Below are positions 1 to 64,000 of a stretch of 64,000 nucleotides of DNA, in pieces (position 1 is the stretch's first letter; each line of letters starts with the position of its first letter). The position numbers and the translations under genes were made by a program. The DNA is from Zobellia barbeyronii (GTDB lineage: Bacteria > Bacteroidota > Bacteroidia > Flavobacteriales > Flavobacteriaceae), in assembly GCF_018603515.1 (NCBI RefSeq), contig NZ_JACATN010000001.1, forward strand, positions 930,001 to 994,000, written 5' to 3'. The notes under the pieces were generated by a model, which saw only the letters and a program-made list of their open reading frames with translations, was not told the DNA's origin and made no database searches.

Positions 1-1
1 G

Positions 2-265
2 TCTATGGATAGCGGCAACGCGCACTTGGCTGCTATGTACGGTATTCCCGTAATTACAATTTGGGGAGTTACTCACCCGTATGCTGGGTTCTATCCGTTT
101 GGTCAGGATATGGATAATGCTCTTTGTGCCGATAGGGAAAAATTCCCGCTCATTCCAACATCGGTATATGGTAATAAAATGCCAGAGGGTTACGAAATGG
201 CAATGCGTACAATTCTACCCGAAACCATTGTAAACAAACTTCAACTCGTTTTAGATAAAGTATAA
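2..265 (+). CDS. Glycosyltransferase family 9 (heptosyltransferase-like), C-terminal fragment
   Basis: The open frame enters from the left edge, so only the last 87 or so codons are present and the start lies outside the window. The first residues read SMDSGNAHLAA, which matches the conserved C-terminal donor-binding motif of ADP-heptose:LPS heptosyltransferases (GT9: S-x-D-S-G-x-x-H-L-A-A), followed by VITIWGVTHPYAGFYPFG, the usual GT9 stretch after it. Such enzymes add a sugar to the lipopolysaccharide core at the inner face of the inner membrane. The gene ends only 7 bp before the convergent TetR gene. The family is clear; the sugar specificity cannot be told from this fragment. Confidence 0.85.
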   Translation, partial: SMDSGNAHLAAMYGIPVITIWGVTHPYAGFYPFGQDMDNALCADREKFPLIPTSVYGNKMPEGYEMAMRTILPETIVNKLQLVLDKV

Positions 266-272
266 GTCGGTT

Positions 273-890
273 TTATACTGTTGCCGTCTTAGGCTCTAAA
301 GATTTGAAATACTGACGCAATTGAGACATAAATCTGTATTTACGTGCACTAGGAGCTGTTTCTACCATTAAGGTTCTAACACCAATATAAGAGCTCATAA
401 GATAAACGGCAACACCTTCACTATCTACATGTCTATCAATATGGCCATTAAATTTACCACGTTGTACGGCAGATACTAAATTCACTTCCCAAATACGAAG
501 AATATCGTTCAGGTGCTTCATTATAGTTTCGTTCTTACCGTTAAACTCGTTGATGAAGTTACTCAGCACAAAACCAAAGTCGAATTCATTATGAACCGCA
601 GTCTCTAAAGCCTCTTCAAAACACTGTGTAATAAGATCTAATGTATTGTCATGACCTTCAATAGGCTCTATAAGCTGACTGTACATTTTTCTCACCAATA
701 GATTTTCAATAATCTGAACGAAGAAATCCTCTTTTGAATCAAAATGATAATAGAAAGCACCCTTAGATAAAGACAACTCTTTTAAAATATCATCAATACT
801 CGTGTTATAGTATCCGTTTTTGTAAAAGAACTCTAATCCTGTTACTTGCATTCTTTGCATGGTAGCCATACGTTTTAAGCTCTTGGTCAT
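273..890 (-). CDS. TetR/AcrR family transcriptional regulator
   Basis: A 205-residue protein of normal TetR length. The N-terminal helix-turn-helix lies at about residues 10-57, with the hallmark pattern GYYNTSIDDILKELSLSKG followed by FYYHFDSKEDFF. The C-terminal two thirds are the variable all-helical ligand and dimer domain. The first ATG is used, but further ATGs at residues 8 and 11 are possible. It is divergent from the DUF2064 gene and the 361-bp space between them holds two operator-like inverted repeats (912-925 and 1041-1056), so autoregulation and control of the divergent gene are plausible. Ligand and regulon are unknown. Confidence 0.9.
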   Translation of the reverse strand: MTKSLKRMATMQRMQVTGLEFFYKNGYYNTSIDDILKELSLSKGAFYYHFDSKEDFFVQIIENLLVRKMYSQLIEPIEGHDNTLDLITQCFEEALETAVHNEFDFGFVLSNFINEFNGKNETIMKHLNDILRIWEVNLVSAVQRGKFNGHIDRHVDSEGVAVYLMSSYIGVRTLMVETAPSARKYRFMSQLRQYFKSLEPKTATV

Positions 891-911
891 AATTTTAAAT
901 TTGGGTTAAAC

Positions 912-925
912 AGACCGTTGGGTCT
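912..925. promoter_or_regulatory. Inverted repeat in the tetR upstream region, candidate operator
   Basis: The sequence AGACCgttgGGTCT is a perfect 5-bp inverted repeat with a 4-bp spacer, 22 bp upstream of the tetR start codon. Size and place fit a TetR-type autoregulatory operator. That it is bound by the neighbouring TetR protein is inference. Confidence 0.45.
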
Positions 926-1040
926 CATACAAATAACCCCTGCAATGAATGCTATGTTCGAGAAGAGGGGTCATGCGACCAAATTTTTCGATAAAAGGAC
1001 CAAATTGGCTAATATGTGGTCATTCAACGAGTGACGTACA

Positions 1041-1056
1041 AACCACATAGTCGGTA
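1041..1056 (-). promoter_or_regulatory. Dispersed motif AACCGACTnnnnGGTT, copy 1
   Basis: On the minus strand this reads TACCGACTATGTGGTT and continues TGTAC. It matches the intergenic motif seen again at 15807, 15902, 15937, 34508 and 54020, with one mismatch in the first base. It sits between tetR and the divergent DUF2064 gene, which makes the TetR protein the first candidate binder. Confidence 0.5.
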
Positions 1057-1251
1057 AATAGTGTCGATTACCGAGCTTAAATAGGTTGTATGTCATTAGA
1101 ACAATCACTTTTTAGCTGCTTTATATCTAATAAACACATCACAGAGATGTAAGAAAATATATACAGGTGCGTGAATTGAATATCACTTCTTTAGTATCTT
1201 GCACCCAAAAGTTGAGTAAGGTTGAAAAACTATTACGACGAAACTTGAGAA

Positions 1252-1962
1252 ATGGGGCAAACAAGTAAGGATACCGCGATATTAATATTCTCGCTTTCGG
1301 CACAGCTGGAAGCGGAACGAAAGTCGCTTTTTGGCAAACGCAACAAAAAATCCTCTAAAGGGTTTTTTGATATCCTTATCAACCGTACCCACGAAATTGC
1401 CACCTCTACAAAGGCCGATGTTTTTGTAATAGACGAAAGCTTACAGAAAGGAACCTCATTTGGAGAACGGTATGCGAATGCTTTTCAAGAGCTTTTTGAC
1501 CTAGGGTACAACAAAGTGCTATCCATTGGTAATGACACGCCAGACTTAACAGCTAAAGTGCTTAAGCAGGCAGTTGACCGCATACAGAGTAATGATTTGG
1601 TTATAGGCCCTTCAACAGACGGAGGAGTCTATTTGTTGGGGATGCGTAGGGAATTCTTCAACTTGGACCAATTTAAAGCGCTCCCTTGGTTGCAGGCTAA
1701 CTTGTTCAATACTTTAGTAAATGGCGCTTTCTGGAAAAAAGGGAAAGCTCATTACTTTGATGAACTTTCGGATATTGACACAGCTCATGCCTTACATCAA
1801 TTTTTATATAGTTCGGATGATGTTATTCTAGTAGACTTCATCTTGAATCATTTAACGGTCTTTACAAACCGTGCTATTCACTCAAAAACATTCTTCTTTT
1901 CAGATAATTATTCATCTTCTTCTCAATTAAGAGGTCCGCCTGCAATTCTTTTTGCAGCATAG
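1252..1962 (+). CDS. DUF2064 / glycosyltransferase-A-fold protein (TIGR04282-like)
   Basis: A 236-residue protein with the DUF2064 signature: GTSFGERYANAF near residues 67-78, GNDTPDL at 93-99 and GPSTDGGVYLLG at 119-130. The family has the fold of small nucleotidyl/glycosyl transferases; DTPDL and the DGG segment are the expected nucleotide-sugar and metal contact regions. It is probably cytoplasmic, with no signal peptide or membrane segment. The last 40 residues are serine-rich and look unconserved. It stands alone between tetR and the SusC operon. Its reaction is not established, so no function is assigned beyond the family. Confidence 0.75.
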   Translation: MGQTSKDTAILIFSLSAQLEAERKSLFGKRNKKSSKGFFDILINRTHEIATSTKADVFVIDESLQKGTSFGERYANAFQELFDLGYNKVLSIGNDTPDLTAKVLKQAVDRIQSNDLVIGPSTDGGVYLLGMRREFFNLDQFKALPWLQANLFNTLVNGAFWKKGKAHYFDELSDIDTAHALHQFLYSSDDVILVDFILNHLTVFTNRAIHSKTFFFSDNYSSSSQLRGPPAILFAA

Positions 1963-1981
1963 TCTAGTCTTACTTGGGCTA

Positions 1982-2019
1982 GAAAAGGAGCAGTGTAATA
2001 GTATGGCATTCTCCTTTTC
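1982..2019 (+). terminator. Hairpin between the DUF2064 gene and susC
   Basis: GAAAAGGAG (1982-1990) and CTCCTTTTC (2011-2019) form a perfect 9-bp stem with a 20-nt loop, 19 nt after the DUF2064 stop and 33 nt before the SusC start. There is no T run after it, so it is a weak terminator candidate or a 5' untranslated structure of the susC transcript. Confidence 0.35.
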
Positions 2020-2052
2020 ATAAAACAAATAACAACCCTTTATTGAATTTTG

Positions 2053-5000
2053 ATGAAAACAGCTATAATAGCGCTTATGCAGCTATGTACAATATTGGCA
2101 TATGGCCAAACCAATTCATACACTGCAAAAATAATGGATACTGATAACCAGGCTGTGCCTTATGCCACGGTAAACGAGTTAGGTTCCAATAATTATGTAG
2201 TATCAGATGAATTAGGATTTTTTACGCTTCAGACCGAAGCAACAAATTTTACGATCAGTATTGCATCCATAGGATATATAACAAAAGAGATTGCAACGGT
2301 AAACGGAAGCTTACCTGAGGTAATTACACTGGAACTTTCTTCCGAGCAACTAGATGAAATTGTGGTCACTGCTTTAGGCATTGAAAGAGAGAAGCAATCG
2401 TTAGTCTCTGCAGTAACTACTGTGAAGGCGGAACAGCTTACAGAAGTGCCACTTACGAACATGGTGAACAGTCTTGCTGGTCGTGTAGCTGGAGTTCAAA
2501 TTACGAACGGCTCATCTGGAGTAGGCTCTTCATCTCGTATCGTTATTAGAGGTGAGAACTCCTTGGGCGGTAGCAACCAACCTTTATTTGTGGTTGATGG
2601 TGTACCTATCAGTAATGAACAGATTACCAGTAACCTTGTAAATGATGGAGCTCTTCAAGAAGTAGATTTTGGTAATGGAGGCTCTGACATTAGTGCAGAT
2701 GATATTGCTTCTATCTCTATTCTTAAGGGAGCCGGTTCAGCAGCTTTGTATGGAGCACGGGCGGCAAATGGTGTAGTAGTTATTAATACAAAGAGAGGTA
2801 GAAAGAAAAAGGGACTTGGTATAAGCATCAATAGCACGTTAACGGTGGAAAGTTTATTGACCTTGCCTGATTATCAAAATGAGTATGGCGGTGGTTCTAA
2901 TGGCGAGTATGCTTTTCAAAACGGAATAGGTGCCGGTGTAAACGATGGCGGAATTAGTAGCTATGGTCCACGCCTAGATCAAGGGCAACTTATTGCTCAG
3001 TTTGATAGCCCTTCCGTAAATATTGATGGAAACCCAGTTCGTGCAGGTGATGTCATTTCTCGTACCAGACCTGATGGTTCGTTTACAGATATAACGGGTA
3101 TTCCTTGGGTCTCAAGACCTGATAATGTTCGTAATTTTTTTGAAACAGGGGTAACCTATCAGAACAATATTTCCATTAGCACAGGTGGAGAAAAAGGAAG
3201 TGCACGACTGTCTTATAGCAATTTAAAGAACGACGGAATCGTGCCCAATACCGATTTAAAAAGAAACGGGTTGGCTCTTAGTATAGACCAAAATGTACAT
3301 GAAAAGTTTAAAGTCAAAGCTTTCTTGAACTATATCAACACCCGTAGCGGTAACCGTCCCAATTTGGGGTATGGTTATGAAAATCCGCTTTATGGGTTTA
3401 ACTGGACGGGTAGAAACACCAATGTTGAGTCGTTACAAAATTATTGGCAGGCAGGCCAAGAAGGCATTCAACATTATGATTTTAACTATTTATGGTTAAC
3501 AAATCCCTATTTAACCGTTTTTGAAAATACCAACAGTTTCAATAAAAACCGAATTCTAGGTAATGCCTCGGCTACGTATGATATAACGGATAAATTAAGC
3601 CTTAGCGTTCGTGCAGGTATCGATACCTATGATGATAAAAGAGAGTTTCGAAGAGCAGTTAGTACCAATCAGAATCCGTTGGGTACTTATCGAGAGGATG
3701 ATGTTCGTTTTAGGGAACTTAATACGGATGTTTTGCTTTCCTATTCGGATAAAATCAATGCCGATTGGAAATATAACGTATCGGCAGGTGCCAACCGTTT
3801 TGATCAGGATATTCAATACAAATACTCGGAAGCCTCTCAATTGGCAATTCCTGGTATTTATACTTTGGCCAATTCAAGAACTCCGCTAAAAGGAGATAGT
3901 CAGAAGTTTAATAAGCGTATTAATAGTGTATACGCAAGTGGGAACCTTTCCTATAAAAATTCACTTTATTTTGATGCTACTTTCCGAAATGATTGGAGTA
4001 GTACATTACCTAGTGATAGTAATTCTTTTGGCTATTATTCGGCGGGGCTTAGCTATGTGGTGAGCAATATGTTTACGTTGCCCGAAGCTGTTTCATATTT
4101 GAATCTTAGATTTAGTGCGGCTAGTGTTGGTAACGATACGGACCCATATCAAAATGTACAAAACTTTGTTTTTAATCAGAATTACGGGTCCAGTTTTCGG
4201 GTAACCAATGAAACAGTTTTAAAGAACGCTAATTTAAGACCAGAACGTTTGAATGCGCTAGAAGCTGGTTTGGAAGCATGGTTTTTTAACGGAAGATTTC
4301 AATTAGATCTTGCAGGATATCAGAATACCAGTATTGACCAGATCATTTCAAGACCTATATCGCAGACCAGTGGTTTTTCAAACTTTAATGTTAATGGTGG
4401 TGAGGTACGAACAAGAGGTTTTGAGGCCTTGGTAAGTGCAGAAGTGGTTCGTTCAGAAGATTTCAGTTGGGAATCATCTGTAAACTATTCTACATATAGA
4501 AGTGAAGTAACCAAATTGCCGGATGGTGTTGATCAGTTTGTAACGGGTACTGCGGATATTTTTTCGGGTGGGGGTGGTTCTAATACCGTTTTTTATATCG
4601 CAAGGGAAAATGGTCGCGTTGGCGATATGTACGGTACTGGTTTTCTAGAAGTAGATGGCCAAACGGTCTTTGGAGCAAATGGTCTGCCTGTGCAAGACGG
4701 AAACCTACGACTTCTAGGGAATTACAACCCAGATTTTACGGTAGGCTTCAATAATAAGTTTTCCTATAAAAATATTGACATGACTATCCTTTTCGATTGG
4801 CGAAAAGGTGGCACTATTGTTTCTAGAATTAAGGCTTTGGGAAGTACTTCCGGTGTTTTGCAAGAAACCTTAGTTGGTCGTGAAGGCGGAGTCATTGGTG
4901 ACGGTGTAGTGAATGTTGGTACGGCGGAAAGTCCGCAATATGTAGCTAATACCACCTCAGTACCTGCAAGTCAGTTTTATAACAATTTCTTTGACCGTGG

Positions 5001-5271
5001 TAATGAGGACAGTGCATTGTACAGTGCGTCTTATGTAAAACTGCGTCAAGTGGGGTTGTACTATAACTTCCCTAAAAAATTATCAAAGTCTATAGGTTTT
5101 CAGAATATAAAACTGGGCTTGGTAGGTAGCAATTTATTATTGTTTACCGAAAACCCTCATTTTGACCCAGAGCTAAATGCTTTACAAGGACAGCGTATCG
5201 TTTATGGTGTGGAAGACTTTTCATATCCTTCGACCCGAAGTTTCGGATTCAACATTAAAACCGATTTTTAA
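2053..5271 (+). CDS. SusC/RagA-family TonB-linked outer membrane protein
   Basis: About 1072 residues. A signal peptide (MKTAIIALMQLCTILAYGQ) is followed by a carboxypeptidase-regulatory-like domain (about 22-95), the linker DEIVVTALGIEREKQSL typical of SusC proteins, a TonB plug (about 115-255, with LAGRVAGVQI and GAGSAALYGARAANGVVVI) and a large beta-barrel ending in Phe. A TTG lies one codon upstream; the ATG is chosen. SusC proteins form the outer membrane channel that, with a SusD lid, takes up large or scarce nutrients using TonB energy. It is the first gene of an operon that continues with SusD and an ABC importer, so the substrate probably passes on through that importer. Confidence 0.95.
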   Translation: MKTAIIALMQLCTILAYGQTNSYTAKIMDTDNQAVPYATVNELGSNNYVVSDELGFFTLQTEATNFTISIASIGYITKEIATVNGSLPEVITLELSSEQLDEIVVTALGIEREKQSLVSAVTTVKAEQLTEVPLTNMVNSLAGRVAGVQITNGSSGVGSSSRIVIRGENSLGGSNQPLFVVDGVPISNEQITSNLVNDGALQEVDFGNGGSDISADDIASISILKGAGSAALYGARAANGVVVINTKRGRKKKGLGISINSTLTVESLLTLPDYQNEYGGGSNGEYAFQNGIGAGVNDGGISSYGPRLDQGQLIAQFDSPSVNIDGNPVRAGDVISRTRPDGSFTDITGIPWVSRPDNVRNFFETGVTYQNNISISTGGEKGSARLSYSNLKNDGIVPNTDLKRNGLALSIDQNVHEKFKVKAFLNYINTRSGNRPNLGYGYENPLYGFNWTGRNTNVESLQNYWQAGQEGIQHYDFNYLWLTNPYLTVFENTNSFNKNRILGNASATYDITDKLSLSVRAGIDTYDDKREFRRAVSTNQNPLGTYREDDVRFRELNTDVLLSYSDKINADWKYNVSAGANRFDQDIQYKYSEASQLAIPGIYTLANSRTPLKGDSQKFNKRINSVYASGNLSYKNSLYFDATFRNDWSSTLPSDSNSFGYYSAGLSYVVSNMFTLPEAVSYLNLRFSAASVGNDTDPYQNVQNFVFNQNYGSSFRVTNETVLKNANLRPERLNALEAGLEAWFFNGRFQLDLAGYQNTSIDQIISRPISQTSGFSNFNVNGGEVRTRGFEALVSAEVVRSEDFSWESSVNYSTYRSEVTKLPDGVDQFVTGTADIFSGGGGSNTVFYIARENGRVGDMYGTGFLEVDGQTVFGANGLPVQDGNLRLLGNYNPDFTVGFNNKFSYKNIDMTILFDWRKGGTIVSRIKALGSTSGVLQETLVGREGGVIGDGVVNVGTAESPQYVANTTSVPASQFYNNFFDRGNEDSALYSASYVKLRQVGLYYNFPKKLSKSIGFQNIKLGLVGSNLLLFTENPHFDPELNALQGQRIVYGVEDFSYPSTRSFGFNIKTDF

Positions 5272-5310
5272 GACGAAGGAATCATGATAGGAACTCAAAA
5301 AATAAAGATA

Positions 5311-6753
5311 ATGAACAAACTATATATACTAAGTCTCATTAGTTTTACTGTTTTATTAGGTAGTTGTACCGATGAGTTTGATGAGCTCAATGAAAACCCA
5401 AATTCACCAGAAACCGTGGATCCACAGTTTTTGTTGTCAAACATTATTTCAGTAGAAGCAGACCAAAATGCCTTTTCTCAAGGGTTTCGTCTAGCAAACT
5501 ATATTCAACAGTTTGCTGCTAGTGTAGAATTTGAACGAATTGACCGTTATGAGATGGGTACAAATAGCGAGTACTGGAATACGATTTTTCAGTTGTTGAG
5601 CGATATTAAATCTATGCGAGAATTGCAGGGTTCTAATGATGCTTACAATGCTGTGGGTGATGTTATGCAAAGTTTTCTATTCTCTCAGTTAACAGATATG
5701 TGGGGAGATGTTCCTTATTCTGATGCCGTAAATGCACTAGATGGCCAATTTACACCAGCCTATGACACACAAGAGAGTATTTACACAAACTCTGATACTG
5801 GTATTTTGGCAGTGTTGGAACGGGCTTCGACTACTCTAGAAAATTCTAATGCCACTATCAATGGCGATGTACTTTTTAACGGAGACTTGAACAAATGGAT
5901 GCGTTTTGCCAATTCCTTACGTTTGCGCTACCTAATGCGTATCAGTAAGCGATTAACTGATTATTCAGAGATTCAGGCGTTGGCCTCTTCAGATAAACTC
6001 ATGCAGTCAAATGCAGATAACGCCGTATTGCCTTATTTGACCTCCGCACCCAATCAATACCCAATGACATTATCAGCTTTAGGCTTATATCAGGAACATC
6101 GTATGACCACCACGGTAGATTCGGTATTGACACTGTGGAACGACCCAAGGGTTAATGTACTATACAAGCCTACTCAGGCCAGTGTTAATAATGGTCAACC
6201 AGAATTTAAGGGATTACAGAATGGCCAAGGTCGTGAAACAATTGCTGCAAGGGGAATTGATTTAAATGACGTTTCTTTGTTCGGTGCTATTTTTAGAGAT
6301 GTACCCGATGGTGTAGATGCACAGTTTATGCAGTATTCAGAGGTACAGTTCGCTTTGGCTGAAGCTGTAGAACGAGGTTATATTACAGGTGATGTGCAAG
6401 CCTATTATGAGGCAGGCATTGCGGCCAGTTTTGAATATTATACTGTTGAGCTACCGGAGGAGTATCTTTCACAAGAAACAGTGGCACTTAACGGTACAGA
6501 TAATCTCAATAAAATTTTGACGCAAAAGTGGTTTAGTTTAATTTCAAACGGGCACGAAGCTTGGTTCAATGTCCGTAGAACAGGGGTTCCCAGTTTAAAA
6601 CCGGGCCCAGACAACTTGAACAATAATAAATATCCCGTTCGGTATTTGTATCCTGAATCTGAACAAGCAACTAATAGTGCTAATTATAAGATTGCGGCAG
6701 AGCGAATTGGAGGAGATAATATCAATAGTCAAAATTGGTGGGAAAAAGAATAA
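5311..6753 (+). CDS. SusD/RagB-family surface lipoprotein (SusD-like_2 type)
   Basis: A 480-residue lipoprotein. From the chosen ATG the signal peptide MNKLYILSLISFTVLLGSC ends in a lipobox with Cys19; an upstream in-frame ATG at 5284 would only add nine polar residues before the signal. The mature start TDEFDELNENPNSP and the Trp/Tyr-rich TPR-like helices (QLTDMWGDVPYSDA) are typical of the SusD-like_2 branch. The C-terminus has the usual WFNVRRTGVPSL stretch. It should cap the SusC barrel on the cell surface and bind substrate. It lies 39 bp after susC, in the usual order. Confidence 0.93.
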   Translation: MNKLYILSLISFTVLLGSCTDEFDELNENPNSPETVDPQFLLSNIISVEADQNAFSQGFRLANYIQQFAASVEFERIDRYEMGTNSEYWNTIFQLLSDIKSMRELQGSNDAYNAVGDVMQSFLFSQLTDMWGDVPYSDAVNALDGQFTPAYDTQESIYTNSDTGILAVLERASTTLENSNATINGDVLFNGDLNKWMRFANSLRLRYLMRISKRLTDYSEIQALASSDKLMQSNADNAVLPYLTSAPNQYPMTLSALGLYQEHRMTTTVDSVLTLWNDPRVNVLYKPTQASVNNGQPEFKGLQNGQGRETIAARGIDLNDVSLFGAIFRDVPDGVDAQFMQYSEVQFALAEAVERGYITGDVQAYYEAGIAASFEYYTVELPEEYLSQETVALNGTDNLNKILTQKWFSLISNGHEAWFNVRRTGVPSLKPGPDNLNNNKYPVRYLYPESEQATNSANYKIAAERIGGDNINSQNWWEKE

Positions 6754-6835
6754 GTAAGTATTATAACGAGATTTTATAAAGGTCACAACATTTTAAACGA
6801 CCAAGAGAACCACAAAGCAAACAGAAGCATAATCA

Positions 6836-8059
6836 ATGAAGAGAATTAAATTTATACTATTCGGTTTTTTATTGAGCTTAGTGGTGCAATCATGTGGGGA
6901 GAAGTCTACAAATAATGACGATAAGCTTAAAAGTGCTCCTTGGGAAGATATTGAGGCTATAGCAGAAGGAACAACCGTTAATTTTATGATGTGGCAAGGC
7001 AGTACTGCTATAAACGATTACATTAATAATTATGTGGTTCCTAGTGTTAAAGGGAAGTACAATATCAATTTACAGATTAGTGGAGGCCAGGGACCGGAAA
7101 TTGTACAGCTGGTTATGGGCGAGAAGCAGGCAGATATTGAGCAAGGGCAGGTAGATATGGTTTGGATTAACGGAGAGACCTTTTTTCAATTAAGAAAAGT
7201 GAAAGGGTTATGGGGTCCGTTCGTAGAACAGCTCCCCAATGCTTCATTAATTAATTTTGAAGATTCATATATAAGTACAGATTTTCAACAGCCAGTGAAT
7301 GGCATGGAAGCACCGTGGAGCATTAATCAGTTTGCAATCGTATACGATTTTGAAAAGGTTCCCAATCCTCCTAAAAATATTCCAGAGCTTAAAAATTTCA
7401 TTAAAGAGCACCCTGGGACCTTTACCATATCTAATGACTTTACCGGTATGACTCTTTTAAAGAGTTTTATGGCAGAATTAGGAGGCGGACCTAATGTATT
7501 GGATGGTGCGTTTGATGAGAATAAATACAAACAGCTTTCTCAGAAACTATGGAAATTTATAAACGATAACAAACAGTATTTTTGGAAGGAAGGGAGTACT
7601 TTTCCAAAGGAGCAATCTAAAATGAATCAGCTTTACGCTAATGGAGAATTACTCATAGCCTACGGGTTTAATGAGGGTGGTATTGAAGATAAAGTACTGA
7701 CCGGTCTTTATCCGGAATCAACAAAGGGTTACGCTTGGTCCAATGGTACAATAAGGAACTCTAACTACTTGGGTATCCTTTATAACTCACCAGAAAAAGC
7801 AGGTGCAATGCAGGTCATTAATTTCTTGCTTTCCCCTGAGGCACAGTTAAAGAAGGCAGATGCCAAAGGAATGGATTCCAATACCGTATTAGCGATGGAT
7901 AAACTGGATACCGAATGGAAGGATAAATTCCTAGATGCACGAAAACGTCAATACGGCCCTACCCTTAAAGAACTGGAGGTTAACGCCATTGCCGAACCGG
8001 CTCCGGAGTATATGATACGTTTGTATGAGGATTTTAGAAAAAATGTAATTGAGAATTAA
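6836..8059 (+). CDS. ABC importer solute-binding lipoprotein (YnjB-like)
   Basis: A 407-residue protein with a lipoprotein signal peptide ending VVQSC (Cys20). The sequence from about residue 45 (GTTVNFMMWQGSTAINDYIN) through QVDMVWINGETF and the region of ENKYKQLSQKLW resembles E. coli YnjB, the binding protein of the YnjBCD ABC system, a large type-2 binding-protein fold. It is anchored in the periplasm, probably to the inner membrane. Its last 11 bases overlap the first permease gene, which indicates translational coupling. Substrate is unknown; the nucleoside hydrolase gene downstream suggests a ribosylated compound. Confidence 0.82.
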   Translation: MKRIKFILFGFLLSLVVQSCGEKSTNNDDKLKSAPWEDIEAIAEGTTVNFMMWQGSTAINDYINNYVVPSVKGKYNINLQISGGQGPEIVQLVMGEKQADIEQGQVDMVWINGETFFQLRKVKGLWGPFVEQLPNASLINFEDSYISTDFQQPVNGMEAPWSINQFAIVYDFEKVPNPPKNIPELKNFIKEHPGTFTISNDFTGMTLLKSFMAELGGGPNVLDGAFDENKYKQLSQKLWKFINDNKQYFWKEGSTFPKEQSKMNQLYANGELLIAYGFNEGGIEDKVLTGLYPESTKGYAWSNGTIRNSNYLGILYNSPEKAGAMQVINFLLSPEAQLKKADAKGMDSNTVLAMDKLDTEWKDKFLDARKRQYGPTLKELEVNAIAEPAPEYMIRLYEDFRKNVIEN

Positions 8060-8903
8060 AAAACTAAACATAGGAATTCTGCTATTTGTGTTGGTAGGCG
8101 TAGTGCCTTTTGCTGCAGCATTCATCTATGCCCTATTATATAGTTTTGGAATAATTGGGGTTGCTAATGATGGTTTTACGCTTCAATTCTGGGAGTCTGT
8201 TATTACCTCTGGGACATTTTTTAAATCTTTTGGGTACAGTTTTTTGATAGCGCTAGTAGCTGTGGCTATTTCTGTTGGAGGCGCACTTTGGATTACATTA
8301 AAATTTAGACAACAACTAGAGACACGGTTTATGTCTTTTATCATCTATCTACCATTGGCGGTACCGGGTATTGTTACAGGCTTTTTTACATTTCAACTTT
8401 TTTCAAAAGGAGGTTTTTTTGCCCGTATCAGTCATAAATTAGGATTTATAACAGAAGCTTCACAATTCCCTGATTTGGTAAATGATGGTTTAGCAATAGG
8501 TATTATATTTTCTTTTCTTACCATGATTACACCATTTTTTGTGTTGCTTTTTTTGAATGTTTACAAAAATGAGCGAGTAGAAGAACTTTCTATATTGGCG
8601 CAGTCCCTTGGTGCAAATGCTAATCAGATTTCACGGCGTGTTTTTCTACCTATTCTCTTAAAGAAGACATGGGTACTTATTGTGCTTTATTTTATTTTTT
8701 TATTAGGCGCTTATGAGGTACCGCTAATTTTAGGACAAGAATCGCCACAAATGCTATCGGTACTGATTATTCAAGAAATAAAACAATACGATTTAGATAA
8801 AATTTCAGAAGGGTACGTGGTTGCCGTTTTGTACACGCTAATTGTTTCGGTTGCGGCTATTTTATTATTTCTCCCGAAAAGAAAAAGAGCCTATGCGACT
8901 TAA
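8049..8903 (+). CDS. ABC transporter permease (YnjC N-half-like)
   Basis: A 284-residue inner membrane protein with about six hydrophobic segments, the first starting at residue 7 and the last ending at 278. The cytoplasmic EAA-like loop is at about 180-200 (ILAQSLGANANQISRRVFLP, with the conserved G and LP). The start is a TTG that overlaps the binding-protein gene by 11 bp; no ATG exists before the first membrane segment, so the TTG is needed. It forms the channel together with the next permease, with which it overlaps by 11 bp. Confidence 0.87.
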   Translation: MRIKKLNIGILLFVLVGVVPFAAAFIYALLYSFGIIGVANDGFTLQFWESVITSGTFFKSFGYSFLIALVAVAISVGGALWITLKFRQQLETRFMSFIIYLPLAVPGIVTGFFTFQLFSKGGFFARISHKLGFITEASQFPDLVNDGLAIGIIFSFLTMITPFFVLLFLNVYKNERVEELSILAQSLGANANQISRRVFLPILLKKTWVLIVLYFIFLLGAYEVPLILGQESPQMLSVLIIQEIKQYDLDKISEGYVVAVLYTLIVSVAAILLFLPKRKRAYAT

Positions 8904-9666
8904 TTGGAAACCCTTCGTATTAAGTTTAGTGGTGCTGTTAATTCTGTTTCCATTTGTCTATCTCGTGTTTCTATCATTGGCATCGGAATGGCGATTTCCA
9001 GATGTTTGGCCTTCTTATATTGGTTTTAAAAACTGGGTAACGGTTTTTAATTCTGAAGCTGGATTATTAAAGAGTTTTTTCTCATCATTAGTGATATCAT
9101 TATCGGTTGCGGTGTTTTCTACGACTTCGGGCTTTTTAATCAGTAAAGCTGTTTTCTATCACCCTAAAAAAAGAGTATTAACGTTGTTGGCTTATTTCCC
9201 TTATATCTTGGCGCCTGTTGTTTTCGCCGCTTGTCTAAGTTTTTTCTTTTTAAAAATGGGCCTTTTCGGAAATATGACAGGAGTTGTAGTCGCGCAGTTT
9301 ATAATCGCTTTTCCATATGCACTTTTGTTTTTTAGTAGTTTTTGGAATGAAAAGGTAAAAAGCTATGAAGACTTAGTTGCTACCTTAGGCGGGAATAAAT
9401 GGCAGACCTACACAAAAGTATTGCTGCCTTTAGCTAAAGGACTTATACTTATTTGCTTTTTTCAAACGTTTCTTATTTCTTGGTTTGAATATGGATTAAC
9501 TTCTATAATAGGCATTGGAAAAGTACAGACACTTACAATTAAGGTGTTTTTGTTTATTAAGGAGGCTAACTATTTCTATGGGGCGTTAAGTTGTTGTCTA
9601 TTGATTTTCCCCCCAGTAGTTTTATTATATTTTAACAAGCGTTACGTGTTTAAAAAATTTGTCTAA
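8893..9666 (+). CDS. ABC transporter permease (second subunit)
   Basis: About 257 residues from the ATG that overlaps the preceding stop by 11 bp; an upstream in-frame ATG at 8842 would lie deep in the previous gene and is less likely. Six membrane segments are visible, and the EAA-like loop reads YEDLVATLGGNKWQTYTKVL followed by LP. It pairs with the preceding permease as a heterodimeric channel. Its stop codon shares one base with the start of the ATPase gene. Confidence 0.87.
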   Translation: MRLNWKPFVLSLVVLLILFPFVYLVFLSLASEWRFPDVWPSYIGFKNWVTVFNSEAGLLKSFFSSLVISLSVAVFSTTSGFLISKAVFYHPKKRVLTLLAYFPYILAPVVFAACLSFFFLKMGLFGNMTGVVVAQFIIAFPYALLFFSSFWNEKVKSYEDLVATLGGNKWQTYTKVLLPLAKGLILICFFQTFLISWFEYGLTSIIGIGKVQTLTIKVFLFIKEANYFYGALSCCLLIFPPVVLLYFNKRYVFKKFV

Positions 9667-10385
9667 TGTTTCTTGAGGTACAACATATCGTAAAGAGTTT
9701 TGGTGATGAAAAGGTGGTCAAAGATCTGAACTTTTCACTGAGCGCTAAACATACTTTAAGTATTCTTGGTAAATCGGGCTGTGGTAAGACCACCATGCTT
9801 AAAACTATTGGTGGACTCGTGCCACCTGACTCAGGAAAAATTCTACTGAACGGAGAAGATATTACGGAGACCAAGCCTGAAAAGCGTAGCATTGTTTACT
9901 TGTATCAAGAAGACTTGTTGTTTCCTCATTTAAATGCTTTTGAGAACATTGCCTTTGGTCTGAGACTAAAGAAAATACCAGAAGGTTTAATTAAAGAGAA
10001 AGTGGAACATATGCTCCACAGCCTTGAGCTTGAAGGACAGGCGGACAAAATGCCAACCCAGCTTTCTGGAGGGCAGCGACAACGGGTGTCGTTTGGTCGT
10101 GCTATTAGCACCAATCCTTCACTTTTGTTATTGGATGAACCTTTTGGTAGTTTAGATACCGGTACTCGAAAGCGGATGCAAGAGCTATTTAAAAAGCTGA
10201 CTGAAGAATTTGATATTACATCACTTTTCGTGACCCACGATTTGAAAGAAGCAGTACTGATGGGCAATCAAATTGGTTTTATGCAAGATGGAGTTTTGAA
10301 AGTATATGAGGATAAGAAGGATTTTATTCAGGACCCACAAACTGGTGTACAGAGTGAAATAGAGTTTTGGGGTGGGTTGCTATAG
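9666..10385 (+). CDS. ABC transporter ATP-binding protein (PotA/ThiQ/YnjD-like)
   Basis: A 239-residue ATPase with Walker A GKSGCGKTT (35-43), Q-loop Gln81, signature LSGGQRQR (133-140), Walker B LLLLDEPF (153-160), D-loop GSLD and switch His in FVTHDLKEA. There is no C-terminal TOBE-type regulatory domain, so it is of the short ThiQ/YnjD type. It powers the two-permease importer encoded just upstream; the ATG overlaps the permease stop by one base. Confidence 0.93.
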   Translation: MFLEVQHIVKSFGDEKVVKDLNFSLSAKHTLSILGKSGCGKTTMLKTIGGLVPPDSGKILLNGEDITETKPEKRSIVYLYQEDLLFPHLNAFENIAFGLRLKKIPEGLIKEKVEHMLHSLELEGQADKMPTQLSGGQRQRVSFGRAISTNPSLLLLDEPFGSLDTGTRKRMQELFKKLTEEFDITSLFVTHDLKEAVLMGNQIGFMQDGVLKVYEDKKDFIQDPQTGVQSEIEFWGGLL

Positions 10386-10435
10386 CTTCAATCAATTTCA
10401 ATAAAAGCAATAAAAAGGACAGTAAAACAATAGAG

Positions 10436-11356
10436 ATGACGAAGAAGAAGGTATGGATAGACACTGATCTTTCCGTGGGTATGACAAGACATAAACGTGA
10501 TGGCTATTGTGATGTTGATGATGGTTTTGCTGTTTTACAATTGATGAAAGCGCAGAATGTTGAGATATGTGGAATAAGTGCAGTCTTCGGAAATACTGTT
10601 ATAGAAAATTCATACCCGCTCAGTCAAGAAATGAGCAAGGAGTTCGCCATGGGTGAAATACCTGTTTTTAGAGGAGCAGGCGAAGCTATAAATTTGAAAG
10701 AGGGGAATAGCAATGAAGCGGTAGAAGGCTTGGCTGAAGCCCTCCGGAAGCAATCTATGATCATTATGGCCATTGGCCCCGCAACCAACATTGGTTTACT
10801 GTTATTAAAATACCCTGAGTTAAGTAATAAAATACAAGAAGTGGTACTCGTTGCGGGACGTAGAACGGCTCAGGATTACTTTAAAATCGGGAATAAAGGA
10901 AACCACGCACAGGACCTCAATTTTGATTTGGATAATGATGCGTTTCGGTTAATGTTCGAACATGGTGTTCCGGTAACTTTGTGTCCTTTTGAGATTTCCA
11001 ACAAGGTTTGGGTTAAGGCAGCAGATTTAGATGCTTTGGCAAAAGGCGATAAAGGAAATCAATGGTTGGCTGAGGCTTCACGAGCATGGTTGCAACAATG
11101 GGTAGATCAAGGAGCAGATGGTTTCAATCCGTTTGATGTGTTGGCGAGTCATTATATAATTTCTCCTGAAGATATTATATTTGAAGATTTGAACGCGCGA
11201 CTGGAAATTCACCAAGACGATACGGTTAAAGAGAACGATAAACAGGTGTTCAAATCCTACTTATTGTGCGATAAAGGAGCAGGTTCGCCTGTTAAGTACT
11301 GTTATGATGTTGTTCCCGATTACCATAAGAAGTTAATGGATAGTCTATTGAAATAG
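10436..11356 (+). CDS. Nucleoside hydrolase-family protein (IunH/URH superfamily)
   Basis: About 306 residues. The N-terminal DTD (9-11) and the later CDVDDG (25-30) correspond to the calcium-binding DTDxxxDD motif of nucleoside N-ribohydrolases, but with about 13 extra residues between its halves. AIGPATNIGLLL (the GPxTN motif) and DLNFDLDNDAF, matching the family's NFxxDPEA region, follow. The family cleaves the N-glycosidic bond of ribonucleosides to base and ribose; substrate here is not certain. The ATG at 10436 is preferred over one at 10367 that lies inside the ATPase gene and adds a low-complexity stretch. It is the seventh gene of the uptake operon and would process the imported compound in the cytoplasm. 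Confidence 0.82.
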   Translation: MTKKKVWIDTDLSVGMTRHKRDGYCDVDDGFAVLQLMKAQNVEICGISAVFGNTVIENSYPLSQEMSKEFAMGEIPVFRGAGEAINLKEGNSNEAVEGLAEALRKQSMIIMAIGPATNIGLLLLKYPELSNKIQEVVLVAGRRTAQDYFKIGNKGNHAQDLNFDLDNDAFRLMFEHGVPVTLCPFEISNKVWVKAADLDALAKGDKGNQWLAEASRAWLQQWVDQGADGFNPFDVLASHYIISPEDIIFEDLNARLEIHQDDTVKENDKQVFKSYLLCDKGAGSPVKYCYDVVPDYHKKLMDSLLK

Positions 11357-11397
11357 ATACCTTCGCAGCATTAAATGCGTGCAATTTAGGTACTATT

Positions 11398-12183
11398 ATG
11401 AAAGACTTACAATCAACATCTATTGGGCTTGTGCTTTCTGGCGGTGGCGTACGCGGTATGGCTCATATTGGAGTAATTCAAGCAATGAATGAATTTGGTC
11501 TATCGGCAGACGTAGTTGGTGGTAGTAGTGTAGGAGCCTTGGTTGGTGCGTTATATGCTAATGGTAATTCTGTTTTGGATATGATGGATTTCTTCAAGGA
11601 AACACCATTGTTTAAGTATAATTTCTTGACCATTGTTAAACCTGGATTTTTAGATACCGATAGGTATTTTGAAGTTTTTAAGGCTTACTTTCCTGAAAAT
11701 ACTTTTGATTCACTTCAAAAGAAATTACACGTAGCGGCAACGAATCTTCAAAAAGGTGATCTTGAATATTTTTCAGAAGGCGAACTCATCCGTCCCTTAT
11801 TGGCATCTGCCGCGATACCTCCCGTTTTCAGTCCTGTTGAGATGAACGGCGAGCTTTATGCTGATGGTGGTATAATGAATAATTTCCCTTTAGAACCTGT
11901 AATGGGTAAGGCCGATTATATTATTGGCAGCAATGTATCCGTCGTGGGTGAACTCAATAAGAACGCTCTTAAGAACTCATTACAACTTGCAGGAAGAGTA
12001 ACGGGGCTTATGATTTACGCCATTAACCGCACAAAGCTTAATGCCTGTGATTTGTTAATGGAGTTTAAGGAACTAGAAAATATTGGTGTTTTAGACCGAA
12101 AAGGTATCGAAAAAGCATACCTCGTAGGATATGAAAATACATCACGTAGGCTAGAAGAATTATTAAAAAAGCCACAACTGTAA
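11398..12183 (+). CDS. Patatin-like phospholipase (RssA-like)
   Basis: A 261-residue single-domain patatin. It has the oxyanion loop SGGGVRG (14-20), the nucleophile elbow GSSVG (Ser44) and the DGG motif with Asp156, so the Ser-Asp dyad is complete. Family members hydrolyse acyl esters of lipids. There is no signal peptide, so it is probably cytoplasmic or peripheral on the inner membrane. It starts 41 bp after the nucleoside hydrolase gene and may be the last gene of that operon, but its link to uptake is unclear. Confidence 0.9.
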   Translation: MKDLQSTSIGLVLSGGGVRGMAHIGVIQAMNEFGLSADVVGGSSVGALVGALYANGNSVLDMMDFFKETPLFKYNFLTIVKPGFLDTDRYFEVFKAYFPENTFDSLQKKLHVAATNLQKGDLEYFSEGELIRPLLASAAIPPVFSPVEMNGELYADGGIMNNFPLEPVMGKADYIIGSNVSVVGELNKNALKNSLQLAGRVTGLMIYAINRTKLNACDLLMEFKELENIGVLDRKGIEKAYLVGYENTSRRLEELLKKPQL

Positions 12184-12210
12184 GTTACAATTGCGGCTTT
12201 CTCTAGTTTT
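12168..12210 (+). terminator. Terminator overlapping the end of the patatin gene
   Basis: AAAGCC (12168-12173), inside the last codons of the gene, pairs with GGCTTT (12195-12200), and the inner bases pair imperfectly. A T-rich stretch follows. It lies between two convergent genes and would end the SusC-to-patatin operon. Confidence 0.55.
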
Positions 12211-12225
12211 TAATCGATGTATTAT

Positions 12226-13275
12226 TTAAACATCGTCATAATCAATTTTTAACGTCGGTGTAGTTGGGTGTGCCTGACAGGTAAGAATTAAACCGTCTGC
12301 AATTTCACCATCGGTAAGAATCTGGTTTTTTACCATTTCTGCTTTACCTTCTGTTACTCTCGCGATACAACTACTACAAACACCACCTTGGCAGGAGTAA
12401 GGCGCATCAATATTTTGTTTTAAGACAGCATCAAGAACAATTTCCTTCTTATCCATCGTTAAAGTAAACTCCTCATCGTCTACCACAATAGAAACCTGAG
12501 TTTTACCTTCCGGCTGCTCGGGCATCTCATCTAAAATTTCAGTAGTTGTAAAAAGTTCAAAGTGTATTTTGTCTTTTGGGATATCGTTTTCTTTTAACGT
12601 ATCGGAAACCAAATGAATCATGGCCTCAGGTCCACAAAGGTAATACCCATCAAAATCTACATCTTTATGTTTGTTCTTAATAGCATAGTTAACAGTAGAA
12701 ACATCAATACGTCCAAAAAGCGAATCATCTTCCTGAGCTTGGCTAGTTACAAAGTAGGCCTTGAATCTACCTGCATAATCCAATTCTAGTTTCGTTAAAT
12801 CCGTATAAAACATCGTTTCCTTATGCGACTTGTTTCCGTAAATAAGAACAAATTTACTTTTAGGATTATCTGCCAAAACCGACTTAGCAATACTCATGAT
12901 AGGCGTAATACCGCTACCTGCCGCAAATGCTGCAATATTTTTGACTTTTCCAGTTGGTTGAAAGGTAAATCTACCTTCAGGAGGCATAACTTCTAATACG
13001 TCACCAGCTTTTAATATGGAGTGTGCGTAATCTGAAAACCCGCCTTTATCAACTTTCTTGACACCAATGGTGAAGCAGTCGCTTTTTGGAGAAGAACAGA
13101 TAGAGTAAGCCCTTCTGATTTCTTTTCCTTTAAGCTCCATTTTAATGGTTATGTATTGCCCAGGAACAAAATCAAAGGTTTGTATAAGGTCTTTAGGAAT
13201 CGTAAAAGTTATAGCAACCGAACTAGGTGTAAGCGGTTTAATATGTTTTACGGTCAAGTTATGAAAGTGCACCAT
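12226..13275 (-). CDS. FAD/2Fe-2S oxidoreductase (PaaE-like ferredoxin-NADP reductase)
   Basis: A 349-residue protein with three domains in order: an FAD-binding barrel (about 1-105, RRAYSICSSP is the FAD motif), an NAD(P)-binding domain (about 110-230, GSGITPIMSI and YLCGPEAM), and a C-terminal plant-type ferredoxin domain with CQGGVCSSC plus a distal Cys in LTCQAH. This order is that of the phenylacetyl-CoA epoxygenase reductase PaaE. No other paa genes are nearby, so it more likely serves a different oxygenase or desaturase. Cytoplasmic. It is convergent with the patatin gene. Confidence 0.88.
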   Translation of the reverse strand: MVHFHNLTVKHIKPLTPSSVAITFTIPKDLIQTFDFVPGQYITIKMELKGKEIRRAYSICSSPKSDCFTIGVKKVDKGGFSDYAHSILKAGDVLEVMPPEGRFTFQPTGKVKNIAAFAAGSGITPIMSIAKSVLADNPKSKFVLIYGNKSHKETMFYTDLTKLELDYAGRFKAYFVTSQAQEDDSLFGRIDVSTVNYAIKNKHKDVDFDGYYLCGPEAMIHLVSDTLKENDIPKDKIHFELFTTTEILDEMPEQPEGKTQVSIVVDDEEFTLTMDKKEIVLDAVLKQNIDAPYSCQGGVCSSCIARVTEGKAEMVKNQILTDGEIADGLILTCQAHPTTPTLKIDYDDV

Positions 13276-13303
13276 TATCTAATTTTTTGATCTAATGTGT
13301 CCG

Positions 13304-13311
13304 CAAAAATA
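13304..13311 (-). promoter_or_regulatory. Candidate -7 box for the FAD/2Fe-2S oxidoreductase gene
   Basis: On the minus strand this reads TATTTTTG, a full match to the Bacteroidetes -7 element TAnnTTTG, 29 bp upstream of the start codon. No clear -33 element is seen at the expected distance. Confidence 0.35.
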
Positions 13312-13542
13312 AGCATTGACACAGCCATTTGGAACGGAAACGATAAAAAAAGGACTTAAATTTTATTTTTAATTGATGGTCCTTTTGGATTGGTGGCTAC
13401 TTATTATATTGTTGAAGTTTATGTACTCAAAAACGGGTTTAATTTTTCATTAAAATGAATTTGAAATAAAAATTTTGCAGTTTTATTGTAACAAATCTTA
13501 CCTTCCCAAACACTAACTTACCGTACTAGTAATCTATTTCTT

Positions 13543-15012
13543 ATGTTTAAAAGCTTTAGTAAGCTGCAATGGAAATCTTTCTTTCGGTCTTCATCAATGG
13601 GTAAAAGCATTGGTATAAAGATTGTAATGGGCTTCTTTGCATTGTATTTTTTGGGAATGTTGGCCTTTGTTGGCTCATCATTGTTCTTTGTTTTGGAAAA
13701 AGCAATCCCTAATACGGATCCGTTAGCTATCATAAGTCAGTATTTGTTGTATTGGGTGCTTGCAGAATTGTTTATAAGATATTTTATGCAGAAGCTTCCG
13801 GTAATGGACATCAAGCCGTTTTTGATCCTTCCTATCAAAAAAAGCAGTATCGCCCATTATATTTTAGGGCGTTCTGCTGTTTCTTTTTATAATTTTTTGG
13901 CTTTATTTTTCTTTATACCCTTTGCAATTGTACTGCTTATAAAGGGCTACGCTTTTCTAAATGTCTCTTTTTGGTTATTGGCTATGATAGGCATCGTATT
14001 GAGTATTAATTATATCAACTTCATAGTAAACAAGAGTGACAAAGCTTTAATCAGCATTGCTAGTCTTTTGGTAGCCTGTTACAGCTTGGAATATTTTGAG
14101 ATTCTTCCTATAAAGGAATATGCAGGCAATATATTTTATGCCCTTTATGCAAACCCGCTTTATGCGATCATACCCTTGGCCATAGCCGGTTTATCTTATT
14201 ATTTTAATTATTCATTTATACGGAATAGGATTTTTTTAGACGCTTCTCTAAAGAAGAAAGCTACTGAAGCCACTTCTTCTGATTTATCATGGACAAAACG
14301 TTTTGGTGATATTGCTCCTTTTTTGCAGTTGGATTTAAAGCTGATTTGGAGAAATAAAAGAACCAAAACTCAAGTATTTGTATCCTTAGCCTTCGCTTTT
14401 TACGGTTTATTTGTTTACGGTATGGAAGACATGGGTATGGGGTCCGGTATGTTCGTTTTAGTAGGTATTTTAATGACAGGTGTTTTCTTAATGAACTTTG
14501 GGCAGTTTATCCCCGCTTGGGATAGCTCTTATTATAGCATGATGATGTCACAGAACATACCCTTAAAAAAATACCTTGAAGCTAAGGCGGCACTTATTTA
14601 TGTTAGTATTGGGGTGATGTTTTTACTTTCAGTTCCCTACGTATATTATGGATGGGATTCTCTTGCGATCAATTTTAGTTGCGCTTTGTATAATCTAGGA
14701 GTAAATGTTCCACTTATTCTTTTCTTCGGTTCAAAAAATAAAAAGCGTATTGATTTAAACAAGAGTGCTTTGGGTAACATGCAGGGTACAAGCGCTACCC
14801 AGTTTTTAGTAGCGTTGCCTCTTTTTGGATTACCAATGTTAATTTATGGTCCATTGGCCTTTTTCGTTTCTTCTGAAGTTGCTCTAATCGCACTATGTGT
14901 TTTTGGTGTTGTTGGTTTTGCCCTTAGAGATAAGTTATTGGATTTCATTACGAATGCATATCGAAAGAAGAAATACGGTATGATTGCAGGTTTTAAAGAA
15001 CAGAACAGTTAG
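13543..15012 (+). CDS. DUF5687 family membrane protein (ABC-2-type permease-like)
   Basis: A 489-residue integral membrane protein with roughly eleven hydrophobic segments and a soluble N-terminus MFKSFSKLQWKSFFRSSSMG, in which the LQWK-FRSS pattern is that of DUF5687. The domain layout is that of a fused ABC-2 exporter permease. It is followed 52 bp later by an ABC ATPase gene, so the two very probably form one exporter. Substrate is unknown. The 267 bp upstream contain only AT-rich sequence and a long-loop inverted repeat, with no clear promoter. Confidence 0.85.
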   Translation: MFKSFSKLQWKSFFRSSSMGKSIGIKIVMGFFALYFLGMLAFVGSSLFFVLEKAIPNTDPLAIISQYLLYWVLAELFIRYFMQKLPVMDIKPFLILPIKKSSIAHYILGRSAVSFYNFLALFFFIPFAIVLLIKGYAFLNVSFWLLAMIGIVLSINYINFIVNKSDKALISIASLLVACYSLEYFEILPIKEYAGNIFYALYANPLYAIIPLAIAGLSYYFNYSFIRNRIFLDASLKKKATEATSSDLSWTKRFGDIAPFLQLDLKLIWRNKRTKTQVFVSLAFAFYGLFVYGMEDMGMGSGMFVLVGILMTGVFLMNFGQFIPAWDSSYYSMMMSQNIPLKKYLEAKAALIYVSIGVMFLLSVPYVYYGWDSLAINFSCALYNLGVNVPLILFFGSKNKKRIDLNKSALGNMQGTSATQFLVALPLFGLPMLIYGPLAFFVSSEVALIALCVFGVVGFALRDKLLDFITNAYRKKKYGMIAGFKEQNS

Positions 15013-15064
15013 AAATGTCTTTGTTTTAGAGTTATAAATTGAAATGTGAACTTTATTGAAAATT

Positions 15065-15793
15065 ATGATAACAGTACAAAACCTTACTAAAAAATACGTT
15101 GGCAAAACTGTTCTGAACATAGAGCAGTTAGAAATACCAAAAGGACAAAGTTTTGGTCTTGTTGGAAACAACGGAGCAGGTAAAACTACTTTTTTTAGTC
15201 TTCTATTAGATTTGATCCAGCCTACTACGGGGCATATTATTAATAATGAAGTGCAGGTAGATCAAAGTGAAGCTTGGAAGACAAATACCTCTTCTTTCAT
15301 TGATGAAACTTTTCTTATAGGATATCTAACACCAGAGGAGTACTTCTATTTCATTGGAGAATTGCGTAACCAGAACAAAGCAGATGTAGATGCATTACTC
15401 TCAAATTTTGAGGATTTCTTTCATGGCGAGATATTGAATCAGAAAAAATACTTGAGAGACCTTTCAAAAGGGAATCAAAAGAAAGCGGGCATTGTGGCTT
15501 CATTTATTGGTAACCCAGAAGTGGTCATTTTAGATGAGCCTTTTGCTAACCTTGACCCTACAACGCAAATACGTCTAAAAAGCATTATTAAGGACTTGGC
15601 ATCCAAACAGGGGGTTACGGTATTGGTCTCTAGCCACGACCTTATTCATGTAACCGAGGTCTGTGAACGTATTGTAGTATTGAACAAAGGTGAAATTGTA
15701 AAAGATATTGAAACTTCAGAAGCTACTTTAAAAGAATTGGAACTGTTTTTCAGCGGAAAAGAAGAGTCTCAGGAAGATGTATCGGTATCGTAA
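15065..15793 (+). CDS. ABC exporter ATP-binding protein
   Basis: A 242-residue ATPase from the ATG; a TTG three codons upstream is an alternative. Walker A GNNGAGKTT is at about 35-43, the signature is degenerate (LSKGNQKKAG), Walker B is VVILDEPFANLD and the switch His is in SSHDL. This degenerate signature is usual for ATPases that pair with ABC-2 permeases. It is the partner of the DUF5687 protein encoded just upstream. Confidence 0.9.
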   Translation: MITVQNLTKKYVGKTVLNIEQLEIPKGQSFGLVGNNGAGKTTFFSLLLDLIQPTTGHIINNEVQVDQSEAWKTNTSSFIDETFLIGYLTPEEYFYFIGELRNQNKADVDALLSNFEDFFHGEILNQKKYLRDLSKGNQKKAGIVASFIGNPEVVILDEPFANLDPTTQIRLKSIIKDLASKQGVTVLVSSHDLIHVTEVCERIVVLNKGEIVKDIETSEATLKELELFFSGKEESQEDVSVS

Positions 15794-15806
15794 GTCATTT
15801 TGTTAA

Positions 15807-15822
15807 AACCGACTACCTGGTC
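15807..15822 (+). promoter_or_regulatory. Dispersed motif AACCGACTnnnnGGTT, copy 2
   Basis: AACCGACTACCTGGTC, one mismatch from the consensus, 13 bp after the stop of the ABC ATPase gene. Confidence 0.4.
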
Positions 15823-15901
15823 CATACCTCTTTCTTAAACCTATATCTCGCTAAGAATTTTTGTCGATAACCTGCCATTATCATCTATTAAACGGCAATA
15901 A

Positions 15902-15919
15902 AACCGACTGTTAATCGGT
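15902..15919 (+). promoter_or_regulatory. Dispersed motif, spacing variant (copy 3)
   Basis: AACCGACTGTTAATCGGT keeps the conserved AACCGACT half and contains the perfect inverted repeat ACCGA-n7-TCGGT. The right half is shifted relative to the other copies. Confidence 0.4.
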
Positions 15920-15936
15920 GAACGGGAGCAGTCGCA

Positions 15937-15952
15937 AACCGGTTAGTCGGTT
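15937..15952 (-). promoter_or_regulatory. Dispersed motif AACCGACTnnnnGGTT, copy 4
   Basis: On the minus strand AACCGACTAACCGGTT, a full consensus match, followed by TGC. It is 18 bp from copy 3; the pair could bind two dimers side by side upstream of sprE. Confidence 0.5.
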
Positions 15953-16220
15953 AAAATTGAAATCTTCTATTTCTATTTTATGCAAACTTCACGAACTTTG
16001 TGAAAAGGAAAGTTGGTCTAAATGAAATTCCTATTCGGCATTAACATGTGGCAAGAGTAAAGAGGTTTGTCAAAGAGTTAGCATCAAAGAAAAAAGAAAT
16101 TGTCATTATAATCATGCTTTCGGTTACGTTCGTAAACCCCGAACCGTAAACTTTTTATCGACCAACTGCATAATAATACCGTTCTTTTTTAGTTAATGTA
16201 AAGTACGTAGATATACAATT

Positions 16221-18776
16221 TTGAAGTCGCACTATAAACTTATCTTATTTTCAATTCTTGGGGGCATCGCTTTTAACGCATGTTCAACCAAAAAAGACGC
16301 ATTTGTCAATCGTAATTGGCATGCGCTCAATACCAAGTACAATACCTTGTACAATGGCAATATTGCTTTTGAAGAAGGTCGCGAAGAACTTAAGTTAAAT
16401 TACAAAGATGACTATTGGGAAGTTCTGCCTATAGAGCGTTTGGAAGTTACGGAAGATATTAAGTTAGATTCTGAAGATAACAACCCTAATTTTATTATAG
16501 CCGAAGAAAAGGCTACTAAAGCCATACAAAAGCATAGTATGGAAATTAAAGATGAAGAGCGCAATCCGCAGACGGACGAAGCCTTTTTACTTTTAGGCAA
16601 GGCTCGTTATTTTGATCAGCGCTACATGCCTGCTCTTGAAGCTTTCAATTATATCATAAAAAAATATGACTATAGCGACAAGCTGAACGAAGCTCACATT
16701 TGGCGAGAGAAAGTAAATATTAGATTAGAAAATGATGAGTTAGCGATTAAGAATCTGAAAAGACTTTTAAAATTTGAACGCCTAACAGATCAGGAATATG
16801 CAGATACCCGTGCTATGATAGCACAAGCTTATATTAATGAGAAGGTGATTGATACTGCAGTACAACATCTTAAAGTAGCATCTCACTATACCAAAAAAAA
16901 CGAAGAAAGAGGACGATATCTATACATTATTGGGCAGTTGTACAACCAAATGGATCAAAAGGATAGTGCCAACTATGCTTTTACCAAAGTAATTGATCTT
17001 AACCGGAAATCACCCAGAGTATATATGATCAATGCGGAGATTCAGAAAATTCGCAATACTAAGATTACCTCGGAGAACAGCGAAGAAATGCTGGAGTTCC
17101 TTACAGATTTGGAAGAGAACCGTGAGAACCGCCCTTTTTTAGATAAAATTTACCGCCAAGTTGCAGAATATCATTTGGAGCAAGAGAATGACAGTTTGGC
17201 TTTGGCCTATTTCAATAAATCTCTTCGGGCTACACAGAACGAGCCTAAGCTAAATGCACTCAATTATGAGAACTTGGCTGTCTATAATTTTGACCGTAAC
17301 GAGTATAAACTATCAGGAGCGTATTATGATAGTGTGATAACGAACCTAGATGAGAATACGAAGAAATATAGATCTACCAAGAAGAAATTAGATAACCTTG
17401 AAGATGTTGTAAAATATGAAGACATCGCCCATCAAACAGATAGTATTATTACACTGTATAATAAGCCGTTAGCTGAGCGTACCGCCTTTTTTGAAGATTA
17501 TATTGCTGACTTAAAAGCCGCCAAAGCCGCAGCTGCCAAGAAAGAAGAAAGAAGGATAACCTCTGGTTTTGCGGAATTTGCAAAAAGTAAGGGAGGTAAA
17601 GAGAATAAAGGCAAATTCTATTTTTATAATCTAACCAGCTTAGGTTACGGTAAGAATGATTTTGTCCAGAGGTGGGGTAAAAGACAACTAGAGGATGATT
17701 GGAGATGGAGTAATAAAAAAAGAGTCTTACCACAAGAGAATACAGATGATGCCCTTGTGGCAAATGATACAGTACCAAGTGAAGTTGGTGAAGAAGAAAA
17801 ATTTTCTATTGATTACTATTTAAATCGAGTGCCTACAGATGTAGCTGTTATAGATAGTTTGAAGGACGAGCGAAATTTTGCCAATTACCAATTAGGATTG
17901 ATTTATAAGGAGAAGTTTAAAGAAAACCTTTTGGCAGCTGGAAAATTGGAAAACGTATTGGATTCCGACCCAGAAGAGCGATTGATTCTTCCCTCTAAAT
18001 ACAATCTGTACAAGATTTACGAAGAAGAGGGTAGTCCGCTTTTGGCGTCTATGAAAGACAATATCCTTTCTAATCATGCGGATTCTCGCTATGCGGAAAT
18101 TATACTGAACCCTAGGGCTGTTCTTGAAGATGATGCCGATAGTCCAGATGCACGTTACGCTACCTTATATCGTAAGTACAAGCAACAAGCATTTTTAGAG
18201 ACTATTACAGGTGCCGAAGAGAATATAGAGAAATACACAGGCGACCCTATTGTTCCTAAATTTGAAATGTTGAAGGCCAATGCAATTGGAAGACTAAATG
18301 GGTTTATTCCTTTTGAGGAAGCTTTGAATTACGTTGCCTTAACTTACCCCAACAATCCAGAAGGTAAGAAGGCAGAGCAAATGGTAGCCGAGCAACTTCC
18401 TAAACTAGCGGTCAAAGAATTTTCTACGGAGCTTGGCTCATCCGGTACCGGCAATTGGAAGGTTGTTTTTCCCTTTAGAAGAAGCAATGATGAAATTGCC
18501 AAAAGGGTAAAGAAAGCACTAGAAGATGCTATTGTAGATTTAAGATATAAGAATATAGTTTCAAAAGATATCTATACCTTAGAAGACCAATTTGTGGTAG
18601 TGCATGGCTTTAAGTCTAAGGATTACGCACTTGGCTTTGCAGAGCTTATAAAGTTTAACAAAGATTACCGAATTGAGAATGAGAATTTTGTTATTTTATC
18701 TACCAATTATAAAATAATTCAGGTACATAAAAACCTACAATCTTATAAAAATCAAATTTTAACCCCAAAACCTTAA
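16221..18776 (+). CDS. sprE: SprE/PorW: gliding motility and type IX secretion TPR lipoprotein
   Basis: An 851-residue lipoprotein with signal peptide ending FNAC (Cys21) and the mature start STKKDAFVNRNWHALNTKYN, typical of the SprE/PorW family. TPR-like helical repeats fill about residues 110-400, then come a charged segment and a second helical region up to about 700. The C-terminal 90 residues resemble a small domain that begins TGNWKVVFPFRRSNDEIAK. In Flavobacterium johnsoniae SprE is needed for gliding and type IX secretion; PorW is its Porphyromonas counterpart in the periplasm. The start is a TTG, since no nearby ATG precedes the signal peptide. It is followed 3 bp later by bactofilin and then by the ATP synthase genes. 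Confidence 0.85.
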   Translation: MKSHYKLILFSILGGIAFNACSTKKDAFVNRNWHALNTKYNTLYNGNIAFEEGREELKLNYKDDYWEVLPIERLEVTEDIKLDSEDNNPNFIIAEEKATKAIQKHSMEIKDEERNPQTDEAFLLLGKARYFDQRYMPALEAFNYIIKKYDYSDKLNEAHIWREKVNIRLENDELAIKNLKRLLKFERLTDQEYADTRAMIAQAYINEKVIDTAVQHLKVASHYTKKNEERGRYLYIIGQLYNQMDQKDSANYAFTKVIDLNRKSPRVYMINAEIQKIRNTKITSENSEEMLEFLTDLEENRENRPFLDKIYRQVAEYHLEQENDSLALAYFNKSLRATQNEPKLNALNYENLAVYNFDRNEYKLSGAYYDSVITNLDENTKKYRSTKKKLDNLEDVVKYEDIAHQTDSIITLYNKPLAERTAFFEDYIADLKAAKAAAAKKEERRITSGFAEFAKSKGGKENKGKFYFYNLTSLGYGKNDFVQRWGKRQLEDDWRWSNKKRVLPQENTDDALVANDTVPSEVGEEEKFSIDYYLNRVPTDVAVIDSLKDERNFANYQLGLIYKEKFKENLLAAGKLENVLDSDPEERLILPSKYNLYKIYEEEGSPLLASMKDNILSNHADSRYAEIILNPRAVLEDDADSPDARYATLYRKYKQQAFLETITGAEENIEKYTGDPIVPKFEMLKANAIGRLNGFIPFEEALNYVALTYPNNPEGKKAEQMVAEQLPKLAVKEFSTELGSSGTGNWKVVFPFRRSNDEIAKRVKKALEDAIVDLRYKNIVSKDIYTLEDQFVVVHGFKSKDYALGFAELIKFNKDYRIENENFVILSTNYKIIQVHKNLQSYKNQILTPKP

Positions 18777-18779
18777 ACA

Positions 18780-19226
18780 ATGTTTTCTGACAACAAAAAA
18801 CCACGAACTATGAACGAAATTGGCGCACAACCTAACAGAATTTCCAAGCACACAAAAATTAAAGGTGATATCGAATCTGAAGCTGATTTTAGAATCGACG
18901 GAAAATTAGACGGTAACGTAAAGACTACTGGTAAAGTAGTTATTGGTAAAGACGGCTATATCCATGGCAAAGTAGAATGTGTAAATGCAGATATTGAAGG
19001 TAGCTTCAATGGTGAGCTTTTAGTATCAGACTTACTATCTCTGAAGTCTTCGGCTGTAATTGAAGGTACTGTTTCCGTAACTAAACTGGCAGTAGAGCCA
19101 GGTGCTACGTTCAACGCTTCATGTACCATGAAAGGAAAGGGCGGTTCTCAGAATAGTTCTTCTAACAGTTTTAAATCATCTCTAAGTAGTTCTAATAGAA
19201 ATAATGAGCCAGCAAAAGCCTCGTGA
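18780..19226 (+). CDS. Bactofilin family polymer-forming cytoskeletal protein
   Basis: A 148-residue protein with a central bactofilin beta-helix (about 23-118) made of short repeats such as GDIESEADFRIDGKLDGNV and VIGKDGYIHGKVEC, flanked by unstructured tails; the C-terminal tail is Ser/Asn-rich. Bactofilins polymerise without nucleotide into filaments at the inner membrane and often organise cell-wall enzymes. The gene starts 3 bp after sprE and its end overlaps the AtpZ-like gene by 23 bp, so it is translated from the same message. Confidence 0.92.
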   Translation: MFSDNKKPRTMNEIGAQPNRISKHTKIKGDIESEADFRIDGKLDGNVKTTGKVVIGKDGYIHGKVECVNADIEGSFNGELLVSDLLSLKSSAVIEGTVSVTKLAVEPGATFNASCTMKGKGGSQNSSSNSFKSSLSSSNRNNEPAKAS

Positions 19227-19428
19227 TAATTCTAATTTAATACGTACCGCGGCTAGTTTTTCGGGTATTGCTTTACAAATGGGTGCAACTATCTATTTGG
19301 GCAATCTTTTGGGGGCTTGGTTAGATGTAAAATTTGAAAAAACATTTTTAGAGGATACAATTACTTTACTTGCCGTATTTTTGTCAATGTATATCGTTAT
19401 CAAAAAAGTGATGACCTTAAATAAATAG
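19204..19428 (+). CDS. AtpZ/AtpI-family small membrane protein
   Basis: A 74-residue protein with two membrane helices (about 15-38 and 48-68) separated by a short loop, and the family pattern GIALQMGATIYLGNLLGAWLD. AtpZ/AtpI proteins sit at the head of F-type ATP synthase operons and help in c-ring assembly or as a cation channel. The start lies within the end of the bactofilin gene (23-bp overlap). Confidence 0.85.
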   Translation: MSQQKPRDNSNLIRTAASFSGIALQMGATIYLGNLLGAWLDVKFEKTFLEDTITLLAVFLSMYIVIKKVMTLNK

Positions 19429-19430
19429 CA

Positions 19431-19817
19431 TTGATCAAACAAATAGTACAATACATAGTCGTGTTCATTTTGGTGGGCACGACTTCTTTTTTTCTACATC
19501 AATTTCTACTGGCAGATGATAACTTAAGCTTCAATACGCTACTTAAAGAAGCCTATATTTTCCATTTCATTTTCTCTTTAGCGGTAATTATTACCTTTCA
19601 ACTGCTCTCAAAAAATGAAAAAGTTTTTGCTCAAGTGGGTTTCATTTATATGGGGACTTTAGTTTTTAAAATTGCAGCTTATACGGCCATGTGCTATCCG
19701 CAACTTATGGGAGACCAGTATTTACCGAGATTTTATAGGGCTTCGCTTTTAATTCCTGTGTTTGTTTTTTTAGCCTTGGAAGTATTTTTTGTTTCAAAAA
19801 TTCTAGAACGTAGATAG
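19431..19817 (+). CDS. Small membrane protein, DUF6168-like, in the ATP synthase operon
   Basis: A 128-residue protein with four predicted membrane helices (about 5-24, 41-60, 69-88 and 104-122). From memory it matches DUF6168, found next to atpB in Flavobacteriia. Its position and four-helix layout equal those of AtpI/subunit I-type proteins in other operons, so an ATP synthase assembly role is likely but not shown. The start is a TTG two bases after the preceding stop. Confidence 0.7.
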   Translation: MIKQIVQYIVVFILVGTTSFFLHQFLLADDNLSFNTLLKEAYIFHFIFSLAVIITFQLLSKNEKVFAQVGFIYMGTLVFKIAAYTAMCYPQLMGDQYLPRFYRASLLIPVFVFLALEVFFVSKILERR

Positions 19818-19844
19818 TTTAAAAATTTTATGGAATAAAAATGC

Positions 19845-19874
19845 TTTGTATTATGACAAGATTACCTATTTTTG
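19845..19874 (+). promoter_or_regulatory. Promoter for atpB and the ATP synthase genes
   Basis: TTTG (19845-19848) and TATTTTTG (19867-19874) are separated by 18 bp, matching the Bacteroidetes sigma-ABfr promoter (TTTG, then 17-23 bp, then TAnnTTTG). The start of transcription would be near 19880, about 33 nt before atpB. Confidence 0.65.
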
Positions 19875-19912
19875 CGCAAAATTTCAGGAGCATAATTTTT
19901 TGATAAAAAATA

Positions 19913-21091
19913 ATGAAGGAAGTTTCAAAAATGATCAGAACACTAGTTTTACTTTGTACACTTTGCATTTCTCTTCAAGGTTTTGCAATCTCTGAAGGAG
20001 GTGATCAAGGAGCCGTTGACACAAAAGATGAGGTGGACGCATATATTTTGCATCACATTAAAGACGCTCATGATTTTCATTTGTTTTCATATACTGGAGA
20101 CAATGGCGAACGTAAGCATGTAGGTTTTCCGTTACCGGTTATCCTATGGTCTAGCAATGGTTTGGCAGCCTTCATGTCTTCTGAATTTCATCATGATGAT
20201 GCCGGAAAGGTTATCGTAGAAAAAGGAGGATCTAAATTCGTAAAGCTTCACGGTAAGATTTATGAGTTGAACGCTGGTGCTTCCGAAGTTCAATTTGATG
20301 AACATCATCATGCAGAAAATGCTGCTAAGGTTTTGGATTTTTCCATTACTAAAAGTGTTTTTGGAATTTTGTTAGTTGGTCTTCTTATGCTTTGGGCATT
20401 CTCTTCATTGGCAAAACAATATGCTAGCAAAAAAGTGCCTACCGGATTCGGTAGAGTGTTGGAGCCACTAGTAATATATGTTAGAGATGAGATTGCTAAG
20501 CCAAATATCGGCGAGAAAAAATACAGACAATTTACAGGTTATCTTTTAACGGTGTTTTTCTTTATTTGGATTTTGAACCTTTTAGGATTAACTCCATTTG
20601 GTTTCAACGTAACAGGCCAATTGGGTGTTACTGCTGCTTTGGCAATCTTCACTTTAGTTATTTATACATCTAGTGGGAATAAAGATTACTGGATGCACAT
20701 GTTGTGGATGCCCGGTGTACCTGTTTTAATTAGACCGGTTCTTGCAATTATTGAATTGGCCGGTGCCTTTGTAATTAAGCCGTTTTCATTGTTGGTACGT
20801 TTATTTGCGAATATATCTGCAGGCCACATTGTGGTAATGAGCTTAATTGCCATCATGTTTACGCTTAAGAAAAGTTTGGGTGTAGTTGGCGCAACAAGTT
20901 TGTCATTAGTACTATCATTTTTCATTACGCTCATTGAAGTATTGGTAGCCTTTTTACAGGCTTATATTTTCACTATGTTATCTGCATTGTTTATTGGTAT
21001 GGCCGTTGCAGAGCACGACCATGATCATGAGCACGATGAAAACGGACATGAAGTTCCAGACGCGGAAGACGTTAGAGGGGATTTTATCTAA
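19913..21091 (+). CDS. atpB: ATP synthase F0 subunit a
   Basis: A 392-residue subunit a, longer than the enterobacterial form because of a signal peptide (MIRTLVLLCTLCISLQGFA from the second ATG) and a periplasmic N-terminal domain of about 110 residues rich in His and Asp, as is usual in Bacteroidetes. The core has the proton-channel segment LLVRLFANISAGHIVVMSL with the essential Arg and the final helix FLQAYIFTMLSALFIGMAVA. A His/Asp/Glu-rich tail (HDHDHEHDENGHE) ends the protein. It heads the structural genes of the F-type ATP synthase. Confidence 0.95.
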   Translation: MKEVSKMIRTLVLLCTLCISLQGFAISEGGDQGAVDTKDEVDAYILHHIKDAHDFHLFSYTGDNGERKHVGFPLPVILWSSNGLAAFMSSEFHHDDAGKVIVEKGGSKFVKLHGKIYELNAGASEVQFDEHHHAENAAKVLDFSITKSVFGILLVGLLMLWAFSSLAKQYASKKVPTGFGRVLEPLVIYVRDEIAKPNIGEKKYRQFTGYLLTVFFFIWILNLLGLTPFGFNVTGQLGVTAALAIFTLVIYTSSGNKDYWMHMLWMPGVPVLIRPVLAIIELAGAFVIKPFSLLVRLFANISAGHIVVMSLIAIMFTLKKSLGVVGATSLSLVLSFFITLIEVLVAFLQAYIFTMLSALFIGMAVAEHDHDHEHDENGHEVPDAEDVRGDFI

Positions 21092-21111
21092 AAGAGAGTT
21101 TTTTAATTTAA

Positions 21112-21318
<207 letters not shown>

Positions 21319-21337
21319 GAACTACAAAGCCAAAAGA

Positions 21338-21375
21338 CATTCTCCTGCAACGGTTGGTTGCAGGAAATGTTTTTA
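21338..21375 (+). terminator. Intercistronic hairpin between atpE and atpF
   Basis: CCTGCAAC (21344-21351) and GTTGCAGG (21357-21364) form a perfect 8-bp stem with loop GGTTG, extended outward by ACATT/AATGT with a small mismatch, and followed by a short T run. Because the operon continues, it is better read as an mRNA-stabilising element or partial terminator than as a full stop. Confidence 0.65.
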
Positions 21376-21406
21376 ATCAAGTTTAGAATTTTAAAGTAGT
21401 ATTTAT

Positions 21407-21907
21407 ATGGAAGTTTTAATAAACGATTTTTCACCAGGCCTTTTTGTAGTTCAGACTATATTATTATTAGGTTTGATTTTTCTATTGGTGAAATTTGCAT
21501 GGAAACCAATATTGACTTCATTAAACGAACGTGAGTCAGGTATTCATGATGCATTGGCGGCAGCAGATAAAGCTCGTGCAGATATGCAGAACCTTCAAGC
21601 TGATAACGAGAAATTGTTAAATGATGCTCGTGCTGAACGTGAAGCAATGTTAAAAGAAGCTCGTGAGATTAAGGATAAGATGATCACAGATTCTAAGGAG
21701 CAAGCTAAAGTTGAAGGCGATAAAATGTTGAAGCAAGCTCAAGCTGCTATAGAAAGCGAAAAGAAAGCCGCTGTTGCTGATATTAAAAATCAAGTAGCCG
21801 AACTTTCTGTTGAGATTGCAGAGAAAGTTTTAAAAGAGCAACTATCCAACAAAGACCAACAATTAAAGTTGGTTGAAAGTATGTTGGGTGATGTTAAATT
21901 GAATTAA
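21407..21907 (+). CDS. atpF: ATP synthase F0 subunit b
   Basis: A 166-residue protein with one N-terminal membrane helix (about 10-30) and a long charged helical stalk rich in Ala, Glu and Lys. WKPILTSLNERESGIHDAL is the conserved segment after the membrane helix. It forms the peripheral stalk that joins subunit a to the F1 head. Confidence 0.94.
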   Translation: MEVLINDFSPGLFVVQTILLLGLIFLLVKFAWKPILTSLNERESGIHDALAAADKARADMQNLQADNEKLLNDARAEREAMLKEAREIKDKMITDSKEQAKVEGDKMLKQAQAAIESEKKAAVADIKNQVAELSVEIAEKVLKEQLSNKDQQLKLVESMLGDVKLN

Positions 21908-21973
21908 GTAGCTATATTGCTTTTTGTTATGCCGGTTAAATTCGGATAGCAGGACAATAAAACAAGATAAAAA

Positions 21974-22513
21974 ATGAGCGATTCTAGAGCAGCAATACGT
22001 TACGCAAAAGCGGTTTTGGACCTAGCGGTACAAAACAAGGCTACGAGTGCAGTTGAAAAAGACATGCGTTCTATTGTGGCAACTATTGCCGATAGTAAGG
22101 AGTTGAGAGCAATGTTGGCTAGTCCTGTGGTAAATGGGGAAACCAAGAAGAAAGCTTTATCCGCCGTATTTGAAGGTAGCGACCAGATAACCTTAGGTTT
22201 GATCAAAACACTTGTTGCTAACAAAAGAATATCTATTTTAAATGAGGTTGCTTTAAAATATATCATTCTTAATGAAGATTTAAAAGGTGAGGGTGTAGCT
22301 TACGTTACTACCGCTGTACCTTTAAGTGCAGACCTTGAGAAGAAAGTTCTTAAGCAAATAGCACAGATTACCGGTAATGCGGTAACCATCGAAAATAAAA
22401 TTGATGAAAGCATTATTGGCGGATTTATTTTACGTGTTGGCGATTTACAATATGATTCCAGCATTTCAAATAAATTGAATACTATTAAAAGAGAATTTAC
22501 AAGTAGTTTATAA
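21974..22513 (+). CDS. atpH: ATP synthase F1 subunit delta
   Basis: A 179-residue protein of usual length beginning with the helical domain RAAIRYAKAVLDLAVQNK and ending with the conserved IIGGFILRVGDLQYDSSISN motif. It links the peripheral stalk to the top of F1. It lies between atpF and atpA as expected. Confidence 0.95.
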   Translation: MSDSRAAIRYAKAVLDLAVQNKATSAVEKDMRSIVATIADSKELRAMLASPVVNGETKKKALSAVFEGSDQITLGLIKTLVANKRISILNEVALKYIILNEDLKGEGVAYVTTAVPLSADLEKKVLKQIAQITGNAVTIENKIDESIIGGFILRVGDLQYDSSISNKLNTIKREFTSSL

Positions 22514-22568
22514 TAATAACTAGGGCTTAAGGTATATTTCTTAAGTTCGATGTCTTATATCTATCAAA

Positions 22569-24149
22569 ATGGCAGGAGTAAAAGCCGCTGAGGTATCAGC
22601 AATTTTAAAGAAACAATTATCAGGATTTGAAGCCACAGCTACATTGGATGAGGTGGGAACAGTACTGCAGGTTGGTGATGGTATCGCCAGAGTCTACGGT
22701 CTATCTAATGTCCAGTACGGAGAATTAGTAGAATTCGATGGCGGCCTTGAAGGTATCGTTCTTAACCTTGAAGACGATAACGTTGGTGTGGTTCTTTTAG
22801 GACATTCCAAGACTATTGGAGAGGGTGCTACAGTAAAACGTACCGAACGAATTGCTTCCGTTAAAGTAGGTGAAGGCATTGTTGGTCGTGTGGTAGATAC
22901 ATTAGGTAACCCTATTGATGGTAAAGGACCTATTTCTGGTGAAACTTATGAGATGCCTTTAGAGCGTAAAGCGCCTGGTGTTATCTTTAGAGAGCCGGTA
23001 ACTGAGCCAATGCAATCAGGTATTAAGGCAATTGATGCAATGATTCCTGTTGGCCGTGGTCAAAGGGAACTTGTTATTGGTGACCGTCAAACTGGTAAGA
23101 CTACGGTTTGTATCGATACCATTTTGAACCAAAAAGAATTTTACGATGCTGGTAAGCCAGTATATTGTATATATGTTGCTATTGGCCAAAAAGCTTCTAC
23201 TGTAGCTGCAATTGCGCAGACTTTAGAAGATAAAGGTGCTATGGCGTATACGACTATTGTAGCAGCAAATGCTTCTGATCCTGCAGCAATGCAGGTTTAT
23301 GCTCCTTTTACAGGTGCATCTATCGGTGAGTATTTCCGTGATACAGGTCGTCCAGCTTTAATTATCTATGATGATTTGTCAAAACAAGCTGTTGCTTATC
23401 GTGAGGTATCTCTTCTTTTAAGAAGACCACCGGGACGTGAAGCATATCCTGGTGATGTTTTCTTCCTTCACTCTAGATTATTAGAGCGTGCTGCAAAGGT
23501 TATCAACGATGATAAGATTGCACAGAACATGAACGATTTACCAGATGTGTTAAAGCCAATGGTAAAAGGTGGTGGTTCTTTAACTGCACTTCCTATTATT
23601 GAAACTCAAGCAGGTGATGTTTCTGCATATATCCCTACGAATGTAATTTCTATTACAGACGGACAGATTTTCTTGGAGCAAGATTTATTCAACCAAGGTG
23701 TGAGACCAGCTATTAACGTAGGTATTTCTGTATCTCGTGTGGGTGGTAACGCGCAGATAAAATCCATGAAAAAAGTAGCAGGTACTTTAAAATTGGATCA
23801 AGCTCAGTTCCGTGAACTAGAAGCTTTTGCTAAGTTCGGTTCTGATTTAGATGCTGCTACATTAAACGTTATTGAAAAAGGACGTCGTAATGTAGAGATT
23901 TTGAAGCAAGCTCAAAATGATCCTTATACTGTTGAAGATCAGGTTGCGATTATCTATGCAGGTTCTAAAAACTTGTTACGTGACGTTCCTGTTGAAAAGG
24001 TTAAGGAATTTGAAAGAGATTATTTAGAGTTCTTGAATGCTAAGCATAGAGATGTATTGGATACATTAAAGTCAGGTAAACTTACCGATGAGGTAACAGA
24101 CGTTTTGACTGCTGTAGCAAAAGACCTTTCAGGTAAATATAGAAGCTAA
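22569..24149 (+). CDS. atpA: ATP synthase F1 subunit alpha
   Basis: A 526-residue alpha subunit with the N-terminal crown, Walker [10 protein letters not shown] (about 173-181), [16 protein letters not shown] as Walker B and the following loop, and the alpha signature [14 protein letters not shown]. It carries non-catalytic nucleotide sites. No beta or epsilon gene follows; these must be elsewhere, as is usual in the Flavobacteriia. Confidence 0.97.
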
Positions 24150-24173
24150 TAAAAGTATTGCATATCAGGTTTG

Positions 24174-24215
24174 GAGCACAACACAGAAGCAAATTAATTG
24201 TACTGTTTTGTGCTC
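24174..24215 (+). terminator. Intercistronic hairpin between atpA and atpG
   Basis: GAGCACAAcACAG (24174-24186) pairs with CTGTtTTGTGCTC (24203-24215), a 12-bp stem with one internal mismatch and a 16-nt loop. No T run follows, so an mRNA-stabilising or processing structure is the best reading. Confidence 0.6.
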
Positions 24216-24235
24216 GAAACTTATAACTTGAACAA

Positions 24236-25096
24236 ATGGCGAACTTAAAGGAAATACGAAACAGAATAGCATCGGTATCATCAACCATGCAGATTACCAG
24301 TGCCATGAAAATGGTATCTGCTGCAAAGTTGAAGAAAGCACAAGATGCAATTACTGCAATGCGACCTTATGCCGATAAGCTTACTGAGTTGTTACAGGGC
24401 CTAAGTGCAAGCTTAGATTCTGATTCCGGTAGTGTATATGCTGATAATAGAGAGGTGAATAAGGTTTTGGTTGTAGCTATAACTTCAAACAGAGGTTTAG
24501 CAGGTGCCTTTAACTCTAACATTCTAAAGCAGTGCACAATTTTAATTAACGAAAAGTATGCAGGTAAGCAGGTAGATTTTGTTGCCGTTGGTAAGAAAGC
24601 TAATGACTTCTTGGTTAAAAAATCGAATGTAATTGCAAATCATAGTAGTGTTTATGATGATTTGACTTTTGATAATGTATCAGCTATTGCTGAGGATTTA
24701 ATGGAGCAATTTACTTTAGGTAATTACGACCGTATTGATATTGTTTATAACAAGTTTAAGAACGCTGCTACTCAGATTATAATGAACGAGCAGTTTTTAC
24801 CTATTGTTCCTGTTGAAGGAGCGGAAAATTTGAGCAGTGATTATGTTTTTGAACCATCAAAAATAGAAATCATAGAGCACTTGATTCCTAAGTCCTTGAA
24901 AACACAATTGTACAAAGGTATTCGTGATTCTTTTGCTAGTGAGCATGGAGCACGTATGACTGCAATGCATAAAGCAACGGATAATGCAACAGATTTGAGA
25001 GATCAATTGAAGTTGTCCTATAACCAAGCAAGACAGGCTGCCATTACCAATGAAATCTTAGAAATTGTTGGTGGTGCAGAAGCATTGAACAATTAG
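24236..25096 (+). CDS. atpG: ATP synthase F1 subunit gamma
   Basis: A 286-residue central stalk subunit with the N-terminal helix NLKEIRNRIASVSSTMQITS and the C-terminal signature RMTAMHKATDNATDLRDQL, both typical. It rotates within the alpha/beta hexamer. The last 21 bases, including the stop, are partly repeated 53 bp downstream. Confidence 0.96.
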   Translation: MANLKEIRNRIASVSSTMQITSAMKMVSAAKLKKAQDAITAMRPYADKLTELLQGLSASLDSDSGSVYADNREVNKVLVVAITSNRGLAGAFNSNILKQCTILINEKYAGKQVDFVAVGKKANDFLVKKSNVIANHSSVYDDLTFDNVSAIAEDLMEQFTLGNYDRIDIVYNKFKNAATQIIMNEQFLPIVPVEGAENLSSDYVFEPSKIEIIEHLIPKSLKTQLYKGIRDSFASEHGARMTAMHKATDNATDLRDQLKLSYNQARQAAITNEILEIVGGAEALNN

Positions 25097-25148
25097 GTGT
25101 AGCGATAGCGGAGCCAAATTCCACAACTGCAGAAGCATTGAACAATTA
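25075..25148 (+). repeat. Direct repeat of the atpG 3' end
   Basis: The 21-bp sequence TGCAGAAGCATTGAACAATTA occurs at 25075-25095, as the end of atpG, and again exactly at 25128-25148 in the untranslated tail, 53 bp apart. The second copy looks like a relic of a small duplication or recombination at the end of the gene. Confidence 0.9.
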
Positions 25149-25160
25149 ATTAAATTACTC

Positions 25161-25229
25161 ACTTTGACTTAGTCAAAGTATGTTAATTATAGAATAGTAA
25201 ACCCCACATGAATGTGGGGTTTCTTTTTT
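25161..25229 (+). terminator. Terminator of the ATP synthase operon
   Basis: Two hairpins in tandem. ACTTTGAC/GTCAAAGT (25161-25179, loop TTA) comes first. The second is a perfect 10-bp stem AAACCCCACA/TGTGGGGTTT (25199-25222, loop TGAA) followed by CTTTTTT, a classical intrinsic terminator. Confidence 0.9.
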
Positions 25230-25291
25230 GGCGATAGTCTCACAACCTTCTTTTATCGTATGTATTCCTAATTACATTGAAGGGAACTATT

Positions 25292-25738
25292 ATGAAAAAA
25301 TACATTTATATTTTAGGGTTAAGCTTATTCATACTTATTGGTTGCGGGTCAAAAAAGAATTTGGAAACTCTAGCACCTTTTAGTTTAGGGGAGTCTTATG
25401 GACAAAGTTGGTCTATAGATAAGACTACAAGTGTTAAGGGCTATGAACTTGTAGTTGCTGTTCTAAGTTTGGAGAATGATAAAGCAGACCTTAAAAACGT
25501 ATACCACAAGGGTAAAATGGCTCCAATTACAATTGAATTGACGGACAAGGGTATTATGGGTATAGTCGAGTTTGGTGAAGCGGTTGAAAGTCCAGAAGAG
25601 TTTCCTTTTGATTTGACCGATACGCAGGCAGTAATTAGTTATGTGCACAAAGAGAAAGTCAAATATTATCGCATCAACGGAATTCAACATAATCTTCCGG
25701 TTTCTTATTCTAGCTTAAGAGAAAAAAATAGTCGTTAG
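25292..25738 (+). CDS. Small lipoprotein of unknown function
   Basis: About 148 residues from the ATG; a TTG at 25277 would only add five residues. The signal peptide ends ILIGC (Cys18), so it should be a lipoprotein of the cell envelope. The mature part has no motif that I recognise. It lies alone between the ATP synthase terminator and the flippase gene. Confidence 0.65.
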   Translation: MKKYIYILGLSLFILIGCGSKKNLETLAPFSLGESYGQSWSIDKTTSVKGYELVVAVLSLENDKADLKNVYHKGKMAPITIELTDKGIMGIVEFGEAVESPEEFPFDLTDTQAVISYVHKEKVKYYRINGIQHNLPVSYSSLREKNSR

Positions 25739-25818
25739 AAAAAAGAAAAGCACGGCTGTTTAACTTCACTTTGCTACATCCCTTTAAATAGGTACTTTTG
25801 GGTTAAAATGCAGCACTA

Positions 25819-27285
25819 TTGAATCCGCTTAAAAAATTGTTCAAACAAACGGCTATCTACGGTCTCGCCACTGTATTGCCCAGAATGATTTCTTTCTTTT
25901 TGGTGAGGGTGCATACAGATGCGATGCCTCCAGAGATATATGGTGAACTGGCCGTAATATTCGCCTATTTTGCGATGTTTAACGTGGTGTTAGCCTATGG
26001 TATGGAAACTGCTTTTTTTAGGTTTTACACCAAATCTGAGGATAAGGAAACGGTAATTTCTACCTCCTTAACTTCTATTTTAGTGTCAACCATGCTTTTT
26101 CTGGTATTCTCGTTGATTTTTCAAAACGGAATGGCGAGTTTGCTGAATATTGATCCAAAGTACATCAAGTATGTTATTTTCATTCTTTCGCTGGATGCTC
26201 TGGTAATTATACCTTTTGCATGGTTAAGGGCTAATGAGCGACCGCTCCGGTATGCTGTGGTCAAGATTTTAAATGTGGTAATTAACTTTGGTCTCACGCT
26301 GTTTTTCCTTTTGTTATTACCCAATATAGCAGAAAGCAATCCTGAAAGCTCTTTAGCGGGTCTATATAAGCCCAATTTTCAGATTACATATATAATCATA
26401 GCCAACTTGGTTGCTAGTGGTGTAACGCTCTTATTAATGTTGAAGCCGTATTTGATTAGCAAGTATACTTTTGATAAGAAGCTTTGGGAGGAAATGATGA
26501 AATATGCCATTCCCGTTTTGATTGCTGGAGTAGCATTTACCATTAACGAAGTTTTTGATAGGGTCATGTTAGAGGCCCTATTACCTGAAGATATTGCAAA
26601 TAAAGAAGTTGGTATGTACAACGCCTGTGTAAAACTAGCTTTGTTCATGACGTTATTTTCTACGGCATTTCGTATGGGTATTGAACCTTTCTTTTTTAGT
26701 CATGCAGGTACCGAGAATCCGCAGAAAGCCTATGCGCAGATAACCAATTATTTTGTGGTGTTAGGTAGCGTTATTCTTTTAGGGGTTGTTGTGTTTGCAG
26801 ATGTTCTGAAAGTACTTTTTGTTAAGAACCCTGCGTATTGGGAGGCAATGTCCGTTGTGCCTATTATATTGTTGGCTAGTTTTTTCTTGGGTATCTATCA
26901 TAATCTTTCAGTTTGGTATAAAGTGACTGATAAAACACGTTATGGCGCTTTTATATCAGTGTTTGGAGCGTTTATAACCATCGGTATAAATTATTTCTTT
27001 ATCCCTCACATTGGCTATATGGCTAGTGCTATCGCAACGGTTATGGCGTATGGTAGTATGATGGTGCTTTCGTACTATCTAGGAAAATCACGCTACCCAG
27101 TTCCGTATAATTTTAGAAAAATTCTATTTTATCTTGGTGTTTCCATTCTCTTTTCTGCACTCTCCTTTTATGTTTTTGATCGGAATTTAATTATTGGTAG
27201 TGTCTTACTTTTGTGTTACCTAGGTTTGGTGTATAAACTAGAAAATGATAAGTTGAAACAGATATTTCTAAGGCAGAAAAGTTAA
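25819..27285 (+). CDS. Oligosaccharide flippase / polysaccharide biosynthesis protein (MOP superfamily)
   Basis: A 488-residue membrane protein with about 12-14 hydrophobic segments and a start like other Wzx/MurJ-like flippases (KQTAIYGLATVLPRMISFFLVR). It probably moves lipid-linked sugars across the inner membrane; the substrate is unknown. The start is a TTG, as no ATG precedes the first membrane segment. It heads a cluster (dut, TPR, DUF4292, EnvC-like) in which several products concern the envelope. Confidence 0.83.
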   Translation: MNPLKKLFKQTAIYGLATVLPRMISFFLVRVHTDAMPPEIYGELAVIFAYFAMFNVVLAYGMETAFFRFYTKSEDKETVISTSLTSILVSTMLFLVFSLIFQNGMASLLNIDPKYIKYVIFILSLDALVIIPFAWLRANERPLRYAVVKILNVVINFGLTLFFLLLLPNIAESNPESSLAGLYKPNFQITYIIIANLVASGVTLLLMLKPYLISKYTFDKKLWEEMMKYAIPVLIAGVAFTINEVFDRVMLEALLPEDIANKEVGMYNACVKLALFMTLFSTAFRMGIEPFFFSHAGTENPQKAYAQITNYFVVLGSVILLGVVVFADVLKVLFVKNPAYWEAMSVVPIILLASFFLGIYHNLSVWYKVTDKTRYGAFISVFGAFITIGINYFFIPHIGYMASAIATVMAYGSMMVLSYYLGKSRYPVPYNFRKILFYLGVSILFSALSFYVFDRNLIIGSVLLLCYLGLVYKLENDKLKQIFLRQKS

Positions 27286-27361
27286 GTCAGTTTTAGCTAA
27301 AGCAGTCTAAAATAGTACTCGGAATAAAATCAAATTGATATTTTACAATTTAAAAAATACT

Positions 27362-27796
27362 ATGAAAATAAAAATCATTAATAAATCGGAACATATCCTG
27401 CCACATTACGAAACTGAAGCATCGGCAGGAATGGATATCAGAGCCAATATATCAGAAACAGTTACGTTACAACCTTTGGGTCGTGCCATTATTAAAACGG
27501 GGCTATTTATAGAGCTTCCAGTAGGTTTTGAGGCTCAAGTTAGACCAAGAAGCGGGCTTGCTGCTAAAAAAGGAATTACAGTGCTTAATGCACCTGGTAC
27601 GATAGATGCGGATTATAGAGGTGAGATAGGTGTGATTTTGGTCAACCTATCTAACGAAAGTTTTGCAATAGAAAACGGAGAGCGTATTGCTCAATTAGTA
27701 ATTGCCAAGCATGAACGTGCTGAATGGAAAGAGGTTAATGAATTGTCCGGAACCTCAAGAGGTGAAGGCGGCTTTGGAAGTACAGGTGTAAAGTAA
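27362..27796 (+). CDS. dut: Deoxyuridine 5'-triphosphate nucleotidohydrolase
   Basis: A 144-residue trimeric dUTPase with all five motifs visible: [37 protein letters not shown] and the C-terminal GEGGFGSTG. It converts dUTP to dUMP and keeps uracil out of DNA. The ATG is chosen over an upstream TTG that would add nine residues. Confidence 0.97.
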
Positions 27797-27838
27797 CTAG
27801 TTCTTAGTTTTTAACAATCATAAGGCAAAAGTTGTAGA

Positions 27839-28783
27839 ATGAAGATAAGTCCAATTATATCGACTTTTTTCGGGGGTTTTTTATTTATCTCTTTAGCTAC
27901 CTATGCCCAAGAAGTAACTCCAGATATTAATATTGAAGAAAGTGCGGATGTTTTTCTAGAAGACTATTCAGATGATTTTCAAGAAAAATTCTTTGATGCT
28001 TTAAAACAAAAGGGCATTGAAAATTACGATAGGGCTATCAACCTCATGTTGGCATGCAAACAGCTGGACGCTAATAATTACGTGGTAGACCATGAGCTTG
28101 CCCAACTGTATTTAAAAGAGAAGCAATATCCTGTCGCAGAACCATTCGCTTTAACTGCGTTATTGGCCGAGCCAGAAAATTTGTGGTACACAAATACCTA
28201 TGTAGAGATATTGCAAAAGCAGCAAAAGTCCGTTGAAGGATATAAGGCACAATTACCTTTTAATAATGCTAAATTCAAGGAAAATCTGGCATTGGTCTAT
28301 TATAGAAAAGGGCGGGCAAAAGCTGCGCAGTCTATTTTAAAAGAGACACCAAAATCTAGTTTCACACAGCAGCTCTCCGTAAAAGTAGAAGATTTGATAG
28401 AGGCGCAAGAAGATGCAATCAAGAGTAGTTCATTTACGGTTACAAATCAAAATAGATCGGAATCAGGTTCTTTTCAGCAATACAAGGCGCAAATTGATGG
28501 CTTACTCCGCACCAATAACTATTTGGCTTTAGATAAAATTGCAGGAGAGGCATTGGAGAGTTACCCATCACAACCTTACTTTTATTATGCTCAAGGTTAT
28601 GCTTTTAATAAAAAGGCAAAACCGCGCGATGCTATTGAAGCGCTGGAAACAGGACTAGATTATTTGGTTGGAGATGTTTCTTTGGCCAACAAATTTTACC
28701 AAGAACTGGCGGATGCTTATAATTCCATTAACAATTCAGTCAAGGCAAATATGTATCTTCGTAAGATAATACCCGGGTTTTAA
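27839..28783 (+). CDS. Tetratricopeptide-repeat protein, exported
   Basis: A 314-residue protein with an N-terminal signal peptide (about 1-24, ending ATYAQ) and several TPR-like helical pairs, for instance NYVVDHELAQLYLKEKQYPV and QPYFYYAQGYAFNKKAKPRD. It is probably periplasmic. The place between dut and the DUF4292/EnvC pair suggests a part in envelope assembly; no specific function is known to me. Confidence 0.75.
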   Translation: MKISPIISTFFGGFLFISLATYAQEVTPDINIEESADVFLEDYSDDFQEKFFDALKQKGIENYDRAINLMLACKQLDANNYVVDHELAQLYLKEKQYPVAEPFALTALLAEPENLWYTNTYVEILQKQQKSVEGYKAQLPFNNAKFKENLALVYYRKGRAKAAQSILKETPKSSFTQQLSVKVEDLIEAQEDAIKSSSFTVTNQNRSESGSFQQYKAQIDGLLRTNNYLALDKIAGEALESYPSQPYFYYAQGYAFNKKAKPRDAIEALETGLDYLVGDVSLANKFYQELADAYNSINNSVKANMYLRKIIPGF

Positions 28784-28797
28784 ACTTTACAAAAATT

Positions 28798-29592
28798 ATG
28801 GCGTTACCCTTACGAACTGCTTTGCGCTTAATGGCGCTGGTTTCACTTTCCTTTTTTCTATCCTGTAAATCAACAAAAGTATTGGCCGACGGAAAGGTCG
28901 ATGACAATCTTTCGGCGAAAACCATTGTGAAAAATCACTATGCAAACACCACCAATTTTAATACGTTAACCGGTAAAATGCGGATTGATTATTCCGATGG
29001 AGAATCGTCGCAAGGTGTATCCGTAAGCTTGCGTATGGAAAAGGATAAAGCAATTTGGATGAGTGCTCCGCTAGGTATGGTCAAAGTATACATTACTCCA
29101 GGTAGGGTTACTTTTTACAATAAATTACAGAACGAATATTTTGATGGCAATTTTGAGTACCTCAGTAAGTTTTTGGGTACGGAACTAGATTTTAAGCAGG
29201 TACAGAACATGCTAATGGGCCAGGCGCTTTTTAATCTTAGGGAAGCAAAGTATGATGCATCCGTCGTTAACGGCGATTATCAATTGAAGCCAAAAAAAGC
29301 AATGGACCTTTTTAAGGTGATGTTTCAAATAGAACCTAAGAACTTTAAAATGGCTTCTCAGCAACTTTCTCAACCTTTAAAGAAAAGATTGTTGCAGGTA
29401 AACTATACAGATTATCAGAAGATTGGTAAGTATGTTCTTCCGCAACGTATTGCTGTTGCTGCTATTGAGGGAGAAGAGCGTAAGACTGTTGATATAGAAT
29501 ATAAGAATATTGAATTTGATCAACCTATAAACTTTCCATATAAAATACCGAAAGGTTTTAAAGAAATTTCATTAACTGACGATGCACGGTAA
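28798..29592 (+). CDS. DUF4292 lipoprotein
   Basis: A 264-residue lipoprotein with signal peptide ending FLSC (Cys23). The mature part (NHYANTTNFNTLTGKMRIDY onward) fits DUF4292, distantly like LolA/LolB-type beta-barrel-half lipoprotein carriers: it has long beta strands and LRMEKDKAIWMSAPLGMVKV. It may take part in outer membrane lipid or lipoprotein handling. It overlaps the next gene by 11 bp. Confidence 0.78.
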   Translation: MALPLRTALRLMALVSLSFFLSCKSTKVLADGKVDDNLSAKTIVKNHYANTTNFNTLTGKMRIDYSDGESSQGVSVSLRMEKDKAIWMSAPLGMVKVYITPGRVTFYNKLQNEYFDGNFEYLSKFLGTELDFKQVQNMLMGQALFNLREAKYDASVVNGDYQLKPKKAMDLFKVMFQIEPKNFKMASQQLSQPLKKRLLQVNYTDYQKIGKYVLPQRIAVAAIEGEERKTVDIEYKNIEFDQPINFPYKIPKGFKEISLTDDAR

Positions 29593-30811
29593 CAAGCACC
29601 ATACCGTTGTTTTTCTTTGTTTCTGTTTATTTGGATTGAGCTCTGTATTTGCTCAAAACGGTGACCAGGAAGCCCTTGAGGCGAAGCGTGAAAAATTGCA
29701 AAAAGAGATTGAACAGATTAATTACTTGCTTTTTGATCAGAAGAAAAAGAAGGGTAACGTAATTGATCAGATGGAAGCCTTGGATAATAAAATCAAGGTG
29801 AGACAAGAACTCATAGATGTCACCAATAAGCAATCCAACCTTCTCAACCGTAGAATTAATGCCAATATCAAAGTTATTTCTGGTTTAAAAAATGAGTTGG
29901 ATAAGCTCAAGGATGATTATGCGATGATGATTCAAAAGGGATATCAAAGTAAAATTCAACAGAGCAAATTAATGTTCTTGCTGTCTTCCGATGATTTCTA
30001 TCAAGCATTTAAACGAATGCAATATATAAAGCAATACACGGAATTTAGACGGAAGCAAGGAGAGCAGATAGTCGTTAAGACGGAAGAGTTAAGTAAATTG
30101 AATATTGGTCTTAGTGTACAACAAAAAGAAAAAGACCGCCTAGTTGCAGAAAACCTGAAGGCTAAAAAAGCGATGACTCAAGAGAAGGAAGATCATCAAG
30201 CACTTTTAGGGACGATTCGTAAAAGCGAAACAAAGTTTGCGGCGCAGATTAGGGATAAGCAGAATCAAGCCAAAGAGATTGACCGCCAGATTGAACGACT
30301 GATTCGTGAAGCCATTGCTGCATCAAACAAAGAAGCGGGAAAGAAAAGTGATGACCCTAGCAAGTTTTTATTAACGCCAGAGGCTGCTATAGTAGCCAAT
30401 AGTTTTACCGCTAACAAGGGTAGATTAATATGGCCGGTTGAAAAAGGTTTTAAAAGCCAAGGGTTTGGGGTGTACGCAGATGCTATCTACCCAGGTATAA
30501 AACACCAAAGTAATGGTGTGGTTATTACTACGGATCAAGGTGCTAAAGCTCGTGCTATATTTAGGGGTGAAGTAATTGCTATTCTTTCGATTCCCGGAGG
30601 TAATAAAGCTGTGCAGTTAAAGCATGGTAACTTCATCAGTACCTACTATAACCTCTCTATTTTGTATGTAAAGAAAGGGGATAATGTAGAAGCTAAAACA
30701 GAACTTGGTGAGATTTATACCAATAGGTCTAATGGACAGACAAAACTGAAATTTTACTTACACCAAAACACTTCTAAGTTGAACCCTGAGGAGTGGGTGT
30801 ACCAATTATAA
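29582..30811 (+). CDS. EnvC-like murein hydrolase activator with degenerate LytM domain
   Basis: A 409-residue exported protein: signal peptide (about 1-25), long coiled coil (about 28-250) and a C-terminal M23/LytM domain (about 280-405). The metal ligands are largely lost: the first motif reads KHQSNGVVI with no Asp at the normal place, and the HxH site reads YYNL. Such domains in EnvC and NlpD do not cut peptidoglycan but activate amidases. The ATG overlaps the DUF4292 gene by 11 bp, indicating coupled translation. Confidence 0.85.
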   Translation: MHGNKHHTVVFLCFCLFGLSSVFAQNGDQEALEAKREKLQKEIEQINYLLFDQKKKKGNVIDQMEALDNKIKVRQELIDVTNKQSNLLNRRINANIKVISGLKNELDKLKDDYAMMIQKGYQSKIQQSKLMFLLSSDDFYQAFKRMQYIKQYTEFRRKQGEQIVVKTEELSKLNIGLSVQQKEKDRLVAENLKAKKAMTQEKEDHQALLGTIRKSETKFAAQIRDKQNQAKEIDRQIERLIREAIAASNKEAGKKSDDPSKFLLTPEAAIVANSFTANKGRLIWPVEKGFKSQGFGVYADAIYPGIKHQSNGVVITTDQGAKARAIFRGEVIAILSIPGGNKAVQLKHGNFISTYYNLSILYVKKGDNVEAKTELGEIYTNRSNGQTKLKFYLHQNTSKLNPEEWVYQL

Positions 30812-30818
30812 GAATACT

Positions 30819-31661
30819 ATGAAAAAGATAACAGACTTGCAAGGCTCGTTTACTTTAAACAACGGTGTAGAAATTCCTTATTTTGGATTGGGAACCTATT
30901 TAGCAGACAATGACCAAGAAGTTATTGATGCCGTAAAGAATGCTTTGAATGCGGGTTATAGACATATTGATACGGCTGCGGCTTATAAGAATGAAGAAGG
31001 AGTAGGCAAAGGTATTCAAGAAAGCAATATAGCTCGTGAAGAGGTGTTTCTAGTGTCAAAACTATGGAATGCTGACCAAGGCTACGAAAGCACTTTAAAA
31101 GCCTTTGAAGAGAGTTTGGAGCGTTTAGGAGTTGATTACCTAGACCTTTATTTAATTCACTGGCCCGTGGCCGGAAAATACAAGGATACTTGGCGCGCCA
31201 TGGAGAAATTGTATCGCGAAAAGAAAATTAGAGCTATTGGGGTAAGTAATTTTTTGCAGCACCATTTAGAAGATTTATTGGAAACCGCTGATGTTGTACC
31301 GATGGTCAATCAAATGGAATTTCATCCATATTTGGTTCAACAAGATTTAATCGACTTTTGTAATTCTAAAGGGATTCAGTACGAATCGTGGTCGCCTTTT
31401 ATGCACGGAAAACTTTTTGATGGAAAATCGGAGGTGTTCTCTGATTTGACTGATAAATACAAAAAGTCAATCGCGCAGATTGTTTTACGATATAATTTGC
31501 AGAAAGAAATTGTGGTTATTCCAAAATCTGTGAATGTGGATAGGATCAAGTCAAATGCCGATATTTTCGACTTTAAGCTTTCTGAAGCCGATATATCTTA
31601 TTTAGATAGGTTGGACAAGGGAGAACGCACAGGACCTGACCCTGATAATTTTGATTTCTAA
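30819..31661 (+). CDS. Aldo/keto reductase
   Basis: A 280-residue TIM-barrel reductase with the full catalytic tetrad Asp51, Tyr56, Lys81 and His114 (in LIHWP), plus the C-terminal NADPH-binding segment VVIPKSVNVDRIKSN. It belongs to the AKR5-like family that includes 2,5-diketo-gluconate reductases. It lies 7 bp after the EnvC-like gene and is probably co-transcribed by chance; the substrate is unknown. Confidence 0.93.
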   Translation: MKKITDLQGSFTLNNGVEIPYFGLGTYLADNDQEVIDAVKNALNAGYRHIDTAAAYKNEEGVGKGIQESNIAREEVFLVSKLWNADQGYESTLKAFEESLERLGVDYLDLYLIHWPVAGKYKDTWRAMEKLYREKKIRAIGVSNFLQHHLEDLLETADVVPMVNQMEFHPYLVQQDLIDFCNSKGIQYESWSPFMHGKLFDGKSEVFSDLTDKYKKSIAQIVLRYNLQKEIVVIPKSVNVDRIKSNADIFDFKLSEADISYLDRLDKGERTGPDPDNFDF

Positions 31662-31668
31662 TAGACTA

Positions 31669-32181
31669 TTAGTCCATAAATAGAGCCTTTAGTTCTGTGG
31701 CGTCATGAGGTTTCATTTTGCCAGCTAGAACAAGGCTTAATTGCTTTCTGCGCAAAGCGCCTTCAAAACGTTCTTGTTCAAGTTCGGTCTCCGGTTGTAA
31801 CGGTGGTACTACTGTAGGTCTTCCAGTATCGTCAACAGCTACAAAAGTGTAAATAGCTTCGTTGGCTTTTGATTTTTCACCAGTGAAACGATCTTCCATC
31901 CAAACATCAATATATACTTCCATAGAGGTTCTAAAAGCCCGTGAAACGGCTGCTTCTACAGTAAGAACACTTCCTACAGGTACAGATTGATTAAAGGCTA
32001 CATGGTTTACCGAAGCGGTAACGGTAATACGTCTACTATGACGACGTGCAGCAATACTTGCGGCACGATCCATTCGGGCCAAAAGTTCGCCACCAAATAG
32101 ATTATTAAGAGGGTTGGTCTCACTGGGGAGTACCATATCGGTTAATATAGTTCTAGAATCACGTGGATTTTTAGCCTGCAT
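31669..32181 (-). CDS. Acyl-CoA thioesterase (hotdog fold)
   Basis: A 170-residue hotdog protein with NPLNNLFGGELLARMDRAAS, in which the N-G-G-xxLxxMD pattern is that of YciA/BACH-type acyl-CoA hydrolases. It hydrolyses acyl-CoA to free acid and CoA in the cytoplasm. Convergent with the aldo/keto reductase. Confidence 0.92.
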   Translation of the reverse strand: MQAKNPRDSRTILTDMVLPSETNPLNNLFGGELLARMDRAASIAARRHSRRITVTASVNHVAFNQSVPVGSVLTVEAAVSRAFRTSMEVYIDVWMEDRFTGEKSKANEAIYTFVAVDDTGRPTVVPPLQPETELEQERFEGALRRKQLSLVLAGKMKPHDATELKALFMD

Positions 32182-32196
32182 AAATCAATTTTTGGG

Positions 32197-32204
32197 CAAA
32201 GATA
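32197..32204 (-). promoter_or_regulatory. Candidate -7 box for the thioesterase gene
   Basis: On the minus strand this reads TATCTTTG, a perfect TAnnTTTG box 16 bp upstream of the ATG. No clear -33 element is seen; a very short leader would result. Confidence 0.45.
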
Positions 32205-32311
32205 CCTTTTTTAATGAGCATCATGGTATAACCTTTTGCTTGTGGCAAAGGGTGAAATCGAAAAACGGATAAATTAGCTTTTCTGGAGAAATTCGTAAAG
32301 TAAATGAAGTG

Positions 32312-33271
32312 TTAGTGACCTGATTTTAACCAAGCATCTTTCTGCGTACGCTTAATTTCACGAAGCGCTTCTAAAGCTTTGTTAGAATCAGTAAAACTGT
32401 CGTAAGCAACCAAATATAGACCGAAAGGATTCGTGCCAATATAAGAAGGGTTAAAACCTTTGAGTTTCAACTGCTCTATCTTCTTATCAGCGTTAGTCCG
32501 GTATCTAAAGGCACCTGCAATAATATGATGCATGCGTGCTTCAGCTATACTAGCTTCTACTTTTTTAGAAGTTTTAAGTGTAATAGTTGGCAATTCTAAT
32601 GGCTGTGCATCAAAAAAGGTTGCTTCTTGAATACGTTGTGATACTTGTTGTTCAGCATCTTGGCGAGCCAATTGTTGGTTGTTCTCGTTAGATTTATAGA
32701 ACTGGAAACCTGTTACGCCTAACGTTAAAGCAATAAGGGCAACTGCCGCATATTTTAAATAAGGACGAAGTGTAAGTGCTTCACGTTTTTCAGGTGTAAA
32801 AGCAAACGGAACTTTTTCTTCTAGTTTTTTTACTTCTTCTTTTAAGACTTCGCGAGTTACGGGCGCAGAAACAAAAGAAGACATTCCAAAAGAAGCTGTC
32901 AGGTAATTAACGTTACCTGAAGGTTGAAATTGAATTTTATCTTCTGAACTATACCAAAGTGTTCCTATATCGGATAACTGTAATTTTCCGCCTTTTTTTA
33001 GGTCAGCTTTCCATTCAGCTACGATGTCACTTACTTCCTTCAACATTTCTTCAAAAGAAATATTTTGAGCTTCAGCAGCATATGAAACCAATAGTCCGTC
33101 GTTTGACAACAACTGTTGGTTGAATGAAACGGTCTTTACCGGAGGGTAAAAAGTGTTAGTACTTTCGTGTATAACAGCCGATTTCTGTTCCGTTAAAAAA
33201 GCTCCAAAACCTGGTACAACTACACAGTTATAGCGGTACATTAATTCAGAGATATAGCGTTCTAGTCCCAT
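32312..33271 (-). CDS. HU-CCDC81/SPOR domain protein
   Basis: About 319 residues from the ATG; a TTG three codons upstream is possible. The N-terminal half (about 1-130) has the two HU-like domains of HU-CCDC81/SPOR proteins (YNCVVVPGFGAFLTE, GLLVSYAAEAQNIS). A single membrane helix follows (about 170-190, AAVALIALTLGVTGFQF). The C-terminal SPOR domain (about 240-319, HHIIAGAFRYRTNADKKIEQ) binds denuded peptidoglycan. The layout suggests a link between a cytoplasmic DNA-binding-like part and the division-site wall. Confidence 0.87.
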   Translation of the reverse strand: MGLERYISELMYRYNCVVVPGFGAFLTEQKSAVIHESTNTFYPPVKTVSFNQQLLSNDGLLVSYAAEAQNISFEEMLKEVSDIVAEWKADLKKGGKLQLSDIGTLWYSSEDKIQFQPSGNVNYLTASFGMSSFVSAPVTREVLKEEVKKLEEKVPFAFTPEKREALTLRPYLKYAAVALIALTLGVTGFQFYKSNENNQQLARQDAEQQVSQRIQEATFFDAQPLELPTITLKTSKKVEASIAEARMHHIIAGAFRYRTNADKKIEQLKLKGFNPSYIGTNPFGLYLVAYDSFTDSNKALEALREIKRTQKDAWLKSGH

Positions 33272-33356
33272 AGAACACAAATATGGAAAAAATTATAGGG
33301 TCAGACCAGTGGCAACATAACTTTTTATTAACATTATAATTTGTGTATTTTGTGGA

Positions 33357-33364
33357 TAACTTTG
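33357..33364 (+). promoter_or_regulatory. Candidate -7 box for dprA
   Basis: TAACTTTG fits TAnnTTTG and lies 12 bp upstream of the dprA ATG. The -33 element is not clear; a TTTG at 33340 is only 13 bp away, closer than usual. Confidence 0.35.
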
Positions 33365-33376
33365 ATGCTTCTATAA

Positions 33377-34480
33377 ATGACTACAGATGAATTGCTTGCA
33401 ATTTTAAGATTGCAAGGTGCTCCAAAAATTGGCGATGTTACAATTAAAAAACTTATTGCACATTGTGGAAGTGCCAGTGCTGTCTTTGAAGAAAAAAGAC
33501 AAAACCTATTAAAAATTGATGGCATAGGAACGCATGCTTTACGAGGTTTATATGATGGAGAGCATCAAGAATCTGCCGAGCAGGAGTACGAGTACATAAA
33601 AAAGAATGACATTGGTTTCTCTTATTTTATGGATGCCGATTATCCAGCGTATTTAAAACATTGTATTGATAGTCCTGTGTTACTTTATAAAAGGGGTAAT
33701 ATTAATTTAGAAGGCCGTAAAGTCATAAGTATAGTTGGTACGCGTAATATAACCAGTTATGGCACTGCTTTCGTTGAGAAATTTATTGAAGATATAGCAC
33801 CATTAAACCCTATTATAGTAAGTGGTTTTGCGTATGGCGTAGATATTACGGCTCAAAAGGCAGCTGTTAAACATGATTTACAAACTATAGGCTGTCTGGC
33901 ACATGGGCTCAATCAGATATACCCTAAGGTGCATTGCAAGTACCTTCAAGACGTAGAAAAGAATGGTGGGTTTTATACCGAGTTTAGAAGTACCAGTAAT
34001 CCTGACAGGGCTAATTTTTTAAAACGGAACAGGATTATTGCAGGTATGAGTGAAGCTACCGTGGTTATCGAATCTGCTGAAAAAGGAGGTAGTTTGGTTA
34101 CTGCAGATATTGCAAATAGTTATAACCGAGATGTATTTGCCGTACCGGGAAGGGCGCAAGATAAGTACAGCTCAGGGTGTAATAATCTAATAAAACAACA
34201 AAAGGCACACATGCTTACTTCGGCTGCGGATTTGGTCTATTTATTAGGATGGGATGTTACCGAGAAAGAAACCAAAACAGTTCAAAAACAACTCTTCGTA
34301 GAGCTTGAACCTACTGAACAATCTATTTATGATTACTTGCAGAAAAATGGGAAGCAATTGTTGGATAGTATAGCCTTAGAATGTAAGCTGCCGGTCTTTA
34401 AGGTTTCTTCTACTCTTTTGAATATGGAAATGAAGGGTGTCATTCGTCCCCTACCAGGAAAACTGTTCGAAGCTATTTAA
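33377..34480 (+). CDS. dprA: DNA processing protein DprA
   Basis: A 367-residue protein with an N-terminal helix-hairpin-helix-like region, the central Rossmann fold with SIVGTRNITSYG, IIVSGFAYGVDITAQ and LKRNRIIAGMSEATVVIES, and a C-terminal winged-helix (about 300-367). It loads RecA onto incoming single-stranded DNA in natural transformation. It is complete and of normal length; recA is 7 kb away, which is not informative on its own. Confidence 0.96.
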   Translation: MTTDELLAILRLQGAPKIGDVTIKKLIAHCGSASAVFEEKRQNLLKIDGIGTHALRGLYDGEHQESAEQEYEYIKKNDIGFSYFMDADYPAYLKHCIDSPVLLYKRGNINLEGRKVISIVGTRNITSYGTAFVEKFIEDIAPLNPIIVSGFAYGVDITAQKAAVKHDLQTIGCLAHGLNQIYPKVHCKYLQDVEKNGGFYTEFRSTSNPDRANFLKRNRIIAGMSEATVVIESAEKGGSLVTADIANSYNRDVFAVPGRAQDKYSSGCNNLIKQQKAHMLTSAADLVYLLGWDVTEKETKTVQKQLFVELEPTEQSIYDYLQKNGKQLLDSIALECKLPVFKVSSTLLNMEMKGVIRPLPGKLFEAI

Positions 34481-34507
34481 CAAAACTGGAAAATAAACTA
34501 GTAGAAC

Positions 34508-34523
34508 AACCGACTGATTGGTT
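34508..34523 (+). promoter_or_regulatory. Dispersed motif AACCGACTnnnnGGTT, copy 5
   Basis: AACCGACTGATTGGTT, a full match, followed by TGTAAA. It lies in the convergent space 27 bp after the dprA stop, where no promoter for a known gene is expected. Confidence 0.5.
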
Positions 34524-34630
34524 TGTAAAATTAGTTTCAAAGAACAAATAATCGCTTTAATGGGGGTTTATCGATTAAAAACCTACTAAAAACGGAGCAA
34601 TTTTAGATTCACAAAACACTTTATAAAAAC

Positions 34631-34654
34631 AAAACCGACCATATGGTCGGTTTT
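34631..34654 (-). terminator. Perfect 24-bp palindrome; terminator of trpS, possibly bidirectional
   Basis: AAAACCGACCATATGGTCGGTTTT is fully palindromic, with T-rich sequence on both sides. It lies 8 bp after the trpS stop and can end transcription from both sides. The arms AACCGACC also resemble the AACCGACT half of the dispersed motif. Confidence 0.75.
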
Positions 34655-34662
34655 GTTAAATT

Positions 34663-35631
34663 TTAATATCCCAGTTTTGTTCGTACTCTTTCGAGTACAC
34701 CGTTGGCAACTTTTCGTGCTTTTTCTGCACCTATTGCCAAAGCTTCATCTACCTCTTGAGTGTTGTTCATGTAGTAATCATACTTCTCTCGAGCGTCGCC
34801 AAACTTGTTTACTATGACTTCGTAAAGTGCTTGTTTCGCATGGCCATAACCATAATTTCCCGCAAGGTAATTGGCACTCATTTCTTCAATCTGTTCTTGT
34901 GTCGCTAGTATTTTGTAAAGAGCAAAAACATTATCATTAGTTGGGTCTTTTGGATCTTCCATTGGCGTACTATCAGTCTGTATGCCCATGATTTGTTTTC
35001 TCAGTTTTTTATCGGTCTGAAAAAGATTGATCAAGTTACCTCTACTCTTACTCATTTTTTCACCATCGGTTCCAGGAACGTACATGGTGCTCTCTTGTAC
35101 CTTACCATTTGGAAGCACAAAAGTTTCTCCCATTTGGGCATGAAAACGAGAAGCTACATCCCTAGTCATCTCCAAGTGTTGCATTTGATCTTTTCCTACG
35201 GGAACAATATTGGCGTCGTACAAAAGTATATCCGCGGCCATCAACATAGGGTACGTGAATAGCCCTGCGTTCACATCATCAAGACGGTCTGCTTTATCTT
35301 TGAACCCGTGAGCTAATGTTAATCTCTGAAAAGGGAAGAAACAGCTCAAGTACCAAGAAAGTTCAGTAGCCTGGGGAACATCACTTTGACGGTAAAAAAC
35401 GGTCTTTTCTATATCTAATCCAAAAGCAAGCCAAGTAGAAGCTATGGCATAGGTGTTTCTGCGTAATTCTTCCGCATTTTTAATTTGTGTAAGCGAGTGC
35501 ATATCCGCAATGAACAAAAACGATTCGTTCTTTGGGTCTTGCGCCATTTCTATTGCCGGCATGATTGCGCCTAAGATATTTCCTAGGTGCGGAGTGCCTG
35601 TACTTTGTATTCCTGTTAAGATTCTTGCCAT
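34663..35631 (-). CDS. trpS: Tryptophanyl-tRNA synthetase
   Basis: A 322-residue class I synthetase with TPHLGN (13-18, the HIGH motif) and KMSKSRGN (the KMSKS motif, about 191). The length fits bacterial TrpRS. The ATG giving MARILTGIQS is used rather than one eight codons upstream. It charges tRNA-Trp in the cytoplasm. Confidence 0.97.
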   Translation of the reverse strand: MARILTGIQSTGTPHLGNILGAIMPAIEMAQDPKNESFLFIADMHSLTQIKNAEELRRNTYAIASTWLAFGLDIEKTVFYRQSDVPQATELSWYLSCFFPFQRLTLAHGFKDKADRLDDVNAGLFTYPMLMAADILLYDANIVPVGKDQMQHLEMTRDVASRFHAQMGETFVLPNGKVQESTMYVPGTDGEKMSKSRGNLINLFQTDKKLRKQIMGIQTDSTPMEDPKDPTNDNVFALYKILATQEQIEEMSANYLAGNYGYGHAKQALYEVIVNKFGDAREKYDYYMNNTQEVDEALAIGAEKARKVANGVLERVRTKLGY

Positions 35632-35652
35632 TTGCTTATTTTCAAAGAAGCC

Positions 35653-35660
35653 CAAAGATA
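35653..35660 (-). promoter_or_regulatory. Candidate -7 box for trpS
   Basis: On the minus strand TATCTTTG, a perfect TAnnTTTG box, 21 bp upstream of the chosen trpS ATG. This supports the downstream ATG, since the alternative start at 35655 would lie inside the box. Confidence 0.5.
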
Positions 35661-35690
35661 AAAGAAATGGATTATACCTCGTAAAATTGT

Positions 35691-35698
35691 TACTTTTG
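35691..35698 (+). promoter_or_regulatory. Candidate -7 box for plsC
   Basis: TACTTTTG fits TAnnTTTG but ends only 5 bp before the plsC ATG, which would give a leaderless or nearly leaderless message. No -33 element is clear. Confidence 0.3.
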
Positions 35699-35703
35699 AT
35701 TTT

Positions 35704-36447
35704 ATGCCCAGACTACTTAAAAAAATTGGCTACACCTTGTACCGCATTTGGTTCTATATTTTGGTTGCCTTACCCATACTTTTATTTTTTCCGTTTTTGT
35801 TGATTAGTACTTTGTCTGAAAAGTGGTATTCCCAATTTTTTTGGATGGCCAGAAACCTTTGGGCCATACCTATTTTATATGGTATGGGGTGCCCACCAAA
35901 AGTGTTTGGGGAACAGAATATTGAAAAGGGAAAGAGCTATATGCTCGTAGCTAACCATACCAGTATGTTAGATATTATGCTAATGTTTTATGTTAGTAAG
36001 AACCCTTTTGTTTTTGTGGGGAAGAAAGAATTGGCTAAAATTCCTCTTTTTGGTTTTTTCTTTAAACGAGTCTGTATTATGGTTGATCGTAGTGATGCCA
36101 AGAGCAGAATGGCAGTTTACAGACGTGCCCAAAAACGATTAAGTCAAGGTCTTAGTATTTGTATTTTTCCAGAAGGCGGCGTGCCTGATGATGAAAGTAT
36201 TATTCTAGATTCTTTTAAAGATGGCGCTTTCAGAATGGCTATTGCTCATAAAATACCGGTCGTTCCAATTACGTTTTATGATAACAAAAAGCGATTTTCT
36301 TTTTCTTTTTTTAGTGGTGGTCCGGGCCGTATTCGGGCTAAAGTGCATAAGTTCTTTAAGACAGAGAATCTCTCTGAAGAAGATAAAGTGAACCTTAGAG
36401 AAAACGTCAGAGCTATTATTTTAAAAGAACTTCAACAAGATATTTAG
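35704..36447 (+). CDS. plsC: 1-acyl-sn-glycerol-3-phosphate acyltransferase
   Basis: A 247-residue acyltransferase with a hydrophobic N-terminal segment (about 15-40), the catalytic NHTSMLD motif (84-90, His85 and Asp90), and the FPEGG motif (155-159). It acylates lysophosphatidic acid to phosphatidic acid at the inner membrane. Divergent from trpS. The second promoter box is at 35691. Confidence 0.92.
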   Translation: MPRLLKKIGYTLYRIWFYILVALPILLFFPFLLISTLSEKWYSQFFWMARNLWAIPILYGMGCPPKVFGEQNIEKGKSYMLVANHTSMLDIMLMFYVSKNPFVFVGKKELAKIPLFGFFFKRVCIMVDRSDAKSRMAVYRRAQKRLSQGLSICIFPEGGVPDDESIILDSFKDGAFRMAIAHKIPVVPITFYDNKKRFSFSFFSGGPGRIRAKVHKFFKTENLSEEDKVNLRENVRAIILKELQQDI

Positions 36448-36460
36448 AGTTATTCTACAA

Positions 36461-37381
36461 CTAGTGTAGAATATATGCTAGGGAAAGGACAGAAATAAAT
36501 ATCCAAAGCAGTGATGCTAATACCATAGGTTTTATTCCGGTTTTCTTTAAATCTCTTATGGAGATGGTAGAACCCACAAGAAACAAGGTAAGTATCAACA
36601 AGTGCTTAGAGCTAGATACTAAAAAACTAGTTGCTGGGGCTGGTATGAGATGATAGCTGTTTATGATTATGGCCCCTATAAAAAGAAGAATGAAATAAGG
36701 CATTTTTACTTTTTCGCCTTTCGTTTTAAAAACAAACATAGAAAGCAAGGATAAAGGTATTATCCATAGCATTCTAGATAATTTTACCGTGGTTGCGATC
36801 CGCAAAGCTTCATCTCCATAACCAATTGCCGCGCCAACTACAGAACTTGTATCATGAATAGCAACCGCACACCAAAGACCAAATTGATGTTGGGTTAAGT
36901 TGAGGTAATGCCCAACTGCAGGAAAAACAAACAAGGCTACGGAGTTTAGAAGAAAAACAACGGCCAACGCAATGCTAATGACCCTACTCTTAGCATTTAT
37001 TACAGGCGAAATAGCCGCAATAGCACTACCGCCACAAACGGAAGTTCCAGAAGTAATTAGATGCCCTAATTTGGTGTCTAGCTTTAAAACTCTAGTAAGA
37101 AGAAACCCTAGACTTACGGTTAATATAATAGAGAGAAAAGTTAGTGTAAAACCTTCTTTACTGGTTTCTAGCGTTTCTTTTAGGAACATACCAAAACCAA
37201 GACCTACTACAGCTATTTTAAGAAATGAATGGATGGCCTTATGGCAATATGCTTTAAATGGATTGTCAAAGAATAAAGTAAATCCAAAACCAAGTAGCAA
37301 AGCAGTAGGGCTATTGACCCATCCACTGAAAACGATAAGTGCAATACCTAAAAACACCACTTTTGCCATTCTATCTTTCAT
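36461..37381 (-). CDS. YeiH/UPF0324-family membrane protein (putative sulfate exporter)
   Basis: A 306-residue protein with eight to ten membrane segments and the family motifs KLGHLITSGTSVCGGSAIAA and WCAVAIHDTSSVVGAAIGYG. The YeiH family is annotated as putative sulfate exporters; this is not well proven. It is preceded on the same strand by a LysR gene (75 bp), which fits the widespread YeiH/LysR (YeiE, CysB-like) association. Confidence 0.85.
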   Translation of the reverse strand: MKDRMAKVVFLGIALIVFSGWVNSPTALLLGFGFTLFFDNPFKAYCHKAIHSFLKIAVVGLGFGMFLKETLETSKEGFTLTFLSIILTVSLGFLLTRVLKLDTKLGHLITSGTSVCGGSAIAAISPVINAKSRVISIALAVVFLLNSVALFVFPAVGHYLNLTQHQFGLWCAVAIHDTSSVVGAAIGYGDEALRIATTVKLSRMLWIIPLSLLSMFVFKTKGEKVKMPYFILLFIGAIIINSYHLIPAPATSFLVSSSKHLLILTLFLVGSTISIRDLKKTGIKPMVLASLLWIFISVLSLAYILH

Positions 37382-37456
37382 ATCACCCTGATTTGATAAT
37401 ACAAAAGTAAGCGTGTTAAATTACTTTTAAGCAATTTAAAATGCTATATGAAATAA

Positions 37457-38344
37457 CTAAAAGTTATAGTTGTTCTTGGCGAATTTTTCAAAGTAGTCCA
37501 TTACATTGGACTGATAACCAGTTCGAGATACAAAATAGAACCAACGCTCAATGGTCACATTTTTAATGTCTATAATTTTCAGTTTGTTGGCAACGAGGTC
37601 TTCATTAATGGCGTGAATTGAGAGTAATGCAAAAGTATCTGAATGGTAGAGGTAGTTTTTAATGGCCTCCGTGCTGTTCAGGGTTACTATATTGTTTAGT
37701 TTTTTAATCTCATGCTCTTTTAGGAACTCATATATAATTTCTCTGGTTCCAGAACCCATTTCTCTCTCAATTATGGGTAGTTTTTGAAGGGTTTTTGTAC
37801 CTATAGTACTTTGTTTAAACGCATGGTTCTTAACGCTTGTAACCAATACAATTTCGTCTTTTATAAACTTTTTATAATGTAGTTTACGGTTGGTGTTGCT
37901 GCCTTCGGTAATACCAAAGTCTAATTGTTGATTTAAGATAAACTCTTCTATTTCCTCTGAATTGCCACTTTTAATGTCAAAATTGGTATGCGGATGTTGC
38001 GTTCTAAACTTGGCGATTATTTTTGGAACGATATGATTGACCAAGGTGGTACTTGCTCCAAAATGGATTGAATCAGGAATATGTTCTTTTTGATGTAGAA
38101 ATTGATTCTCTATTTCTGCATGGATTTCTAATATTCTATTGGTATATATTAAGAATGCTTTGCCGTCTTCTGTAAGTTCAATAGAATTACGTTTGCGAAG
38201 AAAAAATGTAGTTTTGTATTCATCTTCAATACTGCGGATGGCTTTAGAAACGGCAGGTTGCGATATAAATAACTGTTCGGCCGCCTTTGTAAAGCTAGAG
38301 TGAAATGCTACCGCCTTAAAAATTTGAAGTTTCTGTTTCATCAA
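37457..38344 (-). CDS. LysR-family transcriptional regulator
   Basis: A 295-residue LysR protein: winged helix-turn-helix at about 2-60 (SFTKAAEQLFISQPAVSKAI) and a periplasmic-binding-protein-like effector domain at about 90-290. It probably controls the adjacent YeiH-like gene, with which it could form an operon. The effector is unknown; sulfur compounds are a guess from the neighbour. Confidence 0.92.
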   Translation of the reverse strand: MMKQKLQIFKAVAFHSSFTKAAEQLFISQPAVSKAIRSIEDEYKTTFFLRKRNSIELTEDGKAFLIYTNRILEIHAEIENQFLHQKEHIPDSIHFGASTTLVNHIVPKIIAKFRTQHPHTNFDIKSGNSEEIEEFILNQQLDFGITEGSNTNRKLHYKKFIKDEIVLVTSVKNHAFKQSTIGTKTLQKLPIIEREMGSGTREIIYEFLKEHEIKKLNNIVTLNSTEAIKNYLYHSDTFALLSIHAINEDLVANKLKIIDIKNVTIERWFYFVSRTGYQSNVMDYFEKFAKNNYNF

Positions 38345-38432
38345 CTTAAATAATCAGATAATTATTTGGTAAACCTATGCATAATTAAGGGGAATCAATA
38401 AATGAGATGGTTTAAAATGATTGAAGGAAATT

Positions 38433-40055
38433 TTAGAATTTGAAATTCAGACCACTATATACTCCAATCGAAAATGGCCTAAAATCTCCCGATACATCCG
38501 AGAAGGTATTTAGTTGATATTTAAAAACCGGCTCTACGTTAAAGCGAATCTTGGGTGTAAATTTATAATTAACCCCAAAACCAATGTTCGTACTAAAGTT
38601 AACCGAATTCACGTTGTTTGCTTCACCTATTTCGGTAGTTAGTTCGCCAGAAGTTAGAGTTACAGAATTGTCTATTAAGAAAAGCGAACTAATTCCGCCA
38701 AGGATATTTAATCCAAACTTGCGGTCTATTAAAGCATAATCTAGCTCTAATGGCACTTCTAAATATCCAAATTGCTGTGCCATTGTGCCATCTCGTTGAG
38801 AGCTAGTAGCGTTAGATATTTCAAAAGCGAACATAGAATCAGAGGTTGGCGAGCTACTGAAATTACTGCTTTGGCTAGTAACCACTATATTTTTGGCGGT
38901 ACTAGAATAGTCTATGTTTTGAATTTTTTCGGTGGATGCTTCTTGTAGGGTAGACGAAAACGCGACGCCATTAGTATCGTAACCATAATCTACTTTATTT
39001 AGGCCAGATCTGATGCTTAACTTTTTATTTATTGCATAGGCAACGGTAAGCCCGTAGCTGAGGTTGGTATTACCAGACTTTGAGTTTTCGTTAAAGATTG
39101 AATTAACGGGTGATCCTTCACCAAGGGCATTGTAGTAAACCGGAGCAATATTAGGTCCTGCAGACCAACGCCCACTTTTATCTGCGGTTACAATTTCTTC
39201 CTCAGTTTCAATTTCATCAAAAATAGATTTCTTTTCTGTCTCTTTTTCTTCTTCTGTGGTGTTTTCTGTGATACCTAATTCATCTGGTGACTTGGTAATG
39301 TTATCATCTACATTAGTTTTGCTAGTTGAATTTTCAGGATCCTCTGTGTTTGGTTTTAAGTTGTTAGATCTGTTTTCAGTTAACGCAATGCCAGTTGCTT
39401 CCGTGGGATTATTTTTGGGTGAATTAAAATCATCATTTGACCGAGAATTAGCTGATGAGGTAGCCGCTTCTTGACTTTTTTCTGCCCCAAAAGCATAATC
39501 GACTTTATCTGAATTTTTAGTTTCGATTTCTGCGTTTACCGCATCTTCAGTTTGATCAATTTGAGCAAGCTCAGTGTCTTGAGACGTTTTAAAACCTTGG
39601 TTATAATCACTTTTGTTTTTAGTATCCTTTTTGGGTGCCTCCGTATTTAAAGCATTAGAATTCTTGTCTTCTTTTTTCTCTTTATACGAGTCAGTAACCG
39701 TATTGACATCAACATCTGTTTTAGAACTAACTACAACCGCTTCATCTATATTTTCAGTTGGCTCGATAATAAACTTATTGGTATTTTTAATCGCGTCATC
39801 CTTAGTATCATTAACCTTTTCTGTGTCAGATATAATATTTGGAGCTACGTCATTTTTTGAAAAAGGGTAGAATGCAACAAGAGCAATAACCAAAGCTGCC
39901 GCTGTGCCACCTAATGTCCACCAGATAGGAATGACCTTTTTCTTTTTCTTTTTATCCAAAGAGGCCTCAATGGCGTTCCAGACTTTTTCGTCCGGAATCT
40001 CCTCGAAGTCGCGAAACTTCTCTTGGAATAAATTATCTATATTTTTCTTACTCAT
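38433..40055 (-). CDS. Anti-sigma-like N-terminus, membrane helix, long linker and outer-membrane beta-barrel
   Basis: A 540-residue protein with unusual order: a charged N-terminal segment (about 1-42, FRDFEEIPDEKVWNAIEASL then six lysines), one membrane helix (about 43-65), a low-complexity linker rich in Asn, Asp, Glu, Lys, Thr and Ser (about 70-295), and a C-terminal beta-rich region of about 245 residues ending in FKF. The C-terminal part looks like an outer membrane beta-barrel of the porin/OMP_b-brl type, ending with Phe. It lies 56 bp downstream of an ECF sigma gene, so the N-terminus may act as anti-sigma. Topology is inference. Confidence 0.7.
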   Translation of the reverse strand: MSKKNIDNLFQEKFRDFEEIPDEKVWNAIEASLDKKKKKKVIPIWWTLGGTAAALVIALVAFYPFSKNDVAPNIISDTEKVNDTKDDAIKNTNKFIIEPTENIDEAVVVSSKTDVDVNTVTDSYKEKKEDKNSNALNTEAPKKDTKNKSDYNQGFKTSQDTELAQIDQTEDAVNAEIETKNSDKVDYAFGAEKSQEAATSSANSRSNDDFNSPKNNPTEATGIALTENRSNNLKPNTEDPENSTSKTNVDDNITKSPDELGITENTTEEEKETEKKSIFDEIETEEEIVTADKSGRWSAGPNIAPVYYNALGEGSPVNSIFNENSKSGNTNLSYGLTVAYAINKKLSIRSGLNKVDYGYDTNGVAFSSTLQEASTEKIQNIDYSSTAKNIVVTSQSSNFSSSPTSDSMFAFEISNATSSQRDGTMAQQFGYLEVPLELDYALIDRKFGLNILGGISSLFLIDNSVTLTSGELTTEIGEANNVNSVNFSTNIGFGVNYKFTPKIRFNVEPVFKYQLNTFSDVSGDFRPFSIGVYSGLNFKF

Positions 40056-40111
40056 CTTTCAATGCTTAGGTACTCGGTATTTTGTTTTTTTGATGTACTA
40101 TTTTTCAAGGG

Positions 40112-40684
40112 CTAAACGCAAAATCCTAATAAAAAGAAGATGAGTAGACCAATGATGGCTTTATTCTTTGTAATCTCTATTTTTTCTCTTAAAAGTTTTC
40201 GAGCACGGGCTAGGTTGCTTTTTGATGTGCCTTGGCTAGTGCCTAAAAGTTCACTAATTTCTTTATGGGTATATCCGTCAAGAACATACAGATTGAACGT
40301 TAGGCGATACTTATCCGGCAGTTCTTGAATGTGTTTCAGTAAGACGTCTAAACTTATGCGCTCGTAATCTCCATCCACTTCTGGTTCTGCTTCTTCAGTG
40401 TTTTCTGTTACCAAACTCAGGTGCTCTTCTTTGCGATACTTTTGAAAAACCGTATTTACCGTAATACGTTTGAGCCATCCTTCAAAAGAACCTTTAAACT
40501 TAAACTGATCAACTTTTTTATAGATGACCATAAAACTGTCGTGTAAGTTGTCTTCGGCCTCTGTTTTGTTGCGCGAATACTTCAGGCAGATACCAAACAA
40601 TGTGCGGGAGTAATCCCGGTACAATTGTTCTTGTGCCAGTCTGTTGCCTTTTTTACAATTATTTATGAGTTCTTCTAGACCCAA
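40112..40684 (-). CDS. ECF RNA polymerase sigma factor with hydrophobic C-terminal tail
   Basis: A 190-residue sigma-70 family protein. Region 2 lies at about 10-80 (SRNKTEAEDNLHDSFMVIYK) and region 4 at about 115-170 (LPDKYRLTFNLYVLDGYTHK, then EISELLGTSQGTSKSNLARA). After region 4 the protein does not stop but runs on as KNKAIIGLLIFFLLGFCV, a hydrophobic stretch long enough to insert in a membrane. The barrel/anti-sigma-like gene follows 56 bp later and a lipoprotein gene lies 85 bp upstream on the same strand. Confidence 0.9.
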   Translation of the reverse strand: MGLEELINNCKKGNRLAQEQLYRDYSRTLFGICLKYSRNKTEAEDNLHDSFMVIYKKVDQFKFKGSFEGWLKRITVNTVFQKYRKEEHLSLVTENTEEAEPEVDGDYERISLDVLLKHIQELPDKYRLTFNLYVLDGYTHKEISELLGTSQGTSKSNLARARKLLREKIEITKNKAIIGLLIFFLLGFCV

Positions 40685-40769
40685 AGTGGTATGGTGTTTT
40701 TTAAAGCTTGTGGTTTACAGGCTTTGAAAGAATGCATTAGAAATTTTTAATGGCTTAGGTTAAAGATAA

Positions 40770-41198
40770 TTATTCTTTTACTGGCACTTCTATTTCTAAA
40801 AATTCAGGCTCACCTTCAGTATCATCACCGGTATAGAATCTAAAAATATACGATTTGGTATAGAGAACCTCAAATTGAAATCCGTCTTGTAGTTCGTCAT
40901 TAACTTCAGCGCAATCTTCTTTATCAAGTGTAATGCCTACTGCAGATACGGTTCTAATTTGAGTACTATCCGTAAACGAACGTCGTACATCAAACTGGTC
41001 TAGTAGGGTGCAATCATCTGGTCTAAGAATATTTACATCTACCGTATACACGCGACCTAACTCAAATGTATCAGGTAAACTGGCATTGGTTATATGAAGT
41101 GGTGTGTATTGAAAGTTTACGCGATCGTCATCTAAACTACAAGACGCGATAGTTAGCAAGGATGCTAAGCCTAAAATCTTAAGATATGATTTCCTCAT
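40770..41198 (-). CDS. Small lipoprotein upstream of the sigma factor gene
   Basis: A 142-residue protein with a lipoprotein signal peptide ending IASC (Cys20) and a mature part of beta-rich type (TFELGRVYTVDVNILRPDDC) with two further Cys. Not recognised. It lies on the same strand as, and 85 bp upstream of, the ECF sigma factor, so it may be part of the same envelope-signalling unit. Confidence 0.65.
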   Translation of the reverse strand: MRKSYLKILGLASLLTIASCSLDDDRVNFQYTPLHITNASLPDTFELGRVYTVDVNILRPDDCTLLDQFDVRRSFTDSTQIRTVSAVGITLDKEDCAEVNDELQDGFQFEVLYTKSYIFRFYTGDDTEGEPEFLEIEVPVKE

Positions 41199-41274
41199 TG
41201 TACTTCAATTTTTCTTAGTAGATGAAAAAGAAGAGCAAGGGTTGCGTGAAGTAGCTGTAAGCTATATAAAAAAG

Positions 41275-41322
41275 TTGCGCCGATAAGAAACAACGATGGT
41301 TTGTTGTTTCTTATCGGCGCAA
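41275..41322 (-). terminator. Terminator of recA with a perfect 20-bp stem
   Basis: Arms at 41275-41294 and 41303-41322 are perfectly complementary over 20 bp, with an 8-nt loop, GC-rich at the base (TTGCGCCG). On the minus strand the hairpin is followed by CTTTTTTATA. It lies 18 bp after the recA stop. Confidence 0.9.
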
Positions 41323-41340
41323 ATATATAAGAAGAAGTAT

Positions 41341-42351
41341 TTATGCGTCTTTAAGGGCTTTTATAGCAGCTCTTATTTTTCCATCTAATTCTTCAAAAAG
41401 TTCTGGATTATCTAATAACAAAGATTTAACCGCATCACGACCTTGTCCTAATTTAGTATCGCCATAACTGAACCATGAACCACTTTTCTTGATTATTTCA
41501 TACTCTACACCAAGATCAATGATTTCACCAACTTTAGAAATTCCTTCGCCGTACATGATATCAAACTCAGTAGTTCTGAATGGTGGAGCTACTTTGTTCT
41601 TCACCACTTTTACACGTGTTTTGTTACCTTGAACATTACCGTCTGTATCCTTGATTTGTGTAGATCTACGAATATCAAGTCGTACTGAAGCGTAAAATTT
41701 TAATGCGTTACCACCAGTAGTAGTTTCAGGGTTTCCGAACATTACACCAATTTTCTCACGTAACTGGTTAATGAAAATAACCGTACAGTTGGTTTTGCTA
41801 ATAGACCCCGTAAGTTTACGAAGTGCTTGTGACATTAACCTTGCATGAAGTCCCATTTTAGAGTCTCCCATTTCGCCTTCAATCTCACTTTTTGGAGTCA
41901 AAGCTGCAACGGAGTCAATAACAACAATATCAATAGCTCCCGAACGGATAAGGTTATCGGCTATTTCTAAAGCTTGTTCACCGTTATCTGGTTGAGAAAT
42001 AATAAGGTTATCTATATCTACACCTAGCTTTTGCGCATAAAAACGGTCAAAAGCATGCTCTGCATCAATAAACGCGGCAATACCCCCGTTTTTTTGAGCT
42101 TCGGCCATGGCGTGTAACGTAAGCGTAGTTTTACCTGATGATTCTGGACCATATATTTCAATGACTCTACCACGTGGGTAACCGCCAACTCCTAAGGCTA
42201 TATCAAGACCTAATGAACCGGAAGGAATGACTTCAACATCTTGGGCGACACTATCTCCCATTTTCATTACGGCACCTTTTCCGTAAGTCTTGTCCAATTT
42301 ATCTAAGGTTAGCTTAAGTGCCTTCAGTTTTGCTTCTTTTTCCGAGCTCAT
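41341..42351 (-). CDS. recA: Recombinase RecA
   Basis: A 336-residue RecA with Walker [10 protein letters not shown] (68-76), [20 protein letters not shown] (Walker B and loop 1) and the conserved [20 protein letters not shown] loop 2. It is complete, with an acidic-poor C-terminus. It catalyses strand exchange and co-protease action in the SOS response. Confidence 0.98.
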
Positions 42352-42612
42352 ATTTTCTTTTTTTTAAGGGTTGCTAAATTACCATTTCTTTTATCATAAT
42401 GCCAGCTCTGTGATTCATTTTCTGAAAATAGACAACTAGTTTTTCACTTATTCTCAATACGTTAAAGTTTTCAGAATTGATGTTGGTAGCTGTAAGGCAT
42501 ACGTTTATTACACGTCTAAAGAAAAGTGTTTATTAAAAGTTGTTTCTCTAACGCGACCCTTATGATGGCGTTGTATCTTATTTAAAATATTGTTTCGGTT
42601 TAACGATTGGAA

Positions 42613-42757
42613 ACTAACTCAAAATAAGCTTCCCTTTTTAGTGTTAGGGAGCAATGGCGACCAGTTCCTTTTTTATGTGTTTTTTGAAAGATGCTATGAA
42701 AAAGAAAAATGGGAACGGTCAATTAAGAGCCTTGGTAATTTACCGGGGCTCTTTTTT
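42613..42757 (+). ncRNA. Candidate structured small RNA ending in a strong terminator
   Basis: A long imperfect hairpin is formed by GACC(a)GTTCC (42659-42668) with GGAACGGTC (42712-42720), extended by T-rich and A-rich arms, and is preceded by a small stem around CCC/GGG (42632-42651). It runs straight into the terminator at 42725. No protein gene precedes the terminator on this strand, so a small transcript is likely. The 5' end is not defined. A 6S-like RNA is one possibility but I cannot confirm it. Confidence 0.35.
42725..42757 (+). terminator. Strong orphan intrinsic terminator
   Basis: AAGAGCC (42725-42731) pairs with GGCTCTT (42747-42753), and the inner arm TTGGTA/TACCGG extends the stem to 13 bp with a 3-nt loop. 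It is followed by a T run. No coding gene lies upstream on this strand. Confidence 0.85.
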
Positions 42758-42824
42758 ATTTTTACTACAGATGTTGGTTAAGCAGTCTAAATTGTATCAA
42801 TAGAAAAGAATTATCAATATTTCT

Positions 42825-42832
42825 TATCTTTG
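42825..42832 (+). promoter_or_regulatory. Promoter -7 box for trhO
   Basis: TATCTTTG followed by CA, the best form of the Bacteroidetes -7 element, 43 bp upstream of the trhO ATG. A -33 element is not clear. Confidence 0.5.
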
Positions 42833-42875
42833 CAGCCTTAGAAAATTCTTTATAAACTTAAAACATTAGTATAGC

Positions 42876-43907
42876 ATGCAACTGTACAATAACTTAAGTG
42901 CAAAAGAAAGAGCGGCTCTTATTGAAGAAGCCGGGCAAGAACGCTTGACCATTTCTTTCTACAAATATGCACAGATTGGCAATCCTGAACTATTTAGAAA
43001 TCACCTTTTCATTAATTGGAATGAACTAGACGTTCTTGGGCGCATCTATGTGGCTCATGAAGGTATAAATGCCCAATTGTCTATTCCTGCGGAGAATTTT
43101 GAACTGTTCAAGGCTCATTTGGACAGCATCACCTTTTTAGAGAACGTACGATTGAATGTTGCCATAGAGCAGGATAATCTTTCCTTTTTAAAATTGAAGG
43201 TCAAGGTTAGAAACAAGATTGTTGCAGATGGTTTGGTAGATGAAACTTTTGATGTTACAAACAAAGGAATTCACGTTGGTGCTGAAAAGTTCAATGAACT
43301 TATTGATGATCCAGATACCATTTTGGTAGATATGCGTAATCATTATGAAAGTGAGATTGGTCATTTTAAGAATGCTATAACTCCAGATGTAGATACGTTT
43401 AGAGATTCGCTAGATATTATAGAAAAAGACCTCGCAGACCATAAGGAAGATAAAAAACTGGTTATGTACTGCACTGGGGGAATACGTTGCGAAAAAGCAA
43501 GTGCCTATTACAAGCACAAAGGTTTTAAACAAGTTTACCAATTAGAAGGTGGTATTATTGATTATACCCGTCAAGTAGAGAATAAAAAGCTTGAAAATAA
43601 ATTTCTGGGTAAAAACTTTGTCTTTGATCACCGCCGTAGTGAGCGTATTACAGATGATGTTATTGCGAATTGTCACCAATGTGGAAATCCTTGTGATAAC
43701 CATGTTAACTGTGCCAATGAAGCTTGTCATCTTTTGTTTATTCAATGTGAAGACTGCGCAAAAAAAATGCACGACTGCTGTTCGGACTCATGTAAAGAAG
43801 TACATGAATTACCTTATGAAGAACAAAAAAAGTTACGCAAGGGCAAAGGGGCCAGTAACAAAATCTTCAAAAAAGGAAGGTCAGAAGTGCTTAAGTTTAA
43901 AAACTAA
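42876..43907 (+). CDS. trhO: tRNA uridine(34) hydroxylase TrhO (rhodanese-like)
   Basis: A 343-residue UPF0176 protein: N-terminal acylphosphatase-like domain (about 20-120), rhodanese domain (about 140-240) with the active loop VMYCTGGIRCEKA (Cys199, Cys205), and a C-terminal Cys-rich zinc-like region (CHQCGNPCDNHVNCANEACH, then more CxxC pairs). TrhO makes 5-hydroxyuridine at position 34 of tRNAs, using oxygen. It ends 3 bp before the convergent MFS gene. Confidence 0.93.
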   Translation: MQLYNNLSAKERAALIEEAGQERLTISFYKYAQIGNPELFRNHLFINWNELDVLGRIYVAHEGINAQLSIPAENFELFKAHLDSITFLENVRLNVAIEQDNLSFLKLKVKVRNKIVADGLVDETFDVTNKGIHVGAEKFNELIDDPDTILVDMRNHYESEIGHFKNAITPDVDTFRDSLDIIEKDLADHKEDKKLVMYCTGGIRCEKASAYYKHKGFKQVYQLEGGIIDYTRQVENKKLENKFLGKNFVFDHRRSERITDDVIANCHQCGNPCDNHVNCANEACHLLFIQCEDCAKKMHDCCSDSCKEVHELPYEEQKKLRKGKGASNKIFKKGRSEVLKFKN

Positions 43908-43910
43908 GTT

Positions 43911-45080
43911 TTACATATTCTTATCGCCATATAATAAATGGGCTACCAGTGTTGTTACAGAAAGGATAAGTCCTAAAATAGATACACCTACCCATTGGTA
44001 ATGTTGCCATGCGAAGGCACCTAGAATTGTTCCAAGGGCACCTCCTAGAAAAAAGATGACCATGTACACAGTATTTATTCTGTTTCGGGCATTTTCGTTT
44101 CTAGAGAATATAATGTTCTGGTTGGCAATATGAAGCGATTGTTGCCCAAGGTCTACCAAAATAACCCCAATGACAATGCCTATAATGGAATGATGGGAAA
44201 ATAAGAATACAGACCAAGAAAGAATAAGAATAAGGGTTGATGAAATAATGATTCGGTTTTTACTCATTCTATCACTTAGTTTTCCGACTACGGTAGCTGC
44301 CAAAGCTCCTACAATGCCAATAAGCCCAAAAGTTCCGGTGATGCCACTCCCATAACCAAAGTTATCTTCCATAAGAAAAACTAGGGTGGTCCAAAAAGCA
44401 CTTAAACCAGCAAATGAAAGTCCACCTCGTATTGCTGCAAGGCGCAAAGGCTGCTCGGTTCTTAAGAAGTGAATCAATGATTTCATCAAATCTATATATC
44501 GGCCTTTGTAGACCGGCTCAACCCTGGGCAGTTTAAATTTCAGAACAATAAATAAAACAAACATCATGGCCGTTGCTACAAAATACATGGTGCGCCACCC
44601 AAACTGTTCGCCAACAAAACCACTAATAGCCCGGCTTCCCAAAATACCAATAAGCAAACCACTCATAACAATTCCTATGGCACGACCCCTATTTTCGGCG
44701 TTTGATAATTGTGCCGCCATGGGAACGAATAACTGCGGCAAGGCAGATGTGCATCCTATAAAAAAGCTAGAAACAACAAGGAGCCATAACGAGGTAGAGA
44801 AAGCAGCGGCCAGTAATGACAGGAGCATGAATAGAAAATCAATTTTAAGTATTTTTTGATTGGAAACCATATCCCCTAGCGGAATTACAAACAATAAACC
44901 AAACGCATAACCCAATTGTGTGGCTAAAGCAACGTTGCTCACTGCAGATTCGGTAACACCAAAACTCACAGAAATCATGTGTAGTAAAGGCTGGTTGTAG
45001 TAGAGATTTGCTGCGACCAAACCTGCTGAGATGCTCATGAGGTAGAGAACGGTATTGCTAAGTGTTTTTTGTTTTTCCAT
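43911..45080 (-). CDS. Major facilitator superfamily transporter
   Basis: A 389-residue transporter with 12 membrane segments and an MFS loop GDMVSNQKILKIDF after the second segment. The ATG giving MEKQKTLSNTVLYLMSIS is used; the open frame extends 29 codons upstream in non-conserved sequence. It resembles the AraJ/sugar-efflux or chloramphenicol-resistance-type subfamily, so export of a small molecule is likely, substrate unknown. Confidence 0.88.
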   Translation of the reverse strand: MEKQKTLSNTVLYLMSISAGLVAANLYYNQPLLHMISVSFGVTESAVSNVALATQLGYAFGLLFVIPLGDMVSNQKILKIDFLFMLLSLLAAAFSTSLWLLVVSSFFIGCTSALPQLFVPMAAQLSNAENRGRAIGIVMSGLLIGILGSRAISGFVGEQFGWRTMYFVATAMMFVLFIVLKFKLPRVEPVYKGRYIDLMKSLIHFLRTEQPLRLAAIRGGLSFAGLSAFWTTLVFLMEDNFGYGSGITGTFGLIGIVGALAATVVGKLSDRMSKNRIIISSTLILILSWSVFLFSHHSIIGIVIGVILVDLGQQSLHIANQNIIFSRNENARNRINTVYMVIFFLGGALGTILGAFAWQHYQWVGVSILGLILSVTTLVAHLLYGDKNM

Positions 45081-45255
45081 GTAATGCAGCATCAATTTTT
45101 TAAAACAGAGCCAAATTTGGCGCAAAGGAACGAAGAACCTGTGTAAGTTGAGATAACTTTCTATCACATTAAAAATTTAGTACCTTTACATATAAAATTA
45201 GTAAGAACCCTATTTGGCCAAAAACCCCCGTTTAGGTCAAACCAAGATATAATAT

Positions 45256-46536
45256 ATGGGCTGTAGCAGTTGTTCGACCGGTAAGGACGGACAACCTTCT
45301 GGTTGCAAGAATAATGGAACTTGTGGTACCGATGGTTGTAATAAATTAACCGTCTTTGATTGGCTTTCCAACATGTCGCTTCCTAACGGCGAAAAACCGT
45401 TTGATTGCGTTGAAGTTCGATTTAAGAATAGTAGAAAAGAATTCTTCAGAAATAGCGAAAATTTATCTATTTCAATAGGTGATATTGTGGCAACACAAGC
45501 ACCATCAGGTCATGACATTGGTATGGTTACCCTTGTAGGTGAGTTGGTGAAAGTGCAGATGAAGCGCAAAAAAGTTGATTATAAGGACGAAAACCTTCCT
45601 AAAGTTCATCGTAAGGCGTCGCAAAACGATATCGATAAATGGCAGAAATGTCGTGATCGAGAAGAAGAAATTAAAAAACGTGCGAGAGAAATAGCGATTA
45701 TTTTGAAACTTCAAATGAAGATTTCAGATGTTGAGTTTCAAGGTGATGGTTCAAAAGCCACGTTTTATTATACAGCCGAAGACCGTGTTGACTTCAGACA
45801 GTTAATAAAAGATATGGCCAAAGCTTTTGGTATCCGTATCGAAATGAGACAAATTGGTTATCGTCAAGAAGCCCAACGTTTAGGTGGTATTGGTTCTTGT
45901 GGGCGTGAATTATGCTGCTCTACTTGGTTAACAGATTTTAGATCTGTAAGTACGTCTGCCGCTCGTTACCAGCAATTATCTTTAAATCCACAAAAGTTAG
46001 CTGGGCAATGCGGGAAGCTTAAATGTTGTTTAAACTATGAGCTAGACATGTATTTGGATGCTTTAAAGGACTTTCCTTCCCAAGACACCAAATTGTTCAC
46101 TGAAAAAGGACTTGCATTCTGTCAAAAGACCGATATTTTTAAGGGTATGCTTTGGTTTTCGTACAGAGACGATCCAGCAAATTGGCACACGCTTACTAAA
46201 GAGCAGGTTCAGGAAATTTTAGAAAAAAACAAAAAGAAAGAAAAAGTTGCCAGCTTAGAGGAATATACGGTAGATAATTTCGTTAAGGAAGAAAAGGTGT
46301 TTGAGAATGTTGTTGGGCAGGATAGCCTTACCCGTTTTGATAGGCCTAAACAATCTAGAAATAGAAATAACCGCAAGAAGAATAAGTCCAAAAGCACTAG
46401 TGGCAACGCTAATAACAACAATAAGAATACGAACTCGAATAATAATAATAATAACAGGAATAAAACGGGTAATGCAAATACTTCTAAAAATAAGAGAAGG
46501 AGAAACAACCCTAAAAAACAGCAAGATAATGGCTAG
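45256..46536 (+). CDS. ricT: PSP1-domain protein (RicT-like)
   Basis: A 426-residue protein. A Cys-rich N-terminus (GCSSCSTG, then CKNNGTCGTDGC) precedes the PSP1 domain at about 120-290, which carries the conserved GGIGSCGRELCCSTWL, SLNPQKLAGQCGKLKCCLNY and YLDALKDFP motifs. These Cys clusters match RicT, whose complex in Bacillus carries 4Fe-4S clusters and affects RNA processing. The last 70 residues are a basic, Asn-rich low-complexity tail. It overlaps gldH by 8 bp. Confidence 0.8.
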   Translation: MGCSSCSTGKDGQPSGCKNNGTCGTDGCNKLTVFDWLSNMSLPNGEKPFDCVEVRFKNSRKEFFRNSENLSISIGDIVATQAPSGHDIGMVTLVGELVKVQMKRKKVDYKDENLPKVHRKASQNDIDKWQKCRDREEEIKKRAREIAIILKLQMKISDVEFQGDGSKATFYYTAEDRVDFRQLIKDMAKAFGIRIEMRQIGYRQEAQRLGGIGSCGRELCCSTWLTDFRSVSTSAARYQQLSLNPQKLAGQCGKLKCCLNYELDMYLDALKDFPSQDTKLFTEKGLAFCQKTDIFKGMLWFSYRDDPANWHTLTKEQVQEILEKNKKKEKVASLEEYTVDNFVKEEKVFENVVGQDSLTRFDRPKQSRNRNNRKKNKSKSTSGNANNNNKNTNSNNNNNNRNKTGNANTSKNKRRRNNPKKQQDNG

Positions 46537-47014
46537 GATTTTACTGGTTTTTGCTGTGACGGTATTGTGCTTTTCGTGCAATGATAATTTGGTAAAATCC
46601 GAATTTCAGGCAACAAAAGGTGGTGTGTGGAACAAGACGGATAATATTCTTTTCTCGTTCTCAGAAATAGACACTACCCAAAGGCACAATATGTTTATTA
46701 CTGTGCGTAATGATGCTACTTTTCCGTATAATAACTTGTTCCTGATTGCAGAATTGGAATACCCTTCGGGGGAAACCATAAAAGATACCTTAGAGTATGA
46801 AATGGCATTGCCAGACGGTACTTGGTTGGGGAAAGGATACGGCAGTATTAAAGAAAATAAATTATGGTTTAAGGAAAACATCGTTTTTCCTTCTTCGGGC
46901 GTATATAATTTACGTGTTTGGCATGCCATGCGTAAGAATGGTAGTGTAAACGGTGTTGAAAATTTGAAAGGCATAACCGACGTCGGTTTTGAAATAGAAA
47001 AAAGTAACGAGTAA
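46529..47014 (+). CDS. gldH: Gliding motility lipoprotein GldH
   Basis: A 161-residue lipoprotein with signal peptide MARILLVFAVTVLCFSC (Cys17) and the GldH pattern NMFITVRNDATFPYNNLFLI. GldH is one of the lipoproteins needed for gliding in Flavobacterium johnsoniae. The open frame begins 76 codons upstream in another frame of the preceding gene, but the lipoprotein signal fixes the start. Located between ricT-like and PBP1A, a common order in the Flavobacteriaceae. Confidence 0.9.
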   Translation: MARILLVFAVTVLCFSCNDNLVKSEFQATKGGVWNKTDNILFSFSEIDTTQRHNMFITVRNDATFPYNNLFLIAELEYPSGETIKDTLEYEMALPDGTWLGKGYGSIKENKLWFKENIVFPSSGVYNLRVWHAMRKNGSVNGVENLKGITDVGFEIEKSNE

Positions 47015-47017
47015 CGT

Positions 47018-49360
47018 ATGGCCAAGGTTGTTAAAGAGAAAAAAACCAATGGGTATTTTAAATACATCAAGTGGTTTTGGATCCTGTTTGTTTCAGGAAT
47101 TCTATTAGTTGTATTGTTGTTTTTGTCCGCGTCTTGGGGACTGTTGGGCGATATGCCAGAATATGAGTATCTGGAGAATCCGCAGACTAACCTGGCTACC
47201 GAGATTATATCTTCGGATGCGAAAACATTGGGTAAGTTCTATTTGGATGATAACCGAACTCCGGTGCCTTATGATAGTCTTCCACAAAATTTAGTGAACG
47301 CACTTATTGCAACAGAAGATGTTCGTTTTTATGATCACTCAGGAATTGATGGATTCGGTGTTTTAAGAGCAGTTGCAAAATTAGGAAAAAATGGTGGTGC
47401 CAGTACTATAACGCAACAGTTGGCACGTCAACTTTTTGTGGGGGTGCGGTCTAAAAATAAATTTGAGACCATCAAACAAAAAGCAATGGAATGGGTACTC
47501 GCTACCCGTTTGGAAACTCAATATACAAAGCAAGAGATTATTGCTATGTATTTCAACCAATATGATTTTCTTAATAACGCAGATGGTATACGTTCTGCTT
47601 CAAAAATCTATTTTGGTAAAGAACCGCAACAACTAAAGATAGAAGAGTCGGCAGTTTTAGTAGGTATGCTTAAGAACTCGTCTTATTTCAATCCAATTAG
47701 AAGGCCGGAATTAGTGACCAATCGTAGAAATACGGTATTGGGACAGATGGCCAAATATGAGTTTATTACTGAGCACGAGAAAGATTCCTTACAGGCTATG
47801 GAGATGGATATTAATTTTAATCCAGAATCTCACAAGGAAGGTTTGGCTACCTATTTTAGAATGTACCTACAAGGGTTCATGAACGATTGGATCTCTAAAA
47901 ACCCCAAACCAGCTTTGGAAGGAGGTAGGGATAAATGGAATCTATATTTAGATGGATTAAAAATTTATACAACTATAGATTCACGAATGCAGGCCAATGC
48001 AGAGGATGCTGTACGTAAGCATATGGCGAATCTTCAAAATGAATTTTTTCATCAAAATACACCAAAGAGAAATCCCACGGCTCCATTTTTAGATTTAGAG
48101 AAATTTGAAATAAATAAAATTCTAGAAAGAGAAATGAAAAACTCTTCTAGATGGCGAAGTATGGCAGATGAAGGCAAATCTGAAAAGGTTATCCGTGAAT
48201 CGTTTAAGAAGAAAAGGGAGATGACTGTTTTTGATTGGAATAGTGAGGGTCGTGAGCGCGATACCATTATGACGCCAATGGATTCTATCAGATATTATAA
48301 AACATTCTTAAGAGCTGCAATGATGTCTATGGAGCCACAGACAGGTCACGTAAAGGCTTGGGTTGGTGGTATTGATTATAGACACTTCCAATATGATAAT
48401 GTTATTCAGGGCTCACGTCAGGCAGGATCAACGTTTAAGCCTTTTGTATATGCGGCAGCTATTGATCAGTTGAGACTATCGCCTTGTGACTCTTTACCGG
48501 ATACGCAATATTGTATAGAGGCAGGGAAACATGGAAACACAGAAGCTTGGTGTCCTAAAAATGCTGTAGGTCAATACTCAGGAAAAATGTATTCACTTAA
48601 AGATGCGTTAGCAAACTCGGTAAATACGGTAACGGCACAATTAATTGATAAAGTTGGACCGGGATCAGTAGTTTCTATTGCTAAAAACTTGGGTATTACT
48701 GGAAATATTCCTGAAGTACCTTCTATAGCATTGGGTACTCATGACACTAATGTTTACGAAATGGTAGGTGCCTACGGTACATTTGCAAACCAAGGGGTAT
48801 ATGTTAAGCCGGTAATGGTAACACGTATAGAGGATAAGAACGGAACGGTTTTATATGAATACGTGCCTGAGACTAAAGATGTACTGAGCAAAGATGTTTC
48901 TTACGCTATGTTAAACCTAATGGAGGGTGTTACACATGGTGGTTCCGGAACAAGACTTAGACATAGGGGTATGCAGAATACCACAGTTTATAAAGAAATT
49001 ATTACTGGTTACCCATATGGTTTCAAAAATGCTATTGCGGGTAAAACAGGTACAACACAAAATAATAGTGACGGTTGGTTTATGGGTATTGTTCCTAACC
49101 TAGTTACCGGTGTTTGGGTTGGTGGTGATGATAGATCTATTCACTTTGAATCTATTAAATATGGTCAGGGAGCATCTATGGCTTTACCTATTTGGGGTCT
49201 GTACATGAAAAAGAATTATGAGAATAAAAGTTTAGGAATTTCTGATAGTGAGTTTGAAAAACCTTCAAACCTGTCAATTAATATAGATTGTGACAGAGTT
49301 GTAGAGAACAACGATGAAGAAGATGGTTTGGATGATGATATAGATGATCTAAATTTCTAA
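47018..49360 (+). CDS. Penicillin-binding protein 1A (bifunctional transglycosylase/transpeptidase)
   Basis: A 780-residue class A PBP. A membrane anchor (about 18-40) is followed by the GT51 transglycosylase with EDVRFYDHSG (100-109, catalytic Glu) and GGASTITQQLARQLF (126-140). The transpeptidase then has STFK (near 471), SVN (near 534) and KTGT (near 676). The tail is acidic (EDGLDDDIDDLNF). It polymerises and cross-links peptidoglycan outside the inner membrane. It is 3 bp after gldH. Confidence 0.95.
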   Translation: MAKVVKEKKTNGYFKYIKWFWILFVSGILLVVLLFLSASWGLLGDMPEYEYLENPQTNLATEIISSDAKTLGKFYLDDNRTPVPYDSLPQNLVNALIATEDVRFYDHSGIDGFGVLRAVAKLGKNGGASTITQQLARQLFVGVRSKNKFETIKQKAMEWVLATRLETQYTKQEIIAMYFNQYDFLNNADGIRSASKIYFGKEPQQLKIEESAVLVGMLKNSSYFNPIRRPELVTNRRNTVLGQMAKYEFITEHEKDSLQAMEMDINFNPESHKEGLATYFRMYLQGFMNDWISKNPKPALEGGRDKWNLYLDGLKIYTTIDSRMQANAEDAVRKHMANLQNEFFHQNTPKRNPTAPFLDLEKFEINKILEREMKNSSRWRSMADEGKSEKVIRESFKKKREMTVFDWNSEGRERDTIMTPMDSIRYYKTFLRAAMMSMEPQTGHVKAWVGGIDYRHFQYDNVIQGSRQAGSTFKPFVYAAAIDQLRLSPCDSLPDTQYCIEAGKHGNTEAWCPKNAVGQYSGKMYSLKDALANSVNTVTAQLIDKVGPGSVVSIAKNLGITGNIPEVPSIALGTHDTNVYEMVGAYGTFANQGVYVKPVMVTRIEDKNGTVLYEYVPETKDVLSKDVSYAMLNLMEGVTHGGSGTRLRHRGMQNTTVYKEIITGYPYGFKNAIAGKTGTTQNNSDGWFMGIVPNLVTGVWVGGDDRSIHFESIKYGQGASMALPIWGLYMKKNYENKSLGISDSEFEKPSNLSINIDCDRVVENNDEEDGLDDDIDDLNF

Positions 49361-49386
49361 TACATAAAAGCAGATTACAGCTTGTT

Positions 49387-49425
49387 AAATTGCCCGTGAC
49401 TTTCAATGAAAGTCACGGGCAATTT
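49387..49425 (+). terminator. Terminator after PBP1A
   Basis: A perfect 18-bp stem with arms 49387-49404 and 49408-49425 and loop AAT, followed by CGTTT. It would end the ricT-gldH-PBP1A message. Confidence 0.85.
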
Positions 49426-49477
49426 CGTTTAAAAATTGTAACTTGACTGCAACAGAAATCTTTTATTCCTTTATAGT

Positions 49478-50179
49478 ATGATCTCTAAGAAAGTAGCTGA
49501 TGTAAAAGAAGCCATGAAAGGCATTCAAGACGGAATGACCTTTATGTTAGGTGGTTTTGGTCTTTGCGGAATACCGGAAAATGCCATCACGGAACTGGTT
49601 TCCTCCAATATTAAAGATATTACCTGTATTTCTAATAATGCAGGGGTAGATGATTTTGGTCTAGGACTTTTACTTCATAAACATCAGATAAAAAAAATGA
49701 TATCTTCTTACGTAGGTGAGAACGAAGAGTTTGAGCGGCAGATGCTCAGTGGTGAGCTTGAGGTAGAACTAACTCCTCAGGGCACTTTAGCAGAAAAATG
49801 TCGTGCCGCACAAGCGGGTTTTCCAGCTTTTTATACGCCTGCAGGTTATGGAACTGAAGTTGCAGAAGGTAAGGAAACTAGGGAGTTCAACGGAAAAATG
49901 TATGTGCTGGAAGAGGCATTTAAAGCCGATTTTGCTTTCGTAAAAGCCTGGAAAGGAGATGAAGCGGGAAACTTAATTTTTAAGGGTACGGCAAGAAATT
50001 TTAATCCCTGTATGTGCGGGGCAGCGACAATTACCGTTGCTGAGGTAGAAGAACTTGTTCCTGCGGGAGAATTAGACCCAAATCAAATTCATATTCCTGG
50101 AATATTCGTACAACGTATTTTTCAAGGAGAGAACTATGAAAAACGTATTGAACAACGAACGGTTAGACCGCGTAATTAA
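49478..50179 (+). CDS. scoA: 3-oxoacid CoA-transferase subunit A (SCOT-like)
   Basis: A 233-residue CoA-transferase alpha subunit with [23 protein letters not shown] and the family motif [14 protein letters not shown] near residue 170. With subunit B it moves CoA from succinyl-CoA to a 3-oxoacid such as acetoacetate. Start is an ATG; the partner gene follows 20 bp later. Confidence 0.94.
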
Positions 50180-50199
50180 TCCAATCATAGAGTTTGTTT

Positions 50200-50853
50200 A
50201 TGTTAGATAAAAATGGAATCGCAAAGCGAATTGCAAAAGAGGTCAAAGACGGTTATTATGTTAACCTAGGCATTGGTATACCAACTTTGGTAGCCAACTT
50301 TGTAAGAGATGATATAAATGTAGAATTTCAAAGTGAAAACGGAGTATTAGGCATGGGTCCATTTCCGTTTGAAGGCGAGGAAGATGCTGATATTATTAAT
50401 GCGGGGAAGCAAACTATAACAACGCTTAATGGAGCTTCTTTCTTTGATTCGGCTACGAGTTTTGGAATGATCCGCGGGAAACACGTAGACTTAACTATTT
50501 TGGGAGCAATGGAAGTTTCTGAGACCGGCGACATCGCTAATTGGAAAATTCCGGGTAAAATGGTTAAAGGTATGGGTGGTGCAATGGATTTAGTTGCTTC
50601 TGCCGAGAACATAATTGTGGCCATGATGCATACCAATCGCGCTGGTGAGTCCAAGCTTTTGAAAAAATGTAGTTTACCCCTTACTGGAGTGGGTTGTGTA
50701 ACCAAAATAGTTACTAATCTAGCAGTAATAGAAGTAACTCCAAAAGGCTTTAAACTTCTTGAGCGTGCTCCGGGAGTTTCTGTAGATGAAATTAAGGAGG
50801 CTACGGAGGGCACTTTGATTGTTGACGGTGAGGTGCCTGAGATGACTTTGTAA
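50200..50853 (+). CDS. scoB: 3-oxoacid CoA-transferase subunit B
   Basis: A 217-residue beta subunit with the active-site glutamate in FQSENGVLGMGPFP (Glu46) and the GIGIPTLVANF loop. An upstream TTG two codons before is an alternative start. Forms the heteromeric enzyme with the preceding product, used in ketone-body or short-chain acid use. Confidence 0.94.
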   Translation: MLDKNGIAKRIAKEVKDGYYVNLGIGIPTLVANFVRDDINVEFQSENGVLGMGPFPFEGEEDADIINAGKQTITTLNGASFFDSATSFGMIRGKHVDLTILGAMEVSETGDIANWKIPGKMVKGMGGAMDLVASAENIIVAMMHTNRAGESKLLKKCSLPLTGVGCVTKIVTNLAVIEVTPKGFKLLERAPGVSVDEIKEATEGTLIVDGEVPEMTL

Positions 50854-50910
50854 GTAAAATCCACATATATTTTTAGTGTAATTTTTGTGAGAAAATCATC
50901 AATTTGGTTC

Positions 50911-50940
50911 TTCACAACAGATTAATGCTGCTTCACAACA
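50911..50940 (+). promoter_or_regulatory. Paired 9-bp direct repeats, LytTR-like operator (locus 1)
   Basis: TTCACAACA occurs at 50911-50919 and 50932-50940, a 21-bp period (two helical turns), the arrangement bound by LytTR-domain response regulators. The base sequence matches the published LytTR consensus only partly. The same pair, with the same spacing, occurs at 61032-61061. The gap of 53 bp to the shared AGTC...CCCAAAT block is consistent with activation of a promoter near 50960-50990. Confidence 0.55.
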
Positions 50941-51033
50941 AGATTTTTTTTAGTTAAGGATTAGGTACTATTTTTATAGTATTATTAATTGAAAGTCGCG
51001 TCCCAAATTCGATTTTGTCCAAAACTAAAACCT

Positions 51034-51135
51034 ATGGAAGCCCAAATTAACCAATCATCAGAAGAAATTCAAGTGTACAAAAATGATTTTTTCAGCGGAA
51101 TAGTAATGCTGGCTAGAAAATTGTTTATGCTTTAA
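51034..51135 (+). CDS. Small ORF of 33 codons
   Basis: An ATG-initiated frame for a 33-residue peptide beginning MEAQINQSSEEIQVYKNDFF and ending in the hydrophobic/basic stretch GIVMLARKLFML. The acidic-polar first half and the hydrophobic last third could form an amphipathic or short membrane-associated helix. It lies between the paired direct repeats and a terminator that closely follows its stop, which supports a dedicated message. No homologue is recognised and translation is not shown. Confidence 0.4.
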   Translation: MEAQINQSSEEIQVYKNDFFSGIVMLARKLFML

Positions 51136-51160
51136 AATTCTTTGAAAAAGAAATTAAAAG

Positions 51161-51191
51161 AAAGTGGCTCACCCAAAGGCCGCTTTTTTTT
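51161..51191 (+). terminator. Terminator of the small-ORF transcript
   Basis: AAAGTGGC (51161-51168) pairs with GCCGCTTT (51179-51186) with one G-T pair and a 10-nt loop, followed by a run of T. It lies 25 bp after the small ORF stop. Confidence 0.8.
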
Positions 51192-51224
51192 GTGCCTTTA
51201 TTTTTAGGTTTTTTTAGCAAAGAA

Positions 51225-52382
51225 TTAAAGTGATTTTAGGATTTTTAAAGCTTGTTCTAAAGTTTCATTTTTCTTAGCAAAACAAAACCGTAAAACTCCA
51301 TCTTGACGGTGGTCGTCATTAAATGAAGATATAGGTATACTTGCCAATTTGTAATCAACTATCAAGCGTTTTGCAAAATCTTCATCATTTTCTTTTGTGA
51401 TTTCAGTATAGTCTAAAAGCTGAAAATAGGTTCCTTCTGAAGGTTTAAATTTAAATCTAGAATCTTTTAATCCCTCCAAAAACAAATCTCTTTTTTCTTG
51501 ATAGAATGAAGGTAAGCTTAGATAGTTTTCCTCATTCTTAAGATAGGCCGCCATGGCTCTTTGTACAGGATGGTCTACACAGAACACGGCAAACTGGTGG
51601 GTCTTTCTAAATTCTTGCATTAACTCTGCAGGTGCGGCGCAATAGCCCATTTTCCATCCGGTAACATGAAAGGTTTTTCCAAAAGAAGCACATACAAAAC
51701 TACGTTGCGCTAAATCTTTAAACCGGGATGCACTTTGGTGCTCGTTGCCATCAAAAATAATGTGTTCATATACTTCATCACTTAAAACAATACAGTTAGT
51801 AGGTCTTAGAATTTCTTGTAACTGAAGCATATCTTCTTTGGAAAAAACACGACCGCTTGGGTTATGAGGTGTGTTTATGATAACCATTCGGGTCCTCTCG
51901 GAAATTTTGCTTTTGAAGATTTCCCAATTCACTTGGTAACCATCGGCATCTAACTGTACATATATAGGAATTCCTCCGTTGAGCGTAATGGCCGGTTCGT
52001 AGCAGTCATAGGCAGGTTTAAGTACAATAACTTCGTCACCTTTGTTGACGAATGCGGTAATGGCTGTAAAAATAGCCTGTGTTGCGCCCACAGTAACCAT
52101 AATTTCAGTTTCGGGATTATAAACTCTATTGTGGAGTTTTTCAATTTTTTGTGAAATTATTTCCCGAAGGCCATAATAACCCTGCATGGCAGCATATTGG
52201 TTGTGTCCGTTTTGCATGGCATCTGTAACAAGGCTTTTAAGTTTCTCATCAACTTCAAAATTAGGAAAGCCCTGAGATAAATCTACCGCGTTATGCTTGC
52301 GGGCTAAATTGCCTACCGTTGTAAAAATTGTGGTTTTTGCATTTGGAAGTTTGGAAGCAAATTTTATGTTAGAAGATGCCAT
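51225..52382 (-). CDS. Methionine aminotransferase-type PLP enzyme (YbdL-like)
   Basis: A 385-residue class I/II aminotransferase. It has VDLSQGFPNFEV at about 33-44, INTPHNPSG at 169-177, SDEVYE at 201-206 and the PLP lysine in SFGKTFHVTGWK (Lys236). It is closest to YbdL-type methionine aminotransferases and the kynurenine aminotransferase group. It catalyses keto-acid/amino-acid exchange in the cytoplasm. Confidence 0.93.
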   Translation of the reverse strand: MASSNIKFASKLPNAKTTIFTTVGNLARKHNAVDLSQGFPNFEVDEKLKSLVTDAMQNGHNQYAAMQGYYGLREIISQKIEKLHNRVYNPETEIMVTVGATQAIFTAITAFVNKGDEVIVLKPAYDCYEPAITLNGGIPIYVQLDADGYQVNWEIFKSKISERTRMVIINTPHNPSGRVFSKEDMLQLQEILRPTNCIVLSDEVYEHIIFDGNEHQSASRFKDLAQRSFVCASFGKTFHVTGWKMGYCAAPAELMQEFRKTHQFAVFCVDHPVQRAMAAYLKNEENYLSLPSFYQEKRDLFLEGLKDSRFKFKPSEGTYFQLLDYTEITKENDEDFAKRLIVDYKLASIPISSFNDDHRQDGVLRFCFAKKNETLEQALKILKSL

Positions 52383-52493
52383 TTGTAGTATTCTGTTAAG
52401 ATTTCAATTTACAACTTTATAGGGCATATACTTTTTGTTTTTTTAATAAAATTAGCTGCAATCACTTATATTTATACATCCAAAATATTTGAT

Positions 52494-53468
52494 ATGCGTA
52501 ATTTCCGAAGTTTAATTTTAGTGCTTTCCATGACTTTTGTCTCAAATGGTCTTTTCTCTCAAACCTCTCCATCTAAAAAAATTAAAACACTTATTGTTGA
52601 TGGTCAAAACAATCATGATGAGTGGCCGAAGCTTACTTATATTTTGAAAACCGATATGGAGAACACAGGTTTGTTTACTGTAGAGGTGGCGCGTTCTGCA
52701 TTTACGTGGAAAGGAGATAAGTTCATTTCTGAATTTCCTATAGAAAACCTTCCAAAAACTGAAGCAAAGGAAAAGCCACAAGCGGATCCAAATTACAGTC
52801 CAGATTTTTCGAAGTACGATTTGGTCATTTGTAATTTCGGATGGAATGCGGCTCCATGGCCAGAAGAAACGCAGAAAAAATTTGAAAAGTTTATCAAAAA
52901 GGGAGGTGGGTTAGTTGTTTTTCATGCAGCCGATAATTCGTTCCCTGAATGGGAAGCTTACAACCAAATGATTGGTTTAGGTGGTTGGGGAGACCGTACC
53001 GAAAAAGATGGTCCATATGTATATTATAATGATGCTGGTGAGCTTATAAGAGATGATTCTGCTGGTAACGCAGGTGCTCACGGTCCACAAAGCGAGTATC
53101 AGATTCAAATAAGAGAAGAGCACCCAATTACGAAGGGAATGCCAGAAGTGTGGTTACATACCAAAGATGAACTTTATAACAGCCTTCGTGGTCCTGCAGA
53201 AAATATGGTGGTTTTGGCTACTGCATATTCAGACCCTGAAAACAAAGGTTCTGGTAGACATGAGCCAGCGCTTATGGCTTTAGAGTATGGAAAAGGCCGT
53301 ATTTTTCATAATATTATGGGGCATGTAGATTATTCAGTTGAGTGTGTTGGTTTTATGACCAGTATGCTTAGAGGAGCGGAATGGGCTGCTACTGGAAAGG
53401 TAACTCAAACGATACCGGATGATTTTCCAACAGCTGATGAAACAAGCTCAAGAAAGTTCAAAAAGTAG
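52494..53468 (+). CDS. ThuA-domain protein, exported
   Basis: A 324-residue protein with signal peptide (about 1-22, ending LFSQ) and a ThuA domain (class I glutamine amidotransferase-like fold). TLIVDGQNNHDEWPKLTYIL, VFHAADNSFPEWEAYNQMIG and GKGRIFHNIMGH are the typical segments. ThuA-like proteins are linked to sugar metabolism; the substrate is not known. It is probably periplasmic. The next gene starts at the base after its stop codon. Confidence 0.88.
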   Translation: MRNFRSLILVLSMTFVSNGLFSQTSPSKKIKTLIVDGQNNHDEWPKLTYILKTDMENTGLFTVEVARSAFTWKGDKFISEFPIENLPKTEAKEKPQADPNYSPDFSKYDLVICNFGWNAAPWPEETQKKFEKFIKKGGGLVVFHAADNSFPEWEAYNQMIGLGGWGDRTEKDGPYVYYNDAGELIRDDSAGNAGAHGPQSEYQIQIREEHPITKGMPEVWLHTKDELYNSLRGPAENMVVLATAYSDPENKGSGRHEPALMALEYGKGRIFHNIMGHVDYSVECVGFMTSMLRGAEWAATGKVTQTIPDDFPTADETSSRKFKK

Positions 53469-53858
53469 ATGGAGCTGACCTTAAGTATACCTGCGCTACT
53501 TTTCCCTGCTATTTCATTGACCATGTTAGCCTATAATGCAAGATACTTGGCTATTGCAGCATTGATTAGGCAACTTCATCAGAAATATGAAGAAACATCA
53601 TCGCCCGCCATTGCTTTGCAGGTAAAAAAGTTGCGTAAACGTTTAACCATTATCAAGAACATGCAGGCGTCAGCTATTTTTAGTTTCTTATTAGCGGTGA
53701 TTACGATGACTTTAATTTATGTTGAATTCAGTTTTTGGGCCAATCTCGTTTTTGGCGTTAGCCTTTTGGCACTTATGGTTTCTTTAATGTTGTCATTAGT
53801 AGAGGTTCAATTGTCTACAAAAGCACTTGAAATTCAGCTAGAGGATATGGAAAACTAG
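53469..53858 (+). CDS. DUF2721 family membrane protein
   Basis: A 129-residue protein with three hydrophobic segments (about 3-22, 60-85 and 90-112) and the DUF2721 layout SIPALLFPAISLTMLAYNAR. A basic cytoplasmic loop separates the first two. It follows the ThuA gene with no gap, so they are co-translated. Function unknown. Confidence 0.78.
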   Translation: MELTLSIPALLFPAISLTMLAYNARYLAIAALIRQLHQKYEETSSPAIALQVKKLRKRLTIIKNMQASAIFSFLLAVITMTLIYVEFSFWANLVFGVSLLALMVSLMLSLVEVQLSTKALEIQLEDMEN

Positions 53859-54019
53859 TTTTTTAGACCTAAACACTTAAATTCGGAAAACAGACTATGC
53901 AGTTTGTTGTGGTCATATAGTAGTTAGATGCTCTCTGGGTAAGCCTCCGTTATCCGTATGTCAATCGTCGATGAACTGCTTTATTATATGATGCTCACCT
54001 AAGAATAAAAGAATTTACA

Positions 54020-54035
54020 AACCACTTAGTCGGTT
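54020..54035 (-). promoter_or_regulatory. Dispersed motif AACCGACTnnnnGGTT, copy 6
   Basis: On the minus strand AACCGACTAAGTGGTT, a full match, followed by TGTAAATTC, nearly identical over 22 bp to the copy at 34508. It lies in the 261-bp space between two convergent genes, so the site does not serve either gene in an obvious way. Confidence 0.5.
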
Positions 54036-54119
54036 AAGTGAAACCTCTTTTTGAAAGTTTAAGATTAAGTCTTATATCCTTATTCGATAAAACTTAGCGG
54101 ATATCAGATAAAATCATTC

Positions 54120-55109
54120 TCATCTATCCGCTTGTATGACACCTTCGTTAGTTGGTACGCCAATATGAAAAAGTGCATCCCCTCTATTTACCACCGCTTG
54201 GTGATTAATGCAGAAGACCAATCCGTCCATAGGTGCTTTGACAATTTTGCTTCGTTTAGCATAAGGACCGGATACGATACCTAGAACCTGACCTTTTTTA
54301 ATTTCACTGCCATTTTCTATTTTAGGAATGAACATGCCGGCAGTAGGTGCGCGCAGCCACTTTCTGTCTTTAAGGTGTACCGTATTGTTTCGTTCAATGT
54401 ATTTTGGCTCTATTGTTTCAATCATGCCAAAGTGCTTCATTACATTTAACACGCCTTGCATACCTTCTATAATAGAGTAATCATCAAACCGCATGCTTTC
54501 GCCTGCTTCAAAAACCACTGTAGGTATTTTTAATTGATGTGCTGCGTTTCTAAAAGACCCTTTTATCAGTTTTGATGAAAAGGAAATAGGCGCATTAAAT
54601 ACTTTGGCCAGTTGTTCACTTCGTTCATCATTATCCGTATATCTAATTTGCGGAAAGTTGTGCCGTTGTCCTCCGCCAGTGTGCAGGTCTATTCCAAAAT
54701 CTACTTGAGAAAGAATTGCTGAGGTGTAGTGATAGGCAATACGGCCTGCCATGGAACCTATTTTTGAACCAGGGAAACTTCGGTTAACATCTTTTCCGTC
54801 AGGAACATCTCTGGAATAATGAATAAACCCAAAGATATTTAGAATGGGAACTGCGATCACGGCGCCACTGGTAACGTTAAGGCGTTTTTCGGTCAACATA
54901 CGACGTACGATTTCTATACCGTTTATTTCGTCACCATGCAGACCCGCTTGTACTAAAAGTGTCGGTCCAGGTTTTTTGGAGTTAAAAACATATACAGGAA
55001 TGTCAATTAGCGTTCCCGTAGGAAGTCTGTCAATACTAATATTTAAAAGCTTGGACTCTCCTGGTTTTACAGTTTCACCTTCTATGGTGATGGTTTTGTT
55101 AGTTTCCAT
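54120..55109 (-). CDS. Succinylglutamate desuccinylase/aspartoacylase family protein
   Basis: A 329-residue M14-type zinc hydrolase. The zinc motif HGDEINGIE (about 60), DVNRSFPG, DLHTGGGQRHNFPQIRY and the Glu in FEAGESMRF are the expected family segments. The C-terminal part is a lipoyl-like barrel (WLRAPTAGMFIPKIENGSEI). Members remove N-acyl groups from amino acids. It is followed on the same strand (upstream) by rimK, with 45 bp between them, a pairing seen in many proteobacteria and flavobacteria. Confidence 0.87.
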   Translation of the reverse strand: METNKTITIEGETVKPGESKLLNISIDRLPTGTLIDIPVYVFNSKKPGPTLLVQAGLHGDEINGIEIVRRMLTEKRLNVTSGAVIAVPILNIFGFIHYSRDVPDGKDVNRSFPGSKIGSMAGRIAYHYTSAILSQVDFGIDLHTGGGQRHNFPQIRYTDNDERSEQLAKVFNAPISFSSKLIKGSFRNAAHQLKIPTVVFEAGESMRFDDYSIIEGMQGVLNVMKHFGMIETIEPKYIERNNTVHLKDRKWLRAPTAGMFIPKIENGSEIKKGQVLGIVSGPYAKRSKIVKAPMDGLVFCINHQAVVNRGDALFHIGVPTNEGVIQADR

Positions 55110-55154
55110 ATACTACTTGGATGTTCTCTTTTCCCTGTTTATTAAGGGGTTATT

Positions 55155-56039
55155 TTATTTTTTACTGCAGTTTCGTTCTACAAACTGTATTATTTTCTTG
55201 GCAACGTTTACACCTGTAGCTGCTTCAATACCCTGAAGTCCTGGAGATGCATTTATCTCTATCAACAAAGGGCCTTTTTTTGAACGGATCAAATCTACGC
55301 CAGCTACTCCTAATCCAATGTGTTTTGCGGCATTTATTGCCATAAATTCTTCTTTGGAAGTTAGTTTTACTGCTGCGGTACTTCCTCCACGGTGTACATT
55401 TGAACGAAACTCGTCATTTCCGCTGGTACGTTTCATACTCGCTACCACCTTATCGCCAATTACAAATACACGAATATCTTCGCCATTGCTTTCCTCAATG
55501 AACTCTTGCAAAAGGATATTGGTGTCCATTTTATAAAAAGTATCTATTATAGATTTAGCAGATTTTTTGGTTTCCGCAAGAATAACACCTAATCCATGTG
55601 TGCCTTCTTGAATTTTAATAATCAAGGGTGCACCGCCTAATAAATCTATTTGTTGCTCAATATCATCTGGGTCTATAGAAAATAAGGTTTCCGGAATTGG
55701 AATTCCCCAGTTTGACATGAGTTGAAGGGTTTTTGCTTTGTTTCTAGCCTTAGAAATACTACCGGATTTAGCAGTGCTAAAAACCTGGTTCATTTCAAAT
55801 TGTTTGACAACAGAAGCGCCATGGCGCGTTACTTTAGTGCCAATACGTGGTATGATAGCATCAAATACATCTAGAATGTTTTCTTGTTTAAAGATTACTT
55901 CAGGTTTGTTAGTGCCTATTTTTATAGAACATTTGGTATGGTCTACCCATTCTATGTTATGTCCTAATTTTTTGGCTTCATCAGCTATTCTTTGGGTTGA
56001 ATAGACATTCATGCTTACGGAAAGAAGTCCAATATTCAT
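55155..56039 (-). CDS. rimK: RimK-family ATP-grasp glutamate ligase
   Basis: A 294-residue ATP-grasp ligase with NIGLLSVSMNVYSTQRI at the start, the ATP-binding APLIIKIQEGTHGLGVIL and the C-terminal GPLLIEINASPGLQGIEAAT. The length and order fit RimK, which adds glutamates to the C-terminus of ribosomal protein S6. The ATG at 56039 is chosen over one 16 codons upstream with poor N-terminal similarity. It precedes the aspartoacylase-family gene in the same direction. Confidence 0.86.
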   Translation of the reverse strand: MNIGLLSVSMNVYSTQRIADEAKKLGHNIEWVDHTKCSIKIGTNKPEVIFKQENILDVFDAIIPRIGTKVTRHGASVVKQFEMNQVFSTAKSGSISKARNKAKTLQLMSNWGIPIPETLFSIDPDDIEQQIDLLGGAPLIIKIQEGTHGLGVILAETKKSAKSIIDTFYKMDTNILLQEFIEESNGEDIRVFVIGDKVVASMKRTSGNDEFRSNVHRGGSTAAVKLTSKEEFMAINAAKHIGLGVAGVDLIRSKKGPLLIEINASPGLQGIEAATGVNVAKKIIQFVERNCSKK

Positions 56040-56230
56040 TATAAGAGTATAGGTTTGAGGTTGTTTTAAGACTTGAATATCGGTCAAAAAATGCAGATGT
56101 CGAAACTAGAGTCTAAAAATTGAAGCATCTAATTCTTTGGTTAAAAATTTTTAATAACTAATAATTAGTGCCCTGAAGTTTTAGTGCTTGCTTAAAACGT
56201 TTCTAAATACTTTACTAAACCGTCACAAAG

Positions 56231-56262
56231 TTTGTTAAAGCCAAGCTTATGCCCTAATTTCG
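56231..56262 (+). promoter_or_regulatory. Promoter for the sdhCAB operon
   Basis: TTTG (56231-56234) and TAATTTCG (56255-56262) are 20 bp apart and fit the Bacteroidetes promoter with one mismatch in the -7 box. Transcription would begin near 56268, about 30 nt before the sdhC ATG. Confidence 0.5.
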
Positions 56263-56297
56263 TAGAAGTTTTTTAATTAACTCCAACGTATTATAAA

Positions 56298-56966
56298 ATG
56301 AGCGGATTGATAAAATCTTCGATTGCCCGAAAAGTGGTCATGGCCCTATCGGGTCTTTTTTTGGTCTTTTTCCTTGGGCAGCACTTTGTGATTAACATTA
56401 CATCTGTAATTGCGCCCGATACTTTTAATGAGTGGTCGCATTTTATGGGCTATAACGTTTTGGTGCAATATCTTTTGCAGCCTGTACTTATAGCTGGTGT
56501 AATTGTTCACTTTGCTATGGGTATTGTACTTGAGCTAAAGAACAATAAAGCACGAGCAGTAAAGTACAAACAGTATAACGGGGGCGCCAATGCTTCTTGG
56601 ATGTCTAGGAACATGATTATTACCGGTTTGGTGGTTCTTGCTTTCCTTGGTCTGCACATGTATGACTTTTGGATACAAGAAATATCCTATAAGTACATTG
56701 CAATGAACCCAGAAGACCCAACCCGTTATCTTGAGGAAACGGTTCATAAATTTGAGCCTTTCTGGCGTACAATTATTTATGTGATTTCTTTTGTTTTGCT
56801 AGCATTGCACTTATGGCACGGTTTCGCTTCGTCTTTTCAGACGGTAGGTGTGAACAACAAGTATTCTGCGGGTATTCAAACGTTCACAAAAATATATTCT
56901 ATTGCCATTCCTTTAGGATTTATATTTATCGCTCTTTACCATCATTTTAACCCACTAACACATTAA
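56298..56966 (+). CDS. sdhC: Succinate dehydrogenase cytochrome b subunit
   Basis: A 222-residue protein with five membrane helices and conserved His residues in [24 protein letters not shown] and LHLWHGF that suit two b-type hemes. The single-subunit, five-helix form is the type-B anchor that works with menaquinone. Heads the sdhCAB operon. Confidence 0.93.
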
Positions 56967-56968
56967 TT

Positions 56969-58972
56969 ATGGGCATAATGGATTCAAAAGTTCCAAAAGG
57001 CCCGTTGGCGGCTAAATGGACTCAACATAAAAATGATATTAACCTTGTAAACCCTGCTAACAAACGTAATATTGATATTATCGTTGTTGGTACTGGACTT
57101 GCAGGTGGTTCTGCCGCTGCTACTTTAGCAGAATTGGGCTATAACGTAAAAACATTTTGCTATCAAGATTCACCACGTAGAGCGCACTCTATTGCAGCTC
57201 AAGGTGGTATTAACGCAGCAAAAAATTATCAAGGTGATGGCGATAGTGCCTACCGCCTTTTTTATGATACTATAAAAGGGGGCGATTATCGTTCTCGTGA
57301 AGCAAACGTTTATCGTTTGGCAGAAGAATCGGCTAATATTATTGACCAATGTGTTGCACAAGGGGTTCCTTTTGCAAGAGAATATGGTGGGTTATTGGAT
57401 AACCGTTCTTTTGGTGGTGTATTAGTGTCACGTACTTTTTATGCTAAAGGACAAACAGGACAGCAGCTTTTATTAGGTGCTTATTCTGCTATGAACAGGC
57501 AAATTAATCGTGGAAAAATCCAATCGTTCAACCGTCATGAAATGATGGATATGGTTCTTGTTGATGGAAAAGCAAGAGGTATCATTGCACGTGACTTGGT
57601 TTCGGGTAAAATTGAACGTCACTCTGCACACGCTGTTGTTTTGGCTACTGGAGGTTACGGAAACGTATTTTTCTTATCTACCAATGCAATGGGTAGTAAT
57701 GTAATGGCAGCTTGGAGAGCACACCGTAGAGGAGCTTTCTTTGCTAACCCATGTTTTACACAAATTCACCCTACTTGTATTCCAGTTTCTGGAGATCATC
57801 AATCTAAACTGACATTAATGTCAGAGTCGCTTCGTAATGACGGACGTATTTGGGTTCCAAAACGTATGGATGATGCTATCGCAATTAGAGAAGGTAAGTT
57901 GAAACCTATTCAGCTTAAAGAAGAAGATCGTGATTATTACTTAGAAAGAAGATATCCTGCATTTGGTAACTTGGTACCTCGTGATGTTGCATCACGTGCT
58001 GCTAAGGAACGTTGTGATGCTGGTTTTGGTGTAAATAAAACTGGTGAAGCCGTTTATTTAGATTTTGCTTCGGCAATTCAACGTTACGGTGCAGAAGAAG
58101 CACTTACACACGGTATTAAAAATCCAGATGAGAAAGAAATTACTCGTTTAGGTAAAGGTGTTATCGAAGCTAAGTACGGAAACCTTTTTCAGATGTACGA
58201 GAAAATCGTAGATGAGAATCCGTATGAAACGCCAATGATGATATATCCGGCGGTACACTATACAATGGGTGGTCTTTGGGTTGATTATAACCTACAGACA
58301 ACTATAGAAGGATGTTACTGTGCAGGTGAAGCTAACTTTAGTGATCACGGTGCTAACCGTTTAGGTGCTTCGGCATTGATGCAAGGTTTGGCCGATGGTT
58401 ATTTTGTTTTGCCTTATACTATAGGTGATTACCTTTCTAAAGATATTAGAACTGGTGCTATCCCAACAGATTTGCCAGAATTTGATGATGCTGAGAAAAC
58501 TGTTCAAGATAGATTGGATAAGTTAATGGCCGGTAGCGGTCAGAATTCAGTTGATTTTTATCACAAGAAATTGGGTAAAATCATGTGGGATAAATGTGGT
58601 ATGGCAAGGAATGCTAAAGATTTACAAGATGCAATCGATGAGATTTCTGCTTTACGAACTGATTTCTGGGCGAATGTAAAAATTCCAGGAAAAGCAGATG
58701 GTATGAACCAAGAATTGGAAAAAGCAGGTCGTGTTGCAGATTTTCTAGAGCTTGGCGAACTGTTCGCTAAAGATGCACTTACAAGAAACGAATCTTGTGG
58801 AGGTCACTTCCGTGAAGAGTATCAGACTCCTGAAGGTGAAGCTTTACGTGATGATGAGAACTTTAAGTTTGTCTCCGCATGGGAGTATAAAGGTGAGCCT
58901 AAAGATGCAGTTTTGCATAAGGAGGAGTTGAAGTACGAGAATATTGAGTTGAAGACAAGAAGTTATAAATAA
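56969..58972 (+). CDS. sdhA: Succinate dehydrogenase/fumarate reductase flavoprotein subunit
   Basis: A 667-residue flavoprotein with the FAD-binding [10 protein letters not shown] (41-50), the covalent-FAD His in [11 protein letters not shown] (His73) and the catalytic NGxxRxGA-like region [15 protein letters not shown]. The long length is that of Bacteroidetes type-B enzymes. Oxidises succinate to fumarate on the inner face of the inner membrane. It starts 2 bp after sdhC. Confidence 0.96.
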
Positions 58973-58978
58973 GTAACT

Positions 58979-59725
58979 ATGAAGCTTAATTTAAAAATAT
59001 GGCGTCAAAAAGATGCTAAGTCCCAAGGTCAGATAGTAGACTATCCTATTAAAGGTATAGAAGGTGATATGTCTTTTCTTGAAATGATGGACGTTCTTAA
59101 CGAAGAGTTAATCAATAAAGGAGATGAGCCTGTACAATTTGATCATGATTGCCGTGAAGGTATTTGTGGTTCTTGTTCATTGCAGATAAATGGTGAACCT
59201 CATGGTCCTGACCGTTTGGTAACCACGTGTCAATTGCACATGCGTAAGTTTAACGATGGTGATACTATCGTTATTGAACCATTCCGTGCTACGGCGTTTC
59301 CGGTAATAACAGATTTGATTGTTGATAGAAGTTCTTTTGATAGAATTCAGCAGGCAGGTGGTTATATCTCTGTAAACACTTCTGGTAATACGGTAGATGC
59401 AAATGCTATTCCTATTAACAAACACGATGCAGATGAAGCTATGGATGCTGCTACCTGTATTGGTTGTGGAGCATGTGTAGCTGCTTGTAAGAATGCAAGT
59501 GCTATGTTGTTTACTTCAGCAAAAGTATCGCAGTTTGCTTTGTTGCCTCAAGGGCAAGTAGAAGCAGTAGACCGTGTTCAAAATATGGTACGCCAGATGG
59601 ATTTGGAAGGATTCGGAAACTGTACCAACACTGGAGCATGTGAAGTAGAATGTCCTAAAGGAATATCTTTAGAGAACATTGCCCGTTTGAACCGTGAGTA
59701 TTTAAGCGCGACTACAAAAGGATAA
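58979..59725 (+). CDS. sdhB: Succinate dehydrogenase iron-sulfur subunit
   Basis: A 248-residue protein with a plant-type ferredoxin motif (CREGICGSC, 58-66, plus a distal Cys) and two more clusters from [14 protein letters not shown] and [14 protein letters not shown]. It carries electrons from the flavin to the quinone site. It lies 6 bp after sdhA and is followed by a strong terminator. Confidence 0.96.
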
Positions 59726-59762
59726 TAAGCATAAGAGTGCATAATGCACTTCTATAGATATT

Positions 59763-59803
59763 AAAAATCCCAAACTCCTCTTTATGGAGTTTGGGATTTT
59801 TTG
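59763..59803 (+). terminator. Terminator of the sdh operon
   Basis: A perfect 16-bp stem AAAAATCCCAAACTCC (59763-59778) and its complement (59786-59801) with a 7-nt loop, followed by T residues. Confidence 0.9.
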
Positions 59804-59815
59804 TTATTTTAAGGT

Positions 59816-60286
59816 ATGCCCAAAGACTATTCCATAGAACGTATAAAAGTACCTCGGTTCAATGAAGAATCGGGTTTCTACACGACTCCCCAGCGCTCTA
59901 AAATTATGAGCAAAATTAAGGGGAAGAATACGAAGCCAGAACTTGCTTTTAGAAAGGCTCTCTATGCAGCGGGGTATAGGTATCGTATAGATTACAAAAA
60001 ACTTATTGGTAAACCAGATATCGTCTTAAAAAAGTATAAGACAGTCATATTTATAGATGGGGAATATTGGCATGGCTATAATTGGGAAGAACGTAAGCCC
60101 AAAGTGAAGACCAACCGAGAATTCTGGATAGCTAAAATAGAAAGAAACATACAGCGTGATCAAGAAGTAAATAGAGAGCTAGACCTTTTGGAGTATAAAG
60201 TATTTCGATTTTGGGAGACCGAAATAAAGAAAGAATTAGATAGGTGTCTGGCCGAAGTCATCCAACATTTAGAATCCTATCAATAG
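59816..60286 (+). CDS. Very short patch repair (Vsr)-like endonuclease
   Basis: A 156-residue protein with the Vsr domain: TTPQRSKIMSKIKGKNTKPE, then GKPDIVLKKYKTVIFIDGEY and WHG. The catalytic Asp of the DIVLxxY motif is present. The conserved Cys of enteric Vsr (GCFWHGH) is absent here, and the segment reads DGEYWHGYNW, so zinc binding may be lost. Vsr nicks T:G mismatches made by deamination of 5-methylcytosine. No cytosine methyltransferase is in this window. Whether it is active is uncertain. Confidence 0.82.
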   Translation: MPKDYSIERIKVPRFNEESGFYTTPQRSKIMSKIKGKNTKPELAFRKALYAAGYRYRIDYKKLIGKPDIVLKKYKTVIFIDGEYWHGYNWEERKPKVKTNREFWIAKIERNIQRDQEVNRELDLLEYKVFRFWETEIKKELDRCLAEVIQHLESYQ

Positions 60287-60377
60287 AGCAAATATCTATT
60301 TGTTTTCCGTCAACCTAAGCTGGGTATAGCTGGTATCTTGCAGTATAGTAATTTAATAATCATTAAAAATTATACAT

Positions 60378-60923
60378 ATGAAGAGGATAGCAATTTTAGC
60401 TACAAATGGATTTGAAGAATGCGAATTAAAATCTCCAAAGGAAGCCATGGAAAATGAAGGCTTTAAAGTAGATGTCGTAAGTCTGGAATCAGGAGAGATA
60501 AAAGGATGGGCCGATGGTAATTGGTCTAACTCATACAAAGTGGATAAAACCATAGATCAAGTAACTGCAGAAGATTATAATGCACTAATGTTACCAGGAG
60601 GAGTTATCAATCCCGATAAATTAAGAAGAGAAGAGAAAGTATTGACCTTTGTAAGGGACTTTTTTAAGCAAGAGAAGCCCGTAGCGGCAATATGTCACGC
60701 GTCGTGGACGCTCATTAGTGCAGGCGTGGTAAAAGACCGTAAAATGACTAGCTTTAATTCTATTAAGGATGATTTGGTAAATGCCGGAGCAAACTGGGTA
60801 GATGAAGAAGTGGTAGTAGACCAAGGTTTTGTAACAAGTAGGAACCCGGATGACTTACCGGCCTTTAATTCTAAATTGATTGAAGAAATCAAAGAAGGTA
60901 AGCATGAAGAGCAGCACGCATAA
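60378..60923 (+). CDS. DJ-1/PfpI family protein
   Basis: A 181-residue type 1 glutamine amidotransferase-like protein. The nucleophile elbow AICHASWTLISAGV has Cys106-His107, and Glu14/Glu15 (GFEECELKSP) sit at the usual acidic site. Members include deglycase/stress proteins of the YhbO/PfpI type. Cytoplasmic. The gene is followed by a hairpin at 60956. Confidence 0.9.
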   Translation: MKRIAILATNGFEECELKSPKEAMENEGFKVDVVSLESGEIKGWADGNWSNSYKVDKTIDQVTAEDYNALMLPGGVINPDKLRREEKVLTFVRDFFKQEKPVAAICHASWTLISAGVVKDRKMTSFNSIKDDLVNAGANWVDEEVVVDQGFVTSRNPDDLPAFNSKLIEEIKEGKHEEQHA

Positions 60924-60955
60924 GATACATTGCGGAATACATGGAGATTAATTTG

Positions 60956-60986
60956 AAGCCTTTGCAGTTTGCGAGGGCTTTTTTAT
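60956..60986 (+). terminator. Terminator of the PfpI gene
   Basis: AAGCC (60956-60960) pairs with GGGCTT (60975-60980) with an imperfect inner stem, followed by TTTTT. Confidence 0.6.
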
Positions 60987-61031
60987 TTTAAAAACATCGC
61001 ATTTTATCGATGAAATGAACCGCTCATATTT

Positions 61032-61061
61032 TTCACAACAGAGTTGGGTTAGTTCACAACA
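61032..61061 (+). promoter_or_regulatory. Paired 9-bp direct repeats, LytTR-like operator (locus 2)
   Basis: TTCACAACA at 61032-61040 and 61053-61061, again with a 21-bp period and the same GA after the first copy as at 50911. A shared AGTC...CCCAAAT block follows at 61114-61130, 53 bp downstream; at locus 1 this distance is 54 bp. Confidence 0.55.
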
Positions 61062-61113
61062 ATATTTTAGAGAAGAGCTAAAACGGTCATAAGTTTACAG
61101 TGTAATTAAGTAA

Positions 61114-61275
61114 TAGTCTTGACCCCAAATCTACTCTAGAACTTAACCGAAACAAGTAACGAATCCCAAGTCCGCTACTTAACCTACTGAAGCTTACAAA
61201 AACACACCGGTCCCCACCGGAAAATCAAAAAAACCTACTTAAAAAGAAAAGCCCCAATTAGGGGCTTTCTTTTTG
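61114..61275 (+). ncRNA. Candidate small non-coding RNA
   Basis: About 160 nt without any ATG, beginning near the shared block AGTCTTGACCCCAAAT and ending in a strong terminator. It is C-rich and G-poor, with a hairpin CCGGT-CCCC-ACCGG (61207-61220) that shows CCCC in its loop and several CCCAA single-stranded stretches. The paired repeats upstream suggest tightly controlled transcription. The 5' end is an estimate. Confidence 0.45.
61248..61275. terminator. Bidirectional terminator
   Basis: AAAGCCCC (61248-61255), loop AATTA, GGGGCTTT (61261-61268), with T-rich sequence on the plus side (CTTTTTG) and also on the minus side. It can serve both the candidate sRNA and the minus-strand beta-propeller gene that ends at 61292. 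Confidence 0.85.
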
Positions 61276-61291
61276 TTTACTATTGTCTTAA

Positions 61292-64000
61292 TTAGTCAAT
61301 AGTAAAAGATACTTCAGATTGGTTTCCTTTGCCTTTCAATTGAACCGTGTACTTCCCTTTGGGTAAATAGGTCTTCCCATTTTTTGCTGATTTTAAATCA
61401 GTTTTATTCTTTTTTTCATAAGTAGTTTTTCCACTATCTGTAAAGGTTAGGTCATATGAAAGTACGTTTAAACCTTTATCGGCTTTGAGTTCGGTCTCAC
61501 TTACTATAATACCCTCGTCCGATTTAATGACGGCTTCATAAGAATTTGGTTGGGCACTATAAAAAGTGATATCAAGACCAGGAGTATTGGCTTTTGCCCA
61601 TGTATCAGGTGGGTTGCCCCAATTTTTGGAATGTTTTATATCATCTAGCTCAAAAACAACTAATTCCTTTTTGAGAAGTTCAGGAGTCATCTTTTGCAGA
61701 ACGGAAATGTCAGCTTTGTAAATGCTTCTTCCATGGGTGCCCACTAAAAGGTGTTTGGCTTCAGGTTGAATAACCAAATCATGAACGGCTACATTTGGCA
61801 TTCCGTTTTGAAAACTTTCCCAAGAAACTCCTTGGTCAAAAGAGGTGTAAAGACCATTATCCGTTCCGGCAAAAAGGAGATTTTCGTTTTCGGGGTCCTC
61901 AATAATTACATTGACAGGCGATGCAGGAATGCCTGTAGAAATGGTTGTCCAGGTTTTACCATAATCCTCGCTCTTAAAAATATAAGGTGTAAAATCATCC
62001 CAACGGTAACCGTTCAAAGCAAGATAAACGCGTTCTTTTTTGTGTTTGGAAGCTACAATTCTACTCACCCAAAGATTCGTATCTTTTTGAACTTTCTTAA
62101 GAGTTTCAAATTGAGACAGATCAATATTCTTAGAAATGTTTTCCCAATGAGCCCCTCCATCTTTGGAAATATTTACGAGGCCATCATCACTACCCGTATA
62201 TAATAAACCAAAGGTAAATGGAGATTCTGATAGGGTTGTTAGTGTTCCGTAAGCTACGTTGCCTTTTTGCCCGCCATAAGTTAGGTCTGGAGAAATGACT
62301 TCCCAATCATCACCTTGGTTCATGGAACGGTGTAGTTTATTACCACCTAAATACAGAATATCTTGGTTATGCGGGGACAATAGAATAGGTGTCTGCCAAT
62401 TGAATCTATATGGATCTTCCCCTAACTCATGTTTCGGTTGAATGTAATATCGCTTCCCCGTGTTTTTGTCAATGCGATAATAGTTTCCAAATTGATACCC
62501 TGTATAGACGGTATTATGATTACGATTATCTATTTCTATTTGCATTCCGTCACCGCCCATTAATGATTTCCATGGGTAATCGCCAGTTTGGTGCCATTTA
62601 CTATTTTCTTCGGCATTATGAGGTCCTTCCCAAACGCCATTGTCTTGAAGACCTCCATAGACATGATACGGTTCTTGGTTATCTACATTTATAGCATAAA
62701 ACTGACCAACGGTAGGCGAGTTGTTTTTAATCCAGTTGGCACCGTCGTCATAAGAGATGTTGACTCCACCGTCATTTCCATTTATTAAATGACCTGGCAT
62801 TTTTGAATTTACCCATAACGCATGATGGTCTGCATGAACGTTGTCTCCATTTATAGAAGTATAGGTTTTACCGCCATCTGCTGATTTAATAATAGGTACA
62901 CCACCTAAGTATATTTTATTTACATCATTGGGGTCTACTCGTATTTCGCCAAAATAATAACCATAACTATAGAGTAAACCATCAATATAATTTTGATTTT
63001 GTTTTTGCCATGTTTTGCCACCATCGTTACTTCGGTAAACTTCGGCTCCAATAACCGGAGTATTGAATAATGAGGTATTTGCATTCTCTAGATATTTGGT
63101 AATATCAATGGGTTTGGCCACACCACTGCGTATCATTTGCTTTATATTTTCGGCACGATACTTTTCTTGAAAATTATTGGTTTTGAGAAAAGCATTAAGC
63201 TTCTTGTCATTAAGTTTAAGAAAATCAGCTTCGGACATCGCTTTAAAATCTTCTTTTGATAATTCATTGGATTTCTCTTCGGGCTCTTCAATTTTCTCAC
63301 GATGCTCTTGATTATCAAGAAGAGCATATACGGTATTTTCATCAAAGACAGCTAAACCAATTCTGCCTACACCATAACCAGTAGGGAAACCACTTCCATC
63401 ATTAGATATTTTCTTCCAAGAACCTCCTCCGTCCGTACTCTTATAGATGCCAGAGTCATTCCCATTGCCTAGAAAATCCCATGCTTTTCTATCCTTCTCC
63501 CAAGCCGCAGCATATAGTATATTAAAGTTTTCAGGAGCTTGAGCAACATCAATTATTCCAGCGGTATCGCTAATAAACAAGGTTTTTTTCCAAGTTTTTC
63601 CACCATCAATTGTTTTGTAGATGCCCCGTTCAGTATTCGCAGAATATAGATGTCCTGTTATACCTATTACTACTTCATTGGGATTATCATTGTTTATAAG
63701 GATGCGACCAATATGGTGTGAATCTTGTAACCCCATATTCTGCCAAGTTCTGCCATGGTCGGTAGATTTTAAAATACCGATGCCTGCATATGAAGATCTA
63801 GAGGCATTATTTTCTCCGGTACCAACCCAAATAGTGCCCGTTTTCCAATGCACAGCTATATCTCCAATATTCTGCGTTTCTGAACTATCCATAATTGGAG
63901 TGAGTGAGGTTCCGTTGTTATTGGTGTACCATAATCCTCCACTGGCGTAGGCTACGTAAAATTCAATTGGGTTATCTGGGTTGACATCTAAATCCACAAC
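61292..64000 (-). CDS. Asp-box (BNR/VPS10-like) beta-propeller protein, 5' end outside the window
   Basis: At least 902 residues are visible and the frame runs off the right edge. At least ten Asp-box repeats of the form S-x-D-x-G-x-T-W are seen (STDHGRTW, TIDGGKTW, STDGGGSW, SNDGGKTW, SADGGKTY, SYDDGANW, SMNQGDDW, SKDGGAHW, SEDYGKTW, SFDQGVSW), consistent with tandem beta-propellers of the sortilin/VPS10 or xyloglucanase/photosynthesis-repair type. A lysine/glutamate-rich insert (about 215-290 of the visible part) interrupts the first part. The C-terminus (about 800 onward) is a beta-sandwich-like region but no clear type IX sorting domain. Substrate is unknown; export is likely but the signal peptide is off-window. 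Confidence 0.8.
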   Translation of the reverse strand, partial: VVDLDVNPDNPIEFYVAYASGGLWYTNNNGTSLTPIMDSSETQNIGDIAVHWKTGTIWVGTGENNASRSSYAGIGILKSTDHGRTWQNMGLQDSHHIGRILINNDNPNEVVIGITGHLYSANTERGIYKTIDGGKTWKKTLFISDTAGIIDVAQAPENFNILYAAAWEKDRKAWDFLGNGNDSGIYKSTDGGGSWKKISNDGSGFPTGYGVGRIGLAVFDENTVYALLDNQEHREKIEEPEEKSNELSKEDFKAMSEADFLKLNDKKLNAFLKTNNFQEKYRAENIKQMIRSGVAKPIDITKYLENANTSLFNTPVIGAEVYRSNDGGKTWQKQNQNYIDGLLYSYGYYFGEIRVDPNDVNKIYLGGVPIIKSADGGKTYTSINGDNVHADHHALWVNSKMPGHLINGNDGGVNISYDDGANWIKNNSPTVGQFYAINVDNQEPYHVYGGLQDNGVWEGPHNAEENSKWHQTGDYPWKSLMGGDGMQIEIDNRNHNTVYTGYQFGNYYRIDKNTGKRYYIQPKHELGEDPYRFNWQTPILLSPHNQDILYLGGNKLHRSMNQGDDWEVISPDLTYGGQKGNVAYGTLTTLSESPFTFGLLYTGSDDGLVNISKDGGAHWENISKNIDLSQFETLKKVQKDTNLWVSRIVASKHKKERVYLALNGYRWDDFTPYIFKSEDYGKTWTTISTGIPASPVNVIIEDPENENLLFAGTDNGLYTSFDQGVSWESFQNGMPNVAVHDLVIQPEAKHLLVGTHGRSIYKADISVLQKMTPELLKKELVVFELDDIKHSKNWGNPPDTWAKANTPGLDITFYSAQPNSYEAVIKSDEGIIVSETELKADKGLNVLSYDLTFTDSGKTTYEKKNKTDLKSAKNGKTYLPKGKYTVQLKGKGNQSEVSFTID

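What the first reader, a model, noticed from the sequence alone, without database searches (positions are those of the whole stretch)
61032..61275. Candidate sRNA under the same paired direct-repeat control
The repeat pair at 61032/61053 has the same 9-bp unit, the same 12-bp spacer and the same flanking GA as at 50911. A block AGTC...CCCAAAT lies 62-63 bp downstream of the repeats at both loci (51002 and 61124). Here no ATG occurs in about 160 nt before a strong terminator, and a hairpin exposes CCCC in its loop. Two loci built alike, one coding and one not, suggest a regulon of short RNAs not described to my knowledge.
Basis: partly seen in the sequence, partly recalled or inferred. Interest (0 to 1): 0.7.

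Follow-up and report, generated by a model that had tools for sequence, protein, structure and literature searches.

The report
Two-component-controlled C-loop small RNA family
The stretch almost certainly encodes a small regulatory RNA, one of several sister copies linked to a two-component sensor system in marine flavobacteria, and it carries the same C-rich element that sits near the front of messenger RNAs under the same control, which hints at an undescribed RNA-level control system.

Summary
TTCACAACA-N12-TTCACAACA begins 58 bp upstream of a Bacteroidota-type -7 element at both loci; box plus element has 19 matches in this Zobellia genome against 0 for the reversed control. Box-bearing genomes coincide almost exactly with those encoding one LytTR response regulator (66 shared; 69 box, 67 regulator, of 299 Flavobacteriaceae). 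The locus belongs to a four-copy RNA family ("A"), found in 31 of 299 genomes; all 30 loci fetched after an RNA-only search carry the box. A second box-driven short RNA ("B") has a 25-nt core nearly identical in 57 genomes, all with the regulator. The shared CCCAAAT block is a real element: it lies in hairpins of RNA A (hairpin II stems covary, z 8.8) and in 5' leaders of mRNAs under the same box, where CCCAAATC (11 of 43 leaders) is the commonest of 280 8-mers of its composition; TTTGGG is in 2 of 43. Most likely, LytTR-driven sRNAs compete with mRNA leaders for an unidentified factor recognising CCC(C)AAA hairpins, a Csr/Rsm-like logic without CsrA. Transcription, the factor and the direction of regulation are inferred, not shown.

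The parts
61032..61061 (+). activator box TTCACAACA-N12-TTCACAACA
   Evidence: a box also upstream of 30 of 30 fetched family-A loci found by RNA body alone
61090..61097 (+). -7 promoter element TAAGTTTA, offset 58 from box start (Bacteroidota TANNTTTG type, recalled)
   Evidence: 19 genome matches with this element at the fixed offset against 0 for the control
61103..61272 (+). predicted sRNA of family A, about 170 nt; start inferred from the -7 element and the conserved TAATTAAG
   Evidence: fold z -3.37 for the whole RNA, terminator included; first 83 nt alone z -1.21
61106..61146 (+). hairpin I (UUAAGU/ACUUAA) with GA-CCCCAAA-UC at its tip (loop 61123-61129)
   Evidence: near invariant, so covariation cannot test it (0 of 6 pairs covary; z 0.1)
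61154..61180 (+). hairpin II, AAGUA/UACUU, CCC in the loop (61165-61167)
   Evidence: stem changes compensate across homologues: z 8.8, 0 of 3000 swaps
61207..61220 (+). hairpin III CCGGU-CCCC-ACCGG
   Evidence: present only in part of the family
61248..61275 (+). intrinsic terminator, with a match facing the convergent gene as well
60955..60981 (+). terminator-like hairpin after the upstream DJ-1/PfpI gene, separating it from the sRNA promoter
   Evidence: gene identified
50911..50940 (+). same activator box at the sister locus
50969..50976 (+). -7 element TATTTTTA, also at offset 58
50992..51016 (+). mRNA leader hairpin AAAGUCGCG-UCCCAAA-UUCGAUUUU (8 of 9 pairs)
   Evidence: kept in 4 distinct versions; the leader as a whole is not more stable than shuffles
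51034..51135 (+). 33-aa peptide gene MEAQINQSSEEIQVYKNDFFSGIVMLARKLFML
   Evidence: no Pfam match at E 0.01

Best explanation
61103-61272 is a small RNA, one of four paralogues, whose promoter is activated by a LytTR response regulator (gene at C22:254226-254975 of this genome) bound to the 9-N12-9 direct repeats about 40-70 bp upstream of the start. The RNA displays C-rich loops (CCC(C)AAA) on hairpins. The same element, often also in a hairpin, lies near the 5' end of mRNAs of the same regulon, among them small and secreted proteins, and of a short transcript ahead of the partner kinase gene in other genera. I infer that one trans-acting factor, most likely an RNA-binding protein, recognises it in both, and that the multicopy sRNAs titrate this factor away from the leaders when the two-component system is on. 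Shown by comparative genomics: box, its link to the regulator, RNA family, terminator, leader element, covariation of hairpin II. Inferred: transcription, regulator binding, the factor, the titration and its sign.
For: Box plus -7 element: 19 matches against 0 control in the genome. RR orthologue (E at most 1e-60) in 67, box in 69 and both in 66 of 299 genomes, Fisher 1.8e-61, not corrected for kinship; the reversed control matched once in all 299. The RR has receiver and LytTR domains, its neighbour TPR and histidine-kinase domains, and a box lies between them. Family A in 31 of 299 genomes, 30 of them with the RR. Box 67-73 bp upstream in 30 of 30 fetched loci, 24 with the -7 element at exactly offset 58. 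Hairpin II pairing z 8.8, and z 6.6 in 30 divergent cases. CCCAAA in 36 of 67 non-B transcripts, next arrangement 13, TTTGGG 3. In 49 non-redundant leaders CCCAAATC in 15, the commonest of 280 arrangements, flank pairing z 4.0; after removing 6 with a terminator-like hairpin before the frame, 11 of 43, still the commonest, z 3.2. A 107-aa sorting-domain gene keeps UUGA-YCCCAAA-UCAA 5-6 nt before its AUG in 12 loci of 5 genera. No CsrA match in the genome.
Against: No transcript, binding or mutant data. No candidate factor was identified. The loop is not a strict heptamer: the fixed-register test was not significant in the set found by R2 (z 1.6). Hairpin I cannot be tested by covariation. Three leaders folded are no more stable than shuffles (3 of 3). 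Only 14 of 43 leaders carry CCCAAA, so it is not required for regulon membership. My mRNA class rests on a rough frame rule (30 codons after ATG); L443 in it may also be a terminated RNA. G333 has a weak family-A match without the RR, and 37 RR genomes show no family A.
Confidence: 0.5

Rival explanations
1. LytTR-driven sRNA that acts by direct pairing: CCC(C)AAA loops are redundant seeds for UUUGGGG stretches in target mRNAs, as UCCC loops of LhrC pair with a G-rich site of lapB.
For: Multicopy, two-component control and repeated C-rich loops are as in LhrC (passages of PMC4132741). Bacteroides FopS sRNAs pair near start codons (passages of PMC11697453).
Against: The motif recurs in the sense orientation in leaders of the same regulon, which pairing to G-rich targets does not explain; TTTGGG in 3 of 67 transcripts under the same control. 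Targets outside the regulon were not searched. Flavobacteria make little use of Shine-Dalgarno pairing (recalled).
Confidence: 0.22
2. CCCAAATC near the transcript start acts in cis at transcription or RNA stability (pause, 5'-end protection, a second DNA regulator), and in the sRNAs it only stabilises the RNA.
For: In 15 of the 18 leaders with CCCAAA it sits at offset 82-90 from the box, and in hairpin I of the sRNAs at about 92, a fairly fixed distance from the promoter.
Against: The motif repeats at positions about 60 and 100 inside the RNAs, with covarying stems for the second; flank pairing in leaders, z 4.0 and 3.2, points to RNA.
Confidence: 0.13
3. The locus is a real LytTR-driven sRNA, but its function is unrelated to the leaders; the element is a promoter-proximal relic of duplicated loci.
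For: Paralogous duplication is evident.
Against: The element recurs in leaders whose surrounding sequence differs.
Confidence: 0.1
4. Short coding RNA.
For: Many homologues have a GTG frame of 9-41 codons, mostly beginning near nucleotide 8.
Against: The window copy has no such start, its longest frame being 6 codons from a TTG; frame length varies and 2 of 33 have no closed frame; conservation follows loops, not codons.
Confidence: 0.03
5. Chance resemblance of repeats and block, no functional unit.
For: None found.
Confidence: 0.01

Closest known systems
Gac/Rsm and BarA/Csr (RsmX/Y/Z, CsrB/C with RsmA/CsrA)
   Same: Two-component system with an upstream activating box, several redundant sRNAs with repeated loop motifs, the same hairpin motif in mRNA leaders near the start codon (system features recalled; only a search listing seen).
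   Different: LytTR regulator and 9-N12-9 box; CCC(C)AAA instead of GGA; no CsrA match in this genome; binding protein unknown; the mRNAs studied are themselves box-driven.
LhrC1-5 of Listeria (LisRK)
   Same: Five copies, all dependent on one two-component system, three redundant C-rich (UCCC) sites (passages read).
   Different: LisR is not a LytTR regulator (recalled). LhrC pairs with a G-rich site in lapB; here the sense motif recurs in leaders of the regulon.
agr P3-RNAIII (AgrA, LytTR)
   Same: LytTR regulator driving a regulatory RNA with C-rich loops from direct repeats (recalled; the UCCC motif of RNAIII is mentioned in PMC4132741).
   Different: RNAIII is a single, roughly 500-nt, partly coding RNA in staphylococci (recalled); no sequence relation tested.
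FopS/GibS sRNAs with RbpB in Bacteroides
   Same: Multicopy sRNA family in Bacteroidota with intrinsic terminator, 9 of 14 intergenic (passages read).
   Different: FopS has a single-stranded 5' seed and one terminator hairpin; 14 copies; no LytTR box in the passages seen; it acts by pairing.
F. psychrophilum Rfp18
   Same: Conserved structured sRNA in Flavobacterium affecting protease mRNAs (abstract and passages).
   Different: Sequence not available here, so identity could not be tested; LytTR does not occur in that main text.

Membership tests
LytTR-type regulon | 9-bp direct repeats with 11-13 bp spacer just upstream of the -35 region | tested here: met
   12-bp spacer; the second repeat ends 28 bp before the -7 element. 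Spacing compared with passages of PMC6193735. The half-site TTCACAACA differs from the repeats tabulated there.
LytTR-type regulon | a LytTR response regulator tied to the box | tested here: met
   66 of 67 RR genomes have the box; a box between RR and kinase genes. Binding itself not testable.
Csr/Rsm | CsrA/RsmA protein | tested here: not met
   PF02599 in 0 of 1 (own) genome; 3 of 14 control genomes ring.
Csr/Rsm | GGA in hairpin loops of sRNA and leaders | tested here: not met
   Shared loop motif is CCC(C)AAA.
Csr/Rsm (working logic only) | same hairpin motif in multicopy sRNA and in leaders | tested here: met
   leader hairpins weaker evidence than sRNA hairpin II
Csr/Rsm (working logic only) | one protein binds both RNAs | not testable with these tools
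   needs pull-down or EMSA
LhrC-like antisense sRNA | multicopy, two-component control | tested here: met
   (control inferred from box and co-occurrence)
LhrC-like antisense sRNA | G-rich complementary site in target mRNAs | tested here: inconclusive
   TTTGGG in 3 of 49 leaders of the regulon; genes outside the regulon not examined
FopS | single-stranded 5' seed followed by one terminator hairpin | tested here: not met
   Two to three hairpins precede the terminator in most folds; FopS architecture from passages.
Rfam families | match at gathering score | tested here: not met
   0 matches in the whole window and in 9 related loci

The most novel reading that the evidence does not exclude
Flavobacteriaceae possess an undescribed global post-transcriptional system analogous to, but unrelated to, Csr/Rsm. 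A LytTR two-component system drives multicopy sRNAs (A, and the hyperconserved B and C) together with its mRNA regulon, and an unknown RNA-binding protein reads CCC(C)AAA hairpins in sRNAs, in mRNA leaders and in a short transcript ahead of its own kinase gene, to tune small proteins and type IX-secreted surface proteins.
Probability: 0.42. Interest if true: 0.86.

Novelty: new variant of a known kind. Interest (0 to 1): 0.76.

Why it matters
Bacteroidota use few of the textbook RNA regulators (recalled), and how they coordinate surface and secretion programmes after transcription is largely open. A named regulator, an exact DNA box, three short-RNA families and a leader element make the question directly testable: pull down the factor with one hairpin. 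RNA B, with a 25-nt core nearly unchanged across 41 genera and found only in genomes with this regulator among the 299 searched, is a striking target in its own right. Four text strings (16-nt stretch of the box, 20-nt core of B, two stretches of A) are printed in none of the searched papers; four topical searches showed no description of this regulon in their listings, which does not exclude subscription papers or supplements.

Tried and rejected
Rfam matches below gathering score (18 rows) were judged chance. RNAalifold on the MAFFT alignment gave only the invariant hairpin I, with 0 of 6 covarying pairs, so I tested hairpin II with sequence swaps instead. A strict 7-nt-loop test was strong in the first set (z 7.3; hairpins II and III alone z 6.2, hairpin I alone z 1.7, the two leader sets not significant) but not in the set found by R2 (z 1.6); I therefore claim a C-rich loop, not a fixed heptaloop. 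Weak hits of the 104-nt query in G014, G024 and G031 had no box with at most 2 mismatches in their four fetched loci, and those genomes were not found by the RNA model; I treat them as unrelated. Weak hairpin-model hits in the genome, such as before gldM-like and bactofilin-like genes (E 2-3.5), are at chance level and not counted; the search scored only 150 of 2093 first-look candidates there. Coding was examined and rejected. Identity with Rfp18 could not be tested because supplements were not available. Lachnospiraceae boxes were not pursued beyond Pfam.

On checking I found that the boxes on the kinase side of the RR mostly drive a short transcript with its own terminator-like hairpin, not a plain kinase leader: of nine looked at, 8 have such a hairpin and 8 have CCCAAATC.

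Rows dropped: identical sequences before each count (stated in the calls); three sequences without motif II; one near-duplicate leader. The 80 promoters, from 16 genomes, were picked by me from the listed part, leaving out most known family-A sites and some others, so their class counts are not frequencies.

Full report
Observation. Both repeat pairs are exactly as described and are the only TTCACAACA copies in the window. The window lies in a 4.98-Mb genome. The genus is Zobellia by inference: two same-genus genomes, G006 and G007, have contigs whose lengths equal those of records titled Zobellia uliginosa and Zobellia russellii, and the G006 loci carry the same box spacers as that Z. uliginosa record. 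The locus sits between a DJ-1/PfpI gene followed by its own terminator-like hairpin and a convergent gene with a sortilin/VPS10 match.

A promoter class. In the genome 5 exact repeat pairs occur, and at offset 58 from the box start there is a -7-like element. A pattern of box plus TANNTTT at that offset has 19 matches at up to 3 mismatches and 0 reversed-control matches. By inspection of the downstream sequence these are four family-A RNAs, three family-B RNAs, one family-C RNA, ten placed ahead of protein genes and one of unclear context. The protein genes include the 33-aa peptide at 51034, a sigma-70-like factor, an RNase R-like gene about 560 bp downstream, a protein with a T9SS-associated domain, a sorting-domain protein, and further small or secreted-looking proteins.

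The regulator. One family-B box lies between a receiver-LytTR gene and a TPR histidine-kinase gene. The same order, judged by protein similarity, is seen in records titled Allomuricauda (L086), Flagellimonas (L123, L138), Maribacter (L106) and Robiginitalea (L181). Across 299 Flavobacteriaceae genomes the RR orthologue is in 67, the box-promoter in 69, both in 66; the exceptions are G241, which has the RR only, and G191, G226 and G324, which have the box only. The reversed control matched once in all 299. The counts are not corrected for shared ancestry; by genus they are 48 and 49 of 203. LytTR repeats elsewhere have 9-bp units and mostly 12-bp spacers near the -35 region (passages of PMC6193735), which fits, though the half-site here differs from those tabulated.

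RNA family A. The window sequence has three strong paralogues; all 8 other same-genus genomes searched have 4-5 matches. A covariance model of the first 86 nt finds it in 31 of 299 genomes, 24 of 203 genera, at E 0.001. In 30 of 30 fetched loci, one for each of 30 genomes, found by RNA body alone, a box with at most 3 mismatches lies 67-73 bp upstream, 24 of them with the -7 element at exactly offset 58; shuffled upstream sequence never matched as well in 200 trials each. Synteny is kept: in L153 the RNA lies between the same DJ-1 and VPS10-type genes, and in L141 and L187 beside the same gene as the tandem copies here. A terminator-like hairpin was found at 34 of 35 family-A sites (the other locus is cut short), and there is no conserved frame.

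Structure. Single-sequence folds mostly give hairpin I with GA-CCCCAAA-UC at its tip, hairpin II with CCC(C)A(A) in its loop, sometimes hairpin III, and the terminator. Hairpin II pairs far better with its own partner than with swapped ones: z 8.8 over 47 unique cases, z 6.6 over 30 divergent ones, 0 of 3000 swaps each. Hairpin I is too invariant to test (z 0.1). Loop length varies.

RNA families B and C. The 25-nt core CATTTTCATATAGTGTTCTCGTAAA occurs (up to 3 mismatches) in 57 of 299 genomes and 41 of 203 genera, with 0 control matches, and all 57 have the RR. Of 29 copies fetched by sequence alone, 29 have a box with at most 4 mismatches within 190 nt and 25 of these also the -7 element at offset 58. 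This genome has six copies at up to 3 mismatches, three of them located. Family C (TACATTCG at the -7 position, then a short RNA with terminator) was seen in 6 loci, 5 of which also hold a family-A site.

The shared block. CCCAAAT at 51002 and 61124 is not a coincidence. I fetched 80 box promoters from 16 further genomes and classed them as 13 B, 11 A/C-like, 50 mRNA and 6 unclear. CCCAAA occurs in 36 of the 67 non-B transcripts; the other 19 arrangements of the same letters reach at most 13, and TTTGGG 3. In 49 non-redundant leaders of the mRNA class CCCAAATC is in 15, the commonest of 280 arrangements; the next, at 7, is its own shift. The flanks of the 18 leaders with CCCAAA pair better than swapped ones (z 4.0, 1 of 4000), and in 15 of the 18 the motif sits at offset 82-90. 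Six of the 49 have a terminator-like hairpin before the frame; without them CCCAAATC is in 11 of 43, still the commonest, TTTGGG in 2, pairing z 3.2, 10 of 4000. Of nine boxes on the kinase side of the RR, 8 are followed by CCCAAATC and 8 by a terminator-like hairpin, so they look like a further short RNA or an attenuated kinase leader (positions). A 107-aa sorting-domain gene keeps UUGA-YCCCAAA-UCAA 5-6 nt before its AUG in 12 loci of 5 genera.

Reading. That the locus is a real, LytTR-linked sRNA gene of a conserved family I hold at about 0.93. That its loops and the leader elements answer to one factor, with the sRNAs as decoys, is the simplest account of a sense-strand element shared by multicopy sRNAs and mRNAs of the same regulon; I hold it at about 0.5. 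It works like Csr/Rsm, but membership fails on both tested defining features, the CsrA protein and GGA loops (the motif itself). Direct antisense action like LhrC remains possible.

Noticed in passing
L012:1395-1419 (-), L014:1410-1434 (-), L202:1597-1621 (+); 57 of 299 family genomes: RNA B: a 25-nt core nearly unchanged across 41 genera, tandem in some genomes (4 copies at about 244-nt steps in L370), found only in genomes with the LytTR regulator among those searched.
   Followed up: partly
L425, L443, L448 (boxes on the kinase side of the RR): Short terminated transcripts that combine CCCAAATC with a stretch like the core of RNA B (for example CATATAGTGTT in L425, TATAGTGTTCTC in L448), as if a fusion of the two elements.
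   Followed up: no
window 51034-51135 and orthologues: Conserved 33-aa peptide without Pfam match, under the same box and leader hairpin.
   Followed up: partly
L206:1352-1447 (-) and the following frame: Two small proteins of 32-33 aa in one box-driven unit, the second preceded by GGA-UCCCAAA-UCC; similar small proteins recur in other genomes.
   Followed up: partly
L100:5216 and 7452, L112:6038 and 3755: Lachnospiraceae records carry the identical repeat pair upstream of LytTR regulator genes and of other genes, with CGATATAA or CGAAATAG at offset 58, perhaps a flagellar-sigma -10 (recalled); Pfam confirms LytTR.
   Followed up: partly
window 18754-18781: CCCCAAA hairpin-like match ending just before a bactofilin-like start codon (name recalled); chance-level score (E 3.5).
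   Followed up: no
L084, L123, L138 and other Allomuricauda/Flagellimonas loci, between the second box and the kinase gene: Conserved stretch ahead of the kinase gene with ACCCCATAC and GGGGC blocks that could pair.
   Followed up: no
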